DNA of 64,000 nt from Gammaproteobacteria bacterium (GTDB lineage Bacteria > Pseudomonadota > Gammaproteobacteria > Enterobacterales > Psychrobiaceae): contig JABSRU010000010.1 in the NCBI GenBank assembly GCA_013214965.1, positions 1 through 64,000 of the forward strand, read 5' to 3'. Position numbers and translations under genes: made by a program. The notes under the pieces are model-generated. The model made no database searches and was not told where the DNA came from. It saw nothing but the letters and a program-made list of their open reading frames with translations. Within the stretch, counting starts at the first letter, position 1; every line of letters starts with the position of its first letter. Below, piece by piece: positions 1-64,000 of the stretch.

Positions 1-320
1 TGGAAACAGTCACTGAAGCGCCAATGGAAACAGTCACTGAAGCACCGGTTGAAACAGTCACTGAAGCACCAATGGAAGCGGTTGCTGAAGCACCAATGGA
101 AGCGGTCACTGAAACGCCGGTAGCAAGTAATTTTACTGGTTCTGCAAGTGCACCAATGACAAAGCCTACGCCGGTGAATATGAACGCGAATGTAGAGCCT
201 GTTACAGAGATGGCTGCAGACAAGCGTTTGCCTTTTAGTGCAAGTACCCGTGGTGCTGGCACTGCTGGTGCAACCAACCATGCGAGTTCTCAAACTACGC
301 TAGCAAAAGCAGTTAACTAA
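1..320 (+). CDS. rne: Ribonuclease E, C-terminal end (partial, open at left edge)
   Basis: The reading frame is open from the first bases of the window and ends at TAA 318-320, so only the last ~105 residues are present. RNase E is the endonuclease scaffold of the degradosome, and its unstructured C-terminal half recruits partner enzymes. The visible part has an acidic octapeptide repeat (ETVTEAPM type, five copies), then SASAPMTKPTPV and a tail RGAGTAGATNHASSQ. The E. coli enzyme has a comparable SAPMTK segment followed by KGAAGGHTATHHASA, the polynucleotide-phosphorylase-binding microdomain, so I infer that PNPase recruitment is conserved. The catalytic half lies outside the window. Assignment rests on this tail similarity and on the low-complexity character. 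Confidence 0.8.
   Translation, partial: ETVTEAPMETVTEAPVETVTEAPMEAVAEAPMEAVTETPVASNFTGSASAPMTKPTPVNMNANVEPVTEMAADKRLPFSASTRGAGTAGATNHASSQTTLAKAVN
3..122 (+). repeat. 24-bp in-frame tandem repeat in rne
   Basis: Five consecutive 24-bp units (3-26, 27-50, 51-74, 75-98, 99-122) encode ETVTEAPM, ETVTEAPV, ETVTEAPM, EAVAEAPM and EAVTETPV. The first three are nearly identical at DNA level, so the array may continue left of the window and may vary in copy number between strains. Confidence 0.9.
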
Positions 321-321
321 G

Positions 322-365
322 AAAAAACGAGACGATAATTAACATATATTATCGTCTCGTTTTTA
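322..365. terminator. Bidirectional intrinsic terminator between rne and the phosphatase gene
   Basis: A perfect 12-bp stem (328-339 with 348-359, CGAGACGATAAT arm) and an 8-nt loop are flanked by A and T tracts on both sides. It lies just after the rne stop and before the end of the converging phosphatase gene, so it can serve both. Confidence 0.9.
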
Positions 366-393
366 TATTTCTATTTATGTTTACAGCTTACAA

Positions 394-873
394 CTAATAA
401 CACTTACGTTTTATCGCAGGCAACAAGCCTTTCATTGAGTTTTCAATTAAATCGAGTACCAAATCAAAACCTTTACTGCCTCCGTAGTAAGGATCTGGGA
501 CTTCACTTTCATCGCAATCACCATACTTAAGTATTAGCTGGAGCTTGTGCTGATATTCTGCAGGGCATTTAACTTGAAGTTCCGTTAAGTTATCTTGATC
601 CATCGCGAGAATAAAATCGAACTTCTCAAAATCTTTATCTTCCACCGGGCGAGATTTTATCCCAGAAAAATCATACCCACGCTGCTCAGCCACTCGAACA
701 GATCGCTGATCTGGCCTATTACCTCGGTGTATACCAAGAGTACCAGCAGAATCAACTTTAACCTTTAAATTTTGCTGTTTGATGTAACGTTTTAGCACAG
801 CTTCCGCTGTAGGTGAGCGGCAAATATTACCCATACAAACCATTAGTACTGAACATTTCGGTGTAAAAAACAA
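394..873 (-). CDS. Low-molecular-weight protein-tyrosine phosphatase
   Basis: A 159-residue cytoplasmic phosphatase of the LMW-PTP/Wzb family, which hydrolyses phosphotyrosine on proteins. The N-terminal P-loop CMGNICRS gives the C(X)5R(S) nucleophile and phosphate-binding arginine, and PDPYYGG near residue 127 carries the general-acid aspartate. The start is TTG at 873, preceded by AAGGGG at 5 nt spacing; the first in-frame ATG lies only two codons before the catalytic cysteine, which would remove the first beta strand. The gene converges on rne. No kinase or capsule gene is adjacent, so its partner cannot be inferred; arsenate reductase of the LMW-PTP fold is an unlikely alternative. Confidence 0.85.
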   Translation of the reverse strand: MFFTPKCSVLMVCMGNICRSPTAEAVLKRYIKQQNLKVKVDSAGTLGIHRGNRPDQRSVRVAEQRGYDFSGIKSRPVEDKDFEKFDFILAMDQDNLTELQVKCPAEYQHKLQLILKYGDCDESEVPDPYYGGSKGFDLVLDLIENSMKGLLPAIKRKCY

Positions 874-950
874 AGTAGCCCCTTATTATTAAGATCCTTT
901 AAACATAAAGTAGCCAAAAATGGACTAATAAGCCATTAGAAAAAAGCATT

Positions 951-984
951 AAAAAAGCCGAATTAAATAAATAATTCGGCTTTA
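951..984 (-). terminator. Terminator of the peroxiredoxin gene
   Basis: A 12-bp stem (954-965 with 972-983) with a 6-nt loop is followed on the minus strand by a T6 tract. It lies about 20 bp past the peroxiredoxin stop. Confidence 0.85.
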
Positions 985-1005
985 GGGTAGATATGTTAAT
1001 AAACG

Positions 1006-1608
1006 TTATAGTTTATCAGCATTCTCTGATAAGTAACTTGCAACGCCTTCAGGTGAAGCAGTCATAGCTTTGTCGCCTTGCTTCCAACCCGCAGGACAAA
1101 CTTCACCATGCTCTTCGTGAAATTGTAATGCGTCAACCATACGTAACATTTCGTCAACGTTACGACCTAATGGTAAATCATTAACAACTTGATGGCGAAC
1201 AACACCGTTCTCATCGATTAAGAATGAACCGCGTAGTGCAACACCGGCCGCATGTTCAACATCATATGCTTGACAGATTTCATGTTTAACATCAGCAACT
1301 AGGGTGTACTTAACTGGACCAATGCCACCGTCGTTTACTGGCATGTTACGCCATGCATTGTGTGAGAACTGAGAATCGATTGAAACACCGATCACGACAG
1401 TATTACGCTTGTCAAACTCAGCCATACGGTGATCAAAAGCAAGAAGTTCTGACGGACAAACAAACGTGAAATCTAATGGGTAAAAGAAGATTACTGCTGT
1501 TTTACCTTTAATCGCTTCATTTAGGTTAAATGAATCAACGATTTCACCATTACCTAATACGGCTGCTGCTGTAAAATCTGGTGCTTGACGGCCTACTAAT
1601 ACGCTCAT
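1006..1608 (-). CDS. Typical 2-Cys peroxiredoxin (AhpC/TSA family)
   Basis: Reduces hydrogen peroxide and organic or peroxynitrite peroxides in the cytoplasm. The peroxidatic cysteine is in FTFVCPSEL (Cys51 with the start chosen) and the resolving cysteine in EVCPAGW near residue 170, with the C-terminal extension of the 2-Cys class. The frame opens at 1620, but the ATG at 1608 is preferred: the GGAGAAA immediately before it is the ribosome binding site and would otherwise be coding. This gives 200 residues, the usual family length. It is downstream of a monothiol glutaredoxin gene on the same strand and close to sodB, forming a small oxidative-stress neighbourhood. No AhpF-type reductase is adjacent. 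Confidence 0.93.
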   Translation of the reverse strand: MSVLVGRQAPDFTAAAVLGNGEIVDSFNLNEAIKGKTAVIFFYPLDFTFVCPSELLAFDHRMAEFDKRNTVVIGVSIDSQFSHNAWRNMPVNDGGIGPVKYTLVADVKHEICQAYDVEHAAGVALRGSFLIDENGVVRHQVVNDLPLGRNVDEMLRMVDALQFHEEHGEVCPAGWKQGDKAMTASPEGVASYLSENADKL

Positions 1609-1676
1609 AATTTTCTCCATTTTGTTAAGCTCACAATGAGCAAATAATTGTTTATATCAGACTAATAGTTAAAGTA

Positions 1677-2009
1677 TTAATCTTCTTGATTATGCTTTTC
1701 TGCAGTTTCTTTTAACAAAGGCTGTAACTCGCCCTGTTGATACATTTCTAAAATAATATCACAACCACCCACTAACTCTCCGTCAACCCAAAGTTGTGGG
1801 AACGTTGGCCAGTTAGCAAATTTAGGTAATTCAGCACGAATATCAGGGTTTTGTAAAATATCAACAAAAGCAAATTTTTCGCCACAACTCATCACAGCTT
1901 GTGACGCTTGTGAAGAAAAACCACAATTAGGTAACTTAGGAGAGCCCTTCATGTACAAAATAATTGGGTTTTCAGTAATTTGTTGTTTAATTTTGTCTAA
2001 CGTTTCCAT
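1677..2009 (-). CDS. grxD: Monothiol glutaredoxin Grx4
   Basis: A 110-residue CGFS-type glutaredoxin that binds a [2Fe-2S] cluster with glutathione and delivers it to client proteins with BolA-type partners, rather than acting as a general disulfide reductase. The active site PNCGFSSQ is near residue 29; the glutathione-binding WPTFPQLW and GGCDI segments follow. Length and sequence match E. coli GrxD. It is upstream of the peroxiredoxin gene (68 bp gap without a terminator), so the two may be co-transcribed, and divergent from sodB. Confidence 0.93.
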   Translation of the reverse strand: METLDKIKQQITENPIILYMKGSPKLPNCGFSSQASQAVMSCGEKFAFVDILQNPDIRAELPKFANWPTFPQLWVDGELVGGCDIILEMYQQGELQPLLKETAEKHNQED

Positions 2010-2153
2010 CTTTAATCCTTAGGCTAACACGACTAGTGTCTAAAAATTTATATCAAGTAACAGCTATTGTACGCTGTCACAAGCCAAGACTAAACCCCAT
2101 TATTATTAAGGATTATAAATCAAAAAAATAGCTGATAAAGACTACATTCTATT

Positions 2154-2183
2154 TTGACCCAAATCAATTTTTTGCTGTATTAT
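2154..2183 (+). promoter_or_regulatory. Candidate sigma-70 promoter of sodB
   Basis: TTGACC (2154-2159) and TATTAT (2178-2183) are separated by 18 nt, with a start expected near 2190, about 50 nt before the sodB ATG. The leader has an AGGAG ribosome binding site. Confidence 0.55.
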
Positions 2184-2241
2184 AGAGAGAGAATAACAGC
2201 AATGAGCGCAATAAATAGACAATACATAACAGGAGATTATT

Positions 2242-2826
2242 ATGTCGTTTGAATTACCAGCACTACCTTATGCAATTGATGCATTAGCACCACATATTTC
2301 ACAAGAAACCTTAGAGTTTCACCACGGAAAGCACCATGCAACTTACGTTGCTAAATTAAATGGTCTAGTGGAAGGTACAGAATTAGCATCTAAATCACTT
2401 GAAGAATTGATCAAGACTGCTCAAGGTGGTGTATTCAACAATGCAGCACAAATATGGAATCACACATTTTACTGGAACAGCCTAAGCCCTAATGGCGGCG
2501 GCGAAGCAACTGGTGCATTACTAGAAGCCATAAACGCTTCATTTGGCTCTTACGCTGATTTCGTGGCTAAATTCAATGACAGTGCAGTGAACAACTTCGG
2601 CGCAAGCTGGACTTGGTTAGTGAAGAATGCTGACGGCAGTTTAGCCATTGTTAATACTAGCAATGCGGCAACACCATTAACGGACGATACAATCACTCCG
2701 CTGATGACCGTTGATCTATGGGAACATGCTTACTACATCGATTACCGTAATGTTCGTCCTAATTATTTAAAAGGTTTTTGGGCGTTAATTAACTGGGATT
2801 TTGCTGCGGCAAACTTTTCAGCTTAA
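2242..2826 (+). CDS. sodB: Superoxide dismutase [Fe]
   Basis: A 194-residue cytoplasmic enzyme dismutating superoxide to peroxide and oxygen. Metal ligands are visible: His27 (LEFHHGKHH), His in WNHTFYW near residue 74, and Asp/His in DLWEHAYYIDY near 157-161. The FNNAAQIWNHTFYW segment with its glutamine before the histidine, and the overall sequence, follow the iron enzyme (E. coli SodB) rather than SodA. A good AGGAG precedes the ATG. It is monocistronic, with its own promoter and a terminator directly after. The peroxide it makes could be handled by the peroxiredoxin encoded divergently. Confidence 0.96.
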   Translation: MSFELPALPYAIDALAPHISQETLEFHHGKHHATYVAKLNGLVEGTELASKSLEELIKTAQGGVFNNAAQIWNHTFYWNSLSPNGGGEATGALLEAINASFGSYADFVAKFNDSAVNNFGASWTWLVKNADGSLAIVNTSNAATPLTDDTITPLMTVDLWEHAYYIDYRNVRPNYLKGFWALINWDFAAANFSA

Positions 2827-2851
2827 TAATTATTAAGGCCGCAGGCCTAAC

Positions 2852-2878
2852 AAAAAGGGCTCATTCGAGCCCTTTTCA
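2852..2878 (+). terminator. sodB terminator
   Basis: A 10-bp stem AAAAGGGCTC/GAGCCCTTTT (2853-2862 with 2867-2876) with a 4-nt loop and T tract, 26 bp after the sodB stop. Confidence 0.9.
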
Positions 2879-3163
2879 ATAAAAATTAATTCAAAATATA
2901 AAAAAATCACACTATATTCAATTAATTATACTAGTCTTTAGAGAGGCAAGATAAAAATTAACCCAATGAAATTTATTCTTGTTTGTCTGGTCTAATTGTT
3001 AGACCAATCCGTTTTTTTATTTTTAGACAAAAAGCTAGTAATTACCATTTTTTGCTATAAGTTAAGGATTAAAGGACTTTTAACATCAGCCAATAACATT
3101 GATATCAGGTTGTCGTAGTAATAAATTTCACGTTGGCTGTATTTCACATTCAAGGGGAGTACG
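2879..3163 (+). promoter_or_regulatory. prkA upstream region with a perfect dyad and a possible -10
   Basis: This non-coding leader holds an 8-3-8 palindrome TGGTCTAATTGTTAGACCA at 2988-3006 and, at 3053-3065, TGCTATAAGTTAA, which resembles an extended or RpoS-type -10 element. The prkA Shine-Dalgarno AAGGGGAG is at the right edge. RpoS and nitrogen control are known for yeaG operons in enterics; which factor acts here is not shown by the sequence. Confidence 0.4.
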
Positions 3164-5086
3164 ATGTCTATATTTAATCATTACCAAAATCGCTATGAAG
3201 CAACAAAAGAAGAAGAGTATAGCCTACAAGAGTTTTTACAATTATGTAAAGATGACGATCGTTGTTATGCATCAGCCTCAGAAAGATTACTGCTTGCGAT
3301 TGGTGAACCTGAAGTCATCGATACTGCCACCGATCCCCGTTTAAGTCGGATATTCTCTAATCGTTTAATTAATCGTTACCAACCCTTCAAAGATTTTTAT
3401 GGCATGGAAGATGCGATTGAACAGATTGTGTCTTATCTTAAGCACTCAGCTCAAGGTCTCGAAGAAAGAAAACAAATCTTGTATTTATTAGGTCCCGTCG
3501 GTGGCGGCAAGTCCTCGCTAGCAGAAAAATTAAAAAGCTTAATGGAAAAAATGCCAATATATCGCTTAAAAGGCTCGCCTGTTAATGACCATCCCCTTGC
3601 TCTTTTTGATCCAAATGAAGATGGCGCGCTACTAAAGAATGAATATAATATTCCTAAACGTTATCTCGATACCATTATGTCACCGTGGGCGGTCAAACGC
3701 TTACATCAATACGGCGGTGATATCACTAAATTTAGAGTAGTCAAAACCTACCCTTCAATTCTGAATCAGATTGCGATTGCCAAAACAGAACCTGGTGACG
3801 AGAATAATCAAGACATATCCGCGTTAGTGGGCAAAGTCGACATCAGACAACTTGAACATTTTGCACAAAATGACGCCGATGCTTATTCTTATTCAGGATC
3901 GTTATGTCGTGCGAATCAAGGGTTAATGGAGTTTGTTGAAATGTTTAAGGCACCAATTAAGGTGCTCCATCCCTTATTGACCGCGACTCAAGAAGGTAAT
4001 TACAACGGCACAGAAGGGATTTCAGCGATGCCTTTTAATGGCATTATTTTAGCCCATTCCAATGAGTCAGAGTGGCAGACTTTTAGAGCAAATAAGAATA
4101 ATGAAGCATTTTTAGATCGCGTTTATATTGTCCAAGTGCCTTATTGCTTACGAGTGAGTGAAGAAATCAGTATTTACGATAAACTATTATCGACCTCACG
4201 ATTATCATCGGCGCAATGCGCTCCAGACACCCTAAAAATATTGGCCGAGTTTAGTATACTGTCGCGCTTGATTGCCCCAGAAAATTCAAGTATTCATTCA
4301 AAAATGCGGGTCTATGACGGTGAAACTCTCAAAGATACCGATCCGAAAGCGAAATCGTTGCAGGAATATAAAGACAATGCAGGTGTCGCCGAAGGAATGA
4401 CCGGGTTATCAACACGTTTCGCCTTTAAAATTCTGTCTCGGGTCTTTAATTTTGATCAAAATGAAGTGGCAGCAAACCCTGTTCATCTTTTTTATGTGTT
4501 AGAACAACAGATTGAACGAGAGCAATTTCCAGAAGAGTTAAGTGAAAAATACTTAGCCCACTTGAAGGGTTACCTCATTCCTCAATATATTGAGTTTATA
4601 GGTAAAGAGATTCAAACCGCATATCTAGAATCATATTCTGAGTATGGCCAGAATATCTTTGATCGCTATGTGACCTACGCTGATTTTTGGATTCAAGATC
4701 AAGAATATCGCGATCCCGAAACCGGTCAACTATTTGATCGCGGTGCACTTAATGATGAATTAGAAAAAATTGAAAAACCTGCCGGCATTAGTAACCCAAA
4801 AGATTTCCGTAATGAAATCGTCAATTTTGTGCTACGAGCAAAAGCCAATAATGCAGGCAACAATCCATCATGGACTAGCTATGAAAAATTAAGAACGGTG
4901 ATTGAGAAGAAAATGTTTTCAAACACCGAGGATTTGCTGCCGGTTATTTCATTTAATAATAAAACATCGAATGATGATCAGCAAAAGCATGCAGATTTTG
5001 TTGAGCGAATGACTCAAAAAGGTTATACCCAAAAGCAAGTCAGGCTGCTAACAGAATGGTACTTAAGAGTACGTAAATCTTCTTAA
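3164..5086 (+). CDS. prkA: PrkA/YeaG family serine protein kinase
   Basis: A 640-residue AAA+-type protein kinase, nearly colinear with E. coli YeaG (opening [18 protein letters not shown], ending WYLRVRKSS). The Walker A motif GPVGGGKSS is at residues 110-118, in the N-terminal AAA+ module; the C-terminal part has the weak cAMP-kinase-like PrkA domain. In enterics YeaG acts in stationary phase and nitrogen starvation, and its full targets are unknown. Strong AAGGGGAG before the ATG. First gene of an operon with yeaH (19 bp gap) and ycgB (10 bp gap), the usual conserved trio; the kinase is thought to act with the VWA protein and the SpoVR protein in one stress response. Confidence 0.95.
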
Positions 5087-5105
5087 TCGGGTATTTGGAG
5101 GCGAT

Positions 5106-6374
5106 ATGGCTAATTTTATCGACCGAAGACTCAACGGCAAGAATAAGAGCTCGGTAAATCGACAACGTTTTATACGACGTTATAACAAGCAAATTAAGCA
5201 AGCGGTCGCTGATGCGGTGTCAAAACGTAGCGTCACCGACGTGACATCTGGCGAAAGTATTAGTATTCCAACCAAAGATCTTAATGAACCTTTTTTTCAT
5301 CAAGGTCAAGGGGGAGTGAGAGAACGAGTATTGCCTGGTAACGACCAATTTCAAACGGGCGATCAAATACCCAAACCACCAGGGGGGCAAGGCTCTGGCG
5401 CCGGTGACGGTGATGCCAGCGATAGCGGTGAAGGCAACGATGAGTTTCAGTTTCAAATATCTAAAGATGAATATTTAGATTTATTATTTGAAGACTTGGA
5501 ATTACCCAATCTACAAAAAAACAAAATAAATGATATTGTTGAACAAAAAATAGTGCGCAGCGGTTTTAGCACTGTTGGCTTGCCCAACAATATTAATGTG
5601 GTGCGTTCACTCAAGAAATCACTCGCTCGACGTATTGCCTTATCGGGTAGCGAGCGACGAGAAATTAGGGCATTAGAGGAAAGGCTCAGCCAATTAAATG
5701 CGCTGCAAGAGCCTCCTCAAGCTGAGATAGATAGTTTAGAACAAGCTATCGCTCTATTAAAGAAACAAATACGTCGCATCCCTTTTATTGATGATTTTGA
5801 TTTAATGTTCAATAATTTTAGTAAACAAGACATGCCATCATCTCGAGCGGTGATGTTTTGTTTAATGGATGTCTCTGGATCAATGGATCAAGTGACCAAA
5901 GATATTGCTAAGCGCTTTTATGTGTTGCTCTATTTGTTTCTATCGCGTCGCTATAAAACTATTGAAGTGGTGTACATCAGGCATCATACCCAAGCAAAAG
6001 AAGTGGATGAACACGAATTTTTCTATTCTCAGGAAACTGGCGGTACTATAGTATCAAGCGCTCTTAAACTCATGAGCGATATTCAGCGCAAGCGCTACCC
6101 TCAAGATCAATGGAATATTTATGCCGCGCAAGCGTCTGATGGCGATAATTGGGCTGATGATACACCGCTGTGTGCGCAATTATTACAACAACAAATATTA
6201 CCTTTTACTAGACATTACAGCTATATCGAAATAACTAACCGAGCCCATCAGTCATTATGGCAACAATATCAAAATCTCGCTGCCACTCACCCTCAATTTG
6301 CGATAAAACACATAAAGAGTGTTGCTGATATTTATCCAGTATTTAGAGAATTATTTCAAAAGCAACTGGCTTAA
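5106..6374 (+). CDS. yeaH: YeaH family von Willebrand A-domain protein (DUF444)
   Basis: 422 residues. The N-terminal half is charged and glycine-rich ([19 protein letters not shown] around residues 91-111), then a helical region; the C-terminal half is a VWA-like domain with the MIDAS motif DVSGSMD near residue 256, implying divalent-metal-dependent protein contact. Cytoplasmic, no signal peptide. It lies between prkA and ycgB with short gaps, each preceded by a Shine-Dalgarno (GGAG here). AAA+ proteins paired with VWA proteins often work as complexes, so a PrkA-YeaH complex is a reasonable inference. Its biochemical role is not established. Confidence 0.93.
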
Positions 6375-6384
6375 GGACGATTCG

Positions 6385-7941
6385 ATGACAACAGATACTA
6401 AACAAAAAAACGACCTCGATAAAAACTGTCTTGATAAAACCCATCTCGATGATAGTGGCGATTGGACATTTGATAAGCTTGAGCAATACCATCAAGTTAT
6501 CAAAGAAGTGGCTCAAGAATATCGTTTAGACACCTACCCTAACCAAATTGAAGTCATCACCTCGGAACAAATGATGGATGCTTACTCAAGTGTCGGTATG
6601 CCCGTTGGATATAATCACTGGAGCTATGGCAAAAAATTTATTCAAACCCAGCAAAATTATCAACGGGGACAAATGGGCTTGGCCTATGAAATAGTCATCA
6701 ATTCAAATCCATGCATCGCCTATTTAATGGAAGAGAACACTATGACGATGCAAGCCTTAGTCATTGCTCATGCTTGTTATGGTCATAATTCATTTTTTAA
6801 AAACAACTATTTGTTTACCACTTGGACTGATGCTGACTCTATTATCGATTATTTACTTTTTGCCAAAAAATTCATTAGTAGCTGTGAGGAAAAATACGGG
6901 ATAGATCTAGTTGAAGACACTCTAGACTCTTGTCATGCATTAATGAATCTCGGTGTAGACCGATATAAAAGGCCGAGTAAAATATCAATGCACAAAGAGC
7001 ATCAACGTCAAAAAGATCGCGAAGAATATCTTCAAAGTCAAGTCAATGATTTGTGGCGCACTGTGCCGAAACGCAAAGCTGATGAACAACTGCTTAAAGA
7101 TCGTTACCCTAAAGATCCCCAAGAAAACATCTTATATTTTATTGAAAAAAATGCACCATTATTGGAATCTTGGCAGCGGGAAATTATTCGAATAGTTCGA
7201 AAGATATCTCAGTATTTTTATCCGCAAAAACAAACTCAAGTGATGAATGAAGGTTGGGCGACATTTTGGCATTATACGATTTTGAATACGCTCTATGATC
7301 GTGGTGATGTCAGTGACAAGTTTATGCTAGAATTTTTACATCAACATACCAATGTTATTTATCAACCCCCTTATAACAGTGATTATTATTCAGGAATTAA
7401 TCCCTATGCACTGGGGTTTTCGATGTTTTGCGATATTAGAAGAATCTGTGAACATCCAACGGCTGAAGACCGACAATGGTTCCCTGATATTGCTGGTAGT
7501 AACTGGCTAGACACTCTTCATTTTGCGTGTAAAAACTTCAAAGATGAAAGCTTTATTAGCCAATTCCTATCACCACACTTAATTCGAGAAATGAAGTTAT
7601 TTAGTATCACTGATGACAGTAAACTAAGTCATATCGACGTCAGTGCGATTCATAATGAACAAGGCTATTTAGCCGTTAGGGAAACACTGTCTAAACAATA
7701 TAATTTATCGAATATCGAACCCAATATTCAAGTGTATGATGTTCGAGTCGATGGCGACCGCTCTTTAACGTTGAGATATTACCCACAGCAAGGAGTGCCC
7801 CTAGCAGGATCCGCGGAAGAAGTGATAAAACATGTTCATCGATTATGGGGGTTTACGGTCAGAATTGAGCAGAAAAATAGCGATGACAGCATTGAGTTAT
7901 TACAATGCTGTCCGGACAAAGCAGCTAATCTTAACGAATAG
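6385..7941 (+). CDS. ycgB: SpoVR family protein YcgB
   Basis: 518 residues, matching the SpoVR/YcgB family in length and sequence (W-x-F-D-x-L-E-x-Y near the start, [14 protein letters not shown] near residue 290, [12 protein letters not shown]). The function is unknown; the family is named after a Bacillus sporulation gene, but here it is the third gene of the prkA-yeaH-ycgB stress operon. The frame is open from 6319, inside yeaH, but ATG 6385 has AAGGA upstream and begins just after the yeaH stop, so it is preferred. The last 11 bp overlap the 3' end of fadR on the other strand. Confidence 0.92.
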
Positions 7942-8650
7942 CATCTACAATGTCTGTTGGTAGGCGATCACGTAATGCCGCCCATATTTTACCAGTTTTT
8001 AAGCCATAGCGACGCATTGATACGATCACTTGGTCAAAATTGCCTTGCATCGCTAATTCTGCTAACTCGTCATAATGGGCATCGGCCAAGCGGCGAGCTT
8101 CTTCAGATTCAAAATATAAGCGGCCAACACGACCATATAAATCTTTAAAGCCGTTAAGAATTAACACATAAATAGGATTACCAGAAGCAAATGCTAATTG
8201 ATGATGCATCCAATAATCAAAGTCAGAGTAGGCGAATGCTGTGTCATCAATGGCTTTATAGCCATGAATGATGTCGCGAGATTTCTCTGGATTGGTTTTT
8301 AACGCCGCACGAATATAAATAACAGAAACATTGGTTCGGGCCGATAAAAGTTGATCAACTAATTCAGGAATACCATTTTTGTCTAACCGAGCCATGGTCA
8401 CTAATACATTTAATCCAGCTGTTTCCCAAAAATTATTAACCTTCGTTGGTTTACCATGTTTGATTGTTAACCAACCATCACGGGATAAACGCTGCAATAC
8501 CTCACGAAGTGTTGTTCTTGTTACACCAATTAATTCTGAAAGTTCGCGTTCAGCAGGCAAAAATGAACCAGCAGGGAAACGTCCAGTCCATATAGAATCA
8601 ACAAGATATTCTTCAGCAAATCCAGCAGGACTTTGCGCCTTATAAATCAT
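7931..8650 (-). CDS. fadR: Fatty acid metabolism regulator FadR
   Basis: 239 residues, GntR-family acyl-CoA-responsive regulator that represses fad genes and activates fabA/fabB in E. coli. The N-terminal winged helix is very conserved ([49 protein letters not shown]); the C-terminal FCD-like domain includes [14 protein letters not shown]. It is divergent from nhaB, the same arrangement as in E. coli, and overlaps ycgB tail to tail. I found no clear FadR palindrome (TGGTC-N-GACCA) in the intergenic region, so autoregulation is not supported by sequence. Confidence 0.95.
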
Positions 8651-9001
8651 TTTAACACTCGAATAAAAATCACAATATTCAAAGGATGATACCAGAGCCC
8701 TGTAAAATTGATACTGATATATTATTCCGTCAATGATGTGCGCATTTTTTATGCAAACAGCTTTCTTTTCAATGCTATCTTGATATAAATCTAATTTTGT
8801 TGCGGCGAAAAGACTATGATATTGTTGTTCAATAATTCACACGTTAAAAAGCCAGTATCACAAGGATAAACAACAATTTAAAATAATATCACTGAGTAAG
8901 TAATCATTTAAGACCTTTTATCTAGTGTTATTACCTAAATTTGTTGTAAGATCCATGGCACTATTAACAAATAATCAACAATTCGCCCTAGCGAGGATAA
9001 A
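8651..9001. other. fadR-nhaB divergent intergenic region
   Basis: This AT-rich 351-bp spacer should hold both promoters. The nhaB Shine-Dalgarno GAGGA lies just before 9002. No convincing operator palindrome, small ORF or RNA gene was seen. Confidence 0.5.
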
Positions 9002-10600
9002 ATGCCGTCAATGTCTCTTAGTAAAGCATTTATGTTAAATTTTTTAGGGAAGTCCCCTACTTGGTATAAAATTGCAATACTTTCATTTTTAATTATTAAT
9101 CCGATCGTTTTCTTTTTAGTTAATCCCTTTGTCGCCGGCTGGTTATTAGTCGTCGAGTTCATCTTTACTTTAGCGATGGCTTTAAAATGTTACCCGCTGC
9201 AACCTGGTGGTTTACTCGCTATTGAGGCCGTTGCTATAGGCATGACCTCCTCATCGATGGTACTCCATGAAATGGTCGGCAATATAGAAGTCATCTTGCT
9301 ATTGATTTTCATGGTTGCTGGCATTTATTTTATGAAAGAGTTATTACTCTATGCCTTCACCAAACTCATCACAAAACTACATTCTAAAACATTATTATCA
9401 TTATCATTTTGTTTCGCTGGTGCCTTTTTATCAGCATTTTTAGATGCTTTAACGGTTATTGCAGTTATCATCAGTGTTGTGGTGGGCTTTTACTCGGTTT
9501 ATCATAAAGTGGCCTCTGGTAAAGACTTCAATCATGCACACGACCATACTGACGACGATAAATTACAAGAAGCTAATCGCAGCGATTTAGAACAGTTTCG
9601 TGCTTTTTTACGTAATCTATTAATGCATGCAGGTGTCGGTACGGCACTGGGTGGCGTTATGACGAAAGTAGGTGAACCTCAAAATCTGATTATTGCCGAA
9701 AAAGCCGGATGGGAATTTATTGAATTCGCTATTCGAATGTCACCGGTAACCATACCAGTATTCATTTGTGGACTGCTCACTTGTGCCATTGTGGAAAAGA
9801 TGGGTTGGTTTAGCTATGGTGTCAAACTACCGAGCAATGTTCGTAAAATTCTGACTGATTTTGCCGACAAGCAAGATGCTGAACGTACGGCTAAAGATAA
9901 TGCGAAATTAATCATCCAAGCGTTATTGGCAGTATGGTTGATTATTGGCTTAGCCTTCCATTTAGCAGCCGTTGGTTTAATTGGTTTATCAGTCATTGTC
10001 ATGGCTACCGCCTTTAATGGTATCACTGAAGAGCACGCTTTAGGCAAAGCCTTTGAAGAAGCCTTACCCTTTACCGCTTTACTCGGAGTGTTCTTCGCTA
10101 TCGTTGCGGTAATTATTGATCAGAACCTATTTACTCCCGTGGTCGACTGGGTATTAACCTATGAAGGTACGACTCAAATGGTGATGTTCTATATGGCGAA
10201 CGGTTTATTATCCATGGTCAGTGATAATGTATTTGTCGGTACCGTTTATATTGAGCAAATATCGACAGCCCTAGCCAGTGGCCAAATTACCCGTGACCAA
10301 TTTGACATGCTTGCTGTCGCTATCAACACAGGTACTAACTTACCGAGTGTGGCAACACCAAACGGTCAAGCAGCGTTCTTATTTGTGTTAACCTCGGCAT
10401 TAGCCCCATTAATTCGCTTAAGTTATGGTCGGATGGTCTATATGGCATTGCCTTATACTATCGTATTATCGATTGTTGGTTTCATGATGATTCAATCAGG
10501 TTTCCTCGATACCATGACCGCAGACTTCTATGAGAGGGGGTTAATTAATCACCATAATGCCTCTGAAATATCCCATGGTACTAATGGCAGTAGCCATTAG
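9002..10600 (+). CDS. nhaB: Na+/H+ antiporter NhaB
   Basis: A 532-residue inner-membrane antiporter exporting sodium in exchange for protons, important for salt and pH tolerance of a marine cell. Strong match to E. coli NhaB through [25 protein letters not shown] and [23 protein letters not shown], with about a dozen hydrophobic segments and a charged histidine-rich loop ([11 protein letters not shown]) near residue 180. GAGGA precedes the first ATG; a second ATG four codons in is possible. Divergent from fadR and followed by its own terminator. The stop codon lies inside a perfect 14-bp inverted repeat. Confidence 0.95.
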
Positions 10601-10606
10601 TACCAT
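10575..10606 (+). repeat. Perfect inverted repeat spanning the nhaB stop codon
   Basis: 14-bp arms (10575-10588 and 10593-10606) around a 4-nt loop; the TAG stop is in the second arm. No T tract follows, so it is not a standard terminator, and a separate terminator stands 15 bp on. It may protect the mRNA 3' end. Confidence 0.85.
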
Positions 10607-10620
10607 TGTTTCATGATTGA

Positions 10621-10651
10621 AAAGCCTAACTTTTTAAGTTAGGCTTTTTTG
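10621..10651 (+). terminator. nhaB terminator
   Basis: A 12-bp stem (10621-10632 with 10636-10647) with a 3-nt loop running into a T tract. Confidence 0.9.
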
Positions 10652-10687
10652 TTATTATGCTAACAACTATTACCAATAGAGAATAAC

Positions 10688-11212
10688 ATGTTGAATTTTT
10701 TAAATAATCTAGCGACAAAACGGATAGCTTGGTTATCATTATTTTTGGTCGCCACTGCTTTTGAGATCACCGCATTAATTTTTCAATACGGTTTAGGCTT
10801 AGAGCCTTGTGTGATGTGCATCTATCAACGTACGGCAATACTAGGCATTGCAATTGCCGGCTTAATCGGTGCGATTGCGCCCAGCTATGCGGTCTCTCGA
10901 TGGATCGGTTATTTAATCTGGGGGTATAGCGCCATTAAAGGCTTGTTGATTGCGATAGAGCATGTTGAAATTCAAACTAATCCCTCGCCATTCTTTACCT
11001 GTGATTTCGCACCAGACTTTCCATCATGGCTCAAGTTAGACCAACTTATCCCCAGCTTTTTTCAAGCAACCGGGGATTGCGCTGATATATCATGGATGTT
11101 TGCTGGATATAGCATGTCGCAATGGATGATCGTGATTTTTGGTGCTTTTACGCTGGCGCTTACTATTATCGCCTTAAACCGACTACGGGTAAGCAACCGG
11201 TTTTTACCTTAA
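10688..11212 (+). CDS. dsbB: Disulfide bond formation protein B
   Basis: A 174-residue inner-membrane quinone reductase that reoxidises periplasmic DsbA. Four transmembrane segments are visible. The redox pairs are Cys41/Cys44 in EPCVMCIYQR and Cys105/Cys131 in the second periplasmic loop, one residue from the E. coli positions 104/130. It starts shortly after the nhaB terminator, an order shared with E. coli and Shewanella, and ends 8 bp from the converging ycgN. No dsbA lies in the window. Confidence 0.95.
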   Translation: MLNFLNNLATKRIAWLSLFLVATAFEITALIFQYGLGLEPCVMCIYQRTAILGIAIAGLIGAIAPSYAVSRWIGYLIWGYSAIKGLLIAIEHVEIQTNPSPFFTCDFAPDFPSWLKLDQLIPSFFQATGDCADISWMFAGYSMSQWMIVIFGAFTLALTIIALNRLRVSNRFLP

Positions 11213-11220
11213 GTACTAAT

Positions 11221-11670
11221 TTAAGACACGAAATGTAACGGCCACGTAACCACGTGGTCTTCAAGATCACCGGCGACATCTTCACTAATCACTTTACCGC
11301 GAACGGATTGTCCTAAGTGATGCATCTGTTCACTAGAGCCCACCAGCAACGGGTGCCAACTTGGTAATTCTTTGCCCTCATCAATTAAACGATAAGCACA
11401 ACTAGCCGGCAACCAGCCAAAACTTTCGCGATGTTCTAGCGTCACTTTGAAACAATCAGACACTAACTTAAAGCGTTGTGGATAATTACTGCACTGGCAA
11501 GTTTCAGTATTGAGCAACGTACAAGCAACATTGGTAAAAAACAATTCTTCTGTTTCATCATCAATCACTTTATTAAGGCAGCATTTACCACAACCATCAC
11601 ACAATGATTCCCATTCTGGATCCGTAAATTGGTCCATCGGCTTACTGTGCCAAAACGGCTCAGCTTTCAT
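11221..11670 (-). CDS. ycgN: YcgN family cysteine-cluster protein (UPF0260)
   Basis: A 149-residue cytoplasmic protein of unknown function. It has the CDGCGKCC cluster (residues 25-32) and further cysteines (TCQCSNYPQR, SDCFKV, ASCAYRL), which suggests metal or Fe-S binding of the UPF0260/CxxCxxCC type. The start overlaps the ycgL end by 11 bp, so the two are translationally coupled. The ycgN-ycgL pair lying back to back with minCDE is the conserved order in E. coli and Shewanella. Confidence 0.9.
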   Translation of the reverse strand: MKAEPFWHSKPMDQFTDPEWESLCDGCGKCCLNKVIDDETEELFFTNVACTLLNTETCQCSNYPQRFKLVSDCFKVTLEHRESFGWLPASCAYRLIDEGKELPSWHPLLVGSSEQMHHLGQSVRGKVISEDVAGDLEDHVVTWPLHFVS

Positions 11671-11956
11671 TTTTATCTTGATTGTTTGACTGATTATTTT
11701 CGTGTTTGAATGATTTTAGTAAATCTTCAACCGGTGGTGGAATTTGTAAGTAAAAACCCTGCTGTTTAATTTTGGCAATCACTTTTTCATTCTCAGCAAC
11801 CGCTAAGTCTCGTTTCTGTAATGGGACTATCATCACGAAAATTGGTCGACCAAATTTTTCCATCAATAACGATGGCACCGGTGAGAAATCATCTCTTTTA
11901 GCAATATAGAGATAGGTATCTGCTTTTTTCGAACTTTTATAAACTGAACATAACAT
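11660..11956 (-). CDS. ycgL: YcgL domain protein
   Basis: Small YcgL-family protein (98 residues with the start chosen), function unknown. Conserved blocks MLCSVYKSSKKADTYLYI, FGRPIFVMIVPL and GFYLQIPPPVEDLL are present, and the tail is asparagine/lysine-rich. The frame extends to ATG 12010, but homologues begin at MLC, so ATG 11956 is preferred; neither start has a strong Shine-Dalgarno, so the N-terminus is uncertain by up to 18 residues. It overlaps ycgN and faces away from minC. Confidence 0.87.
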   Translation of the reverse strand: MLCSVYKSSKKADTYLYIAKRDDFSPVPSLLMEKFGRPIFVMIVPLQKRDLAVAENEKVIAKIKQQGFYLQIPPPVEDLLKSFKHENNQSNNQDKNES

Positions 11957-12069
11957 AGGGGTAAAAACCTGCCTTTTCGGCTTGATACTTAGTAGGTGAG
12001 AATATACCATGACTGCATTAAAAAATAATTAAGAAAAAGAGTAAATTCTTCTTTTAAGGTTTCTTGTTA

Positions 12070-12804
12070 ATGACCAACACCACCGCAGAATTAAAAGGCA
12101 GCCTGTTTCCTTTATCAATTTTACAGCTTGAAGACAATGATCTCACCAAATTGGTCAACCAGCTACAGAATAAACGGGCTCAAGCACCTTCTTTTTTTTA
12201 TCGCGCCCCTTTGGTGATCAATATTGAGAAACTTGAAAACCAACAAATTGATTTTTCTCTACTTAAATCGACAATTGAACAACTGGACTTTATTTGTGTT
12301 GGGATCTGTAATGGTTCAAATGAGCAAAAAAAGCAAGCCAGAATTGCTAATTTAGCCGTATTGAAACAGCCAAAGACAGAGCAACGTACTAACCAACAGG
12401 ACAGCCCCAAACAAACGCCCTCTACTGCACCAGCCACTACAACAGAAAAACTAAAAGAGCCGACCCCAACTAAAGTGGTGAGCCAGAACATCCGTTCTGG
12501 TCAGCAAATTTACGCAAAAGACTCTGATTTAGTGATTATTGGCTCGGTAGGTAATGGCGCAGAAGTTATTGCCGACGGTAGCATCCATATTTATGGTACA
12601 CTACGCGGCCGGGCCATCGCTGGGGCTTCTGGTGACCAAAACGCTGCCATCTTCAGTCTATCGATCGAAGCCGAATTAGTTTCAATTGCAGGTACATACT
12701 GGTTAAGTGAATCATTGCAGTCAGATGCCTGGAAAAAATCAGGTATGGTAAAATTAGAACATGAGCAGCTCGTCATTGAGCCGCTGTTATCAACACAGAA
12801 TTAA
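12070..12804 (+). CDS. minC: Septum site-determining protein MinC
   Basis: A 244-residue FtsZ-assembly inhibitor, placed at the poles by MinD and MinE. The N-terminal FtsZ-binding domain (ELKGSLFPLSILQLEDNDL) is joined by a Pro/Thr/Gln linker (about residues 105-135) to the C-terminal beta-helix domain (RSGQQIYAKDSDLVIIGSVGNGAEVIADGSIHIYG, GRAIAGASGD), which binds MinD. Start: ATG 12070 fits homologues (M-T-N..ELKG); a TTG two codons earlier sits nearer to AAGG and cannot be excluded. First gene of minCDE, 13 bp before minD. Confidence 0.95.
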   Translation: MTNTTAELKGSLFPLSILQLEDNDLTKLVNQLQNKRAQAPSFFYRAPLVINIEKLENQQIDFSLLKSTIEQLDFICVGICNGSNEQKKQARIANLAVLKQPKTEQRTNQQDSPKQTPSTAPATTTEKLKEPTPTKVVSQNIRSGQQIYAKDSDLVIIGSVGNGAEVIADGSIHIYGTLRGRAIAGASGDQNAAIFSLSIEAELVSIAGTYWLSESLQSDAWKKSGMVKLEHEQLVIEPLLSTQN

Positions 12805-12817
12805 AGGAAGTGACAGA

Positions 12818-13627
12818 ATGTCTCGAGTAATTGTAGTAACCTCAGGAAAAGGTGGTGTTGGTAAAACAACCTCCAGTGCTGCTATTGGTACGGGGTTAGC
12901 GTTAAAAGGTTTCAAAACTGTTATTATCGACTTTGATATTGGCCTGCGTAACCTCGACCTTATTATGGGTTGTGAACGGCGCGTTGTTTACGACTTTGTT
13001 AATTTAATTAACGGTGAGTCCAACATCAACCAAACACTGATCAAAGATAAAAGAGTCAGCAACCTGTTTATTTTACCGGCCTCTCAAACACGTGATAAAG
13101 ACGCATTAACTCGCGAAGGTGTTGGCAAAGTCATTGAGCAGCTTAAAGAAAAATTCGACTATATTATATGTGACTCCCCAGCAGGTATTGAGGCAGGTGC
13201 GATGATGGCACTTTATTATGCCGATGAAGCAATTGTCACCACCAACCCTGAAGTGTCTTCAGTGCGTGACTCTGACCGAATTTTAGGTATTTTGCAAAGT
13301 AAATCATTACGGGCAGAGGAAGGCTTAGAGCCAATCAAAGAACACTTATTGATTACCCGCTATAACCCAAGCCGAGTCGATGAAGGTGAAATGTTAAGTG
13401 TCGAGGATATTAAGGATATTTTAGCCATTAAATTGTTAGGGGTTATTCCTGAATCACAATCAGTTCTTAAGGCATCGAATTCTGGCGAGCCAGTAATCCA
13501 CGATCAGGAAAGCGATGCTGGGCAAGCTTATACCGATGCTATTTCGCGTTTGTTAGGAGAAGAAGTAGACTTCAGATTTGTAACGGCCGAGAAAAAAAGC
13601 TTATTAAAACGATTATTTGGAGGCTAA
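12818..13627 (+). CDS. minD: Septum site-determining ATPase MinD
   Basis: A 269-residue membrane-associated ParA-type ATPase that recruits MinC and oscillates with MinE. The deviant Walker A GKGGVGKTT is at residues 10-18, followed by DFDIGLRNLD and CDSPAGIE; the C-terminal amphipathic membrane-targeting helix KKSLLKRLFGG is intact. ATG 12818 has AAGGAAG upstream; the longer open frame overlaps minC and is not needed. The minE start follows after a single base. Confidence 0.97.
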   Translation: MSRVIVVTSGKGGVGKTTSSAAIGTGLALKGFKTVIIDFDIGLRNLDLIMGCERRVVYDFVNLINGESNINQTLIKDKRVSNLFILPASQTRDKDALTREGVGKVIEQLKEKFDYIICDSPAGIEAGAMMALYYADEAIVTTNPEVSSVRDSDRILGILQSKSLRAEEGLEPIKEHLLITRYNPSRVDEGEMLSVEDIKDILAIKLLGVIPESQSVLKASNSGEPVIHDQESDAGQAYTDAISRLLGEEVDFRFVTAEKKSLLKRLFGG

Positions 13628-13628
13628 C

Positions 13629-13886
13629 ATGTCATTATTAGATTATTTTAGAAGTCCCAAAAGTAACACGGCCTCACTAGCAAAAGAACGCTTACAGATC
13701 ATTGTAGCCCATGAGCGTGGTAATCGCTCAAGCCCTGATTACTTGCCACAATTGAAACAAGATATATTGGCTGTTATTGCTAAATACGTCAATGTTTCTG
13801 AAGATCAGGTCAGTGTTGAATACGATAATAGCGATGATTTAGCCGTGCTAGAACTCAATGTCACCTTACCAGACCACAAAAAATAA
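13629..13886 (+). CDS. minE: Cell division topological specificity factor MinE
   Basis: An 85-residue peptide that stimulates MinD ATPase and drives Min oscillation. N-terminal MSLLDYFRS membrane and MinD-contact helix, then the dimerisation domain (ALVE-type topology region with VSVEYDNSDDLAVLELNVTL). The Shine-Dalgarno GGAGG lies within the last minD codons, indicating coupled translation. Last gene of minCDE, followed by a strong terminator. Confidence 0.95.
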   Translation: MSLLDYFRSPKSNTASLAKERLQIIVAHERGNRSSPDYLPQLKQDILAVIAKYVNVSEDQVSVEYDNSDDLAVLELNVTLPDHKK

Positions 13887-13901
13887 CGGGTCAGTTATTA
13901 A

Positions 13902-13930
13902 AAAAAAGGGTGACATGGTCACCCTTTTTT
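13902..13930. terminator. Bidirectional terminator between minE and rnd
   Basis: The stem GGGTGAC/GTCACCC (13908-13914 with 13918-13924) is extended by A6/T6, with a 3-nt loop. The rnd stop codon (13919-13921, minus strand) lies inside the stem. Confidence 0.9.
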
Positions 13931-15046
13931 ATTGCTTAATAAATCAATGATTTTTTCACCCAAAAGTTGATGACGCCAACCACTGAGCAAAATTGGTAGA
14001 TGCTTACTCTGCTGTCGATGTATCCAATAATGGCTCAACACTTGATTAATAATTTTCTTAGATGCAATCATCTCTTTCGGAATATCATGCTCGTTGGCCA
14101 CCTGTTCAACTAACGCTTTAATCGTCTTAAACGTTTGTTTATACGCAGAAAAATTAACTAGCCGCTCTATTTTACTTGGTAAGTCATCTTGGGAAAGGCC
14201 TTGAGCCACTAGCGCCAATAATTTTTTCCCATGACGCTTAACCACCATCGGGTGTATTTCTTTGATGGTATAGAGATCATTTATCTGCTGTGGTGTTCGT
14301 GATGCTAGCGCTAGTAACTCTGAGTCTTTGATCACAAAACCTAAGGCTAAATCTCGCTTTACCGCCTCAAGATATCGCCAAGCGGCTAGTTGTTGCAAGA
14401 CCGCTAGCTGTTCAGGAACCAGTTGCCATGCCCCACTGATGTCTAAATATTTATCAAGGACTATCGTATTGTTAGGTTTATTAACCAGACGTTGGCATTC
14501 TTGCTGACAAATAGTTAATTTCCCATTTTGTTCAAGCATTTGCTGTAACTTAAAATAAGCTTGATGCAAATAGTAAACATCATTGGCAGCATAATTAAGT
14601 TGAGCTTCCCTTAACGGTCTCGCTAACCAATTTGTGCGTGACTCGCCTTTATCTAAGCTAACATCGAGTAACGTTTCAATTAATTTTCCATAGCCTAGAC
14701 TTGATCCCATCGATGATAATGCAGCGGCAACTTGCGAGTCAAAGAGTGGAGTAACGGTTACTTGACCGTAGTGTTTGAACACTTCAAAATCTTCACTGCC
14801 AGCATGAATAACTTTGATAATGGAAGGGTTTTCAAGTAATCGCCAAAACGGCGATAAATCACTAATAACCAAAGGATCGATCAATGCTAATGTTTGACCA
14901 TCATAGGCTTGTAATAGCCCTAATTTTGCATACAGAGTACGCTCACGAACAAATTCAGTATCAACGGCCAAAACTGACGCTTGCTCATAGCTTGCACACA
15001 GCTGTTCTAATGCCGGTTGAGTATCGATATATATATATTTAATCAC
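13919..15046 (-). CDS. rnd: Ribonuclease D
   Basis: A 3'-5' exoribonuclease trimming tRNA and other stable RNA precursors. DEDD exonuclease motifs: AVDTEFVRERT (Asp-Glu), HAGSEDFEVF and YAANDVYYL with the catalytic Tyr/Asp; an HRDC domain follows. The frame is open to 15073, but the extra residues are translated terminator sequence (ASYFFGFF); the GTG at 15046 gives VIKYIYIDTQPALEQL, aligned with E. coli Rnd, and a 375-residue product, the E. coli length. The start is only 12 bp from the fadD terminator stem, with a poor ribosome site, so expression is probably low and may depend on read-through. Confidence 0.93.
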   Translation of the reverse strand: MIKYIYIDTQPALEQLCASYEQASVLAVDTEFVRERTLYAKLGLLQAYDGQTLALIDPLVISDLSPFWRLLENPSIIKVIHAGSEDFEVFKHYGQVTVTPLFDSQVAAALSSMGSSLGYGKLIETLLDVSLDKGESRTNWLARPLREAQLNYAANDVYYLHQAYFKLQQMLEQNGKLTICQQECQRLVNKPNNTIVLDKYLDISGAWQLVPEQLAVLQQLAAWRYLEAVKRDLALGFVIKDSELLALASRTPQQINDLYTIKEIHPMVVKRHGKKLLALVAQGLSQDDLPSKIERLVNFSAYKQTFKTIKALVEQVANEHDIPKEMIASKKIINQVLSHYWIHRQQSKHLPILLSGWRHQLLGEKIIDLLSNKKG

Positions 15047-15052
15047 AAAAAA

Positions 15053-15089
15053 ACCAAAAAAATAGCTAGCCACAATGGCTAGCTATTTT
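15053..15089 (-). terminator. fadD terminator, directly upstream of the rnd start
   Basis: A perfect 14-bp stem (15059-15072 with 15076-15089) with a 3-nt loop, followed on the minus strand by T5-GG-T7. It stands 27 bp after the fadD stop. Confidence 0.88.
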
Positions 15090-15116
15090 AACTCAATATT
15101 GATACTTTCGCATTAT

Positions 15117-16796
15117 TTAACCGTTCAGTTTAGCGATTTCTTGTTCTCGTAACTCACGACGCAATATTTTACCAACATTTGTTTTTGGTAATTCGTCTCT
15201 AAATTCGACGACTTTTGGCACTTTATACCCGGTCAAATTTTCTCGACAATGGGCTCTCAGCTCTTTTTCCGTTAGGCTCAGGTCTTTTTTGACCACAAAG
15301 GCTTTAATAATTTCACCGGAAACCTCATGGGGAACACCAACCACTGCCACTTCTAAGACCCCTTTATGCATCGCACAAACTTCTTCTACTTCATTGGGGT
15401 AAACATTAAAGCCCGACACAATAATCATATCTTTTTGACGATCGACAATTTTAAAGAATCCCTGATCATCCATGGTCGCGATATCACCGGTACTAAACCA
15501 GTCTCCACTCATGACATTAGCGGTTTCTTCTGGGCAATTATAATAACCTTGCATCACTTGTGGCCCTTTGACTTGCAATTCACCAGGCTCGCCGTTAGCA
15601 ACTACTTGACCATCATTATCAACAATCCGGCATTCGGTAGAAGCACAAGGTAACCCAATATTACCTGAAAAACCAGTCGAGTCATAAGGCGTGATAGTCA
15701 CCAGTGGGCAACACTCTGTTAAACCATAACCTTCGAGTAAAAACGTTTTTGTGACTTGCTGCCATTGCTCTGCGACAGCACGTTGTACTGCCATGCCGCC
15801 ACCTAAGGTTAATTTAAGATGAGAGAAGTCAAGTTTTGAAAACTCTGGATTATTTAACATCGCATTAAATAAGGTGTTAACCCCTGTAATCGCAGTAAAT
15901 TTAACTTTAGATAGCTCTTTAATAAACCCAGGAATGTCGCGAGGGTTGGTAATTAATAAATTTTGAGCACCGTATTTCATAAACATTAAGCAATTAGCCG
16001 TTAATGCAAAAATATGATAAAGCGGTAAGGCCGTCACAATTAGCTCTTTACCTGGGGTTATCACTGAGCCAAAGCCAGCAGATGCCTGCTCTAAATTAGC
16101 CACCATATTACGATGACTTAACATCGCCCCTTTAGAGGGACCTGTTGTGCCACCGGTATACTGTAAGTAAGCCAGATCATCGCCACAAATATCAACTTTA
16201 ACGTATTGGCTGTAACTGCCCTTGACCAACGCTTTACGCATCGAAATTGCGTGAGGCAAATCAAATTTAGGCACCATCTTTTTAACGTATTTAACCACAA
16301 AGTTAACCAACGTACGTTTTATTGGTCTAAATTGGTCACCCAAATGAGTCAAAACCACATGCTCAATGGCTGTTTCATTCACTATTTTTTCAAGGGTTGA
16401 TGCAAAATTTGAAATAACCACAATGGCTTTAGCGCCAGAGTCATTAAGTTGGTGTTTTAATTCACGGGGAGTATATAAAGGATTAACATTAACCACGACC
16501 AAGCCAACACGAAGTGCAGCAAACATTGCAATGGGATATTGCAAGACGTTCGGCAACATAATTGCAATTTTATCGCCTTTAACCAGCTTTAAATCATTTT
16601 GTAAATAAGCGGCAAAATGGCGAGTTTGCTCTTCTAACTTACGATATGTGATCACGTGTCCCATATTAGCAAAAGCAGGTAAATCAGCAAATTTGCTGGT
16701 ACTTTCTTCAAACAAATCAACCAACGACTGATAGTGATCAGGATTGATAAATTCAGGGGCATCTTTTGGATAGCTCTGTAACCAGATTTTTTCCAC
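15117..16796 (-). CDS. fadD: Long-chain-fatty-acid-CoA ligase FadD
   Basis: 559 residues; activates imported long-chain fatty acids to acyl-CoA with ATP at the inner membrane, which feeds beta-oxidation and makes the FadR ligand. ANL-superfamily motifs: [18 protein letters not shown] (P-loop, near residue 215), [23 protein letters not shown] and the FACS signature [18 protein letters not shown], plus the catalytic Lys in [10 protein letters not shown]. The start is GTG with GAGGA 8 nt upstream and matches the E. coli N-terminus. It has its own candidate promoter and a PsrA-like operator; a terminator separates it from rnd. Confidence 0.96.
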
Positions 16797-16861
16797 AGTA
16801 ATTTCCTCGTGTTTTTTAGTTGGTGTTATTGTTATTTATGTTGATACCAACCCAACATCTT

Positions 16862-16877
16862 TTAAACGTGCGTTTAA
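16862..16877. promoter_or_regulatory. PsrA-like operator palindrome before fadD
   Basis: TTAAACGTGCGTTTAA is a perfect 7-2-7 palindrome with the core AAAC-N4-GTTT, the form I recall for PsrA, the TetR-type fatty-acid repressor of Pseudomonas and Shewanella. It lies at about +20 to +35 of the candidate fadD promoter, where a repressor could block elongation. Confidence 0.5.
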
Positions 16878-16904
16878 TATTCCCACAACCACCCACAAAT
16901 TAAC

Positions 16905-16934
16905 AGTATAATTTAGAGTTAAAACACTAATCAA
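16905..16934 (-). promoter_or_regulatory. Candidate fadD promoter
   Basis: On the minus strand TTGATT (16934-16929) and TATACT (16910-16905) are separated by 18 nt, about 110 bp upstream of the GTG start. Confidence 0.45.
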
Positions 16935-16962
16935 TTCAAAAAATAGCCAATACGGTTGTATT

Positions 16963-17826
16963 TCATTCACCTAATTCAAAATGTGCTTTAATCGCTTGCC
17001 ACGTTAAGTGAGGCTGCTCCATATGGACATGATGACCACCATCAAGTTCAACAACATCGAGCTGCTCAATTAAATGTCGTCGTTGCTCTAACCCTATTTT
17101 AACCATGGGTAACCCCGCGGACGCAACAATAATTAAGGTCCGAGTTGTCAGGTTTTCCATCAAGTGCTCTGCCTGTTCTTGCATCATTCGCCAAGGTGAA
17201 TGAATATTTAATCTCATATCACTACGCCAAGTAAAGCCTCCTTCTGTCACCATTAGTCCGCGTTTAACTAATATTTTGGCAATATCATGACTAAAGTCTC
17301 CAGCATTTTTACGGGCGTTAACTGCACTTTCAAACGTCGGATGAATGGGCTTAGTCCTAGTTAATTGTTTGAACTGGGCAATCGCTGATTTTTTAATATT
17401 ATCATTGGTTTGCTCGGCTGTCGCGGTAATAGGACCCAGTGCTTCAATTAACACTAACCTATTCACTAGTTCAGGAAATGTCGCACAAAAAATAGAGCTG
17501 ACAATGGCCCCTAATGAATGCGCAACAATATGTACCTGCTGCCATTGCTCAGTTTTAATCAAACAATACAAATCATAAACATAATCCAACAGCTGATAAT
17601 TAGCCCCGACCGGGCGATGCCCTGACAAACCATGCCCAGGCCAGTCAAGCGCAATCACATAATAGTCATCAATATAAGGTGCTAATGGTTGGAAGCTAGC
17701 CGCATTATCTAACCAACCATGCAAGGCTAGTATTAAAGGTTTAGTCTTATCACCCCAACTAACTCCCGCCAGCGAAATGTGTGGTAACTCAAAAGTCATT
17801 GCTTGACTGGTATCCATGGTTGTCAT
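16963..17826 (-). CDS. Alpha/beta-fold hydrolase
   Basis: A 287-residue soluble alpha/beta hydrolase, substrate unknown. It shows the oxyanion-hole segment ALHGWLDN, the nucleophile elbow VAHSLGA (Ser near residue 104) and a C-terminal histidine in ELDGGHHVHMEQP; the acid residue is probably in the segment before it. Esterase or epoxide-hydrolase-like enzymes fit. The start overlaps the M50 peptidase stop as ATGA, so the two are translationally coupled, and the gene is the last of the yoaA-tsaB-orf-M50 run. It lies next to fadD, but nothing in the sequence ties it to lipid substrates. Confidence 0.85.
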   Translation of the reverse strand: MTTMDTSQAMTFELPHISLAGVSWGDKTKPLILALHGWLDNAASFQPLAPYIDDYYVIALDWPGHGLSGHRPVGANYQLLDYVYDLYCLIKTEQWQQVHIVAHSLGAIVSSIFCATFPELVNRLVLIEALGPITATAEQTNDNIKKSAIAQFKQLTRTKPIHPTFESAVNARKNAGDFSHDIAKILVKRGLMVTEGGFTWRSDMRLNIHSPWRMMQEQAEHLMENLTTRTLIIVASAGLPMVKIGLEQRRHLIEQLDVVELDGGHHVHMEQPHLTWQAIKAHFELGE

Positions 17827-18476
17827 CTCTTATTTCTTCCCAAACTTTTAGTTAACTGCCACATTTTCAATAATAAAAATAGCCCCCAGCCTAACCATAT
17901 GACAATCCAAACAAACTCTGGAATAAAGGTCAATCGAGCTAGCAGCGAACCATCTCCTCTTTGCTGGCCATCAAGGAGATATAACGGACTTTTGATCGCA
18001 TTAAACAACACAAAAACACCCGTAAACTGCCCAATGTTACGTAGCCACTTAGTTTGGTGGTTACGTAACATTAACCATAACCCACCGATAATTATCAGCA
18101 TAATGAATAAAGTGAGAACATCGCGGATCCAAAAAATGGTCACTAAAATCAAGCCTGCGACCAAAAACATAATAAGCGATTTGACAATGCGATAGCTATA
18201 TCCTGCTTGGTACAGAATAAACCCCCAACAGGCAGCACCAAAATAACCTGAAAAAGCGATTAGAGTACTAACACCACCACGAGATTGTACCAAGCCGGCA
18301 CCATTAAGTTCCAGTTTAAAAGAGATAACCTGTCCCCCCGTTAATACGGTAATCAACGCATGGGATAACTCATGAAAAACAGTTTCGAGCCAATTAAAAG
18401 GAATATTAATCATTGGTACATAAGAGATAATGAAGGCAACGAAACAATAGGCAATAAATAAGAGTCTTGGATTCAT
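17823..18476 (-). CDS. M50-type membrane metalloprotease family protein
   Basis: 217 residues, mostly membrane: a hydrophobic N-terminus, then the zinc motif HELSH near residue 36, and further segments at roughly 65-125 and 135-155. HExxH in or near a membrane helix and the length fit the M50B-like peptidases (site-2-protease fold, PF13398 type). The second metal ligand is not obvious, so catalytic activity is unproven. It is coupled by a 4-bp overlap to the alpha/beta hydrolase and sits 20 bp after a 110-residue hypothetical gene. The substrate is unknown. Confidence 0.8.
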   Translation of the reverse strand: MNPRLLFIAYCFVAFIISYVPMINIPFNWLETVFHELSHALITVLTGGQVISFKLELNGAGLVQSRGGVSTLIAFSGYFGAACWGFILYQAGYSYRIVKSLIMFLVAGLILVTIFWIRDVLTLFIMLIIIGGLWLMLRNHQTKWLRNIGQFTGVFVLFNAIKSPLYLLDGQQRGDGSLLARLTFIPEFVWIVIWLGWGLFLLLKMWQLTKSLGRNKR

Positions 18477-18496
18477 CTGGATTTCATTTTTAAGAA

Positions 18497-18829
18497 TTAA
18501 GCAAAGATATCAATACCAACCAGCCGCTGGATTTCTTCTCGCTTGGGTTGATTAACCACTTGCTGATAACTCTGAATTGCCAAACTACTCGCACCGGTTG
18601 GTTTATCGTAGATCGTTTGGTTACTTGAAGCGACCATGGCGACTTCTGCATTATTAAGGCGAGTCGGCTGCGGTTCTTGCGGTTTTATCGGTGTTTTTAA
18701 GGCATCCTGATCTCGCCGAACGGTTGTCGGATTAACGAGGTTAATGCGCTCGGTGTTATTTTGACTAACCCCGGTGCGGTTAGGCGTTGGGGTTGTGTAA
18801 CCGGCGCCATATGAATGACCAATCTGCAT
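18497..18829 (-). CDS. Conserved-looking hypothetical protein, 110 residues
   Basis: I do not recognise a domain. The protein is hydrophilic, without signal peptide or membrane segment, and rich in Asn, Thr, Pro and Gln (low complexity to about residue 60); the C-terminal 35 residues (SLAIQSYQQVVNQPKREEIQRLVG then IDIFA) look helical and are the likely conserved part. It lies in the minus-strand run between tsaB (37 bp) and the M50 gene (20 bp) with no terminator, so it is probably co-transcribed. No clear Shine-Dalgarno precedes the ATG. Real gene status rests on context and the structured tail. Confidence 0.65.
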   Translation of the reverse strand: MQIGHSYGAGYTTPTPNRTGVSQNNTERINLVNPTTVRRDQDALKTPIKPQEPQPTRLNNAEVAMVASSNQTIYDKPTGASSLAIQSYQQVVNQPKREEIQRLVGIDIFA

Positions 18830-18866
18830 AAAACTATACTAGCATGAAAAAAGTTCTCGTCACTGT

Positions 18867-19559
18867 TTATTCACGGCCGGGTAATTTTTTCCAAGTGACC
18901 GTGTCACGTAAATACACTGGCTTAGCCTCTTCGACATCAATAGCACCACCCTCACCGAATAAATGATGGGCTAATACTGACATATATTTGGCATTGGGGT
19001 AGAGAATTTGCTCATTAGCACTAATGTTAGCTATGGTTAATAATTCAGGATAAGCCTGCCATGCAGTGCCAACAGCCATATATTGAACTTGATTGAACGA
19101 TTGCTGCAGCAATCGCTCCGGCGAAATCACCTGCTCATTATCAACCAGAGTAGCGAGCCCCTCAACATTTTGATACAGTCCCCAATAAACTTCGCCCATC
19201 CGGGCATCAATAGCCGCCATCACATACTCAGCATTAGCTTGTTCAATAGCCTGTTGAGCCATTGCAGCGAGGGTCGAGATAGGTAATACCGGCTTATCAC
19301 TACCTAAAGCAAGACCTTGCATAATCCCACTGCCAATCCGGACACCGGTAAAACTGCCAGGGCCGCGGCCCCAAGCAATGGCCGTTAGCTGATTAACAGT
19401 GACATTTTTTTGCTTAAGTACTTGATCAATCATTGGTAAGATCAATTTGGTATGGATACGTGGCGCGATTTCAAACAAACTAGTCACTTGACCATTAATT
19501 GATAAAGCGGCAGAACAGGCTTCAGTTGAAGTATCGATAATTAATATTTTTTCAGACAT
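18867..19559 (-). CDS. tsaB: tRNA threonylcarbamoyladenosine biosynthesis protein TsaB
   Basis: A 230-residue non-catalytic ASKHA-fold partner of TsaD in making t6A37 on ANN-decoding tRNAs. Typical sequence: ILIIDTSTEACSAAL at the N-terminus, IAWGRGPGSFTGVRIG near residue 65, IDARMGEVYW near 117 and the C-terminal KPVYLRD. Length matches E. coli YeaZ. It starts 10 bp after yoaA, the same pairing seen in E. coli and Shewanella (yoaA-tsaB), so co-transcription is likely. Confidence 0.95.
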   Translation of the reverse strand: MSEKILIIDTSTEACSAALSINGQVTSLFEIAPRIHTKLILPMIDQVLKQKNVTVNQLTAIAWGRGPGSFTGVRIGSGIMQGLALGSDKPVLPISTLAAMAQQAIEQANAEYVMAAIDARMGEVYWGLYQNVEGLATLVDNEQVISPERLLQQSFNQVQYMAVGTAWQAYPELLTIANISANEQILYPNAKYMSVLAHHLFGEGGAIDVEEAKPVYLRDTVTWKKLPGRE

Positions 19560-19569
19560 CTAAAATTCA

Positions 19570-21498
19570 CTATGTATTTAATTTTTCTAAATAAGTTATA
19601 ACTTGCTTAACATCACGGGTTCGCTTCATATCAGGCAAGCTTTGCATAAATATACGACCATAAGGTCGTGTGACCATTCGAGTATCACATAACAAAAACG
19701 CCCCATGGTCTTGGCTATCACGGATTAAACGCCCAGCTCCCTGCTTCAATGCAATAACAGCTTGTGGAATCTGCACCGCTGAAAAACCGTCTTCACCACG
19801 TTTTGAGCAATCTTTCAAACGTGCTTTGAGTAATGGATCGTCGGGTGAAGCAAAGGGCAATTTATCTATAATAACACACCTTAATGCGTCCCCTCTAATA
19901 TCAACCCCTTCCCAAAAAGAAGCCGTTGCTAGTAGCACCGCATTACCGTCCTCACTAAATTGATGGAGTATTTTTTGTTTACTATCGAGTCCTTGCACTA
20001 ACAAGGTTTGACTAATATTGCCTTCGAGCATCCGGTGTAAACGATTTAAGGTCGAGAAACTCGTCACTAATATCATCACACCACCATTACTGGCTTCGAT
20101 GATTGTTTGAATTAACTGCGATAGTTGGTCAACATATTGTGGGTGTGAAGGCTCAGGTAGGTAACGGGGAATACAAAATAAAGATTGTTCTTGATAATCA
20201 AAGGGACTATCAAGCGCCAATGTGGTCGCCTGAGCAATGCCTAATAGGCCTTTAAAATGTTCAAACTGATTATCAACCTGTAAAGTCGCCGAAGTAAAAA
20301 CCCACCCCGCCTCATACTTATCAATATGTTGTTTAAATTTATCCGCAATGGACAATGGACTAATGTTTAATTGTAAATGCTGTCGTCCGGCCTCATACCA
20401 ATAACTAAATCCGACTTTTTGATGTTGTTGGAATAGTGTCAATGACGCTTTAAGTTCAATAAGACGCTCAAAACAACCGTCAAGTTGATCACTGCGGCCC
20501 AATGAAATTTTAATCACTTGATATAAAAAATCAACATTTTCGGTTAACTGTTCAAAGGCGCTGATGACTTCTTTGCGAGACATTGCTTGCCCCCAATCCC
20601 CTCGTTCACCATGATGAGAAAAACACAACCGCAGCTGATCACAACATCTTTCGATGATTTGAGCCGCTTTTATTAGCTGTTTGGTATCTTTGAGATCCGA
20701 GTGATAGGCAAGAATCACATCGTTGGCGAGTTCCTTAAACGCGCGAGTCGACACCGATTGGCCAAAATAACCACAGGCAATATCTGGAATTTGATGCGCC
20801 TCATCAAAAATAATTAAGCCCGCTTGTGGGATTAATTCACCAAAACCCGTATCTTTTAATGCCATATCAGCAAAAAACAGATGGTGATTAACCACGAGCA
20901 AATCTGCTTCCATCGCCAAACGACGGGCCCGTAATAAATAGCAATCATCATAATACTGACATTGTCGTCCCGAACAATTATCCGGTGTCGACGTCACTAA
21001 CGGCAATGCCATTGACGCTTCAGCAATCCCTGGAACATCGCCCAAATCGCCTGAAACAGTATGGCTAGACCAGCGTATTATTTGACTAAGATCGGCTTCG
21101 ATTTGCGGGTGAACACCCGCGCCTTGTTTACTGTTCTTTTTAAGCCGGTCGATACATAAATAGTTACTACGCCCCTTTAATAATGCAATTTTCAGTGGCT
21201 TATTTAATGCTTTACGTACCAAGGGTAAATCTTTATGAAAAAGCTGTTCCTGTAAGGCTTTGGTACCAGTACTAACAATTGTTTTTTCGCCACTAAGGAT
21301 TGCACTAACCAAATAAGAAAAAGTTTTCCCGGTCCCGGTTTGTGCTTCCACAATTAATTGATGACGCTGCTCAATAGCGTCACAAATAGCAACCGCCATA
21401 TTGGTTTGAGCTTCGCGCGGCTGATAACCTTTGATCGCACGTGCTAGCGCACCACTTTCAGAAAAGCTTAGCTCAACATTTTCGGTTAATTGGCTCAT
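19570..21498 (-). CDS. yoaA: ATP-dependent DNA helicase YoaA (DinG/XPD family)
   Basis: A 642-residue superfamily 2 iron-sulphur helicase; in E. coli YoaA works with the Pol III chi subunit on damaged forks. Walker A EAQTGTGKTFSYL near residue 55; Fe-S cysteines in NYLCIDRL and CSGRQCQYYDDC (four Cys, as in XPD/DinG); DEAH box IIFDEAHQIPD near 235; ATASFWEGVDIRG and the C-terminal motif VI GAGRLIRD. First gene of the minus-strand run that continues with tsaB. DinG itself is the main alternative, but the linkage to tsaB supports YoaA. Confidence 0.93.
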   Translation of the reverse strand: MSQLTENVELSFSESGALARAIKGYQPREAQTNMAVAICDAIEQRHQLIVEAQTGTGKTFSYLVSAILSGEKTIVSTGTKALQEQLFHKDLPLVRKALNKPLKIALLKGRSNYLCIDRLKKNSKQGAGVHPQIEADLSQIIRWSSHTVSGDLGDVPGIAEASMALPLVTSTPDNCSGRQCQYYDDCYLLRARRLAMEADLLVVNHHLFFADMALKDTGFGELIPQAGLIIFDEAHQIPDIACGYFGQSVSTRAFKELANDVILAYHSDLKDTKQLIKAAQIIERCCDQLRLCFSHHGERGDWGQAMSRKEVISAFEQLTENVDFLYQVIKISLGRSDQLDGCFERLIELKASLTLFQQHQKVGFSYWYEAGRQHLQLNISPLSIADKFKQHIDKYEAGWVFTSATLQVDNQFEHFKGLLGIAQATTLALDSPFDYQEQSLFCIPRYLPEPSHPQYVDQLSQLIQTIIEASNGGVMILVTSFSTLNRLHRMLEGNISQTLLVQGLDSKQKILHQFSEDGNAVLLATASFWEGVDIRGDALRCVIIDKLPFASPDDPLLKARLKDCSKRGEDGFSAVQIPQAVIALKQGAGRLIRDSQDHGAFLLCDTRMVTRPYGRIFMQSLPDMKRTRDVKQVITYLEKLNT

Positions 21499-21808
21499 GA
21501 ATTAATACTGACTCACTTTGAGCGGCAAAGACGCCGTTAGTCTATTTGGGAAGCGCGATATTTTAAGGGAATTACATCAATATCGCCATAATAAATTAAC
21601 ACAAAAAATCAATCATAAAATATGCGATGTTTAGTCAAAAAACACTTGCAACCTTTTTTATTAAGTGCGATGTTAAAAAAAGAATAATAAGCAGTATCTT
21701 TCAACAATTTAAAAAATAATACAAACTTAAAATACGGATGTTTATGTTTCGCTATCTTGTAGCCAGTAAAATAAACAATGATTTTTATCTAACTCAACAA
21801 GGATAATC
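21499..21808. other. yoaA-chemoreceptor divergent intergenic region
   Basis: AT-rich spacer of 310 bp. The receptor has CAAGGATAATC as ribosome site. A weak TAAA...CGCTA match to flagellar sigma-28 sites occurs near 21735-21760 but is too degenerate to call. No ORF or RNA gene seen. Confidence 0.4.
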
Positions 21809-23365
21809 ATGAGAACAAATTTACCAATCACCAACAATGAACACATGCTCTCTGATAACGCTCTATTAATTTCGACCACGGATCTACAAGGAAAGATAAC
21901 TCTTTATAATGATGATTTTTACGAATACTCAGGTTTTAGTCGCAGTGAGCTCAACGGTGCGGATCATAATTTAGTCCGTCACCCTGATGTTCCTTCCGCT
22001 GCTTTTGCCGAAATGTGGGATCATTTGAAAAATGACAAACCTTATATGGTCTTGATAAAGAATCGTCGTAAAAATGGCGACCATTACTGGGTAAACGCTT
22101 TTGTTAGTGCAATTAAAGAAAATGGTAAAATCATTGGCTATCAATCCGTCAGAACAAAGCCGAGCCGTAAAGAAGTAGAATCAGGTCAAAAACTTTATGA
22201 TCGACTCAACAAAGGTAAATCACGATTTAACTTCAATGATATAGAAATCAGTACCAATTTACCGATCATTGCCAGCTTATCAGCAATTATTCCTGCCATT
22301 ACAGTTTTCTCATTAGAATTAAGCGCTAATGTTGCCCTAGGAGCCACTGTCGGCTCGGGTATTATCATGGCGGCGATCACCAACAATTTATTAAGTAACT
22401 ATAATAAACTGGTTACCGAGTCTAAGCTCTATATTAACTCACCGATTTTATGCGAGCTATATACTGGCAACACCAGTGGAATAGGACAACTAGCTCTGCA
22501 TTTAAAAATGGCGCAAGGACAAACACAAACGATTTTAGGCCGGGTACAGCACTCATCTAAAGATCTTGCCACTCTAAGTACTGAAGCCGCTGATATTGCC
22601 GTTCATACGAATGAATCCTTAGCGAGTCAAGGTCGTGAAATATTGAGTATGCAAAGTGCGTTTGCTGAAATGATTGCCAGCGTGTCGGAGGTGGCACAGA
22701 ATGTGATGCTCACGGCTGAAGAAACAACCTTGGTCAGTGGCGAAACATCACAGTCTCAAGCCTTAATGAAACAGACAATCCAAGATATTAATCGTTTAGC
22801 CGACGGCTTAGAAAATGTCGTACAACGGTTATCTTGTTTACGGATTGCCTCGAATGAAATCGGCAGTATTTTAGAAGTCATCACCGGCATTGCTGAACAA
22901 ACAAACTTACTTGCCTTAAATGCGGCAATTGAAGCTGCTCGTGCTGGAGAACAAGGACGAGGTTTTGCTGTAGTTGCAGATGAAGTACGCTCATTAGCAA
23001 CCAAAACTCAAGAATCAACCGAACAAATCAAAACCACGATAGATAAATTACAGCGTGAATCAATCGAAGCCGAGAATGTAACCCAACAAGCAATGGTTCA
23101 AGTGAAAAAATGTGTTGATAACGTCACTCAGTCAGGCGTACGGATGGAGACAATCAGTAGTTCGATTGAATCAATCAACAAAATGAACACCCAAAACTCC
23201 GCGACAGCAGAAGAGCAACGAGTGGTTAGTAGTAATGTTCAGGAAATGTTTACCTCGATCAGTGACGAAATTCAAGCAACTGAAGCGTTATCGAAAAAGA
23301 CCGCAGATTCCTCTGACCAACTCTCTAAATCGGTTCGTCAAATCATGCAATCATTAACAACTTAA
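21809..23365 (+). CDS. PAS-domain methyl-accepting chemotaxis protein (Aer-like)
   Basis: A 518-residue energy or redox taxis receptor. An N-terminal PAS domain (about 15-120: [32 protein letters not shown], the Aer-type arrangement) is followed by two adjacent hydrophobic segments (about 150-195), no periplasmic sensor domain, then a signalling domain with the conserved tip [37 protein letters not shown] split around residues 365-400. It signals through CheW/CheA to the flagellar motor; no chemotaxis genes are nearby. FAD binding is inferred from the Aer-like PAS and not shown. Monocistronic, ending at a shared terminator. Confidence 0.92.
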
Positions 23366-23386
23366 TAACGATTAGTTAGCCACAAA

Positions 23387-23411
23387 AAAACCGCTCAATT
23401 GAGCGGTTTTT
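23387..23411. terminator. Bidirectional terminator between the chemoreceptor and the sugar dehydrogenase
   Basis: A perfect palindrome with stem AAAACCGCTC/GAGCGGTTTT and an AATT loop between two converging genes. Confidence 0.9.
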
Positions 23412-23425
23412 ATTTTCTATTGAGA

Positions 23426-24706
23426 TTATAATCTTAAGTCGACCGCATCAGCATCAAATACATATTTCAAGTCATACAAAATACCATCGGGTTTTAAGTA
23501 GCTTTTAACCTGCTCAACCCCAAGCTCGATAAATTCATCATGAGCCACTGCAAGTATCACCGCATCATAATTATCGACGATTGGTTGCTCAATGAGTTCA
23601 ACTTCATATTCTTCTTGGGCTTGCTCGTTAGAAGCGCCGGGATCAAACACATCAACATTGACGTCGTATTCTTCTAACGCTCGAATAATATCAATGACTT
23701 TGGTATTGCGTAAATCAGGACAATTTTCTTTAAATGTCAGACCCATAATCAAAATTTTGGCATCAACCACTTGAAGTTTTTTACGGATCATCGATTTTAT
23801 TAATTGAGTAACCACATACTTACCCATATTATCATTTATCCGTCGTCCCGCTAAAATCACCTCGGGTAAATAACCAATTGATTGCGCTTTATGGGTTAAA
23901 TAATAAGGATCAACGCCGATACAATGACCGCCGACTAAACCGGGTCTAAAGGGTAAAAAATTCCACTTGGTCCCGGCAGCTTTTAATACTTCTTCAGTAT
24001 CAATATCTAATTTATTAAAGATAATCGCTAACTCATTAACCAAAGCAATATTGAGATCTCGTTGAGTATTCTCAATCACCTTAGCTGCCTCAGCGACTTT
24101 AATTGAGCTCGCCTTATGAGTGCCAGCAGTAATTACTCGCCCGTATAAGCTATCGACAAAGTCTGCAATTTTAGGTGTCGAGCCAGAAGTCACTTTAAGA
24201 ATGTCACAAACACGATGCTCCTTATCACCTGGATTAATCCGTTCAGGTGAATAGCCAGCAAAGAAATCGCGATTAAAGGTCAGATTAGAATAGCGCTCTA
24301 AGATTGGCACACAAACTTCTTCAGTTGCCCCTGGATAAACGGTTGATTCATAAATAACCACATCACCAATTGATAGCACCTTTGCAATCATTTCACTTGC
24401 TTTAATTAATGGTGTTAAATCAGGTTGATTAGAAGAGGTTATTGGTGTTGGTACCGTAACGATGAATACATTGGCCTCCAATAAATCCTTTTTATTGGTG
24501 GTAAAAATAAGGTTATCAGCATCAATTAGCTCTTGTTCCGTCACTTCTAAGGTTTCATCATCGCCAGCTCTTAAATCATCGATTCGTTGCTGATTAATAT
24601 CAAAACCAATCGTATGATAATGCTCACTAAATGCAACCGCTAGCGGCAAGCCAACATACCCTAAACCTATAATCGCAACCTTAGGTAAATTCTTTTCCAG
24701 CTCCAT
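23426..24706 (-). CDS. Nucleotide-sugar dehydrogenase, UDP-HexNAc 6-dehydrogenase type (TviB/WbpO-like)
   Basis: A 426-residue NAD-dependent enzyme oxidising a UDP-(N-acetyl)hexosamine to its uronic acid for surface polysaccharide. Rossmann motif [13 protein letters not shown] at residues 11-23, [17 protein letters not shown], the central [21 protein letters not shown], and the catalytic cysteine in [12 protein letters not shown] near residue 260; the C-terminal UDP-binding domain includes [15 protein letters not shown]. The sequence resembles TviB/VipA and WbpO more than UDP-glucose dehydrogenase, so the GalNAc/GlcNAc substrate is inferred. It stands alone rather than in a polysaccharide cluster, divergent from a PEP-CTERM-like gene. 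Confidence 0.88.
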
Positions 24707-24834
24707 AGAATACTCTTTCTTTAAATAAAATTAGATTGTTACTAAGTTAATAGCAGATTTTACGTCGCAGTGCACATTTTAGATCCACAAAGTAGCTAAA
24801 TTAATTATTATCGCGGCAAAATCGTCAAAAAAAT

Positions 24835-24851
24835 TTACAACACCGTTGTAA
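24835..24851. promoter_or_regulatory. Palindrome upstream of the sigma-54-type promoter
   Basis: TTACAAC-ACC-GTTGTAA has perfect 7-bp arms and ends about 60 bp upstream of the -24 element, a position typical for an enhancer-binding activator of sigma-54. Confidence 0.5.
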
Positions 24852-24912
24852 TGCTAGCACAAAAAAAGATCATCGCTTTATTACTCATTGTTTAATCAAA
24901 GCATAAAAAAAA

Positions 24913-24928
24913 TGGCATAAAACATGCT
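24913..24928 (+). promoter_or_regulatory. Candidate sigma-54 promoter of the PEP-CTERM-like gene
   Basis: TGGCATAAAACATGCT matches the -24/-12 consensus TGGCAC-N5-TTGC with GG and GC at the correct 12-bp register; ATGC replaces TTGC. It is 57 bp before the ATG. Confidence 0.5.
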
Positions 24929-24985
24929 ACAAATAGTAGGTATGTGTTTATCTTGGCAAAATTTTCCGACCATAAGGGGTTTATC

Positions 24986-25786
24986 ATGAAAATTTTATTA
25001 AAAAAAGCCGTCAGTCTATTTCTTTGTTACTCAATAATGAGCGCAGCACAAGCGAGTGTAATCACCTGGGATTACACAACGACTGGTGAGTTTACAGCTT
25101 CCAGCTTTACTGGCTCAGGAGCAACGGTCACTTCGACAATGCTAACCTGGGGTAATTCAACAGGCTCAGGCCGTAGCAGTTTACTTATTGACAACAGTAA
25201 CGCTTCTGGCAGTGTTGATACTTTCACAGGCTCGGGTCTCCCGCCAGCATCCTTTATTGGTAATAGCATTGATTTAATTCACTTTAACAACCCAGTCACT
25301 GGGTCTAGTTTATCTGGTGCAAGATTAATGACCACGGTAAGCCTCGATCCATCATTACCAGATCAGCCAGCGTTATCGGATCAACAATTTAATTTTGATA
25401 TTGTATTTGCTGAAACGCCAAATTCCGGTGTCTGTGCCGATATATCGAGCCCTGTACCCTGTAATGATATTTTTGTGCTCGAGGGAGGATTGCCAAATTT
25501 CAACTTTAACTATGACGCTGGTGATGGTGATGGCCTAATGACCTATTTTGTTAATGTCTTTATTACCGACTCCAATTCACTAAGCATTCTAGATGATGCG
25601 ATCTGTGCAGCAGCAGGTGTCAGTAATGGTTGTTTTGGACTCACGACCGTAGAAAGACAATCAAACTTAATTCCATTCGGTTTTACCATTTCAGCGCAAC
25701 CGTTGACTGTTAATGAATCATCTAGTATGGCGTTAATTGGTTTAAGCCTTCTATTATTAGGCATAATATATAAGCGTAATACCTAA
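24986..25786 (+). CDS. Secreted protein with a degenerate PEP-CTERM sorting signal
   Basis: A 266-residue exported protein. N-terminal signal peptide MKILLKKAVSLFLCYSIMSAAQAS, with cleavage likely after AQA; then a beta-rich, Ser/Thr/Gly-rich body opening SVITWDYTTTG. Four cysteines occur as two pairs (SGVCADISSPVPCND; DDAICAAAGVSNGC). The C-terminus VNESSSMALIGLSLLLLG plus a basic end (KR) has the layout of a PEP-CTERM tripartite signal, with NES in place of the Pro-Glu-Pro motif. The start ATG 24986 has AAGGGG and directly begins the signal peptide; the longer frame is discarded. Surface localisation by an exosortase is an inference, since none is encoded here. Confidence 0.78.
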   Translation: MKILLKKAVSLFLCYSIMSAAQASVITWDYTTTGEFTASSFTGSGATVTSTMLTWGNSTGSGRSSLLIDNSNASGSVDTFTGSGLPPASFIGNSIDLIHFNNPVTGSSLSGARLMTTVSLDPSLPDQPALSDQQFNFDIVFAETPNSGVCADISSPVPCNDIFVLEGGLPNFNFNYDAGDGDGLMTYFVNVFITDSNSLSILDDAICAAAGVSNGCFGLTTVERQSNLIPFGFTISAQPLTVNESSSMALIGLSLLLLGIIYKRNT

Positions 25787-25808
25787 CAAATAAATCACTG
25801 CCACTTAT

Positions 25809-25840
25809 AAGCCCAAGTTTTTTATTATGTTTGGGCTTTA
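25809..25840 (+). terminator. Terminator after the PEP-CTERM-like gene
   Basis: The stem AAGCCCAA/TTGGGCTT (25809-25816 with 25831-25838) with a 14-nt loop and a short T-rich tail. Confidence 0.65.
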
Positions 25841-25948
25841 TTGCTTTTAAAGAGCCATCACCAATAATTCAACAATAAAAAACTAGTATCAAGATGGAAT
25901 GACAGGTAAAATATGCCGCTATTTTTATCAGCGGTAATTGAGAGATCT

Positions 25949-27382
25949 ATGGCTAAGAAACTACTTATTAAAACCTGGGGTTGTCAGATGAACGAGTATG
26001 ATTCATCTAAAATTGGCGACCTACTGGGCACCATGGGTTATGAATTAACCGACGAGCCAGAGCAAGCGGATGTCTTGTTATTAAATACGTGCTCTATTCG
26101 AGAGAAAGCTCAAGAAAAAGTATTCCATCAGCTTGGCCGCTGGAAAAACCTTAAGGAATTAAAACCTGGCACTCTAATCGGTGTTGGTGGCTGTGTTGCC
26201 TCTCAAGAAGGCGCCGCTATCCGTCAACGCGCTCCTTTTGTTGACTTGGTCTTCGGCCCTCAAACATTGCACCGCTTACCAGAAATGATTAAGCAGTTAC
26301 ATGAAGGTAAATCAGCTATTGTTGATGTTAGTTTTCCGGCGATTGAAAAATTTGATAACTTACCGGAACCTAAAGCCAATGGCGTTACCGCTTTCGTATC
26401 AGTGATGGAAGGTTGCAGTAAATATTGTAGCTTCTGCGTGGTGCCTTACACCCGTGGTGAAGAAGTTTCTCGACCACTTGATGATGTCCTTTACGAAATT
26501 GCTCAACTTGCCGATCAAGGTGTGCGTGAAGTGAATCTACTGGGTCAAAATGTCAATGCTTACCGTGGCGAAACCTTTGACGATGAGCTTTGTGACTTTG
26601 CGACGTTAATTCGCTTAGTCGCTGCCATCGATGGCATTGACCGTATCCGTTACACCACAAGCCACCCGGTTGAGTTTACCCAAGAATTGGTCGATGTTTA
26701 TGCCGATGTTCCTGAATTAGTAGATCATCTGCATTTACCCGTGCAGTCGGGTGCCGATCGTATACTGAACTTAATGAAACGTAATCATATGGCGATTGAA
26801 TTTAAATCAACCGTGAAACAAATACGCAAAATTCGTCCTAACATTGCGATGAGTTCTGATTTTATCATTGGCTTCCCTGGTGAGACCGATGAAGATTTTC
26901 AACAAACGATGAAACTTATCCGCGACATCAATTTTGACATGAGCTTTAGTTTTATTTATAGCGCACGTCCAGGTACACCAGCCGCAGACTTACCCGATGA
27001 TGTCACCATGCAAACGAAAAAAGATCGTTTGCTAGAACTTCAGCAGCAAATTAATGTCCAAGCTTTACAGCATGCTCGTGTGATGATGGGCACTACCCAG
27101 CGAATTTTAGTTGAGGGACCATCGAAGAAAAACCCAATGGAGCTGCGAGGCCGGACCGAAAATAACCGAGTGGTGAATTTTGAAGGGCCTCATTCTCTAA
27201 TTGGTGGCTTTGCTGATGTTGAAATCGTCGATGTTTTTAGTAACTCATTACGTGGACGATTTATTCACGGCGAAAATGAGATGGAATTGCGAGTGGAAAC
27301 ATCACCAGCATCAATTATGGCATCGCGCCAAGATAAAATAGATGATTTGGGTGTTGGTAGCTTTACCCCCACAGCACATTAA
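25949..27382 (+). CDS. miaB: tRNA-2-methylthio-N6-dimethylallyladenosine synthase MiaB
   Basis: A 477-residue radical-SAM methylthiotransferase adding ms2 to i6A37 of tRNAs. The N-terminal UPF0004 domain holds an Fe-S cluster ([26 protein letters not shown]); the radical-SAM motif is [15 protein letters not shown] near residue 157; a C-terminal TRAM domain (VEGPSKKNP ... GFADVEIVD) binds RNA. ATG 25949 ([13 protein letters not shown]) matches E. coli and is chosen over the frame start at 25913. First gene of the conserved miaB-ybeZ-ybeY-ybeX-lnt run. Confidence 0.96.
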
Positions 27383-27397
27383 AATAAGGATATAACA

Positions 27398-28450
27398 TTG
27401 ACCCAAAAACTGATCACTCTCGACTGCTATTTAGAACCGGCTAGTCAATCACGACTCGCCAATTTATGTGGCCCGTTTGACGATAATTTAAAACATATTG
27501 AACGTCGTATGGGCGTTGAAATAAGTTATCGCAACAACTGTTTTAAAGTGATCGCTAAAGCTCATTTGGCTAAGATTATCATTGATATGCTACGGGAGCT
27601 TTATATTGAAACTCAACCGGTTAAAGGCAAGGTTTCAGAAATAGAACCCGATATGATTCATTTAGCCATTGAGCAGTCAAAAGCCTTAAATCAAGAGCTG
27701 ACTGATAATGGACTGAGTGAACGAGGTAAAGATGTCTATATTAAAACTCGTAAAGGGCTAATAAAACCCCGTAACACCAATCAACATAATTATGTCGCTA
27801 ATATCCTCAGTCATGATATTTGTTTTGGGGTTGGTCCTGCCGGTACCGGTAAGACCTATTTAGCCGTTGCTTGTGCCATTGATGCGCTAGAGCGTCAAGA
27901 AGTCAGACGGATTATTTTAACCCGTCCAGCAGTCGAAGCTGGCGAAAAATTAGGGTTCTTACCGGGCGATTTAAGTCAGAAAGTCGATCCTTACCTTCGT
28001 CCGCTCTATGATGCACTCTTTGAAATGCTCGGTTTTGAACGGGTTGAAAAACTGATTGAAAAAAATATTATCGAAATTGCGCCACTAGCTTACATGCGAG
28101 GTCGCACGTTTAATGATGCTTTTATTCTACTCGACGAGGCACAAAACACCACGGTCGAGCAAATGAAAATGTTCTTAACTCGGATCGGTTTTAATTCTAA
28201 GGCTGTGATCACTGGTGATATTACCCAAGTTGATTTACCACGCCATATAAAAAGCGGACTACGCCACAGTATTGAGGTGTTAGGAGATTTAGAGTCAATA
28301 AACTTTAACTTTTTTCAGTCTGGCGATATTGTTAGACATCCCGTTGTGGCAAAAATTGTAGATGCTTACGAACGTTTCGAGCAGCAGGAAAACCGGATAA
28401 AATCGCAACAACAAACGACAAGAAATGACGAAGAAATAGATAAAACATGA
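27398..28450 (+). CDS. ybeZ: PhoH-like ATPase YbeZ
   Basis: A 350-residue cytoplasmic PhoH-family NTPase that works with YbeY in ribosome and rRNA quality control. Walker [12 protein letters not shown] near residue 145 and Walker B ILLDEAQN near 250, with an N-terminal region resembling a KH or small RNA-binding domain. The start is TTG (27398) with AAGGA 7 nt upstream; no ATG precedes the conserved N-terminus. It lies 15 bp after miaB, and its stop overlaps the ybeY ATG by 4 bp, giving translational coupling. Confidence 0.94.
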
Positions 28451-28905
28451 TTACTCTAGACTTACAAATAGCCTGTGAAAATAAAAACTTACCAACTCAA
28501 TCCGACTTTGAATTGTGGCTACAAACTGCCGTTAATGACGAGAAGCCAAATGCCGAAGTCACGATTCGCTTAGTCGAAATAACGGAAAGCCAACAACTGA
28601 ACTTGGAATATCGTGGTAAAGATAAACCAACTAATGTGCTTTCTTTTGAATTCGATGCCCCCCCAATGATCGAAATCCCTTTACTCGGTGATTTAATCAT
28701 TTGCAAACAAGTTATTGAAGCAGAAGCTATCGAACAAAATAAGCCCCTGTTACACCATTGGGCCCACATGGTGATACATGGTAGCCTCCATTTATTGGGC
28801 TTTGATCATATCGATGAAGATCAAGCACTCGTGATGGAGTCACTAGAAAAAAAATTATTAGCTAAATTAGCCATTGACGATCCTTACCGAGACGATCTAG
28901 ACTGA
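28447..28905 (+). CDS. ybeY: Endoribonuclease YbeY
   Basis: A 152-residue zinc-dependent endoribonuclease in 16S rRNA 3' maturation and 70S quality control. The metal-binding [11 protein letters not shown] (HxxxHxxxxxH) is near residue 114, and the NVLSFEF motif is near 60. ATGA overlap with ybeZ. The ybeZ-ybeY pair is the usual functional partnership. Confidence 0.96.
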
Positions 28906-28934
28906 ATTATTCAATTAGGGAAAACGATTAAAAA

Positions 28935-29789
28935 ATGAGCGAAGATAAACCTCCAAGTAGCCAGTCAACTAACAAATCTTGGTTTAACCGGTTAAGTCAA
29001 ATGTTTCAAGGCGAACCACAAACCCAAAAAGAGTTAGTTGAATTCATTGAAGACGCTGAAGAACGCAGCCTTATCGATCAATACACCAAAGACATGATCC
29101 ATGGCGTGCTTAGTGTATCGACCAAACGGGTCAGAGATATTATGATCCCCCGTTCACAAATGGTAGTACTGGAAAAAGATCAATCGATTGAGCAATCGAT
29201 CAAAACAATTACCGACTCGGCTCACTCTCGTTTCCCGGTAATTAGTGAAGACAAGGATAATATTGAAGGCATTTTATTAGCCAAAGATTTAGTTCAATTT
29301 GCCTTTAATCGCGAATTTAAAGACAAACCACTGATCGACATTGTTAGACCTTGTGTTATCGTGCCTGAGAGTAAGAAGGTCGATGTCTTATTGCGTGAAT
29401 TTCGCGAAGAACGCTATCACATGGCCGTGGTGGTTGATGAATACGGCGGCGTGTCAGGTCTCATTACCATTGAAGATATCCTCGAAGAAATTGTCGGCGA
29501 AATAGAAGATGAATTTGCCCATGAAGATGATACTCAATTAGACATTAGAAAAGTTAGCAATAAACTTTATTCAATCCAAGCATTAACATCTTTGGCCGAT
29601 TTTAATCAATATTTTAATACCAAATTCACTCCCAATGATGTCGACACCATTGGTGGCTTGGTCACCAATGCTTTTGGTCATTTACCCAAGCGTGGTGAAG
29701 AAACCATTATTGAAGGTTATCAATTTAAGGTGATTAATGCCGACTCACGTCGCTTAGTCCAATTGCAAGTGCAAGTACCACAGGTATAA
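28935..29789 (+). CDS. ybeX: CorC/YbeX family CBS-domain protein
   Basis: A 284-residue soluble protein with two CBS domains (about 65-185; IMIPRSQMVVL, FPVISEDKDNIEGILLAKDL, YHMAVVVDEYGGVSGLITIEDILEEIVGEI) and a C-terminal CorC_HlyC transporter-associated domain (DFNQYFNTKF ... PKRGEETIIEGYQFKV). Named CorC for its link to magnesium/cobalt efflux; E. coli YbeX is also tied to rRNA metabolism, in keeping with its position after ybeY. It is followed with no gap by lnt. Confidence 0.93.
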   Translation: MSEDKPPSSQSTNKSWFNRLSQMFQGEPQTQKELVEFIEDAEERSLIDQYTKDMIHGVLSVSTKRVRDIMIPRSQMVVLEKDQSIEQSIKTITDSAHSRFPVISEDKDNIEGILLAKDLVQFAFNREFKDKPLIDIVRPCVIVPESKKVDVLLREFREERYHMAVVVDEYGGVSGLITIEDILEEIVGEIEDEFAHEDDTQLDIRKVSNKLYSIQALTSLADFNQYFNTKFTPNDVDTIGGLVTNAFGHLPKRGEETIIEGYQFKVINADSRRLVQLQVQVPQV

Positions 29790-31382
29790 GTGAATTCGAT
29801 TTTGTTTAAACTAATCCCATTAAAAAACGTCCTCGAAGGGCGTTTTTTTATCTTACTCCTCCTTTGTTTCGGCTTAGGGGCTTTGTTCCATTTAAGCTTT
29901 GCTCCCTATCGCATTGAATGGATAGCACCATTGGTTATTGGCTTATTTTACAGCTTATTAACCATGAGCCAGTGGAGTCACCGTCGTCATTTTATACTTG
30001 GGCTTAGTTTCGGATTCGGGATATTTAGCCTTGGATTACGTTGGGTTCACGTATCTATTGATAGCTTTGGCGGCTTACCACTGATTGTATCGATTATTTT
30101 AGTCTTGTTATTGGCGCTATATTTAGCGCTATTTCCCGCCTTTTGTTGCTATCTGTTCTCTCGTTTAAAAAAACCACAATCGAGTTTGTTTAACCCCATT
30201 CTTTTTTCATCACTGTGGGTTATCACTGAATTAGCCCGAGGAAAATTATTAACCGGTTTCCCTTGGCTTTGGCTTGGTTACAGTCAAACAGAAGGAGTGA
30301 TGAGCCAAAATGCCGCGACCATTGGTGTTATTGGCTTAAGTTTATTGATTGTTATCATCGCAACACTCGTTTCTAGTATCGTTTTAAATCGCAGGCTTAA
30401 ACCATTGTTTGGTTTAAGCCTGACTATTGCCGTCGTATTATCTCTCAGTCAAATCAACCAGATTAGTGTCACGCCACAACAGGTTAATGTCGCACTAGTT
30501 CAGGGTAACATCGAACAAAGCGCTAAATGGCAAGCGGATAAAATGTGGCCGGCGATTACTCAATATATGGATCTCACCCGTGACAATTTTGATGCTGATC
30601 TAATATTTTGGCCAGAAGCAGCTATTCCAGCAATAGAGAATTGGGTTACCGATTATTTACGATTAATGAACAAAACCGCTAATTTTCGTGACAGTGCGAT
30701 CATCACCGGTATTATTGCCCGTCAATCTGAGGACGGTAGTTTTTCGCCAACTGAAACTGACTATTTCAACGCCTTAATTACCCTAGGAAATCGCGATAAG
30801 AAAATTCAAAAAGACGGGGATTATCAACCCAACCATCGTAACAGATATTACAAACATCAATTATTACCCATTGGCGAGTTTGTGCCCTTTGAAGATTTGT
30901 TGCGCCCGATTGCCCCGCTGTTCAATTTACCAATGTCCTCTTTTAAACGAGGCAATTGGCAGCAACCTAACCTGCAAGCCCTTGGCTATAAAATAGCTCC
31001 GGCGATTTGTTATGAAATTGCTTTTCCCGAGTTAGTCCGAGCGAATATGCGTCCCGATACAGATTTATTATTAACGGTCTCTAATGATGCATGGTTTGGT
31101 CACTCAATCGGTCCACATCAACACATGGAAATAGCTCAGATGCGAGCGATTGAGTTAGGTAGGCCTTTACTGCGAGTCACCAATAACGGCATCACTGCCG
31201 TCGTTGAGCCGAGCGGGCAGATCATTAAGCAACTGCCACAATTTGAAGCAGGCGTCTTGCGGGCAGACATCACCTTGGTAAAAGGGCAAACCTATTTTTA
31301 CCGCTTTGGACAATGGCCAGTGATATTTTTTGTATCACTGATGCTTGCCTTGGCATTAATGATTAAAGTGAAACCCGCTTAA
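29790..31382 (+). CDS. lnt: Apolipoprotein N-acyltransferase
   Basis: A 530-residue inner-membrane enzyme adding the third acyl chain to lipoproteins, required for their sorting to the outer membrane. The N-terminal 200 residues form several membrane segments; the C-terminal nitrilase domain has the catalytic Glu (FWPEAAIP near residue 276), Lys (LPIGEFVPFE, after the essential YYKHQ) and Cys (APAICYEIAFPE near 408). The GTG start directly abuts the ybeX stop; the Shine-Dalgarno AGG lies in ybeX, so coupling is expected. Tail-to-tail overlap of 20 bp with ybeL. Confidence 0.95.
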   Translation: MNSILFKLIPLKNVLEGRFFILLLLCFGLGALFHLSFAPYRIEWIAPLVIGLFYSLLTMSQWSHRRHFILGLSFGFGIFSLGLRWVHVSIDSFGGLPLIVSIILVLLLALYLALFPAFCCYLFSRLKKPQSSLFNPILFSSLWVITELARGKLLTGFPWLWLGYSQTEGVMSQNAATIGVIGLSLLIVIIATLVSSIVLNRRLKPLFGLSLTIAVVLSLSQINQISVTPQQVNVALVQGNIEQSAKWQADKMWPAITQYMDLTRDNFDADLIFWPEAAIPAIENWVTDYLRLMNKTANFRDSAIITGIIARQSEDGSFSPTETDYFNALITLGNRDKKIQKDGDYQPNHRNRYYKHQLLPIGEFVPFEDLLRPIAPLFNLPMSSFKRGNWQQPNLQALGYKIAPAICYEIAFPELVRANMRPDTDLLLTVSNDAWFGHSIGPHQHMEIAQMRAIELGRPLLRVTNNGITAVVEPSGQIIKQLPQFEAGVLRADITLVKGQTYFYRFGQWPVIFFVSLMLALALMIKVKPA

Positions 31383-31860
31383 AGCCTTGGTGTTCACATT
31401 GTGGACAATTAGATAAAAGTACCGGGTGATAAAAACTCATTGAGTGTTGGCATTGCTGACACTCGAGTTTACCTAACCCAACAACTTCGCCACTGTGATA
31501 AACGCCTTGATGGCTAAAATCATCAGCCAATCCCTGCCATTCGATTTGGCTATTATCACTAATCAACCATAACCACTGCCAAAGCGTGCCCTCAATAGCC
31601 AAAAATTGTGGCGAATCACGATACCCCTCTGGCGATTGTTCAATCGAGTCAATAAAGGCGGTTAAGTCGACTTTAAGCTGTTGCTCGATTTCTTGTAATT
31701 GTTCACTGTTAATATCACTAGCATATCGATAAGCTTGCATCCCTTGCTCAACAAACTCATTAATATCCGCCATGGATTTATCCTGCCGCTGCCACCGCTG
31801 CTCTAGCGACTGTAACAACTTATGATAACCCTCTTTAAACACGGTCATTTTATTATCCAT
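31363..31860 (-). CDS. ybeL: Zinc ribbon-containing protein YbeL (DUF1451)
   Basis: A 165-residue cytoplasmic protein of unknown function. The N-terminal part is helical (TVFKEGYHKLLQSLEQRW), and the C-terminus has a zinc ribbon with two CxxC pairs (LECQQCQHSM ... LSNCPQCEHQGF). The start at 31860 is chosen for AAGGAG 6 nt upstream; the adjacent ATG at 31863 is almost equivalent, and the longer frame to 31908 lacks support. It converges on lnt and is divergent from leuS, as in E. coli where ybeL neighbours leuS. Confidence 0.88.
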   Translation of the reverse strand: MDNKMTVFKEGYHKLLQSLEQRWQRQDKSMADINEFVEQGMQAYRYASDINSEQLQEIEQQLKVDLTAFIDSIEQSPEGYRDSPQFLAIEGTLWQWLWLISDNSQIEWQGLADDFSHQGVYHSGEVVGLGKLECQQCQHSMSFYHPVLLSNCPQCEHQGFKRVSL

Positions 31861-32022
31861 CATTAACTCCTTAGTGAAAAATATGCTCAATATCGAAATC
31901 TTTAACAATTAATATCATTAACTATACAACTATCTATTGTTGCACCATAGCCTCGTGCTGTATTCTATGTAGATCAAAAAAGTATTCGTTTTTTATTATT
32001 AATTAATTCTAGGTTTAATTGC

Positions 32023-34611
32023 ATGCAAGAGCAGTATATCCCGTCAGACATCGAGCCCCAAGCACAAAAGTTTTGGGTTGACAATCAAACATTTAAAGCA
32101 ACAGAACGCGATGACAAAGAAAAGTTTTATTGTCTATCAATGTTCCCATACCCAAGCGGTCGTCTCCACATGGGGCACGTGCGTAACTACACCATTGGTG
32201 ATGTTATTGCTCGATACCAAAGAATGCAGGGTAAAAATGTATTACAACCAATGGGTTGGGATGCTTTTGGTTTACCAGCTGAAAATGCAGCAATTAATCA
32301 TAAAACAGCGCCAGCGAAATGGACTTACGAAAACATTGATTACATGAACGATCAATTACGCCGTTTGGGTTTCGGGTACGATTGGGATCGTGAATTTGCA
32401 ACGTGTAAACCAGACTATTACCGTTGGGAACAATGGTTTTTCACCGAGCTTTACAAAAAGGACATGGTCTATAAAAAGACCTCAGCGGTTAACTGGTGCC
32501 CAAATGACCAAACCGTACTAGCGAACGAGCAGGTGATTGATGGTTGTTGTTGGCGTTGTGATACCGTCGTTGAACGGAAAGAAATTCCACAATGGTTTGT
32601 CCGAATTACCCGTTATGCTCAAGAGTTATTAGACGACTTAGACGAGCTAGATCAATGGCCTGAAAAAGTTAAAACCATGCAACGTAACTGGATTGGCCGC
32701 TCTGAAGGGGTTGATTTAACATTTAACCTTAAAGATAGTGACGAGCAGCTCTCTGTTTATACTACCCGTCCAGACACCTTAATGGGTGTTACTTATGTCG
32801 GTATTGCCGCTCAACATCCCCTAGCGCTTGAAGCAGCAAAAACAAATAACGACATTGCTACCTTCATTGATGAATGTAAGACCACTAAAGTGGCTGAAGC
32901 TGATCTTGCCACCATGGAAAAGAAAGGCGTAGCGACCGGTTTTTTTGCGATTCACCCACTAACGGGTCGTGAAGTGCCAATTTGGATTGCTAACTTTGTA
33001 TTAGCGGATTACGGCTCAGGCGCTGTGATGGCGGTTCCGGGTCATGATCAACGTGATTTCGAGTTTGCCACTAAATATCATCTTGATATCGAAGCAGTTA
33101 TTTATCCAAGTGATAGTAGCGATGCTTCTGTAGATATTTCAGAGCAAGCCTATACCGAAAAAGGCACGCTATTTAATTCTGGTGACTTCAATGGCTTAAC
33201 CTCAGAAGATGCGGTTGATGCTATTGCTGATGCATTAGAAAAATTAGGCATGGGAAAGAAAACCGTCAATTTCCGTCTTCGTGATTGGGGGGTTTCTCGC
33301 CAGCGCTATTGGGGAACACCAATCCCAATGCTTCACTTAGAAAACGGTGATATTGTTCCTGTACCAAGTGATCAATTACCGGTAAAGCTGCCTGAAAATG
33401 TTGTGATGGATGGCATTAATTCACCGATTAAATCTGATCTTGAGTGGGCAAAAACCACTTATCAAGGTCAGCCAGCACTGCATGAAACTGATACCTTTGA
33501 TACATTCATGGAATCGAGCTGGTATTACGCCCGTTATACCTCACCAGGTAATGACGCGATGTTAGATCCTGCCAAAGCCAATCACTGGCTGCCGGTTGAT
33601 CAATACATTGGTGGTATTGAACATGCGATATTGCATTTATTGTATGCCCGCTTCTTCCATAAATTATTGCGTGACTCTGGTTTGGTTAATTCAAACGAAC
33701 CATTTAAACGTTTATTAACCCAAGGAATGGTCCTCTCTAACGCGTTTTACAAGTTAGATGACAAAGGCACTAAAGTGTGGGTTTTACTCGATGATGTCAA
33801 AACGGAAGTTGATGAGAAAGGTAAAATCATTTCAGCAACTCAAATTTCGACTGGTGAAACAATCTCTTATGCTGGCATGAGCAAAATGTCGAAGTCAAAA
33901 AATAACGGCATTGACCCACAAGTGATGATCGACAAATACGGCGCTGATACAGTACGCTTATTCATTATGTTTGCCGCGCCAGCAGAACAAACTCTTGAAT
34001 GGGTTGACTCGGCCGTTGAAGGTTCAAACCGCTTCTTGAAACGTGTTTGGCGCTTAGCGTTCAATCATATTGAGCAAGGTGAAACACCTGCATTTGAGTC
34101 CGCTAAACTAACGACTACCCAACAAAATTTACGTCGTGAAGTGCATAAAACTATCGCTAAAGTATCCGATGATATCGGACGTCGCCAAACCTTTAACACA
34201 GCTATAGCCGCGGTAATGGAATTAGTCAACAACCTGTATAAAGCTGACAATAAAGACGACCAAGATCGCGCGATTATGGGCGAAGCACTCGACGCCATTG
34301 TTAAAATGTTATCACCGATTGTGCCGCATCTTTGTCATCAATTATGGACCGAGTTAGGTCATACTGATGATTTAGACTTTAGCCCGTGGCCAACGGTTGA
34401 TCAGAGTGCTTTAGTTGAACAATCGAAACTAATCATTGTTCAGGTCAATGGTAAAGTCCGCGCTAAAATTACAGTTGCTGCGGATCTCGAAGAAGAAGCG
34501 GTAAAAAACATGGCGCAAAACGATGAAAATGTCTTACGTTTCACCGCCGATAAGACCGTGCGTAAAGTGATCTATATTGCGGGTAAATTAGTCAACATCG
34601 TGGCTAACTAA
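32023..34611 (+). CDS. leuS: Leucyl-tRNA synthetase
   Basis: 862 residues, class I synthetase charging tRNA-Leu. HIGH-type motif [12 protein letters not shown] near residue 42, a CP1 editing domain ([13 protein letters not shown] and the D-containing [10 protein letters not shown]), KMSKS loop SKMSKSKNN near 620, anticodon-binding domain, and C-terminal VNGKVRAKI. Full family length. It heads the conserved leuS-lptE-holA-nadD series; a hairpin follows the stop. Confidence 0.97.
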
Positions 34612-34620
34612 ACTATAATA

Positions 34621-34654
34621 AATACGACAGCGCCGGTGGGTGCTGTCGTATTTT
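34621..34654 (+). terminator. Hairpin between leuS and lptE
   Basis: An 11-bp perfect stem (34621-34631 with 34642-34652), 10-nt loop and only a T4 tail. It is likely a partial terminator, letting some transcription continue to lptE, 15 bp on. Confidence 0.6.
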
Positions 34655-34668
34655 AGGGTTAAACTTCC

Positions 34669-35154
34669 ATGAATAAATATCTTAATCGTTTAATGATAAT
34701 TATCTTAAGCGCGACCTTGTTAAATGGCTGCGGCTTTCGATTAAAAGGCGACTATCAACTGCCAGCATCACTCAAGCAATTACACTTACAAAGCCCCGAC
34801 CAATATGGTGAACTAACGCGGTTAGTTAAAAACAAATTACGACGTTATCAAGTCACCTTAGGTGATGATCCTAAATTGCCTGTTTTACAACTGGACAATG
34901 ACCGACTTGAACGCGGCACACTGTCGTTGTTTTCATCTGGCCAAGTCGCAGAATACGAACTCACTTATCATCTGGAATATCGATTGATTCACCAAGACCA
35001 ACAGCCACAGACATTCACAATTAAGCTACGTCGAGATTACTTAGATGATCCCCGTAGCGCTCAAGCCAAAAGTCGAGAGATGGAACTGATGTTAAAAGAA
35101 ATGCGGTTACAAGCGGCAGAACAAATAGTTCGCCAGCTCAGCAAATTACAATAA
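34669..35154 (+). CDS. lptE: LPS-assembly lipoprotein LptE
   Basis: A 161-residue outer-membrane lipoprotein that plugs the LptD translocon for lipopolysaccharide. Signal peptide with lipobox LLNGC (Cys21), then GFRLKGDYQLPASLKQLHL, the LptE/RlpB opening. The position between leuS and holA is the universal gammaproteobacterial order and supports the call beyond sequence. It depends on Lnt, encoded upstream, for maturation. Confidence 0.93.
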   Translation: MNKYLNRLMIIILSATLLNGCGFRLKGDYQLPASLKQLHLQSPDQYGELTRLVKNKLRRYQVTLGDDPKLPVLQLDNDRLERGTLSLFSSGQVAEYELTYHLEYRLIHQDQQPQTFTIKLRRDYLDDPRSAQAKSREMELMLKEMRLQAAEQIVRQLSKLQ

Positions 35155-35169
35155 AAGCTATTATTTCAT

Positions 35170-36192
35170 ATGCAGATTTATGCCAACCAACTCAGTAATC
35201 ACCTTAATAATCTCATGCCATGCTATCTCATTTTTGGCGACGAGCCGTTGCAAAAGCAACAAACCATCGGGGCAATTCGTGCTGCCGTAGCCGCTCAAGG
35301 TTTTGAACAACGTGTGATACTTTGCCAAGAACCAGGATTTAGCTGGAGTGAGTTATACCAAGCAGGACAAAGTATGTCGCTGTTTAGTGAGCGCCAATTG
35401 ATTGAATTGGAATTAACATCGCTTAAGGCGGGCCAAGAAGGCAGTAAAGCACTGCTCGAATATATGGCGAATACTAGCCCAGATAATATCTTATTAATTC
35501 ACGGCCCAAAAGCAACTCAAGATATTCAAAAATCGAAATGGTTTAAAACCCTAAGCCAAGCGGGATTGTTTGTTATTGTTAACCAGCCTCAAGGGCAACA
35601 ATTTAATCGCTGGATAGCCACCCAGGCACAAACACGGCAAGTTAACTTTAGTCCCGACGCCTTAGCTCAGTTTTGTACGATGTTTGAAGGCAATTTATTA
35701 GCCGCAGATCAAGAACTCGAAAAGCTGTCGTTACAAGTTGGCCAGCAACTTATCGATCGCGACAGTCTCAAACAACGGGTATCGAATCAAGCTCGCTACA
35801 ACCTATTTGAATTACAAGATTGTTTGTTATCGGGGCAGACTCAAAAAGCTTGCGCGATTCTTAACAACCTTGAACAACAATCAATCGAACCACAATTGAT
35901 TTTTTGGGCATTTAACCGCGAATTTGAGCTATTAAAGCAATTAAAACACGCCCAACAACAGCATCAGTCATTAAGCACAATTTATCAAAAATCTCGGATA
36001 TGGCAATCTCGCCAGACGATGTACCAACAAGCCTTAAATCGGTTAACCATGGCCCACTTTGCTCACATAACCAAACTACTCGCTGAAATAGACTTGCAAA
36101 TAAAACAGCACTTCAACTTACCTTGGCAGCAGGTGACTCAGTTAACCCTAGTGTTTTGTGAAACTGAACTACAACGGGAATTATTCCTATGA
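35170..36192 (+). CDS. holA: DNA polymerase III subunit delta
   Basis: A 340-residue clamp-loader subunit that opens the beta clamp. N-terminal AAA+-like fold without a functional P-loop (PCYLIFGDEPLQKQQTIGAIR), beta-binding region (SLFSERQLIELEL near residue 75), and a C-terminal collar domain. 15 bp after lptE; the stop overlaps nadD by 4 bp (ATGA). Confidence 0.94.
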   Translation: MQIYANQLSNHLNNLMPCYLIFGDEPLQKQQTIGAIRAAVAAQGFEQRVILCQEPGFSWSELYQAGQSMSLFSERQLIELELTSLKAGQEGSKALLEYMANTSPDNILLIHGPKATQDIQKSKWFKTLSQAGLFVIVNQPQGQQFNRWIATQAQTRQVNFSPDALAQFCTMFEGNLLAADQELEKLSLQVGQQLIDRDSLKQRVSNQARYNLFELQDCLLSGQTQKACAILNNLEQQSIEPQLIFWAFNREFELLKQLKHAQQQHQSLSTIYQKSRIWQSRQTMYQQALNRLTMAHFAHITKLLAEIDLQIKQHFNLPWQQVTQLTLVFCETELQRELFL

Positions 36193-36827
36193 AGCGTGCG
36201 ATTGGCGTGTTGGGCGGCACGTTCGATCCGATCCATTTAGGGCACTTACGCTCAGCACTCGATATCGCTCAAGATCTGAAGTTAGCGAAAGTTTATTTAA
36301 TGCCAAATCATACGCCTCCCCACAAAAAACAACCACAGGCTTCAAATGAACAACGGTTAACGATGTTGAAATTGGCGACTGAGCACTGTGCTCAGTTAAC
36401 CATTGATACCCGAGAATTAGATTGTGATGGTTTGTCGTATTCGGTGTTGGCCCTAGAGTCATTACGTCAAGAACACCCCGATACTCCGCTGTGTTTTTTA
36501 ATGGGCATGGATTCATTGTTAACATTAACCCGTTGGCATCGGTGGCAAGATTTATTGACCCTGAGTCATATCATTGTCAGCCAACGCCCCGGTTGGCCAC
36601 TACCACAAACCGGGGAGATAGCTAATTTACTCAGTCAGCACCGCTGTATTGATGCTAACGAACTAAACCAAAATCTCGCGGGCAAAATCATGGTTTATCA
36701 TGCGCACCCACTCGCTATTTCGTCGAGTCAAATTAGAGCGCTAATCAAAAATAAAAAAGACCCACAGTTCTTATTACCGGATCCAGTCATTCGCTATATT
36801 CGCCAGCAGTCTCTTTACGAAACTTAA
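36189..36827 (+). CDS. nadD: Nicotinate-nucleotide adenylyltransferase
   Basis: 212 residues; converts nicotinate mononucleotide and ATP to deamido-NAD. Nucleotidyl-transferase motif GGTFDPIHLGHLRSA near residue 10, PNHTPPHK and the C-terminal SSSQIRALI (ISSTxIR type). ATGA overlap with holA. Unlike in E. coli and Shewanella, rsfS and rlmH do not follow; yaiL does. Confidence 0.95.
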   Translation: MKRAIGVLGGTFDPIHLGHLRSALDIAQDLKLAKVYLMPNHTPPHKKQPQASNEQRLTMLKLATEHCAQLTIDTRELDCDGLSYSVLALESLRQEHPDTPLCFLMGMDSLLTLTRWHRWQDLLTLSHIIVSQRPGWPLPQTGEIANLLSQHRCIDANELNQNLAGKIMVYHAHPLAISSSQIRALIKNKKDPQFLLPDPVIRYIRQQSLYET

Positions 36828-36891
36828 TGCACTCAATAGCCGTCATTGTTATGATGGCACCATTAATGACTCATTTGGACACGTAACATCA

Positions 36892-37431
36892 ATGGCATCA
36901 CTTCAAGAGCAATTGCTTAAAGCCGGACTAGCAAATAAGCAAAGTGCTAAGCAAATCCGCAGTGAAAAACGTAAAAAAAACAAAGCAGTTCGCAAAGGTC
37001 AAACGGCCCAAGAGACCGGGTTACAAGATCAATTAAATCAGCAAAAGCAACAACAAGCTGACAAAGATTTGGCATTAAACAAAACCATTAAAGCAACATT
37101 GGATACTAAAGCTGAATTGGCTAAAGTTAAGCAAATGATTGCACAATTAGCCATTAGCGATTTTAATGGCGAGCTGGCTTTTAATTATGCTCAAGCGGGT
37201 AAAGTCAAAACCCTTTATGTTGACGAAATCACCCAAAACGCCTTAATTAAAGGTCGGATTGGTATTGCTGAATTAGATCATAAAATTAGTTTGATCCCTG
37301 CCCAAGCGATCGAAAAAATCAAAGCGGTCGATACTAAGTACATTATATTGCTCAACGACAATCAACCCGTTGCAGAAGATGAAGACGATCCTTACGCTGA
37401 TTTCCAAATTCCAGATGATTTAATGTGGTAA
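36892..37431 (+). CDS. yaiL: YaiL family protein (DUF2058)
   Basis: 179 residues, nucleoprotein/polynucleotide-associated family of unknown function. The N-terminal ~70 residues are strongly basic and coiled-coil-like (KQIRSEKRKKNKAVRKGQT, then Gln/Lys repeats), and the C-terminal domain ends in the diagnostic DDPYADFQIPDDLMW. Basic N-terminus suggests nucleic-acid association, not proven. It is 64 bp after nadD, with its own terminator; in many relatives this slot is occupied by rsfS-rlmH, so the position is unusual. Confidence 0.9.
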   Translation: MASLQEQLLKAGLANKQSAKQIRSEKRKKNKAVRKGQTAQETGLQDQLNQQKQQQADKDLALNKTIKATLDTKAELAKVKQMIAQLAISDFNGELAFNYAQAGKVKTLYVDEITQNALIKGRIGIAELDHKISLIPAQAIEKIKAVDTKYIILLNDNQPVAEDEDDPYADFQIPDDLMW

Positions 37432-37437
37432 CAAGAT

Positions 37438-37466
37438 AAAGGCTTCGTGATGAAGCCTTTTTTATA
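37438..37466 (+). terminator. yaiL terminator
   Basis: The 9-bp stem AAAGGCTTC/GAAGCCTTT (37438-37446 with 37452-37460) with a 5-nt loop and T tract. Confidence 0.9.
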
Positions 37467-37724
37467 AGAAAATACTATTGTTGTGTTTCATCCTGCTGAT
37501 AGCAATCATCACCTATAACCTTTAACTATCAACGACCACTGATAACATCAACGACTCCCCTACCTTCTTATAACCGATACCACAAAAATCATTGATAACC
37601 TGACGCAAGCATTAAGGTTTAGAACCGTTTCGACCATAGATCAACAACAATGTAATAACGATAAATTCAAACGCTTCCTCCTTTTTTAGCGAATAAATTC
37701 CCGTTAGTCCATCAACAACTCTGC

Positions 37725-37732
37725 TTAACTAA
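37725..37732. repeat. Left target-site duplication TTAACTAA
   Basis: Direct repeat of 37957-37964, flanking the 224-bp element on its left. Confidence 0.8.
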
Positions 37733-37956
37733 CCTGAACTCGGGATAAAGAGCTTTGTATCAAGATGAGATATAAGATGTTTTAATTTTAAAGTGTGTAA
37801 TTAAAAACAAAACATCAGCTCGTGTGACCCAGTGGCGAGATTTAGGCGGGTATCAAGGCATTTTTACGAGCGAATAGCTGGCTATTTCGAATAAAAATAA
37901 CGCCGATAACCATTTAAATAGCGTTATTGGGTAAAGTTTCTTATCCCGAGCTCAGG
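37733..37956. mobile_element. 224-bp MITE-like element in the peptidase pseudogene
   Basis: Terminal inverted repeats CCTGAACTCGGGATAA (left) and TTATCCCGAGCTCAGG (right) match at 15 of 16 positions and are bounded by an 8-bp direct repeat TTAACTAA (37725-37732 and 37957-37964). Removing the element and one duplicate restores the peptidase reading frame as LCLTKINQ. It has no ORF for a transposase; an internal imperfect hairpin is centred near 37880. Family not assigned. Confidence 0.82.
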
Positions 37957-37964
37957 TTAACTAA
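37957..37964. repeat. Right target-site duplication TTAACTAA
   Basis: Direct repeat of 37725-37732; it is in frame with the second peptidase fragment. Confidence 0.8.
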
Positions 37965-38354
37965 GATTAATCAGTACAGTTTATTATATTACTGGCCTGC
38001 TCAACGTCATGACCTCAAGCCAATATGGTTGATGGCACACCAAGATGTCGTGCCAGCGGCTAATGCTGACCAGTGGCAACATCTGCCATTCTCTGGTTAT
38101 GTCTCTGATACCACGATTGGGGGTCGACGTGCGCTGGATATAAATCGGGGGGAATGATAACAAGCAAACCGACAATATTTATCGCTTTGTGGTTAATCGC
38201 TATTAACCCGTAAGCCTCAAACAAATGCATGGCATTGATGAACAGATAAAAATAAAAGATTACCTCGATAGTATAAAATTTTACCAACAATTAATAATAA
38301 ATAGCCAATAAGCTCTTGTTTGAATGAATAATAAGCAAACGGTTTTTTTTGCTG

Positions 38355-38382
38355 TTGACTTTTAAACTGAACTCTTTAATAT
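38355..38382 (+). promoter_or_regulatory. Candidate promoter of the tRNA pair
   Basis: TTGACT (38355-38360) and TAATAT (38377-38382) at 16 nt spacing, ending 12 bp before tRNA-Ser. It is the only good promoter upstream of the two tRNAs. Confidence 0.6.
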
Positions 38383-38394
38383 GCACTGCAAGAC

Positions 38395-38486
38395 GGAGAG
38401 GTGGCCGAGTGGCCGAAGGCGCTCCCCTGCTAAGGGAGTATGGGCTTTAAATCCCATCGAGGGTTCGAATCCCTCCTTCTCCGCCA
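38395..38486 (+). tRNA. tRNA-Ser(GCU)
   Basis: A 92-nt class II tRNA with a long variable arm. Acceptor GGAGAGG pairs with CTTCTCC, discriminator G and encoded CCA; the anticodon loop CCTGCTAAG gives GCU, reading AGC/AGU. The T arm has GGTTCGAATCC. It is followed 41 bp on by tRNA-Arg, the same pairing as the serV-argV cluster of E. coli. Confidence 0.96.
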
Positions 38487-38527
38487 TTTATTTTCTTATT
38501 TTGTCAACGGAAATAAATGTTTTATGC

Positions 38528-38604
38528 GCGCATGTAGCTCAGCTGGATAGAGTACCTGGCTACGAACCAGGCGGTCGGAGGTTCGACTCCTTCCATGCGC
38601 GCCA
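38528..38604 (+). tRNA. tRNA-Arg(ACG)
   Basis: A 77-nt cloverleaf: acceptor GCGCATG/CATGCGC, discriminator G, encoded CCA; anticodon stem CTGGC..., loop TACGAAC giving ACG, whose first base is normally deaminated to inosine by TadA to read CGU/CGC/CGA. T loop GGTTCGACTCC. Likely in one transcript with tRNA-Ser. Confidence 0.96.
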
Positions 38605-38756
38605 TAATTTTCACATTATCTTCCCTTGAATATCATATACCCTCCATGAAAATCAATATTGAACATATTACCAAATGATTTAACCAAACAATTTTGACAT
38701 TTTTGTCCATTTTGTCAAAATCATTTAGCCTAATTTAAGATTATTTTTTTCGTCAA

Positions 38757-39776
38757 CTAGTCAGCTAACACCACTTGGTTTCTGCCGTTATCTTTAGCGC
38801 AATATAATGCTTTATCGGCTCGCTCAATAAACCCAGTGACCGATTCATCATTGTCCCACACCGCAATACCAAATGAAGCGGTAATAGGTGATATTTTTTT
38901 ACCCGTTTTATTACTAACAAATGAAACTGAAGATAACTTAATTCTTATTCTTTCGGCTAACTCGACTACCTTAGACATTTCTATGGTTGGGCACAAAATA
39001 ATAAACTCTTCACCACCGAATCGCACGGGCACCGCAGGCGTCTCACATTCTTTCTTGAGTAACTTTCCGACAAATTTAAGAATTTGATCCCCCATATTAT
39101 GACCATGGGTATCATTGAATATTTTAAACTTATCAATATCCATCATAATAACAGCAAGCACGTCATCATTACTGTTCTGTGCAAACTCTTCATAAATCGA
39201 CTCAAAAACTCGACGATTAAACAATCCAGTCAGATGATCGGTGGTCGCTTCTTTTTTGGTACTCTTAAGTTCGTTTTTTAACGCTTCAATTTCCTGGCGA
39301 GCCGTCTCTATTTGTCGTTTGAATTTATCATTACTGCTACAGATAGCTTGAGCAGAAATAGTTAACTGTTCAATAATTGGTTGAGCACCGCCAACATTAA
39401 CGATCGTCGACAATTCATCTAATTTGACTATCAATGTGTTTGAATAATTAGCGGTAGTTTGTGATGTTTGTTCTATATTATCCGATAGATCACTGGCAAC
39501 ATGGAGTAAAGCTTGTTGGATTTTATCCACTTTAATCACATTATCGAACTTGGTGATGTGCGATAAAAACAAATCTTCACTGACTACCTGCGGGCATGTA
39601 CCAAACTGCTCAATCGTAAGATCCAGTGCCTGATTTAACTTCGGATAAGCATTGGAATAATAACTATACCAAAGTGTATAGTTGAGTGGATTAGGCACAA
39701 TATTATGCTTAATCATTTTAGGCACAGCCAAACGTAAATAGTTAGCTGCTTCTCCAGAGTTTTCAAAAAATTTCAT
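38757..39776 (-). CDS. GGDEF-domain diguanylate cyclase
   Basis: A 339-residue cytoplasmic protein predicted to make cyclic di-GMP. The N-terminal ~165 residues have no membrane segment and look helical, ending in a coiled coil (about 140-170); the GGDEF domain follows (DHLTGLFNRRVFESIYEEF, MMDIDKFKIFNDTHGHNMGDQ, active site RFGGEEF near residue 256). The usual inhibitory RxxD I-site position reads ETPA, so product inhibition at that site is unlikely. The N-terminal type (NPLNYTLWYSYY near residue 30) is frequent in Shewanella and Pseudomonas cyclases, ligand unknown. Monocistronic; no partner gene adjacent. Confidence 0.93.
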   Translation of the reverse strand: MKFFENSGEAANYLRLAVPKMIKHNIVPNPLNYTLWYSYYSNAYPKLNQALDLTIEQFGTCPQVVSEDLFLSHITKFDNVIKVDKIQQALLHVASDLSDNIEQTSQTTANYSNTLIVKLDELSTIVNVGGAQPIIEQLTISAQAICSSNDKFKRQIETARQEIEALKNELKSTKKEATTDHLTGLFNRRVFESIYEEFAQNSNDDVLAVIMMDIDKFKIFNDTHGHNMGDQILKFVGKLLKKECETPAVPVRFGGEEFIILCPTIEMSKVVELAERIRIKLSSVSFVSNKTGKKISPITASFGIAVWDNDESVTGFIERADKALYCAKDNGRNQVVLAD

Positions 39777-40195
39777 AATGAACCATATTTTTTAATAAAG
39801 AGTGCGTTCAAAAACAACTAAGCGCTTCAGTAGAGGCTCTTTTTTATTTTATTTTTATAACCGCATCATAACATTTAAGAAAAATAAAACTATCTTAAAT
39901 GTCCGTTATGGCATGAGTTTTCACTAGCCCCCATTAAATTAATTCCATATAAGTTATGCTAAATGTTACTTGGTTGTTACAAAAACACTAGACCATAGTC
40001 TTGGTTACTAACCGTGAAACCTAACACGGAAAAAAGCTTATCCCCCGTTACATAAGGGTTTTATTAACATCTAGGCAATTAATTAAGATCAACGTTTCAT
40101 TCTCATAGACTAAGGTCTTGATTTAACAATCCTCTCTCACTGCTAGATTAGTTAACGTAACTCCAATACAACTATAAAACACAGGGGGAAGTTAT
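39777..40195. promoter_or_regulatory. Symporter operon upstream region with two AGAC-N4-GTCT dyads
   Basis: A 419-bp AT-rich non-coding stretch. Two related dyads occur at 39990-40001 (AGACCATAGTCT) and 40107-40118 (AGACTAAGGTCT); within their 18-bp surroundings 14 positions agree. The second lies about 80 bp before the operon start. The Shine-Dalgarno AGGGGGAAG precedes 40196. Binding factor unknown; a LuxR-type response regulator controlling acetate genes is one possibility. Confidence 0.45.
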
Positions 40196-40459
40196 ATGAG
40201 TTTCGATTCAAAAGAACAAGCTGATAAATACTGGAAAGAAAATTTAGGCATTATGTTTAAATTATTAGCTATTTGGTTTGTAGTCTCTTACGGCTGCGGC
40301 ATCCTTTTCATTGATGCACTAAACACAATTACCTTTATGGGCTTTAAACTGGGTTTCTGGTTTGCTCAACAAGGGGCGATGTATGTCTTTATTGCTCTAA
40401 TCTTCGTCTACGTAAAAATGATGAATGATTTAGATAAAAAATATAACGTAGAAGAATAA
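40196..40459 (+). CDS. Small subunit of sodium/solute symporter (DUF4212)
   Basis: An 87-residue membrane protein with two transmembrane helices (about 22-42 and 53-77) and the family opening YWKENLGIMFKLLAIWFVVS. DUF4212 proteins are always encoded next to a solute:sodium symporter large subunit, which follows here after 10 bp. It has a strong ribosome site. Its role is thought to be assembly or modulation of the transporter. Confidence 0.9.
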   Translation: MSFDSKEQADKYWKENLGIMFKLLAIWFVVSYGCGILFIDALNTITFMGFKLGFWFAQQGAMYVFIALIFVYVKMMNDLDKKYNVEE

Positions 40460-40469
40460 GGAGCATAAA

Positions 40470-42173
40470 ATGGATGTACAAACTTTAACTTATATCATTG
40501 TCGGATTTACGTTCGCAATATATATCGGTATCGCCATTTGGGCGCGTGCAGGTACAACAAAAGAGTTTTATATCGCTGGCGGTGGTGTTCACCCAGTGAT
40601 GAATGGTATGGCTACCGCAGCGGATTGGATGTCTGCCGCTTCATTTATCTCACTCGCTGGTATTGTTTCTTTCACTGGCTCCGATGGCTCAGTATATCTA
40701 CTAGGCTGGACCGGCGGTTATGTGCTACTGGCCCTTTGTATGGTGCCTTACCTCCGTAAATTTGGTAAATTTACCGTGCCAGATTTCATTGGTGACCGCT
40801 ATTACTCCGATACCGCACGTATCGTTGCAGTAGTCTGTGCTATTTTTATCTGTTTTACTTACATTGCAGGACAAATGCGTGGCGTCGGCGTAGTATTTTC
40901 TCGCTTCCTCGAAGTAGAAATAGAAACAGGTGTTGTGATTGGCATGGCCGTGGTCTTCTTCTATGCTGTATTAGGTGGCATGAAAGGAATTACATACACT
41001 CAAGTTGCACAATATTGTGTATTAATTTTTGCTTTCATGGTACCTGCAATCTTTATTTCGGTGATGATGACCGGACAGGTTATTCCGCAAATAGGTTTTG
41101 GTAGTGAGCTGGTCGATGGCTCAGGTTACTTACTGGACAAATTAGATGGTCTATCTAAAGAACTCGGTTTTGGCGCTTATACTGAAGGACGAAAATCAAC
41201 CTTAGATGTATTCTGTATCACTGGTGCACTCATGGTTGGTACGGCTGGTTTACCCCATGTTATTGTCCGATTTTTTACGGTACCAAAAGTTAAAGACTCT
41301 CGCATTTCAGCGGGTTGGGCTTTAGTATTCATTGGTATCATGTATACCACTATTCCAGCATTGGCTTCTTTTGCTCGCGTTAACATGATTAATACCATCA
41401 ATGGACCAGAAATGACGGGAACAGCCTATTCTGATGCGCCTAGTTGGATTAAAAACTGGGAAAAAACCGGATTGATTACTTTCACCGATAAAAATGGTGA
41501 TGGTAAAATGTTCTATTCTGGTGATGAACGTAATGAAATGAAGATTGACCGTGATATCATCGTACTTGCGAATCCAGAAATTGCGAACCTACCAGCTTGG
41601 GTTATTGCCTTAGTGGCTGCCGGTGGACTTGCTGCTGCACTTTCGACATCAGCCGGACTACTTTTGGTTATCTCAACCTCGGTATCCCATGATTTACTCA
41701 AGAAAACACTCATGCCAGATATCTCAGATAAAACAGAGCTGATGTATGCGAGGATTGCTGCTGCCTTTGGTATTGTCTTTGCTGGTTACTTTGGTATTAA
41801 TCCTCCTGGCTTTGTTGCTGCGGTGGTTGCTTTTGCCTTCGGATTAGCAGCATCGTCGTTATTCCCAGCTATTATCATGGGAATATTTAACAAAAAGATG
41901 AATAAAGAGGGTGCGATTGCCGGTATGGTGTTTGGTCTAATCTTCACCACAAGTTATATCGTATACTTTAAATTTATCAACCCTTCCATGAATGTGTCTG
42001 AAAATTGGTTCTTAGGAATATCTCCTGAAGGCATTGGTACTATCGGTATGTTAGTTAACTTTGGCACCGCGTTTATTGTTGCTAAGTTCACTGCAGAAGT
42101 ACCACAGGATGTTCAAGATATGGTTGAGTCAATCCGTTTCCCTAAGGGAGCTGGTGAAGCTCACGATCACTAA
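40470..42173 (+). CDS. Sodium/solute symporter family large subunit (SSS; acetate-permease-like)
   Basis: 567 residues with about 13 membrane segments; sodium-coupled uptake, probably of acetate or another small carboxylate. SSS features: FYIAGGGVHPVMNGMATAADWMSAASFI near residue 30, GGMKGITYTQVAQYCVL, and NPEIANLPAWVIALVAAGGLAAALSTSAGLLLVIS around 370. The hydrophilic DKNGDGKMFYSGDERNE insert near 335 is usual for the DUF4212-linked subfamily. The substrate is inferred from family naming (ActP-like); it is not clustered with acs. It ends at a shared terminator. Confidence 0.88.
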   Translation: MDVQTLTYIIVGFTFAIYIGIAIWARAGTTKEFYIAGGGVHPVMNGMATAADWMSAASFISLAGIVSFTGSDGSVYLLGWTGGYVLLALCMVPYLRKFGKFTVPDFIGDRYYSDTARIVAVVCAIFICFTYIAGQMRGVGVVFSRFLEVEIETGVVIGMAVVFFYAVLGGMKGITYTQVAQYCVLIFAFMVPAIFISVMMTGQVIPQIGFGSELVDGSGYLLDKLDGLSKELGFGAYTEGRKSTLDVFCITGALMVGTAGLPHVIVRFFTVPKVKDSRISAGWALVFIGIMYTTIPALASFARVNMINTINGPEMTGTAYSDAPSWIKNWEKTGLITFTDKNGDGKMFYSGDERNEMKIDRDIIVLANPEIANLPAWVIALVAAGGLAAALSTSAGLLLVISTSVSHDLLKKTLMPDISDKTELMYARIAAAFGIVFAGYFGINPPGFVAAVVAFAFGLAASSLFPAIIMGIFNKKMNKEGAIAGMVFGLIFTTSYIVYFKFINPSMNVSENWFLGISPEGIGTIGMLVNFGTAFIVAKFTAEVPQDVQDMVESIRFPKGAGEAHDH

Positions 42174-42195
42174 AAATGAGTGAGTTAGCATAAAG

Positions 42196-42228
42196 AAAAG
42201 CCTTAACATTATTGTTAAGGCTTTTTTA
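42196..42228. terminator. Bidirectional terminator between the symporter and relA
   Basis: The stem AAAAGCCTTAAC/GTTAAGGCTTTT (42196-42207 with 42214-42225), 6-nt loop and T tract between converging genes. Confidence 0.9.
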
Positions 42229-42249
42229 TTTCGTTAATTTTTAAGGTAT

Positions 42250-44433
42250 TTAACGCCTTTTCACTTCAAATACCTCGTCGACCCCTGCAAGTTTAGCCAA
42301 GGTTCTTGCTAGCACTTCTTGATTAGCAACTTCAATGGTTAATTCCAGACTAGCAATTTGGCTATGAAGGTTAGTCCGAGTATTCATGCCGAGTAAACTC
42401 ACTTTCTCATTAGCAATAATCGCGGTAACATCCCGCACTAACCCCGTGCGATCATTGGCGTGAATCATGATATCAAGTGAATAACCGCTGGTTGACTCAT
42501 TACCCCAGTTCACTTCAACGTTTCGTTCAGGGTTCTGATGTAATAATGCTTTTAACTGTTCACAATCACTACGATGTACTGCAATACCTTTACCATTCGA
42601 GATAAAGCCATCAATTAAATCGCCAGGAATGGGTTGACAGCATTTAGCAATGTGAGTCAGTAAATTACCCACCCCTTCGACCACCACGGCACTACGGTTT
42701 GCTTGAGCGTTCGGGCTTTGTTTCTTAAACTGTAATGGTTGAACTTTTACTGTGGGTTGGATCTGATGAACCAAATAATTAACTAGCTGATTAATTTTAA
42801 TATCACCACTACCTACTGCGGCGATTAAATCATTGAGCTGATTAAGATTATATTTTTTTACTGCAATTTTGGCATCCGCTAACTTAAGGTTTACTTGGGC
42901 CAATTCCAATTCGAGAATTTCTTGGCCCGCGATGATGTTTTTATCACGGTCTTGTGATTTAAAGAAATGTTGTATTTTTGCCCGTGATCGAGCCGAAAAC
43001 ACATAACCTAATTTAGGGTTTAACCAGTCATGCTTCGGATTAGGCTCTTTACTGGTTAATATTTCTACTTGTTCACCGGTTGCTAGCTTGTAAGTAAAAG
43101 GAACTATTCGACCATTAATCTTTGCCCCAATACAACGATGCCCGACTTGTGAATGAATATAATAAGCAAAATCTAGTGGCGTACAACCATTTGGTAAATC
43201 AATAACCTCCCCTGACGGCGTGTAAACATAAATCCGATCATCGAACACTTGAGAACGGATTTCATCTGCCAAATTGCCACTCTCTTTGACATCATCTTGC
43301 CAAGCAAGAATTTTACGCAACCATTCAATCTTCCCTTCAAAACTACTGCCTTTGGTAGCACCAGCCCCCTCTTTATAACGCCAATGAGCCGCCACGCCCA
43401 TTTCGGCATCGTTGTGCATTTGTTCAGTGCGAATTTGAATTTCAATGGTTCGCCCTTCAGGTCCAACGACAATCGTATGGATAGACTGATAACCATTAGG
43501 TTTTGGATTAGCAACGTAGTCATCAAACTCACTAGGAACGTGATGCCATAAAGTATGAATAGTCCCCAGCGCCGAATAGCAATCTTGAAGTTGATCAACC
43601 ACGACCCGAATCGCACGAACATCAAACAGCTCATCAAAACTCAGCTGTTTCTTATCCATTTTTTTCCAGATCGAGTAAATATGCTTAGGTCGCCCATAAA
43701 CTTGCGCCTTAATCGACAACTGCTTTAACTCCGAAGATAGTGTATCCACAAAAGTCGCGATATAAGATTCTCTTTCTAAACGTTTTTGATCGAGCAGCCT
43801 CGCTATTTTTTTGTAAATGACCGGGTTAAGATAGCGAAACGAAATATCTTCAAGCTCCCATTTTAATTGCCCGATCCCTAATCGATTAGCTAATGGTGCA
43901 TAAACATCCGAGATTTCCCGTGCCGCTAACACCCTAGTTTCTTCATCGAAATTTTTAATATCACGTAAATAAGCCACTCTTTCCGCTAACTTAATCACCA
44001 CAGCGCGTACATCAGCAACCATCGCCATCAGCATCCGACGTAAATTATCGACTTGAACTCCCGACAAATTACGCCCTTTACCATGTAACGTTTTAATCGC
44101 CGCCATTTCAGACACATTAATAACGAGCTTACCGACAGCATGACTACTAATAGTTGTAATGTTGTCGGTATCAAGCAGATTTTGTTCATACCAAGGGTAA
44201 ATCAACGCAGCACGTAATGTATCAAGATCCATTTGCATTGATTGTAATATTTCAGCCATTTCTCTGGCTTTAACCAACAAAGGACGTTGTTCAGTTGATT
44301 GAGTGACCATCGCTTCAAGTGTTAAGTACAATGATTTTAATAAGGTAGTTTGCTGTTTATTTAAACCAAACTTTGTTATCCAAACATCAATGTTAAATGT
44401 GTGATCCAAATGACCTTCACGAATTGAAACCAT
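42250..44433 (-). CDS. relA: GTP pyrophosphokinase RelA
   Basis: A 727-residue ribosome-associated (p)ppGpp synthetase of the stringent response. Order: pseudo-hydrolase region lacking the HD motif, synthetase domain (DELFDVRAIRVVV; the EFDD signature of RelA in SEFDDYVANPKPNGYQSIH, against RxKD in SpoT; EIQIRTEQMH), TGS (VYTPSGEVIDLPNGCTPLDFAYYIHS), zinc-finger/helical segment (HIAKCCQPIPGD) and C-terminal ACT domain. It is the last gene of the rlmD-relA pair (20 bp gap), divergent from barA as in E. coli, but mazEF or mazG does not follow. Confidence 0.96.
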   Translation of the reverse strand: MVSIREGHLDHTFNIDVWITKFGLNKQQTTLLKSLYLTLEAMVTQSTEQRPLLVKAREMAEILQSMQMDLDTLRAALIYPWYEQNLLDTDNITTISSHAVGKLVINVSEMAAIKTLHGKGRNLSGVQVDNLRRMLMAMVADVRAVVIKLAERVAYLRDIKNFDEETRVLAAREISDVYAPLANRLGIGQLKWELEDISFRYLNPVIYKKIARLLDQKRLERESYIATFVDTLSSELKQLSIKAQVYGRPKHIYSIWKKMDKKQLSFDELFDVRAIRVVVDQLQDCYSALGTIHTLWHHVPSEFDDYVANPKPNGYQSIHTIVVGPEGRTIEIQIRTEQMHNDAEMGVAAHWRYKEGAGATKGSSFEGKIEWLRKILAWQDDVKESGNLADEIRSQVFDDRIYVYTPSGEVIDLPNGCTPLDFAYYIHSQVGHRCIGAKINGRIVPFTYKLATGEQVEILTSKEPNPKHDWLNPKLGYVFSARSRAKIQHFFKSQDRDKNIIAGQEILELELAQVNLKLADAKIAVKKYNLNQLNDLIAAVGSGDIKINQLVNYLVHQIQPTVKVQPLQFKKQSPNAQANRSAVVVEGVGNLLTHIAKCCQPIPGDLIDGFISNGKGIAVHRSDCEQLKALLHQNPERNVEVNWGNESTSGYSLDIMIHANDRTGLVRDVTAIIANEKVSLLGMNTRTNLHSQIASLELTIEVANQEVLARTLAKLAGVDEVFEVKRR

Positions 44434-44453
44434 GGTTCTTCCTTTTTATACCA

Positions 44454-45788
44454 TTAAATTTTTCTAAATAATGCCATTGATTCTAAATGAGTTGTCTGAG
44501 GAAACATATCCATAACCGATATTTTTTCGAGTCGATAGCCCTGATTAATGATCACTTGGCTGTCTCGCTCTAATGATGCCGGCTCACAGGAGATATAAAC
44601 AATCAACTGCGGTTTCAAACTCGATAGTTGCTCAGCAATAGCCAGCGCACCATCGCGGGCAGGATCCAGTAAGATTTTGTCAACCTGCTGCCCAAGTTGG
44701 TTACGATACCAAGCTTGCTCTGATAGTGGTTGATTTAAGTCGCTGTGATGAAAGGTTAGATTGGATAATTGGGCATTACTAGCATTACTGGTTGCCCGTT
44801 CAACCATCGCTTTCACCCCCTCAACCCCAACGACCATTTGTGCTTGTCTTGCAATAGACAGGCTAAAATTACCGACACCACAAAAAAGATCGAGTACTTT
44901 GTCCGTTGATTTTAATTCAAGCCAGGCAACCGCCTGCTCAACCATTTTTTGATTAACTTTCGCATTCACTTGAATAAAATCACCAGCACTAAATTCAAGT
45001 TTATCTTGATTAAGTTGATAGCTTAGTAAACTTGCTGTCTGACCATCGTATTGGGTAATTTCCCCCTGATTATCTTGAATCAGGAACTGGACTTGATGGG
45101 CGATTTCAAAATCCTGCAATCGCTCAATATCTTTTGTCTTGAATGACTTCATCAGACGAATAATAATATAATGACCACTATCACAGGTAATAAATTCAAG
45201 GTGCCCGATATCTGATTTTACGGTTAATTGGTTCAATAAATCATACAACGGGGTAAATAACTGGTCAAAAGGCGCGACCAACACTGAGCATTGTTTGATA
45301 TTAACTAAATCATTACTGCCCTGTTGACGAAAGCCTAACGCCAATTGTCCTTTTTTATCAACCTGAACACCCACTCTAGCGCGGCGACGATAATGCCATG
45401 ACGCAGATGTAATAGCGGGTAACCACTGTGTTGATTGTGCTACAAACCGCATTCTATTGCGTAAGGCATCTTGCTTAACTTCCAGTTGATATTCATTGCC
45501 AACCAATTGGGTCTGACAACCACCGCAGATACCATAATGATCACAGCTCGGCGCAATACGTTGCGGTGCAGGTTTTAGGACTTCGATAAGTTTACCCGTC
45601 GCATATTTTTTGCGATCGTTGGTCACTTGCATTAATACCTCTTCACCGGGCAAGGTTTGAGGCACAAAAACCACCTTATTATCGAGATAACCGATTCCTT
45701 GAAATTTTTGATCAAGTTTTTCGATAATTAACTTCTGTTGTTTCGAGGTTTTTTTTATTTTTTTCTTTGCTACGTAAAAATTTGCCAT
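44454..45788 (-). CDS. rlmD: 23S rRNA (uracil(1939)-C(5))-methyltransferase RlmD
   Basis: 444 residues, SAM-dependent. N-terminal TRAM domain (about 20-75), [4Fe-4S] cysteines C-x5-C-x2-C (CDHYGICGGC near residue 82) plus a later Cys, SAM-binding LDLFCGVGNFSLSIA near 300, and the catalytic cysteine in YISCEPASLERD. Lysine-rich N-terminus. First gene of rlmD-relA; divergent from barA, with the intergenic 45789-45925 carrying both promoters. Confidence 0.95.
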   Translation of the reverse strand: MANFYVAKKKIKKTSKQQKLIIEKLDQKFQGIGYLDNKVVFVPQTLPGEEVLMQVTNDRKKYATGKLIEVLKPAPQRIAPSCDHYGICGGCQTQLVGNEYQLEVKQDALRNRMRFVAQSTQWLPAITSASWHYRRRARVGVQVDKKGQLALGFRQQGSNDLVNIKQCSVLVAPFDQLFTPLYDLLNQLTVKSDIGHLEFITCDSGHYIIIRLMKSFKTKDIERLQDFEIAHQVQFLIQDNQGEITQYDGQTASLLSYQLNQDKLEFSAGDFIQVNAKVNQKMVEQAVAWLELKSTDKVLDLFCGVGNFSLSIARQAQMVVGVEGVKAMVERATSNASNAQLSNLTFHHSDLNQPLSEQAWYRNQLGQQVDKILLDPARDGALAIAEQLSSLKPQLIVYISCEPASLERDSQVIINQGYRLEKISVMDMFPQTTHLESMALFRKI

Positions 45789-45925
45789 ATCACTGATACT
45801 ACTTACTTTAGTTAACCATAATATTCATTACAAATATTAGATGATTTGTTATGATGCCTACTTCATAAACTCTTTTTTATTAATAAAAAAGCAGATTTAC
45901 ATTATATAAGGCTATTTTCACACAA

Positions 45926-48712
45926 ATGCGCAGCTCAGCCAATTACAGTCTTCGATCTTGGGTGTTAATTTTAACATTAGCGCCAAGTATCATTGTCAGC
46001 TTAATGCTCGGTGGTTTCTTTACCTTCAGCCTTTTTAGTGAATTAGAAACAACACTAGAGGAACAAGGACAAAATATTATTCGACCTTTGGTGATTGCGG
46101 CTGAGCAAAATTTAAAGAATGATAACCGTGAAGATTTGAAAAACTTGATTGATAAAATGCATCGTAGCCATTCGCCATTAATTAATTCGATCACCATTTT
46201 TAATGAATATAATCAACTTTATGTGACCAGTAACTACCACCGGATGATGGGTGATTACAGTGATTTTGGCTCAAAGGAAATGCCGACCGATACCACCGTA
46301 ACCTCAAGCGACAACCATGTCATGATTACCAGTCCCATTTCAGTTGAAGGCATCACTAGCAGTGGCAGTCTAAAGCAAGAAATTATCATTGGTTACATGA
46401 TATTGCAACTTAACCGCAATAACACCCTATTGCAACAACACCGCGTTGCCGTGACCACATTCATCATTATTCTATTAGGTATTCAACTTAATTTATTTTT
46501 CACTTTTCGATTAGTTAATAATGTTACCCGACCAATCTCTGAAATGGTTCGTGCGGTGGCAAAAATTCGTGAAGGAAAGTTAGATACGCGATTACAAGGT
46601 ACTTTGGTTGGGGAGTTAGAAGTTTTAAAACGCGGTATCAATGCCATGGCTGGTGCTTTAAAGGAATATCATGACAAAATGCAACTTAATATCGATACCG
46701 CCACCAGTGATTTGCGTGAAACCATGGAGCAAATAGAGATCAAAAATATTGAACTTGATATTGCCAATAAAAAAGCCCATGAAGCGAATCGAATTAAATC
46801 TGAATTTTTAGCCAACATGTCCCATGAATTACGCACTCCATTAAATGGGGTTATCGGACTCACTCAACAATTGTTAAAAACGCGGTTACAGCCCAATCAA
46901 CTTGATTACCTCCAAACGATAGAAAAATCAGCCCAGGGTTTATTCAATATCATCAAAGATATTCTCGATTTCTCGAAGTTAGAAGCAGGAAAGCTCCGCC
47001 TCGATACGATTCCCTTCAGTTTGCGTGATGCGGTTGATGACGTCGTTGATATCCTCGCGACCACTGCCCATGAGAAAAACATTGATTTATTGGTTGAGAT
47101 AAAACCCGACACCATTGACAATTTACTCGGAGATAATCAGCGATTTAAACAAATTTTAACCAATTTGATTGGCAACGCGATTAAGTTTACTAAAAAGGGT
47201 AAAGTCAGGCTAAATGTTTACGCAAAACCATTAGCAGGCAACAGTTATCAATTTTATTTTGATGTCATTGATTCAGGCATCGGGATCCATCGAGAGCAGC
47301 TCAAAAAATTATTTAACGCCTTTGCTCAAGCTGATAGCAGTATTAGCAGGAAGTATGGTGGTAGTGGCCTAGGATTAGTCATTACCAAACGACTGGTTGA
47401 AGAAATGCATGGAGAAATATCCTGTGCCAGTGAACCAGGTATTGGTTCACAATTCTCTTTTCATATTACCTTAGAGCAAAACAATGCTAAACCTGCATTC
47501 TATGTCAATGCACAATTAAACAAAAATGTTCAGCTATTTTACTTTAATGAAGAACATAGCACCATCATCAAAAACCAGCTAAATCATTGGCATATGACTG
47601 TCGATTGCTTTTCTGATATTGAAACTTGGACCATTGCTTCAGCTAACATCCCTTATGACTGTGCAATTATTAGTTATCCAGGCCCATACGGTGACTTATC
47701 ACTCCTTAAAGCGATCATAAAATCAACAAAATCAGCAAGCCAAGTCATTGTATTAATCAATACCAACGACCTAATCATTCATCAAAACATCATTTTATTA
47801 GGGGTTGACGATTGTCACATCAACCCAATGAGTTGTAAAAAACTGTATAACAGTATTGAGCAAATTCAATCATTTATTGCTCCAATGGTGGTTCAACAAC
47901 CAGTGAACGAGATTCTTTATCCTAATCAACGAGCCTTAGTGGTTGATGATAACGAGGCTAATCTCAAACTTATCAGTACGATGCTCGAAGATAAAGTGGG
48001 TAGCATTGTCCAAGCCGTTGATGGCGAAGATGCAGTGGAGGCTTGCCGCGATACCAAGTTTGATATTATCTTCATGGATATACAAATGCCGGTGCTCGAT
48101 GGGTTGCAAGCTACCGCTATCATCAGAAAGCATGGTATCAACCAACTAGTACCCATTGTCGCTACAACGGCTCATGCCCTTGATGAAGAAAAACAGGCTT
48201 GGTTAAACAAAGGGATGGATGATTTCTTAACTAAACCGCTCCATGAAGACGTGTTAGAAAAAATTCTAGATCATTGGTTAAATTCGAGTCATTCCAGTGC
48301 TAATTACCAAGCACAAATTAGTGGATTCCCACAGCATAACAGCAGTGAAATCAGTGACAGTTTACATGTTAACTGGCAAGAATCATTGAATCAGGCGATG
48401 AATAAAGAAGACTTAGCAATTGATATGCTACAAATGTTAATTAATTCAATTGCCCAAAACATTATTAACATCGAACAAGCGATGAGTATGCAAGATGAAG
48501 AACAATTGCTGAAAATTATTCATAAACTTCATGGCGCATGCTGTTACACTGGCGTACCACAACTGAAAAAGCTAGCCCACTCAATAGAAACAGCGCTCAA
48601 ACAAAATGAAAGCATTGCGACAATAGAGCCTGAGCTACTTGAAATTTTAGATGAATTACAATTGGTTTCCACCGTCGGAACCAGTTTATTAAAAAAACAA
48701 GTGACAACCTAA
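45926..48712 (+). CDS. barA: Hybrid sensor histidine kinase BarA
   Basis: A 928-residue tripartite sensor, cognate kinase of the UvrY/GacA regulator, which drives csrB/C-type small RNAs. Two membrane helices (about 11-33 and 168-190) bound a periplasmic domain; HAMP (about 190-245); H-box FLANMSHELRTPLNG with the phospho-His near residue 299; N/G boxes (GNAIKFTKKG, GSGLGLVITKRLVEEM); receiver domain RALVVDDNEANLKL with Asp in FMDIQMPVLDG near 716; C-terminal HPt with His in IHKLHGACCYTG near 868. Its place next to rlmD-relA is the E. coli order. The following gene yjaG starts directly after the stop. Confidence 0.95.
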   Translation: MRSSANYSLRSWVLILTLAPSIIVSLMLGGFFTFSLFSELETTLEEQGQNIIRPLVIAAEQNLKNDNREDLKNLIDKMHRSHSPLINSITIFNEYNQLYVTSNYHRMMGDYSDFGSKEMPTDTTVTSSDNHVMITSPISVEGITSSGSLKQEIIIGYMILQLNRNNTLLQQHRVAVTTFIIILLGIQLNLFFTFRLVNNVTRPISEMVRAVAKIREGKLDTRLQGTLVGELEVLKRGINAMAGALKEYHDKMQLNIDTATSDLRETMEQIEIKNIELDIANKKAHEANRIKSEFLANMSHELRTPLNGVIGLTQQLLKTRLQPNQLDYLQTIEKSAQGLFNIIKDILDFSKLEAGKLRLDTIPFSLRDAVDDVVDILATTAHEKNIDLLVEIKPDTIDNLLGDNQRFKQILTNLIGNAIKFTKKGKVRLNVYAKPLAGNSYQFYFDVIDSGIGIHREQLKKLFNAFAQADSSISRKYGGSGLGLVITKRLVEEMHGEISCASEPGIGSQFSFHITLEQNNAKPAFYVNAQLNKNVQLFYFNEEHSTIIKNQLNHWHMTVDCFSDIETWTIASANIPYDCAIISYPGPYGDLSLLKAIIKSTKSASQVIVLINTNDLIIHQNIILLGVDDCHINPMSCKKLYNSIEQIQSFIAPMVVQQPVNEILYPNQRALVVDDNEANLKLISTMLEDKVGSIVQAVDGEDAVEACRDTKFDIIFMDIQMPVLDGLQATAIIRKHGINQLVPIVATTAHALDEEKQAWLNKGMDDFLTKPLHEDVLEKILDHWLNSSHSSANYQAQISGFPQHNSSEISDSLHVNWQESLNQAMNKEDLAIDMLQMLINSIAQNIINIEQAMSMQDEEQLLKIIHKLHGACCYTGVPQLKKLAHSIETALKQNESIATIEPELLEILDELQLVSTVGTSLLKKQVTT

Positions 48713-49294
48713 ATGACTAAAACAACCGGTTTTTTCACCCGAATAAAGCAACTAAGCTTCGATCAAAAGATGGTTTTTGCAACCACTTTAACCGAGCGGA
48801 TGCTACCAAACTATGCCTTATTTAGCGACGCAACTTCATTTGGCGAGCCTAAAGTATTAAATACCATCGTCGATATTATTTGGCAAAAACTCTCTAAACA
48901 TCAGGTCAAGCTTAACCTCGAGGTTCAACTAGAGAAACTTGCGGTGGTTATTCCGGACCAACAAGACTTCGATTGTTTTGGGGTGATCCCCGCGATTGAC
49001 TGCGCGATGGCTGTTAATACCCTTCTTGTTGCTCTAGAGCAACAAATGGATGAAGATTTAATTAACATCAGTAAATTATCAAGTTCGACGGTCGCCAGTT
49101 ATATTACCGCGGTCGAAGGCGACATCAGTGATGAAGCAACCTTCGAACATGAACTGATGGTTGAAGAAAAAGCACTTCAAAATTACCTCTTAGAACTGAT
49201 TGAGGAACAAGGCAATCCTAATGCTGAATTTCTTAAGGGATTACGTCGTCAGTTCAAAGACTTTGGGGTTAGTAATATCGGGATTGAATCTTAA
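48713..49294 (+). CDS. yjaG: YjaG family protein (DUF416)
   Basis: A 193-residue cytoplasmic protein of unknown function. DUF416 blocks: FATTLTERMLPNYALFS near residue 23, FDCFGVIPAIDCAMAV near 85, and the ending LKGLRRQFKDFGVSNIGIES, matching E. coli YjaG. The ATG directly abuts the barA TAA, so it is translated from the barA message; in E. coli it neighbours hupA instead, and pairing with barA is seen here by position only. Confidence 0.88.
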   Translation: MTKTTGFFTRIKQLSFDQKMVFATTLTERMLPNYALFSDATSFGEPKVLNTIVDIIWQKLSKHQVKLNLEVQLEKLAVVIPDQQDFDCFGVIPAIDCAMAVNTLLVALEQQMDEDLINISKLSSSTVASYITAVEGDISDEATFEHELMVEEKALQNYLLELIEEQGNPNAEFLKGLRRQFKDFGVSNIGIES

Positions 49295-49317
49295 TTAGCT
49301 TGGCGAATTAATGGCAC

Positions 49318-49346
49318 AAAAAAGGCTCCAATCGGAGCCTTTTTTA
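49318..49346. terminator. Bidirectional terminator between yjaG and efpL
   Basis: The 12-bp stem AAAAAAGGCTCC/GGAGCCTTTTTT (49318-49329 with 49334-49345) with a 4-nt loop. Confidence 0.92.
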
Positions 49347-49367
49347 TGCGAGATTAAAGCTAGAGTG

Positions 49368-49940
49368 CTACTTATCAGCTCGCCCCATAAATTTCTGCTC
49401 AGTAGTATTTACTTTAATTTTTTCGCCCAAGGAAATATATTCAGGGACTTGAACCACTAATCCTGAAGTTAACGTCGCAGGTTTAGTACGAGCACTGGCC
49501 GAAGCTCCTTTAATCGAAGGGGCAGTATCTACTATCTCTAGTTCAACGCTTGATGGTAAATCGATGGCTACCGGAGCGCCATCGATTAACACCACATGGG
49601 CACCTTTGGTGTGCTCATCAATAAAGAGGACTTGCTCAGCAATACCTTCTTTGTTGAGGTTATATGGGGTGTAATCTTCCGTGTCCATAAAGACGTACTC
49701 ATCACCGTCGAGGTAAGAGAGAACCACTTCGCGGCGCACCAAATCAGCTGCCGTTAGCATATCGCTGTCTTTAAATGTTTCATCAACTTTGATCCCAGAA
49801 ACAACATCGTACATTCTCATCCGATACAAACTACCGCCAGCACGCCCTTGCGGTACTGAACGTTCAATATCTCTAATGATATAAACACTATTGTTAAATT
49901 CGATTGCAGAGTTCTTTTTAATATCACTTGCCTTTGGCAT
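49368..49940 (-). CDS. efpL: Elongation factor P-like protein EfpL (YeiP)
   Basis: A 190-residue EF-P paralogue that relieves ribosome stalling at proline-rich and other difficult motifs. Three beta-barrel domains; the tip loop [15 protein letters not shown] carries an arginine at position 33, the unmodified tip residue that separates EfpL/YeiP from the lysine of EF-P. The C-terminal OB domain is [21 protein letters not shown]. It lies 27 bp after an NSS transporter gene on the same strand and may be read from it. Confidence 0.93.
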
Positions 49941-49967
49941 GAGATCCTTCCTTATTACTTTTAAAAT

Positions 49968-51308
49968 TTATAATGCGTGAAAAAACATTGCTAAGATGAA
50001 TACAGGACAGACAAACCGCACATAAACCGGCCAAATTTTCCAAAATATCCCATACTCGGCATGCTCATTACCTTTCTTAATTTCTGATAACGCTTTATTG
50101 CGTTGCCACACCCAACCGGCATAAAGGCAGAAAAACAAGCCTAATAGCGGTTGACTATACCGAGTTGTTATCGCAATAACCAAACCAAATAATTGGTCAA
50201 AGTTAAAGATCAAAATAAAGCTTAAACCGGTTATCGCACTACCGATCAACCAACTTGCTTTATTACGGTCGAGCTTCTCGCTTTCAATAACATAAGAAAC
50301 CGGCACTTCAAGCAACGATATTGATGATGTTAATGCCGCTAATGACATCAGTAGAAAAAATGCCATACCAACAAAAACCCCAATCTCCCCCATTTGTTCG
50401 AATAAACTCGGTAGCACAGTAAAAATTAAGGTATCTTCTTTGAGTAAAACACCGGATTTATCAAATATTTCTACGCCATAGTGCTGAGCGACATACATCG
50501 CGGGAATAATTAAGAGCCCCGCAACAAAGGCTAACCCGACATCGATTAAAGTAACCCACGCTCCAACACGCACAATGTTTTCATCACTTGACATATAAGA
50601 GCCATAAATCAACATACAGCCCACACCAAGTGACAGAGAGAAGAACGCCTGACCTAATGCGCTCACTAACAAAGAGCTATCAAGCAATAATGAAAAATCA
50701 GGGACTAAATAGACTTTCAATCCCTCCATTGCACCCGGTAAGGTCAGCATATAACCAATCAATAATAATAAGATCAGGACTAAGGTTGGCATTAATCGCT
50801 TAGACCATCGCTCAATACCAGCACTGACACCACCACAAATAATCAAGATAGTCGCGATCATAAACAAACTGGTAAAAATAAGGTTACGTACCACGCCAAA
50901 ATCAGTCAACCAATGAGCATATTGTTCAAGACCAACGAGCTTAAGTAGCGGGGCTAAGGCATAAGCAAACATCCAGCCCGCAACAATGGCGTAAAAACTT
51001 AGAATGACGGCGACCGTGATTAACCCGGCAATCCCAACCAACTTCCCCCCGAGCTTTAGTGCGGGTGAGTCCGTTAGCATTGGTAGTGCTTTAACCGCAT
51101 TCGCTCGCGCATAACGACCGACGATTAATTCGGCCATTAATGCTGGATACGCTAAAAAAAATGCCAGCACTAAATAAGCAAAAACGAAAGCAGCACCACC
51201 ATTACTAGCAACTTGTGTGGGAAAGCCCCAAATATTACCTAAGCCAACAGCCGCACCAGTGGCCGCCATAATAAAACCAAATTTAGAGCTAAACTGACCT
51301 CTATTCAC
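49968..51308 (-). CDS. Neurotransmitter:sodium symporter family transporter
   Basis: A 446-residue LeuT-fold Na+-coupled amino acid or amine transporter, about 11-12 membrane segments. The N-terminal signature FSSKFGFIMAATGAAVGLGNIWGFPTQVASNGGAAFVFAYL gives the sodium and substrate sites in TM1; LIDVGLAFVAGLLIIPA and LTSSISLLEVPVSYVIE are TM6/TM8-type segments. Substrate not predictable. The start is GTG; no gene-specific regulator is seen. Confidence 0.93.
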   Translation of the reverse strand: MNRGQFSSKFGFIMAATGAAVGLGNIWGFPTQVASNGGAAFVFAYLVLAFFLAYPALMAELIVGRYARANAVKALPMLTDSPALKLGGKLVGIAGLITVAVILSFYAIVAGWMFAYALAPLLKLVGLEQYAHWLTDFGVVRNLIFTSLFMIATILIICGGVSAGIERWSKRLMPTLVLILLLLIGYMLTLPGAMEGLKVYLVPDFSLLLDSSLLVSALGQAFFSLSLGVGCMLIYGSYMSSDENIVRVGAWVTLIDVGLAFVAGLLIIPAMYVAQHYGVEIFDKSGVLLKEDTLIFTVLPSLFEQMGEIGVFVGMAFFLLMSLAALTSSISLLEVPVSYVIESEKLDRNKASWLIGSAITGLSFILIFNFDQLFGLVIAITTRYSQPLLGLFFCLYAGWVWQRNKALSEIKKGNEHAEYGIFWKIWPVYVRFVCPVFILAMFFHAL

Positions 51309-51359
51309 CGAATTTCCTATTATTTATTACCACACAGCAAAATATATGGTCCAATCATT

Positions 51360-51791
51360 TTATTGCCAGAGTTTATCATCTTCGAATAGCTGATATAAGC
51401 TTTCAGCACGGCTAATCAGTAAATTTGCAAAATCAATTTGCACTTTATCATTGTTTGCCAGATTTAAAATACTTTGTGCTTTCATTTGCCAAGTCAACGA
51501 AAAATGACGTAATAACTCACGAGGTTCAGATGATACTTTGGCAGAAACATGATCAACGGGAACTTGACCAGTAATAACCCAAATTAGTTGGCCATCTTGG
51601 CTTTTTACCTTCCATAATGCGACTAAAGGCGCAAGATAACGAGATTGCTCGACCAACACTTTATTGACTAAAATACCTTTTTGAGCCAAATATTTATTAC
51701 ATTCTTGAAAACAGGACTTTACCCATTTTTGACGTTCGTTTTCTAAAGATTGAGCTGTCGCTTCATTTGATGTTTTAGACTCACTTGTCAT
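51360..51791 (-). CDS. DUF4826-like hypothetical protein
   Basis: A 143-residue soluble protein. The sequence (YLAPLVALWKVKSQDGQLIWVITGQVP, then LRHFSLTWQMKAQSIL) resembles what I know as DUF4826, a family of unknown function in Alteromonadales. The N-terminus is charged and helical. It has two cysteines only (CFQEC) and no signal peptide. It precedes the NSS gene by 51 bp and is divergent from the small HTH gene. Confidence 0.7.
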   Translation of the reverse strand: MTSESKTSNEATAQSLENERQKWVKSCFQECNKYLAQKGILVNKVLVEQSRYLAPLVALWKVKSQDGQLIWVITGQVPVDHVSAKVSSEPRELLRHFSLTWQMKAQSILNLANNDKVQIDFANLLISRAESLYQLFEDDKLWQ

Positions 51792-51930
51792 TATTATTAT
51801 TCCAGCAATAAAAAATTCTTAGCCACCATAACAAAATTGTTCAGTATGAATCAATTATCCGAGCATCGTTTGTTGATAAATAATACAAACTATGGTGTAG
51901 TAATATTAATTATCTATATGGAGCATAATC

Positions 51931-52113
51931 ATGGAAGAAGTACTATCAGTAGCAGCAACGGCAGAATTTTTGGGGATCACCGAGGCCAGAGTCAAACGTC
52001 TAGCCCGAGAAAGTTTACTTTCAAGCGCAGGAGATGATAAAGAGCAACCAGTGTTCAAATCTGTTGATGTTAAACGATACAAAGAACTCGCTGAAAGAAT
52101 TGGTGGGATATAA
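51931..52113 (+). CDS. Small helix-turn-helix protein, MerR/excisionase-like fold
   Basis: A 60-residue protein. LSVAATAEFLGITEARVKRLARESLL is a winged-helix/HTH segment of the excisionase/MerR N-terminal type (xxAAxxLGIxxxxVxRLxRxxxL), followed by FKSVDVKRYKELAERIG, the usual second helix. GGAG lies 7-8 nt before the ATG and a terminator follows, so it is a genuine small gene. No integrase or recombinase is near, so a phage excisionase role is unlikely; a small chromosomal DNA-binding protein fits better. Target unknown. Confidence 0.78.
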   Translation: MEEVLSVAATAEFLGITEARVKRLARESLLSSAGDDKEQPVFKSVDVKRYKELAERIGGI

Positions 52114-52126
52114 GTTAGAACAGATC

Positions 52127-52155
52127 AAAAAAGGCGGTGTTAACCGCCTTTTTTT
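52127..52155. terminator. Bidirectional terminator between the HTH gene and ppiD
   Basis: AAAAAAGGCGGT/ACCGCCTTTTTT stem with a GTTA loop between converging genes. Confidence 0.92.
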
Positions 52156-52169
52156 ATGACTTAAATAAT

Positions 52170-54044
52170 TTAAGCCTCTGGTGCTGGATAAACAACATCA
52201 CTATCATTGATTAAGGATTTAATAAATGAACGGTAAGTTGCATCTGATTGTGAGCGCTCTAAACGACTCACAACTGCCGCTAAACTTTCTTTAACATCTT
52301 CAACGGTATTAACACCCGTTAACGAAACAATCGCTTGACCATTGTTCGTGCTAACTAAGGTATTAGAAAATTTAGCATCCATTGGTTTAGCTAAACTAAA
52401 AGCGGCCGCGACAATAGCAGGATCTATATCTTGAGTACGACGTGCCACTGCTTTTTTCTCGATAACTTTTACATCAGCTATCTCAGTATTAGCATTCCAG
52501 CTCGCCAAGTATTCCTGAGCGGTTACTTTCGCAACTTCTGCCGCCTCTTGATTTTTTAATAGGCTAACAATTTGTTCTTTCACTTGTTCAAGCGGTTTAA
52601 TTTCACTTGGCTGGTGTTCTGTCACACGAATAACCATGTGATGATCCGGTGTAATCTCGATAACATCCGAGTTAACACCTTCCACTAACACGGTATCAGA
52701 GTATGCAGCAGCTAATACGGCAGGGTTGCTTAACGCTGTTGGTACGTTCGCACGGGTAAACAACGGAGTTGATTGAACCTTAACACCAATTGCGCTAGCG
52801 GCTTCATCTAACGTGTCTGGTACCTCAAAGCTTAAATCAGCCAATTGTTGCTGCACTTCGAAAAATTGCTCTTTGGCTTCATTAGCAAGTAGCTCTTGAC
52901 GAATAGACTCAGCGACATCAGTGAAGGCTTTAGTGGTCTGTTCTTCTAAATCAGTCACTTTGATAATGTGATAACCAAATGAGGTCTTAACCAAAGCAGA
53001 CACCTGATCTTGAACTAATGCAAATGCAGCCGTATCAAACGCGGGGTCCATCACCCCTGGTTCGATCCAATCTAAATCACCACCATTTTCACCACTGAAA
53101 GTATCATCAGAAGAAGTTTTGGCTATCGCGGCAAAGTCCTCTCCACTATTGATTTTATCCAATAATGTTTGTGCTTTAGCTTTGTCTCCAGCGTCATCAT
53201 CTGTCGAAGCAATCAAGATATGCGCTACTTTACGACGAGCTTCAGTCTGATACTGTTCGATATTCTCATCATAGGCAGCTTTAACGGCTTCATCCGTTAC
53301 TGTAACTTGACTGAGTAAATCTGATACTTTCAATTCAATATATTGTAAGCTGACTTGTTCCTGGGTTTTGAATTGACCGTTATTTAGATCGTAATAGTCA
53401 GTGACTTTGCTGTCGTCAATCTCAATGTTATCAAGGAAACTTTGAGAATTAACTTCAATATACTTAATATCGCGACGTTGCTGCTCTAATAATGCTGTGC
53501 TAGTACTTTCATTTTCGAGAATAAAGTCGGTCGCAATTAAAGAACGCATCAGTTGCTGACGGGTCATATCAATTCGTAATATTTCTCTAAATTGTTCAAC
53601 TCGGTAACCAGCGCGGCGAATTTGATTTAAATAGCGATCATTATCAAAAATACCATCAACTTGAAACTCAGGCATCTTAATAATTGCTTGCTTGATTTCT
53701 TCATTGCCAACACGAATCGACATTTTATCAGCCATTTGCATGATTAATTCATCTGCAACTAGACGCTCTAAGACATTCTGCCTAATACGCGCCATATAAG
53801 CATTATCAGCAGAGATAGCCTTAAACATTTCGCCAAACTGGCTTTCAAGACGAGAACGTTCTTGCTGAAATTTTTGTTCTAATTTTTCATTACTAATGTT
53901 AGTACCATTAACCACAGCAGCCGCTATTTCATTGCTCCCGCCTAAATAACTACCAATACCAGCCAGAGCAAATGATAAGATCACAACACCAAGAATCGAT
54001 TTAGCAACGATCCCTTGAGATCCGTCCCGTATTTTTTCTAACAT
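52170..54044 (-). CDS. ppiD: Periplasmic folding chaperone PpiD
   Basis: A 624-residue inner-membrane-anchored periplasmic chaperone near SecYEG. One N-terminal membrane helix (about 15-33), SurA-N-like chaperone domain, one parvulin domain (about 225-355; RRKVAHILIAS, GENGGDLDWIEPGVMDPAFD, TSFGYHIIKVTD) and a long C-terminal domain. E. coli PpiD parvulin is inactive; activity here cannot be judged. It follows hupB (terminator between), the conserved lon-hupB-ppiD order. Confidence 0.94.
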   Translation of the reverse strand: MLEKIRDGSQGIVAKSILGVVILSFALAGIGSYLGGSNEIAAAVVNGTNISNEKLEQKFQQERSRLESQFGEMFKAISADNAYMARIRQNVLERLVADELIMQMADKMSIRVGNEEIKQAIIKMPEFQVDGIFDNDRYLNQIRRAGYRVEQFREILRIDMTRQQLMRSLIATDFILENESTSTALLEQQRRDIKYIEVNSQSFLDNIEIDDSKVTDYYDLNNGQFKTQEQVSLQYIELKVSDLLSQVTVTDEAVKAAYDENIEQYQTEARRKVAHILIASTDDDAGDKAKAQTLLDKINSGEDFAAIAKTSSDDTFSGENGGDLDWIEPGVMDPAFDTAAFALVQDQVSALVKTSFGYHIIKVTDLEEQTTKAFTDVAESIRQELLANEAKEQFFEVQQQLADLSFEVPDTLDEAASAIGVKVQSTPLFTRANVPTALSNPAVLAAAYSDTVLVEGVNSDVIEITPDHHMVIRVTEHQPSEIKPLEQVKEQIVSLLKNQEAAEVAKVTAQEYLASWNANTEIADVKVIEKKAVARRTQDIDPAIVAAAFSLAKPMDAKFSNTLVSTNNGQAIVSLTGVNTVEDVKESLAAVVSRLERSQSDATYRSFIKSLINDSDVVYPAPEA

Positions 54045-54167
54045 CTGAGCCTCTTTTAAATATTAAACTATTATTTGTTTTTATCGTCGTAAGACGGTGG
54101 TTTATCATAGCAGTAAAGCCGCCGCTGGAATAGTAGCAACATCGGCTAATCATAAAATTTAAACAAC

Positions 54168-54195
54168 AAAAAACCGCTTAATTAAGCGGTTTTTT
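54168..54195 (-). terminator. hupB terminator
   Basis: A 12-bp stem AAAAAACCGCTT/AAGCGGTTTTTT with an AATT loop, 26 bp after the hupB stop. Confidence 0.9.
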
Positions 54196-54221
54196 AGCAC
54201 TAAATAAAATAATGTAATTAT

Positions 54222-54497
54222 TTAGCTGTTTACTGCATCTTTAAGTGCTTTACCGGCTTTGAAAGCTGGTACGTTAGCCGCTGCAATTTTAATTTCAGCA
54301 CCCGTTTGTGGGTTACGGCCAGTACGTGCCGCACGTTGGCGAACTTCAAAAGTTCCGAAGCCAACTAGAGAAACTTTGTCGTCTTCTTTAAGAGCGCCAG
54401 TTACTGCATCAATAAAAGAATCAAGTGCACGACCGGCAGCAGCTTTAGAAATATCTGCACCACTTGCGATTTGGTCGATTAGTTGAGATTTGTTCAT
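54222..54497 (-). CDS. hupB: DNA-binding protein HU-beta
   Basis: A 91-residue nucleoid protein bending DNA as HU dimers. [29 protein letters not shown] opening, the hinge [25 protein letters not shown] with the DNA-intercalating proline in NPQTG, and the C-terminal [16 protein letters not shown]. The start at 54497 is set by AAGGGGATAAC; the frame to 54533 has no site. Located between lon and ppiD, which identifies it as hupB rather than hupA. Confidence 0.96.
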
Positions 54498-54731
54498 GTT
54501 ATCCCCTTCAATTTTTCTTGTTACGACAGCCATACTTCCTGGACTGCGTTTTTGTTTTTGATATCAAAAAAAAATTTTCAATACCCGCTAATAAAAGTCA
54601 AACACTGTTAATGTTCTATCTATAACCCCTGCCATATCAAGCAGGGCTTATGTATAAGAGCGATTCAACAGAAGCTAGGCTAACACAGTTTTTACTATTT
54701 AAAACTACTTTTTTACCTAATCATGCTTTTT

Positions 54732-57113
54732 TTACGAAGTTTTTTTGATTTCGGTAATGTTTTGGTCATTTTCGACACAAAATCCTTGTGGATCATGTTC
54801 TAACGCCAACTCTAATACCTCGTCAATCCAACGAACCGGGTGAATTTCTAAATCACCAATCACATTTTGTGGGATTTCTTCAAGATCGCGTTCGTTTTCA
54901 TAAGGAATTAATACCCGTTTAATACCACCGCGATGCGCTGCTAATAATTTTTCTTTCAGACCACCAATTGGTAAGACTTCACCGCGCAGCGTAATCTCCC
55001 CCGTCATCGCGACATCACCACGGACTGGATTACCGGTTAAACTAGAAACCAGAGCGGTACACATAGCAATACCAGCACTAGGACCATCTTTAGGCGTCGC
55101 GCCTTCTGGCACATGAACATGAATATCACGTTTTTCATAGAAATTAGGGTTTATCCGTAATTTTTCAGCCCGCGAGCGTACGACGGTCATCGCCGCTTGA
55201 ATCGATTCTTGCATCACATCACCGAGCGAACCGGTATAATTTAATTTGCCCTTACCAACCACGGAAGCAGTTTCGATAGTGAGTAAATCACCGCCCACTT
55301 CAGTCCAAGCTAAACCGGTAACCTGTCCGACTTGATTGCTTTCGCCAGCGCGGCCATAATCACAACGTTGTACGCCGAGGTAATCTTTCAAATTTTTGTC
55401 GTCGACAATCACTTTGCCTTTCACTTGCTTAAGTAAAATTTGTTTGACTGCCTTACGACAAATTTTAGAAATTTCACGCTCGAGGGCACGAACTCCGGCT
55501 TCCCGAGTGTAATAACGAATAATCCCAATAATCGCACTTTCGGCTATTTCAATTTCACTGGCTTTAAGACCATTTCTTTCAATTTGTTTGTCTAATAAAT
55601 GCTTAGTCGCAATATTTAACTTCTCATCTTCGGTATAACCCGATAAACGAATCACTTCCATTCGATCGAGTAACGGACCTGGAATGTTCATGGAATTAGA
55701 GGTCGCAACAAACATCACATCTGACAAATCATAATCAACTTCTAAATAGTGATCGTTAAAACTGTTGTTTTGTTCGGGATCTAACACTTCTAGTAAGGCA
55801 GAAGCAGGATCACCTCGCATATCCGAGGCCATTTTATCGATTTCATCCAATAAAAATAGTGGGTTTTTTACCCCAACTTTCGCCATTTTCTGAATCAACT
55901 TGCCTGGCATCGAACCAATGTAAGTACGACGATGACCGCGAATTTCAGCTTCATCACGTACGCCGCCTAAAGCCATTCGAACATATTGACGCCCGGTCGC
56001 TTTAGCAATTGATTGCCCTAATGAGGTTTTACCAACACCAGGAGGGCCGACCAAACATAGGATTGGACCTTTTAGTTGTTTAACCCGTGATTGCACCGCG
56101 AGGTATTCTAAAATCCGTTCTTTGACTTTATCTAAGCCATAGTGGTCGGTGTTTAATACTACCTCTGCTTTAGCAAGATCTTTTTTAACTTTACTGCGCT
56201 TTTTCCACGGGACTGAGATCATCCAATCAATGTAACTACGTACCACCGTGGCTTCCGCAGACATCGGCGACATCATTTTAAGTTTTTGCAGTTCAGCTTC
56301 GGTTTTCTTCTTGGCTTCGGCTGTCATGCCTGCGTCAGCAATCTTTTTAGTCAGCTCTTCCATTTCATCGGGTGTATCGTCTAAATCACCGATTTCTTTT
56401 TGAATCGCCTTCATTTGTTCATTGAGGTAATATTCGCGTTGCGACTTTTCCATTTGCTTTTTAACCCGCGAACGGATTTTTTTCTCCATATGAAGTAGGT
56501 CTATCTCTGACTCCATCATGGTTAGCAAGAATTCTAGACGATCGTTAACTTCTTCAATCTCGATTACTTGCTGCTTGTCTTCCAGACTCAATGTCATGTG
56601 AGCAGCCATGGTATCTGCTAAACGTGCCGCATCTTCAATACCAGATAATGACGTCAGGACTTCAGGTGGAATTTTTTTGTTGAGCTTAATATAAGCGTCA
56701 AATTGAGTAACTGCGGTACGAATTAAAACCTCTTGTTCTAAATCGTCCAGCGGAGTTGTCACCACATACTGAGCATCAGCGGTGATTAAATGCTCTTCAT
56801 TATAGAGTTTGTTAATCCGAGCTCGTTGGTTACCTTCCACTAATACTTTCACCGTACCGTCAGGAAGTTTCAATAATTGAAGGATCGTGGCAACCGTACC
56901 CACTTGATATATTTCATCAAGCTTTGGCTCATCAACGTCGGCATCTTTTTGAGCCACTAATAAAATAAGCTTGTCTTGTTCCATCGCGGCTTCTAAGCAA
57001 CGAATCGATTTTTCACGGCCAACAAACAGTGGAATGACCATATGGGGATACACTACGACATCGCGTAATGGTAAAACGGGAATATTGATGCGTTCTAAGC
57101 GCTCTAATGGCAT
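54732..57113 (-). CDS. lon: ATP-dependent protease Lon
   Basis: A 793-residue cytoplasmic AAA+ serine protease degrading misfolded and regulatory proteins. N-terminal substrate domain ([22 protein letters not shown]), coiled coil, Walker [13 protein letters not shown] near residue 355 and Walker [10 protein letters not shown], then the protease domain with catalytic Ser in [10 protein letters not shown] near 678 and Lys near 720 ([12 protein letters not shown]). Upstream is a sigma-32-like promoter. clpX, its usual upstream neighbour, is missing at this locus; a 2OG oxygenase gene stands there instead. Confidence 0.97.
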
Positions 57114-57157
57114 ATTTCGCTCTCTTAGCTTGGGATCGACAGAGTGTTATTAACCTT

Positions 57158-57185
57158 ATATTGGGATTAATAACAAAACTTCAAT
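57158..57185 (-). promoter_or_regulatory. Candidate sigma-32 heat-shock promoter of lon
   Basis: On the minus strand ATTGAAG (57185-57179), 13-nt spacer, CCCAATAT (57165-57158), resembling CTTGAAA-N13-CCCATNT. It lies 45 bp before the lon ATG; lon is a classic heat-shock gene. Confidence 0.55.
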
Positions 57186-57263
57186 ATCCAACAATAAAAT
57201 AGATGAGTTTTATTATTTGCTGCCAGTGGGAACTTTGACAAGTCTTTTTTTTAAAACAGATAA

Positions 57264-57289
57264 AAAAAAAGACCCTGATGGGTCTTTTT
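57264..57289 (-). terminator. Terminator of the 2OG oxygenase gene
   Basis: The stem AAAAAGACCC/GGGTCTTTTT (57266-57275 with 57280-57289) with a TGAT loop; a T tract follows on the minus strand. It separates the gene from lon. Confidence 0.88.
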
Positions 57290-57307
57290 CGATTGCCTAC
57301 GTTGGGA

Positions 57308-58147
57308 TTATTTAACCCCTAACTCTCTTAATCGTTCGTCAAGATAGCTACCAGCGGTATACTTTTCTGATAGAACGACTTCATTATTTGGGTGTAAAAA
57401 TAATGGCAGTGATATCCGAGATTTGTCACTACGACCACCAGTTGGGTTAATCACCCGGTGAATAGTCGACGGAAAATAACCGCGAGAAGCTTCTTGCAGC
57501 ATATCACCAATATTAATAATAATATTGCCAAAGTCACATGGAACATCAACCCACGAACCATCATTGGCAATCACTTGCAGTCCTGGCTCATTGGCCGCCG
57601 GTAAAATGGTCAGGAGGTTAATGTCACCATGAGCAGCAGCGCGAATTGCACCGGGCTCTTCTTCTCCAGTCATTGGCGGATAATGAAGAATACGTAGTAA
57701 CGTACCAGAACTATCTTTAATCATTGATGGTAGAGATTGTGAATAATGCTGAGCAACGTCAGCTGGCGTGTGCTTTTCAACCCAACCTAATAGTTCTTGG
57801 GCTAGTTGATTGGCCAGATCGTAATATTCAAGAATTTGCACTTTTAAATGCTCTGGCATTTTACCCCAAGGGTAAACATGAAAATATTCTTTAATATCTT
57901 TAATGCTATGCCCTTTAGCAATTTCTGATACCGATGGTGGGAAGTAACCATCTTGTTTTTTTGGATCAAACAAAAAATCATCTTTGGCATCAGACATGAA
58001 AAACTGATACCAAGACTCATAAATCGCTTCAACTTTTTCTTTAGCAATCGGATGATTGGTTAACACACCAAAACCGGTTTTATGCAACGATTCCACAAAA
58101 CGTTGTGGCGCATCACTAGCGGTATAATCTACAGTTAAAACGTTCAT
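57308..58147 (-). CDS. 2-oxoglutarate/Fe(II)-dependent oxygenase, isopenicillin-N-synthase-like
   Basis: A 279-residue soluble oxygenase. N-terminal DIOX_N-type region (ASDAPQRFVESLHKTGFGVLTNHPI); the jelly-roll has the iron ligands His and Asp in AAAHGDINLLTIL near residue 173 and His in STIHRVINP near 227, and the 2OG-binding Arg-x-Ser in KSRISLPLF. IPNS-family members hydroxylate or desaturate many small molecules; substrate unknown. No biosynthetic cluster is adjacent. Monocistronic between purL and lon terminators. Confidence 0.9.
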   Translation of the reverse strand: MNVLTVDYTASDAPQRFVESLHKTGFGVLTNHPIAKEKVEAIYESWYQFFMSDAKDDFLFDPKKQDGYFPPSVSEIAKGHSIKDIKEYFHVYPWGKMPEHLKVQILEYYDLANQLAQELLGWVEKHTPADVAQHYSQSLPSMIKDSSGTLLRILHYPPMTGEEEPGAIRAAAHGDINLLTILPAANEPGLQVIANDGSWVDVPCDFGNIIINIGDMLQEASRGYFPSTIHRVINPTGGRSDKSRISLPLFLHPNNEVVLSEKYTAGSYLDERLRELGVK

Positions 58148-58288
58148 AATATATTTCTTATCATTAATTAATCCTATACCAACAAATTGTACGGATTAAC
58201 AGGGGTGATTTGTATCTAATGCTATTAATTATAGCGTCATAACCACGATTATGTGTGACCGATCACGTTTTTTTAGAACAGAAAAAAC

Positions 58289-58311
58289 AAAACCACCTCG
58301 CGGTGGTTTTA
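58289..58311 (-). terminator. purL terminator
   Basis: The stem AAAACCACC/GGTGGTTTT (58289-58297 with 58302-58310) with a TCGC loop, 22 bp past the purL stop, followed on the minus strand by a T-rich tail. Confidence 0.85.
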
Positions 58312-58332
58312 ATGTTTATGAAATAATCAGTG

Positions 58333-61300
58333 TTAACCGACATTAACCCGAGCGTTTCTAAACATTCTCATCCAAGGGCTATCTTCTTTCCAATCATCAG
58401 GGTGCCATGAGTTCGCAACCGCTCTAAACACTCGTTCAGGGTGCGGCATCATGATTGTTACTCGACCATCGATGCTCGTTAATCCGGTAATACCAGCAAC
58501 CGAACCATTTGGGTTAGCCGGGTATTGTTCGGTGATTTGACCGTGATTATCAACAAACTGTAAAGCTACCGTGCCGCTGTTTAATGCCGCATTGATCGCT
58601 TGTTGGTTTTTAAATTCCGCATGGCCTTCACCATGAGAAACCGCAATTGGCATCTGTGAGCCAGCCATACCATCAAAGAATACCGATGGGCTCTTTTGCA
58701 CTTCAACTAAACTAAAGCGTGCTTCAAATCGTTCTGATTTGTTTTGAACAAAGTGTGGCCATAAATCAGAACCCGGGATCAACTCTTTAAGGTTTGACAA
58801 CATTTGACAACCGTTACAAACACCTAATGAGAACGTGTCTTGACGGTTGAAAAACTCACTAAACTGAGCACGAGCAAGTTCATTAAACAAAATAGATTTA
58901 GCCCAGCCCTCGCCCGCGCCTAATACATCACCATAGGAGAATCCGCCACACGCCACCATCCCTTTAAATTGCTCAAGGGAAACTCGTCCCGAAAGAATAT
59001 CGGACATATGAACATCAATCGCATTAAAACCGGCACGATTAAATGCCGCCGCCATTTCGACATGTGAGTTAACACCCTGTTCGCGCAAAATAGCCATCGG
59101 TGGCTTAGCACCGGTTAGAATAAATGGCGCGGCGACATCCTCATTTAAATCAAACGTTAAATTAGCATGTAAACCTGGGTTGTTATCATCAAGTTTTAAG
59201 GCAAACTCTTGCTCAGCACAACTTGGATTATCACGCAGTTTTTGCATTTGATAACTGGTGTTTGACCACAGTTGGCGCAAATCACGACGGTTGGCACTGA
59301 ACACAGGTTCGCCCGCGGCGTTAATGCTAATGGCATTATCATCCGTTAACCTGCCAATCACATGCGTCACAGCCGTTAAGCCATGATGTGCAATCACTTC
59401 GTTAACCGCAGCTAAGTCAGCGGTCTTCACTTGAATAACCGCACCAAGTTCTTCATTAAAAAGCTGGCCGAGTAGGTCTTGATCGTTCGCTAGCTCCAGT
59501 TTAACCCCGGTATTACCAGCAAATGCCATCTCAGTAATCGTGGTGAATAAACCACCGTCAGAGCGATCATGATAAGCCAATAGTTTACCTTGGGCCAATA
59601 ACGTTTGTACCGAGTCAAACAGCCCTTTTAATAACGCTGGGCTGTCTAAATCAGGTGTTTGATTACCTAACTGCTTATAAACCTGGGCTAACGCACTACC
59701 GCCTAGTCTATTTTGACCAGCGCCTAGGTCAATTAATAATAATTGAGTATCACCTTGGTCGGTACGCAATTGCGGCGTCAGTGTATTACGAATGTCAGTG
59801 ACTACTGCAAAAGCGGTCATTATCAATGATAAAGGTGAAGTCACTGTTTTATCTTTACCATCTTCCTGCCATTGGGTTTTCATTGACATTGAGTCTTTAC
59901 CCACGGGGATAGTGATACCCAATGCCGGACAAAGTTCTTCGCCAATCGCTTTTACTGCTTCATATAACCCAGCATCTTCACCTGGATGCCCTGCTGCTGA
60001 CATCCAGTTCGCAGACATTTGTAATTGACTAATTTCACCAATTTGCGCGCTAGCAATATTAGTAATAGATTCAGCAACGGCCATTCTCGCTGACGCACCA
60101 AAGTTTAATAATGCCAAAGGTGTCCGTTCACCCATCGCCATCGCTTCACCCGCATAGGTATCATAACTTGCGGCGGTAACAGCACAGTTAGCGACTGGCA
60201 CTTGCCAAGGACCCACCATTTGATCCCGTGCAACTAAGCCAGTGACCGTACGATCGCCAATAGTAATTAAGAAGCCCTTATCGGCGACCGTCGGTAGACT
60301 AAGTACACGGCTAACTGCGTCATCAATAGTCACGTCACTAAAATCTAATGCTTGTCCTTGAGTGACTTGCGTTGTCGCGTCACGATGCATTTTAGGTGGC
60401 TTACCGAGTAAGACATCCAATGGCATATCAATTGGTTGATTATTAAAATGACTATCCGTTAGTGATAAATGTGGTTCTAGTGTCGCTTCTCCAACAACAG
60501 CAAACGGCGCACGTTCTCGTAAACAAATAGCTTCAAATTGTGCTAATTTTTCAGGGGGAACAGCCATCACGTAACGCTCTTGCGATTCATTACACCAAAT
60601 TTCATGGGGCGCCATACCAGGTTCATCATTCGGGACATTACGTAATTCAAAACTACCACCGCGGCCACCATCACTGACTAATTCAGGAAAGGCATTTGAA
60701 ATCCCGCCAGCGCCAACATCATGAATAAAAGCAATCGGGTTCTCTTCACCCAATTGCCAACACCGATCGATAACTTCCTGACAACGGCGCTCAATCTCAG
60801 GATTCTCACGTTGCACTGATGCAAAATCAAGGTTTTCAGCGGATTGACCTGAAGCCATTGATGATGCAGCACCACCGCCTAAACCAATATTCATTGCCGG
60901 TCCACCTAGCACAATCAACTTAGCGCCAACCGGGATTTCACCTTTTTGTACGTGTTGACCTCTAATATTACCTAAACCGCCAGCAATCATGATTGGCTTG
61001 TGATAACCACGAACTTCGCGACCATTATGAGAAACCACTTCTTCCTCATAGGTTCGGAAGTAGCCACAAATAGCTGGGCGACCAAACTCATTATTAAATG
61101 CTGCGCCGCCCAGGGGCCCCTCGGTCATAATATCTAATGCTGAGACAATACGGCTTGGTTTACCAAAATCGCTTTCCCAAGGTTGAATCGCACCAGGAAT
61201 TCGTAGATTTGATACGGTAAATCCGCTCAAGCCCGCCTTTGGTTTTGAGCCACGTCCTGTAGCGCCCTCATCACGAATTTCACCACCGTTGCCGGTCGCG

Positions 61301-62217
61301 GCGCCAGGGAATGGCGAGATAGCGGTTGGGTGATTATGGGTTTCAACCTTCATCAGAATATGAATATCCTCTTGATTATATTCATATTCACAGGTTTCAG
61401 GATTAGGGAAGAAGCGACCAGCTTTCGAGCCGACCATTACCGATGCATTATCTTTGTAGGCTGATAAGACATTTTCAGGGTGGGTTTCATAAGTATTTTT
61501 GATCATTTTAAATAATGATTTTGGCTGATCGATACCATCGATAGTCCAATCGGCATTAAATATTTTATGACGACAATGTTCTGAGTTAGCCTGAGCAAAC
61601 ATCATCAATTCAATATCATTAGGATTACGATTTAAGCCTTTAAAAGCCTCAACCAAATAATCAATTTCATCGGCAGCTAATGCTAACCCAAGTTTAATAT
61701 TCGCGACTTCTAACGCACGACGGCCACCGGTTAAAATATCAATGGCGGTCATTTCACTCGGTGTGGCGGTCACAAATAAAGCGTTCGCATCATTTAAGTC
61801 CGTTAATACAACTTCCATCATCCGATCATGAATAAGGCCGTTAAGCTGTTGCCATTGGGTAGCTGACAGATCACCTTCAATATAGTAGGCAATACCTCGC
61901 TCTAAACGTTTCACTTGAGCTAAACCACAGTTATTAGCAATATCAGTTGCTTTAGATGACCAAGGTGAGATAGTACCTGGTCGTGGCGTCACCAACATTA
62001 GTTTACCGCTTGGTTGATGCTCGGCAATTGTAGGACCATAAGTTAATAATTTATTTAATTTAGTCAGCTCAGTATCGTTTAGAGGTGCTGTTAAGTCTAC
62101 AAAATGAACAAATTCAGCATAAATATTCGTTACGCCTAAGTTAAGTTCATTGCTCGTTGTTAATAATTTATTAAGACGAAATTCGGATAGGGCCGAGGCT
62201 CCACGGAGGATTTCCAT
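58333..62217 (-). CDS. purL: Phosphoribosylformylglycinamidine synthase
   Basis: A 1294-residue single-chain enzyme (gammaproteobacterial large PurL), fourth step of purine synthesis: FGAR + Gln + ATP to FGAM. N-terminal PurS-like domain, two AIRS-type synthetase halves ([45 protein letters not shown] split over about 290-325; [17 protein letters not shown]) and C-terminal glutaminase with the nucleophile in [10 protein letters not shown] near residue 1139 and the His/Glu in [11 protein letters not shown] 62217 gives E. coli length (1295); the frame runs 15 codons further. Divergent from mltF as in E. coli. Confidence 0.96.
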
Positions 62218-62418
62218 AGGGTTAATCACCAATTTAGTTAGATATGCTAAAATTGGCCGCAATTATAAGTGAAATAGCTCACAATTTTAACCTTTAGATT
62301 GTTTTTTTTGTCACACTTTAGCTTTTTTTTTTGATCCTAGTGCCCAAGGCGTGGTTCTGATATAGACTATAGATCATTGGTCATGGATATATTTTATACT
62401 TACAAATGGAGAGTGCTA
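62218..62418. other. purL-mltF divergent promoter region
   Basis: This 201-bp AT-rich spacer must hold both promoters. It includes T8 and T10 runs at 62302-62335. No PurR palindrome (ACGCAAACGTTTGCGT type) was found. Confidence 0.4.
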
Positions 62419-63909
62419 TTGTTTTTGTCCCAAATACACAGTTTTACTCGACCAATAATGATGATGATGGCCGCTACTTTGCTCTTAAGCTGTAATAAGA
62501 CAGATCCATTATCACATCTCGAAAAGATCAAACAACGAAAAACCATCACCATCGGTACCTTATACGGACCAAGTAGCTATTTTGGTTCAGAAAATAGTTC
62601 AAGTGCCATTGAACAAGATTTAGCCCATCGATTTTCAGATTATTTAGATGTTGAGTTAGAAGTCGTCTCGAGCACCGATTTACCCAACTTATTTAAAATG
62701 CTTGAAAATAACCAAGTTGATTTACTTGCCACTGGCTTATCAGTCACTGACCAACGCTTAAAAAACATGCGCTTTGGTCCGCCTTATTATCAAGTTACTC
62801 AGCAGTTGGTTTATAAACAAGGGAAAAAAAGACCGCGTAAAATTAATCAGCTGACGGGAAAATTAATGGTGATAGATGGCAGTAGTCATCTAGAGACCTT
62901 AAAAGAAATAAATAAAACGAATCCGGAATTGCAATGGAGTACGACAACGGTACACGATCCGGATCAGCTGTTAAAACTATTAATTGACGAGAAAATTGAT
63001 TACACCGTGGTTGATTCCACTGTATTAGCACGAAATAGACGACAATATCCTGACTTAAGTCTGTCGATGACATTAAGTCAACCACAACCGATTGCCTGGG
63101 TAATTAGTAATAATACCGATGATTCACTCTACGGAAAAGTCATTGATTTTTTTGGCTATATCCAAAGCAATGGTACCATGGTTCAGCTGGAAGAGAAGTA
63201 TTTTGGCCATGTCCAACGATTTGATTATGTTGATACTAGAGCTTTTATCAGAGCTGTAACCAAAACTTTGCCTACCTATCAGTTACTCTTTGAACAACAC
63301 TCAGGGACTATTCCCTGGTTACAGCTAGCTGCAACTGCTTATCAAGAATCTCATTGGAACCCGCGAGCAAAATCCCCGACCGGTGTCAGAGGGATGATGA
63401 TGTTAACATTACCCACCGCTAAACAGCTTGGCGTTGTTAGCAGGCTCAATCCAGAGCAAAGCATCAAAGGGGGTGCATTATACCTCCAGCAGCTGCTAAA
63501 TCGGTTACCTAACACCATTGAGCATGAACAAAAATTTTGGTTTGCATTGGCTTCATATAACGTTGGTTTCGGTCATTTAATGGATGCCCGAAAGCTAGCG
63601 ATAAGAATGAATAAAAATCCAAATACCTGGGTCAGTATCAAGCAAATTTTACCTTTACTGGAAAAAAGTGCTTATTATAAAAAAACCCGTCACGGTTTTG
63701 CTCGTGGTCGGGAAGCTGTGCATTACGTTGATAGCATTCGACGCTATTATGAAACCCTAGTAGCCTTATCAATAAAGTCTATTATTAGCCCAGCGATCCT
63801 AGCACAAGCAGCACAGGACGATTCAGAGCTAGTGCCATTGGGTAATTATAATTATCAAATAAACAAGACAACCAGCGAAACAATACTAAATATAGTAGAT
63901 CCAGAATGA
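62419..63909 (+). CDS. mltF: Membrane-bound lytic murein transglycosylase F
   Basis: An outer-membrane lipoprotein that cleaves peptidoglycan with 1,6-anhydro product. Lipobox LLLSC, then a periplasmic binding-protein-like domain (KTITIGTLYGPSSYF, NNQVDLLATGLSVT, FGPPYYQVTQQLVYK) and a C-terminal lysozyme-like SLT domain with the catalytic Glu in AAYQESHW-type TAYQESHWNPRAKSPTGVRGMMML. The TTG at 62419 has GGAGAG at 7 nt and yields a 24-residue lipoprotein signal; ATG 62383 and TTG 62377 are in frame but lack a ribosome site. With the TTG, 496 residues. Divergent from purL. Confidence 0.9.
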   Translation: MFLSQIHSFTRPIMMMMAATLLLSCNKTDPLSHLEKIKQRKTITIGTLYGPSSYFGSENSSSAIEQDLAHRFSDYLDVELEVVSSTDLPNLFKMLENNQVDLLATGLSVTDQRLKNMRFGPPYYQVTQQLVYKQGKKRPRKINQLTGKLMVIDGSSHLETLKEINKTNPELQWSTTTVHDPDQLLKLLIDEKIDYTVVDSTVLARNRRQYPDLSLSMTLSQPQPIAWVISNNTDDSLYGKVIDFFGYIQSNGTMVQLEEKYFGHVQRFDYVDTRAFIRAVTKTLPTYQLLFEQHSGTIPWLQLAATAYQESHWNPRAKSPTGVRGMMMLTLPTAKQLGVVSRLNPEQSIKGGALYLQQLLNRLPNTIEHEQKFWFALASYNVGFGHLMDARKLAIRMNKNPNTWVSIKQILPLLEKSAYYKKTRHGFARGREAVHYVDSIRRYYETLVALSIKSIISPAILAQAAQDDSELVPLGNYNYQINKTTSETILNIVDPE

Positions 63910-64000
63910 TAATCGTTTTTATCAAAAAAAATTATTGCAACAGTAAAATAAAAATCGTAAGTTAAGCACACAGGCTTATTTGCTCAGGATGATGCAAAAT
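63910..64000. other. Region after mltF to the window edge
   Basis: 91 bp of AT-rich sequence. GATAATCGTTTTTATC at 63907-63922 is a weak dyad; no clear terminator or gene start can be called before the window ends. Confidence 0.3.

Follow-up and report, generated by a model that had tools for sequence, protein, structure and literature searches.

A conserved hairpin core inside an IS982-type MITE and in MITEs with other ends

The window, the whole 64,000-nucleotide stretch of DNA that was analysed, contains a 226-bp insertion with borders ACC...GGT, lying in the remnant of a peptidase gene (Table 1). The insertion is short, carries terminal inverted repeats and no transposase gene, is multicopy and is flanked by target duplications, and it is thus a non-autonomous transposon, a miniature inverted-repeat transposable element (MITE), with ends of the IS982 type. 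The flanks rejoined without the element read ...NKFPLVHQQLCLTKINQYSLLYYWP..., as the earlier note had reconstructed, and the downstream flank matches M20 peptidases (NCBIfam NF006112, E 1.7e-12), with a score far under the model cut-off because the peptidase is only a fragment; a Pfam search of the remnant gave no match. The peptidase is also broken independently of the insertion, as its apparent upstream part, judged by eye, lies in a different frame from the downstream part. Genes for tRNA-Ser(gct) and tRNA-Arg(acg) follow directly after the remnant (window 38395-38604).

Table 1. Positions in the window of the MITE, its structured core and the interrupted gene
Feature	Position	Strand	Remark
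IS982-type MITE, 226 bp (ACC...GGT)	37732-37957	+ (the folding strand)	
Left terminal repeat ACCTGAACTCGGGATAA	37732-37748	+	same left end in IS982 elements
Right terminal repeat, minus-strand reading ACCTGAGCTCGGGATAA	37941-37957	-	
TAACTA, left copy of the 6-bp target duplication	37726-37731	.	
TAACTA, right copy of the 6-bp target duplication	37958-37963	.	
Structured domain plus right end	37825-37957	+	covariance model R1, 122.4 bits (copy within the model)
Core hairpin	37839-37921	+	core-only model R2, 75.8 bits (copy within the model)
Stem P1	5' arm 37828-37837, 3' arm 37922-37931	+	
Stem P2	5' arm 37841-37848, 3' arm 37911-37918	+	
Internal-loop side CAAGGC, conserved	37854-37859	+	
Stem P3	5' arm 37860-37867, 3' arm 37891-37898	+	
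Apical stem P4	5' arm GAATAG 37872-37877, 3' arm CTATTT 37882-37887	+	
Internal-loop side AACGC, conserved	37899-37903	+	
M20-family peptidase remnant, downstream part of the interrupted gene	37966-38154	+	NF006112 match

Inverted repeats at the ends had been proposed, and they are indeed present (CCTGAACTCGGGATAA and TTATCCCGAGCTCAGG), with the terminal repeats alike at 16 of 17 bases; in agreement with the proposal that no transposase lies inside, no ORF of at least 80 aa was found within the 226-bp element. The borders had been placed differently, giving a 224-bp element with an 8-bp target duplication. While TTAACTAA does flank the element on the left and on the right, the length of the duplication did not hold in a border test on 150 distinct elements, pooled from all loci in hand and allowing up to two substitutions per end. 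With ACC...GGT borders the direct repeat was exactly 6 bp in 89 of the 150 elements, 7 bp in 7 and 8 bp in 1, and a repeat of 1-5 bp was found in 41 and none in 12; as a control for chance, 6-bp identity between flanks taken from different elements occurred in 6.1% of shuffles. The CC...GG borders of the earlier reading gave 8 bp in only 12/150 and 9 bp in 2/150. We therefore corrected the element to 226 bp with the 6-bp duplication TAACTA and rejected the 8-bp duplication, which had counted TAACTA together with one base of the element at either border. The target pattern is TAnnTA-like, with an initial T and a final A in all 89 of the 89 elements with an exact 6-bp repeat.

No orthologous empty site of the window element was found in nine genomes of the genus, as the flank 37433-37724 is present in its own genome only (1/9). 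Since the window site had no counterpart there, we used the uninterrupted target of another element instead. At locus L274 a 194-bp element of the same type, flanked by TAAGTA left and right, interrupts another MITE. The same 162-bp host MITE is uninterrupted at locus L279, and the lengths (362 = 162 + 194 + 6) agree with a 6-bp duplication. Both loci are from genomes other than that of the window, and the host MITEs stand at different loci. In this pair (L274:1861-2220 and L279:2389-2548) a core-bearing MITE lies within the loop of a MITE with the same loop motif.

Searching the element against its own genome (G000, 144 contigs) returned 22 match pieces, including five further near-full-length copies, as expected from the claim that it is multicopy; full-size copies are on contigs C33, C55, C44 (two), C72 and C100. 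There are also deletion derivatives of 176, 83, 83 and 54 bp. Two sites hold the 83-bp derivative, which lacks the core, and at one of them a perfect 7-bp duplication is present. This hints that movement does not need the core, but the 6-bp direct repeat at the junction of the derivative means that the deletion may have happened twice independently.

The earlier note had expected a related transposase elsewhere and an insertion sequence with the same ends, leaving the family unnamed. Such a search led to three insertion sequences (loci L074, L076 and L078) whose left end is identical to that of the MITE over 17 bp and whose transposases belong to the IS982 family (NF033520, E 4e-69 to 1e-81). 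Two of them are longer elements in related genomes (L074 in genome G044, L076 in genome G013), and the third, L078, lies on contig C64 of the own genome and has a shortened transposase gene (NF033520, E 4.2e-69; 262 aa vs 295 aa in relatives). The right end of the IS982 elements is merely similar to that of the MITE (ACCTGAGATCGGTTTAA). Two of the three elements have 6-bp duplications, the same length as that of the MITE and not the 8 bp expected earlier. Among 11 IS-sized end pairs the duplication was 6 bp in five, 7 bp in one and 0-2 bp in five; L177 and L209, which are IS-sized pairs without a 6- or 7-bp duplication, have truncated ORFs or no long ORF. The shared left end and the 6-bp duplications at some of the IS982 elements assign the element to the IS982-type MITEs, and an IS982 transposase probably moves it. 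Another IS982 group, whose ends are variants such as TAACCTCAGATCTGGATAA, was seen at L069, L070 and L071 (C90:629, C3:58 and C112:48005, respectively), where by eye the copies L069 and L071 are interrupted by other MITEs.

The end pattern TAACCTGANNTCNGGATAA, with at most one mismatch, was found in 22 of 58 genomes including the own genome (14 of 37 genera), and the reversed control of the pattern gave 3 hits in total. In named genomes at least 118 stretches carry end matches; the 80 listed include pairs or single ends from Shewanella, Rheinheimera, Colwellia, Pseudoalteromonas, Catenovulum, Thalassotalea, Vibrio, Moritella and others, and single end matches in Bacteroidota, Patescibacteria and similar groups may be due to chance. 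Element sizes peak at about 194 and 227 bp. A search of plasmids and phages with the element (blastn, E 1e-5) gave no match. A record of the cyanobacterium Nostoc sp. 106C (L163:3927-4150) contains, by transfer or contamination, an element of 224 bp that shares these ends and the TAACTA duplication and has no R1 match.

The right-hand 133 nt of the element form a long hairpin with stems P1-P4 and a conserved tip, ATAG-nn-CTAT, and both strands fold far better than shuffled sequences (z -7.3 and -8.5). An imperfect internal hairpin at about 37860-37898 had been noticed before; it is real and corresponds to the two inner stems of this longer hairpin. The first extraction gave 96 unique elements, 88 of them longer than 100 bp, and by blastn 74 of the 88 have interiors that link as one family. 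For the alignment we took the 75 of the 96 that were 180-245 bp long, left out four that were unrelated inside (71 remaining), dropped seven more rows with indels or decay (64) and reduced the redundancy at 90% to 33 sequences. MAFFT, blind to structure, was then used to align their right-hand 133 nt. RNAalifold predicted 28 pairs, 24 of them with double changes, and six tip pairs were added by inspection. Over the resulting 34 pairs and 33 sequences, 90.1% of cells were paired, compared with 67.3% in shuffled and 39-46% in slid alignments, and 236 cells held double changes (72.7 shuffled, 44-78 slid). Double changes were likewise in excess in an alignment of 40 sequences for R2 (240 vs 90.2 shuffled and 50-91 slid) and in two sets of matches, both model-fitted and found partly through CAAGGC/AACGC: 98 matches, 90 of them distinct (676 vs 196.5), and 50 R2 matches from outside the order, 45 of the best loci (389 vs 132.5 shuffled and 62-137 slid). 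The most conserved columns of the 50-match set are those of the loop and tip. In that set CAAGGC was exact in 45, AACGC in 36 and both in 34, frequencies that are inflated because the matches were chosen by the model, a choice that does not explain the changes in the stems. Thus, the interior is shown statistically to be a conserved single-strand hairpin core kept by compensatory changes.

Which strand folds can be read from the mismatches. When both strands were folded by alifold, the 37 shared pairs of the 33 sequences held 76 G-T and 21 A-C combinations; all 43 pairs of the element strand held 128 and 23, respectively, and for the opposite strand, with 41 predicted pairs, the counts were 79 and 78. 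As a fold predicted from the opposite strand would tend to equalise the two counts, the evidence for asymmetry comes from the shared pairs and from the folding energies, which were lower on the element strand in 31 of 33 sequences. In the 50 matches outside the order there were 109 G-T and 11 A-C combinations, and the energy was lower on the element strand in 45 of 50. The excess of G-T over A-C mismatches implies that one strand folds, a result that fits RNA and single-stranded DNA (ssDNA) equally.

The core with its end (R1, E <=0.001) was found in 76 of 247 genomes sampled in the order, in 22 of 87 genera. In overlapping samples that both include the own genome, the core alone (R2, E <=1e-4) was found in 95 of the 321 genomes from the class, representing 76 of 243 genera, and in 68 of the 299 from the phylum, representing 33 of 154 genera. 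At one locus a cobalamin riboswitch (L385:1592-1800) starts a few bases past the core match at 1501-1585. In the own genome R2 gave 25 matches at E <=0.01, one of which is the reverse strand of another, and the weaker R1 matches there come from MITEs of other kinds, which share the core but differ in their ends. MITEs of family B have ends TACCAAT...ATTGGTA, are about 157 bp long and have 3-bp duplications TWA; among 50 scanned end pairs, many of them spurious, the duplication was exactly 3 bp in 23 (chance, 14%) and 5 bp in one. Family C, also of about 157 bp, has ends TACCCGTG..., and its nine scanned pairs showed duplications of 2 bp in three, 4 bp in two and none in four; a TA duplication is suggested, the ends themselves beginning with TA and 4/9 pairs showing none. 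In the own genome family B was seen at L233, L235, L238 and L239 (C78, C54, C56 and C55, respectively) and family C at L232, L234, L236, L364, L367 and L368. Automatic end detection is unreliable in distant genomes, where both motifs were exact in 32 of 63 loci and many arms were overextended, so end types are given for families A, B and C only. In IS982-type elements themselves R2 had no match in 13 loci, representing 11 distinct copies, and among 24 core-positive genomes selected from the 76, 13 had an IS982 match (nine over the cut-off) and 11 had none. As the same core is carried by MITEs whose ends differ, among them a family with a different duplication length, it is not tied to one end type, and its conservation in differently ended mobile elements suggests a common function.

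To relate the core to its surroundings we placed 125 elements, nine of them at locus edges, among genes defined by simple ORF calling. Relative to the direction of the core, the flanking genes were convergent in 39 cases, both opposed in 38, both along in 27 and divergent in 12. Where both neighbours point alike there was no clear orientation bias (27 with vs 38 against, two-sided p 0.21), a split that gives no sign of preferential transcription of the core strand, and an orientation bias of the 3'-UTR type was not supported. In 143 of 232 cases the neighbouring gene has its 3' end towards the element, which is what one would expect if insertions there are tolerated. When the right-hand neighbour points at the element, its frame ends at most 4 bases from the element in 25 of 77 cases; the TA-ACC junction can supply a stop codon.

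The explanation that we consider best, and to which we give somewhat better than even chances, is an IS982-type MITE whose structured core works at the RNA level and is bound by a factor of the cell. The MITE inserted at TAACTA with duplication of the 6 bp, an IS982 transposase being its probable mover. Once the locus is transcribed the core would act as RNA, and a widespread cellular RNA-binding or processing factor may recognise its loop and tip. Binding of such a factor would protect, process or silence the transcript and in this way make insertions tolerable; mobility would come from the ends and maintenance from the core.

The preference for one strand would fit as well a core that serves as an ssDNA hairpin, which a DNA-processing protein would recognise when replication, transposition or DNA uptake exposes it, and the lack of a clear bias with respect to neighbouring transcription also agrees with this idea. 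We regard it as unlikely: DDE transposition is known to require only the ends, and the core-less 83-bp derivative is found at two sites, though the repeat at its junction allows two origins. An ordinary MITE whose arms are kept complementary by quasi-palindrome template switching, in the absence of selection, is decidedly improbable. Imperfect palindromes such as these elements are a substrate of template-switch correction, which should, however, erase the mismatched loop, where CAAGGC is exact in 45/50 and AACGC in 36/50 matches (partly ascertained by the model), and should not favour G-T over A-C (109 to 11 in the same matches, 76 to 21 in the shared pairs). The two main sizes for these ends, about 194 and 227 bp, and the interior common to 74 of the 88 elements above 100 bp might instead recall an internal enhancer of IS982 transposition. 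To this we assign very little probability, as R2 found no match in the 13 IS982-type loci (11 distinct copies), the core is also present in MITEs with other ends, and 11 of the 24 selected core-positive genomes are without an IS982 match.

MITEs are usually regarded as filler between transposon ends. In the present case some of this filler is folded, is among the most conserved sequence and is common to differently ended MITEs, which suggests that selection keeps the core for a shared reason. It also raises the testable question of what binds CAAGGC/AACGC and whether the core lowers the cost of insertion. In a wider reading, whose chances we put a little short of even, the core would represent a structured-RNA class spread over the phylum, presumably Pseudomonadota, which resides inside MITEs independently of the transposase. 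Already joined to three or more sets of ends, it would be a passenger open to any MITE, with Correia elements as one distant branch.

We compared the core with known systems. Rfam gave only rliB for the window stretch (E 4.1, 12.8 bits vs a cut-off of 40), and for 28 further loci nine tRNAs and one cobalamin riboswitch, and nothing else. A limited literature search of titles and abstract beginnings revealed, among the matches listed, no core common to different MITE families, and on this basis we take the core to be undescribed so far. According to the part of the report available, Cardinium cOegib has a MITE of the IS982 family of about 240 bp (PMC9769881), which is likewise short, without transposase and with IS982-like ends; the available text does not mention a hairpin, secondary structure, direct repeat or target site duplication. 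The interior of the element described here differs from it, as far as that text goes, in being a conserved hairpin spread far past one lineage. REP/RAYT palindromes, in the excerpt at hand, are 20-40 bp long, with GTAG/CGTC tags and a tyrosine transposase (PMC3733652); they too are multicopy hairpins, but the window element has long ends and target duplications. The Transposase-resistance RNA motif, as partially described, is a candidate structured RNA of several phyla, given there without an Rfam accession (PMC2864571). Named after transposases, it may be identical with the core or distinct from it.

Correia elements have ends TATAGTGGATTAA and a TA target. With this end we gathered 11 stretches, on which R2 scored E 1.8e-5 (L410) and 2.5e-4 at three places, all at 25-29 bits; three further matches were at E 0.07-0.49, and five of the 11 stretches had none. 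In these four best matches, weak as they are, CAAGGC and CAACGC or a near variant are aligned. The contigs with Correia-type ends on which R2 aligns CAAGGC and CAACGC are three viral ones, two of which hold one identical element (L404 and L408). The ends of the window element (ACCTGAACTCGGGATAA vs TATAGTGGATTAA), the weak score and the much altered P3/P4 of the Correia matches set the two apart, and membership in the Correia elements was rejected on account of the ends and of the 6-bp duplication in place of TA. For the Correia (NEMIS) elements of Neisseria, the parts of the reports available describe a core, cleavage by RNase III and an IHF site (PMC2649163, PMC2229807), and the likeness lies in a MITE with a directional core and a hairpin RNA that is an RNase III substrate; they are the nearest experimentally studied analogue of the role proposed here. 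Judged from the aligned motifs, a distant kinship of the core with Correia elements is possible. If this weak link is true, the Correia element of pathogenic Neisseria would join a much wider family.
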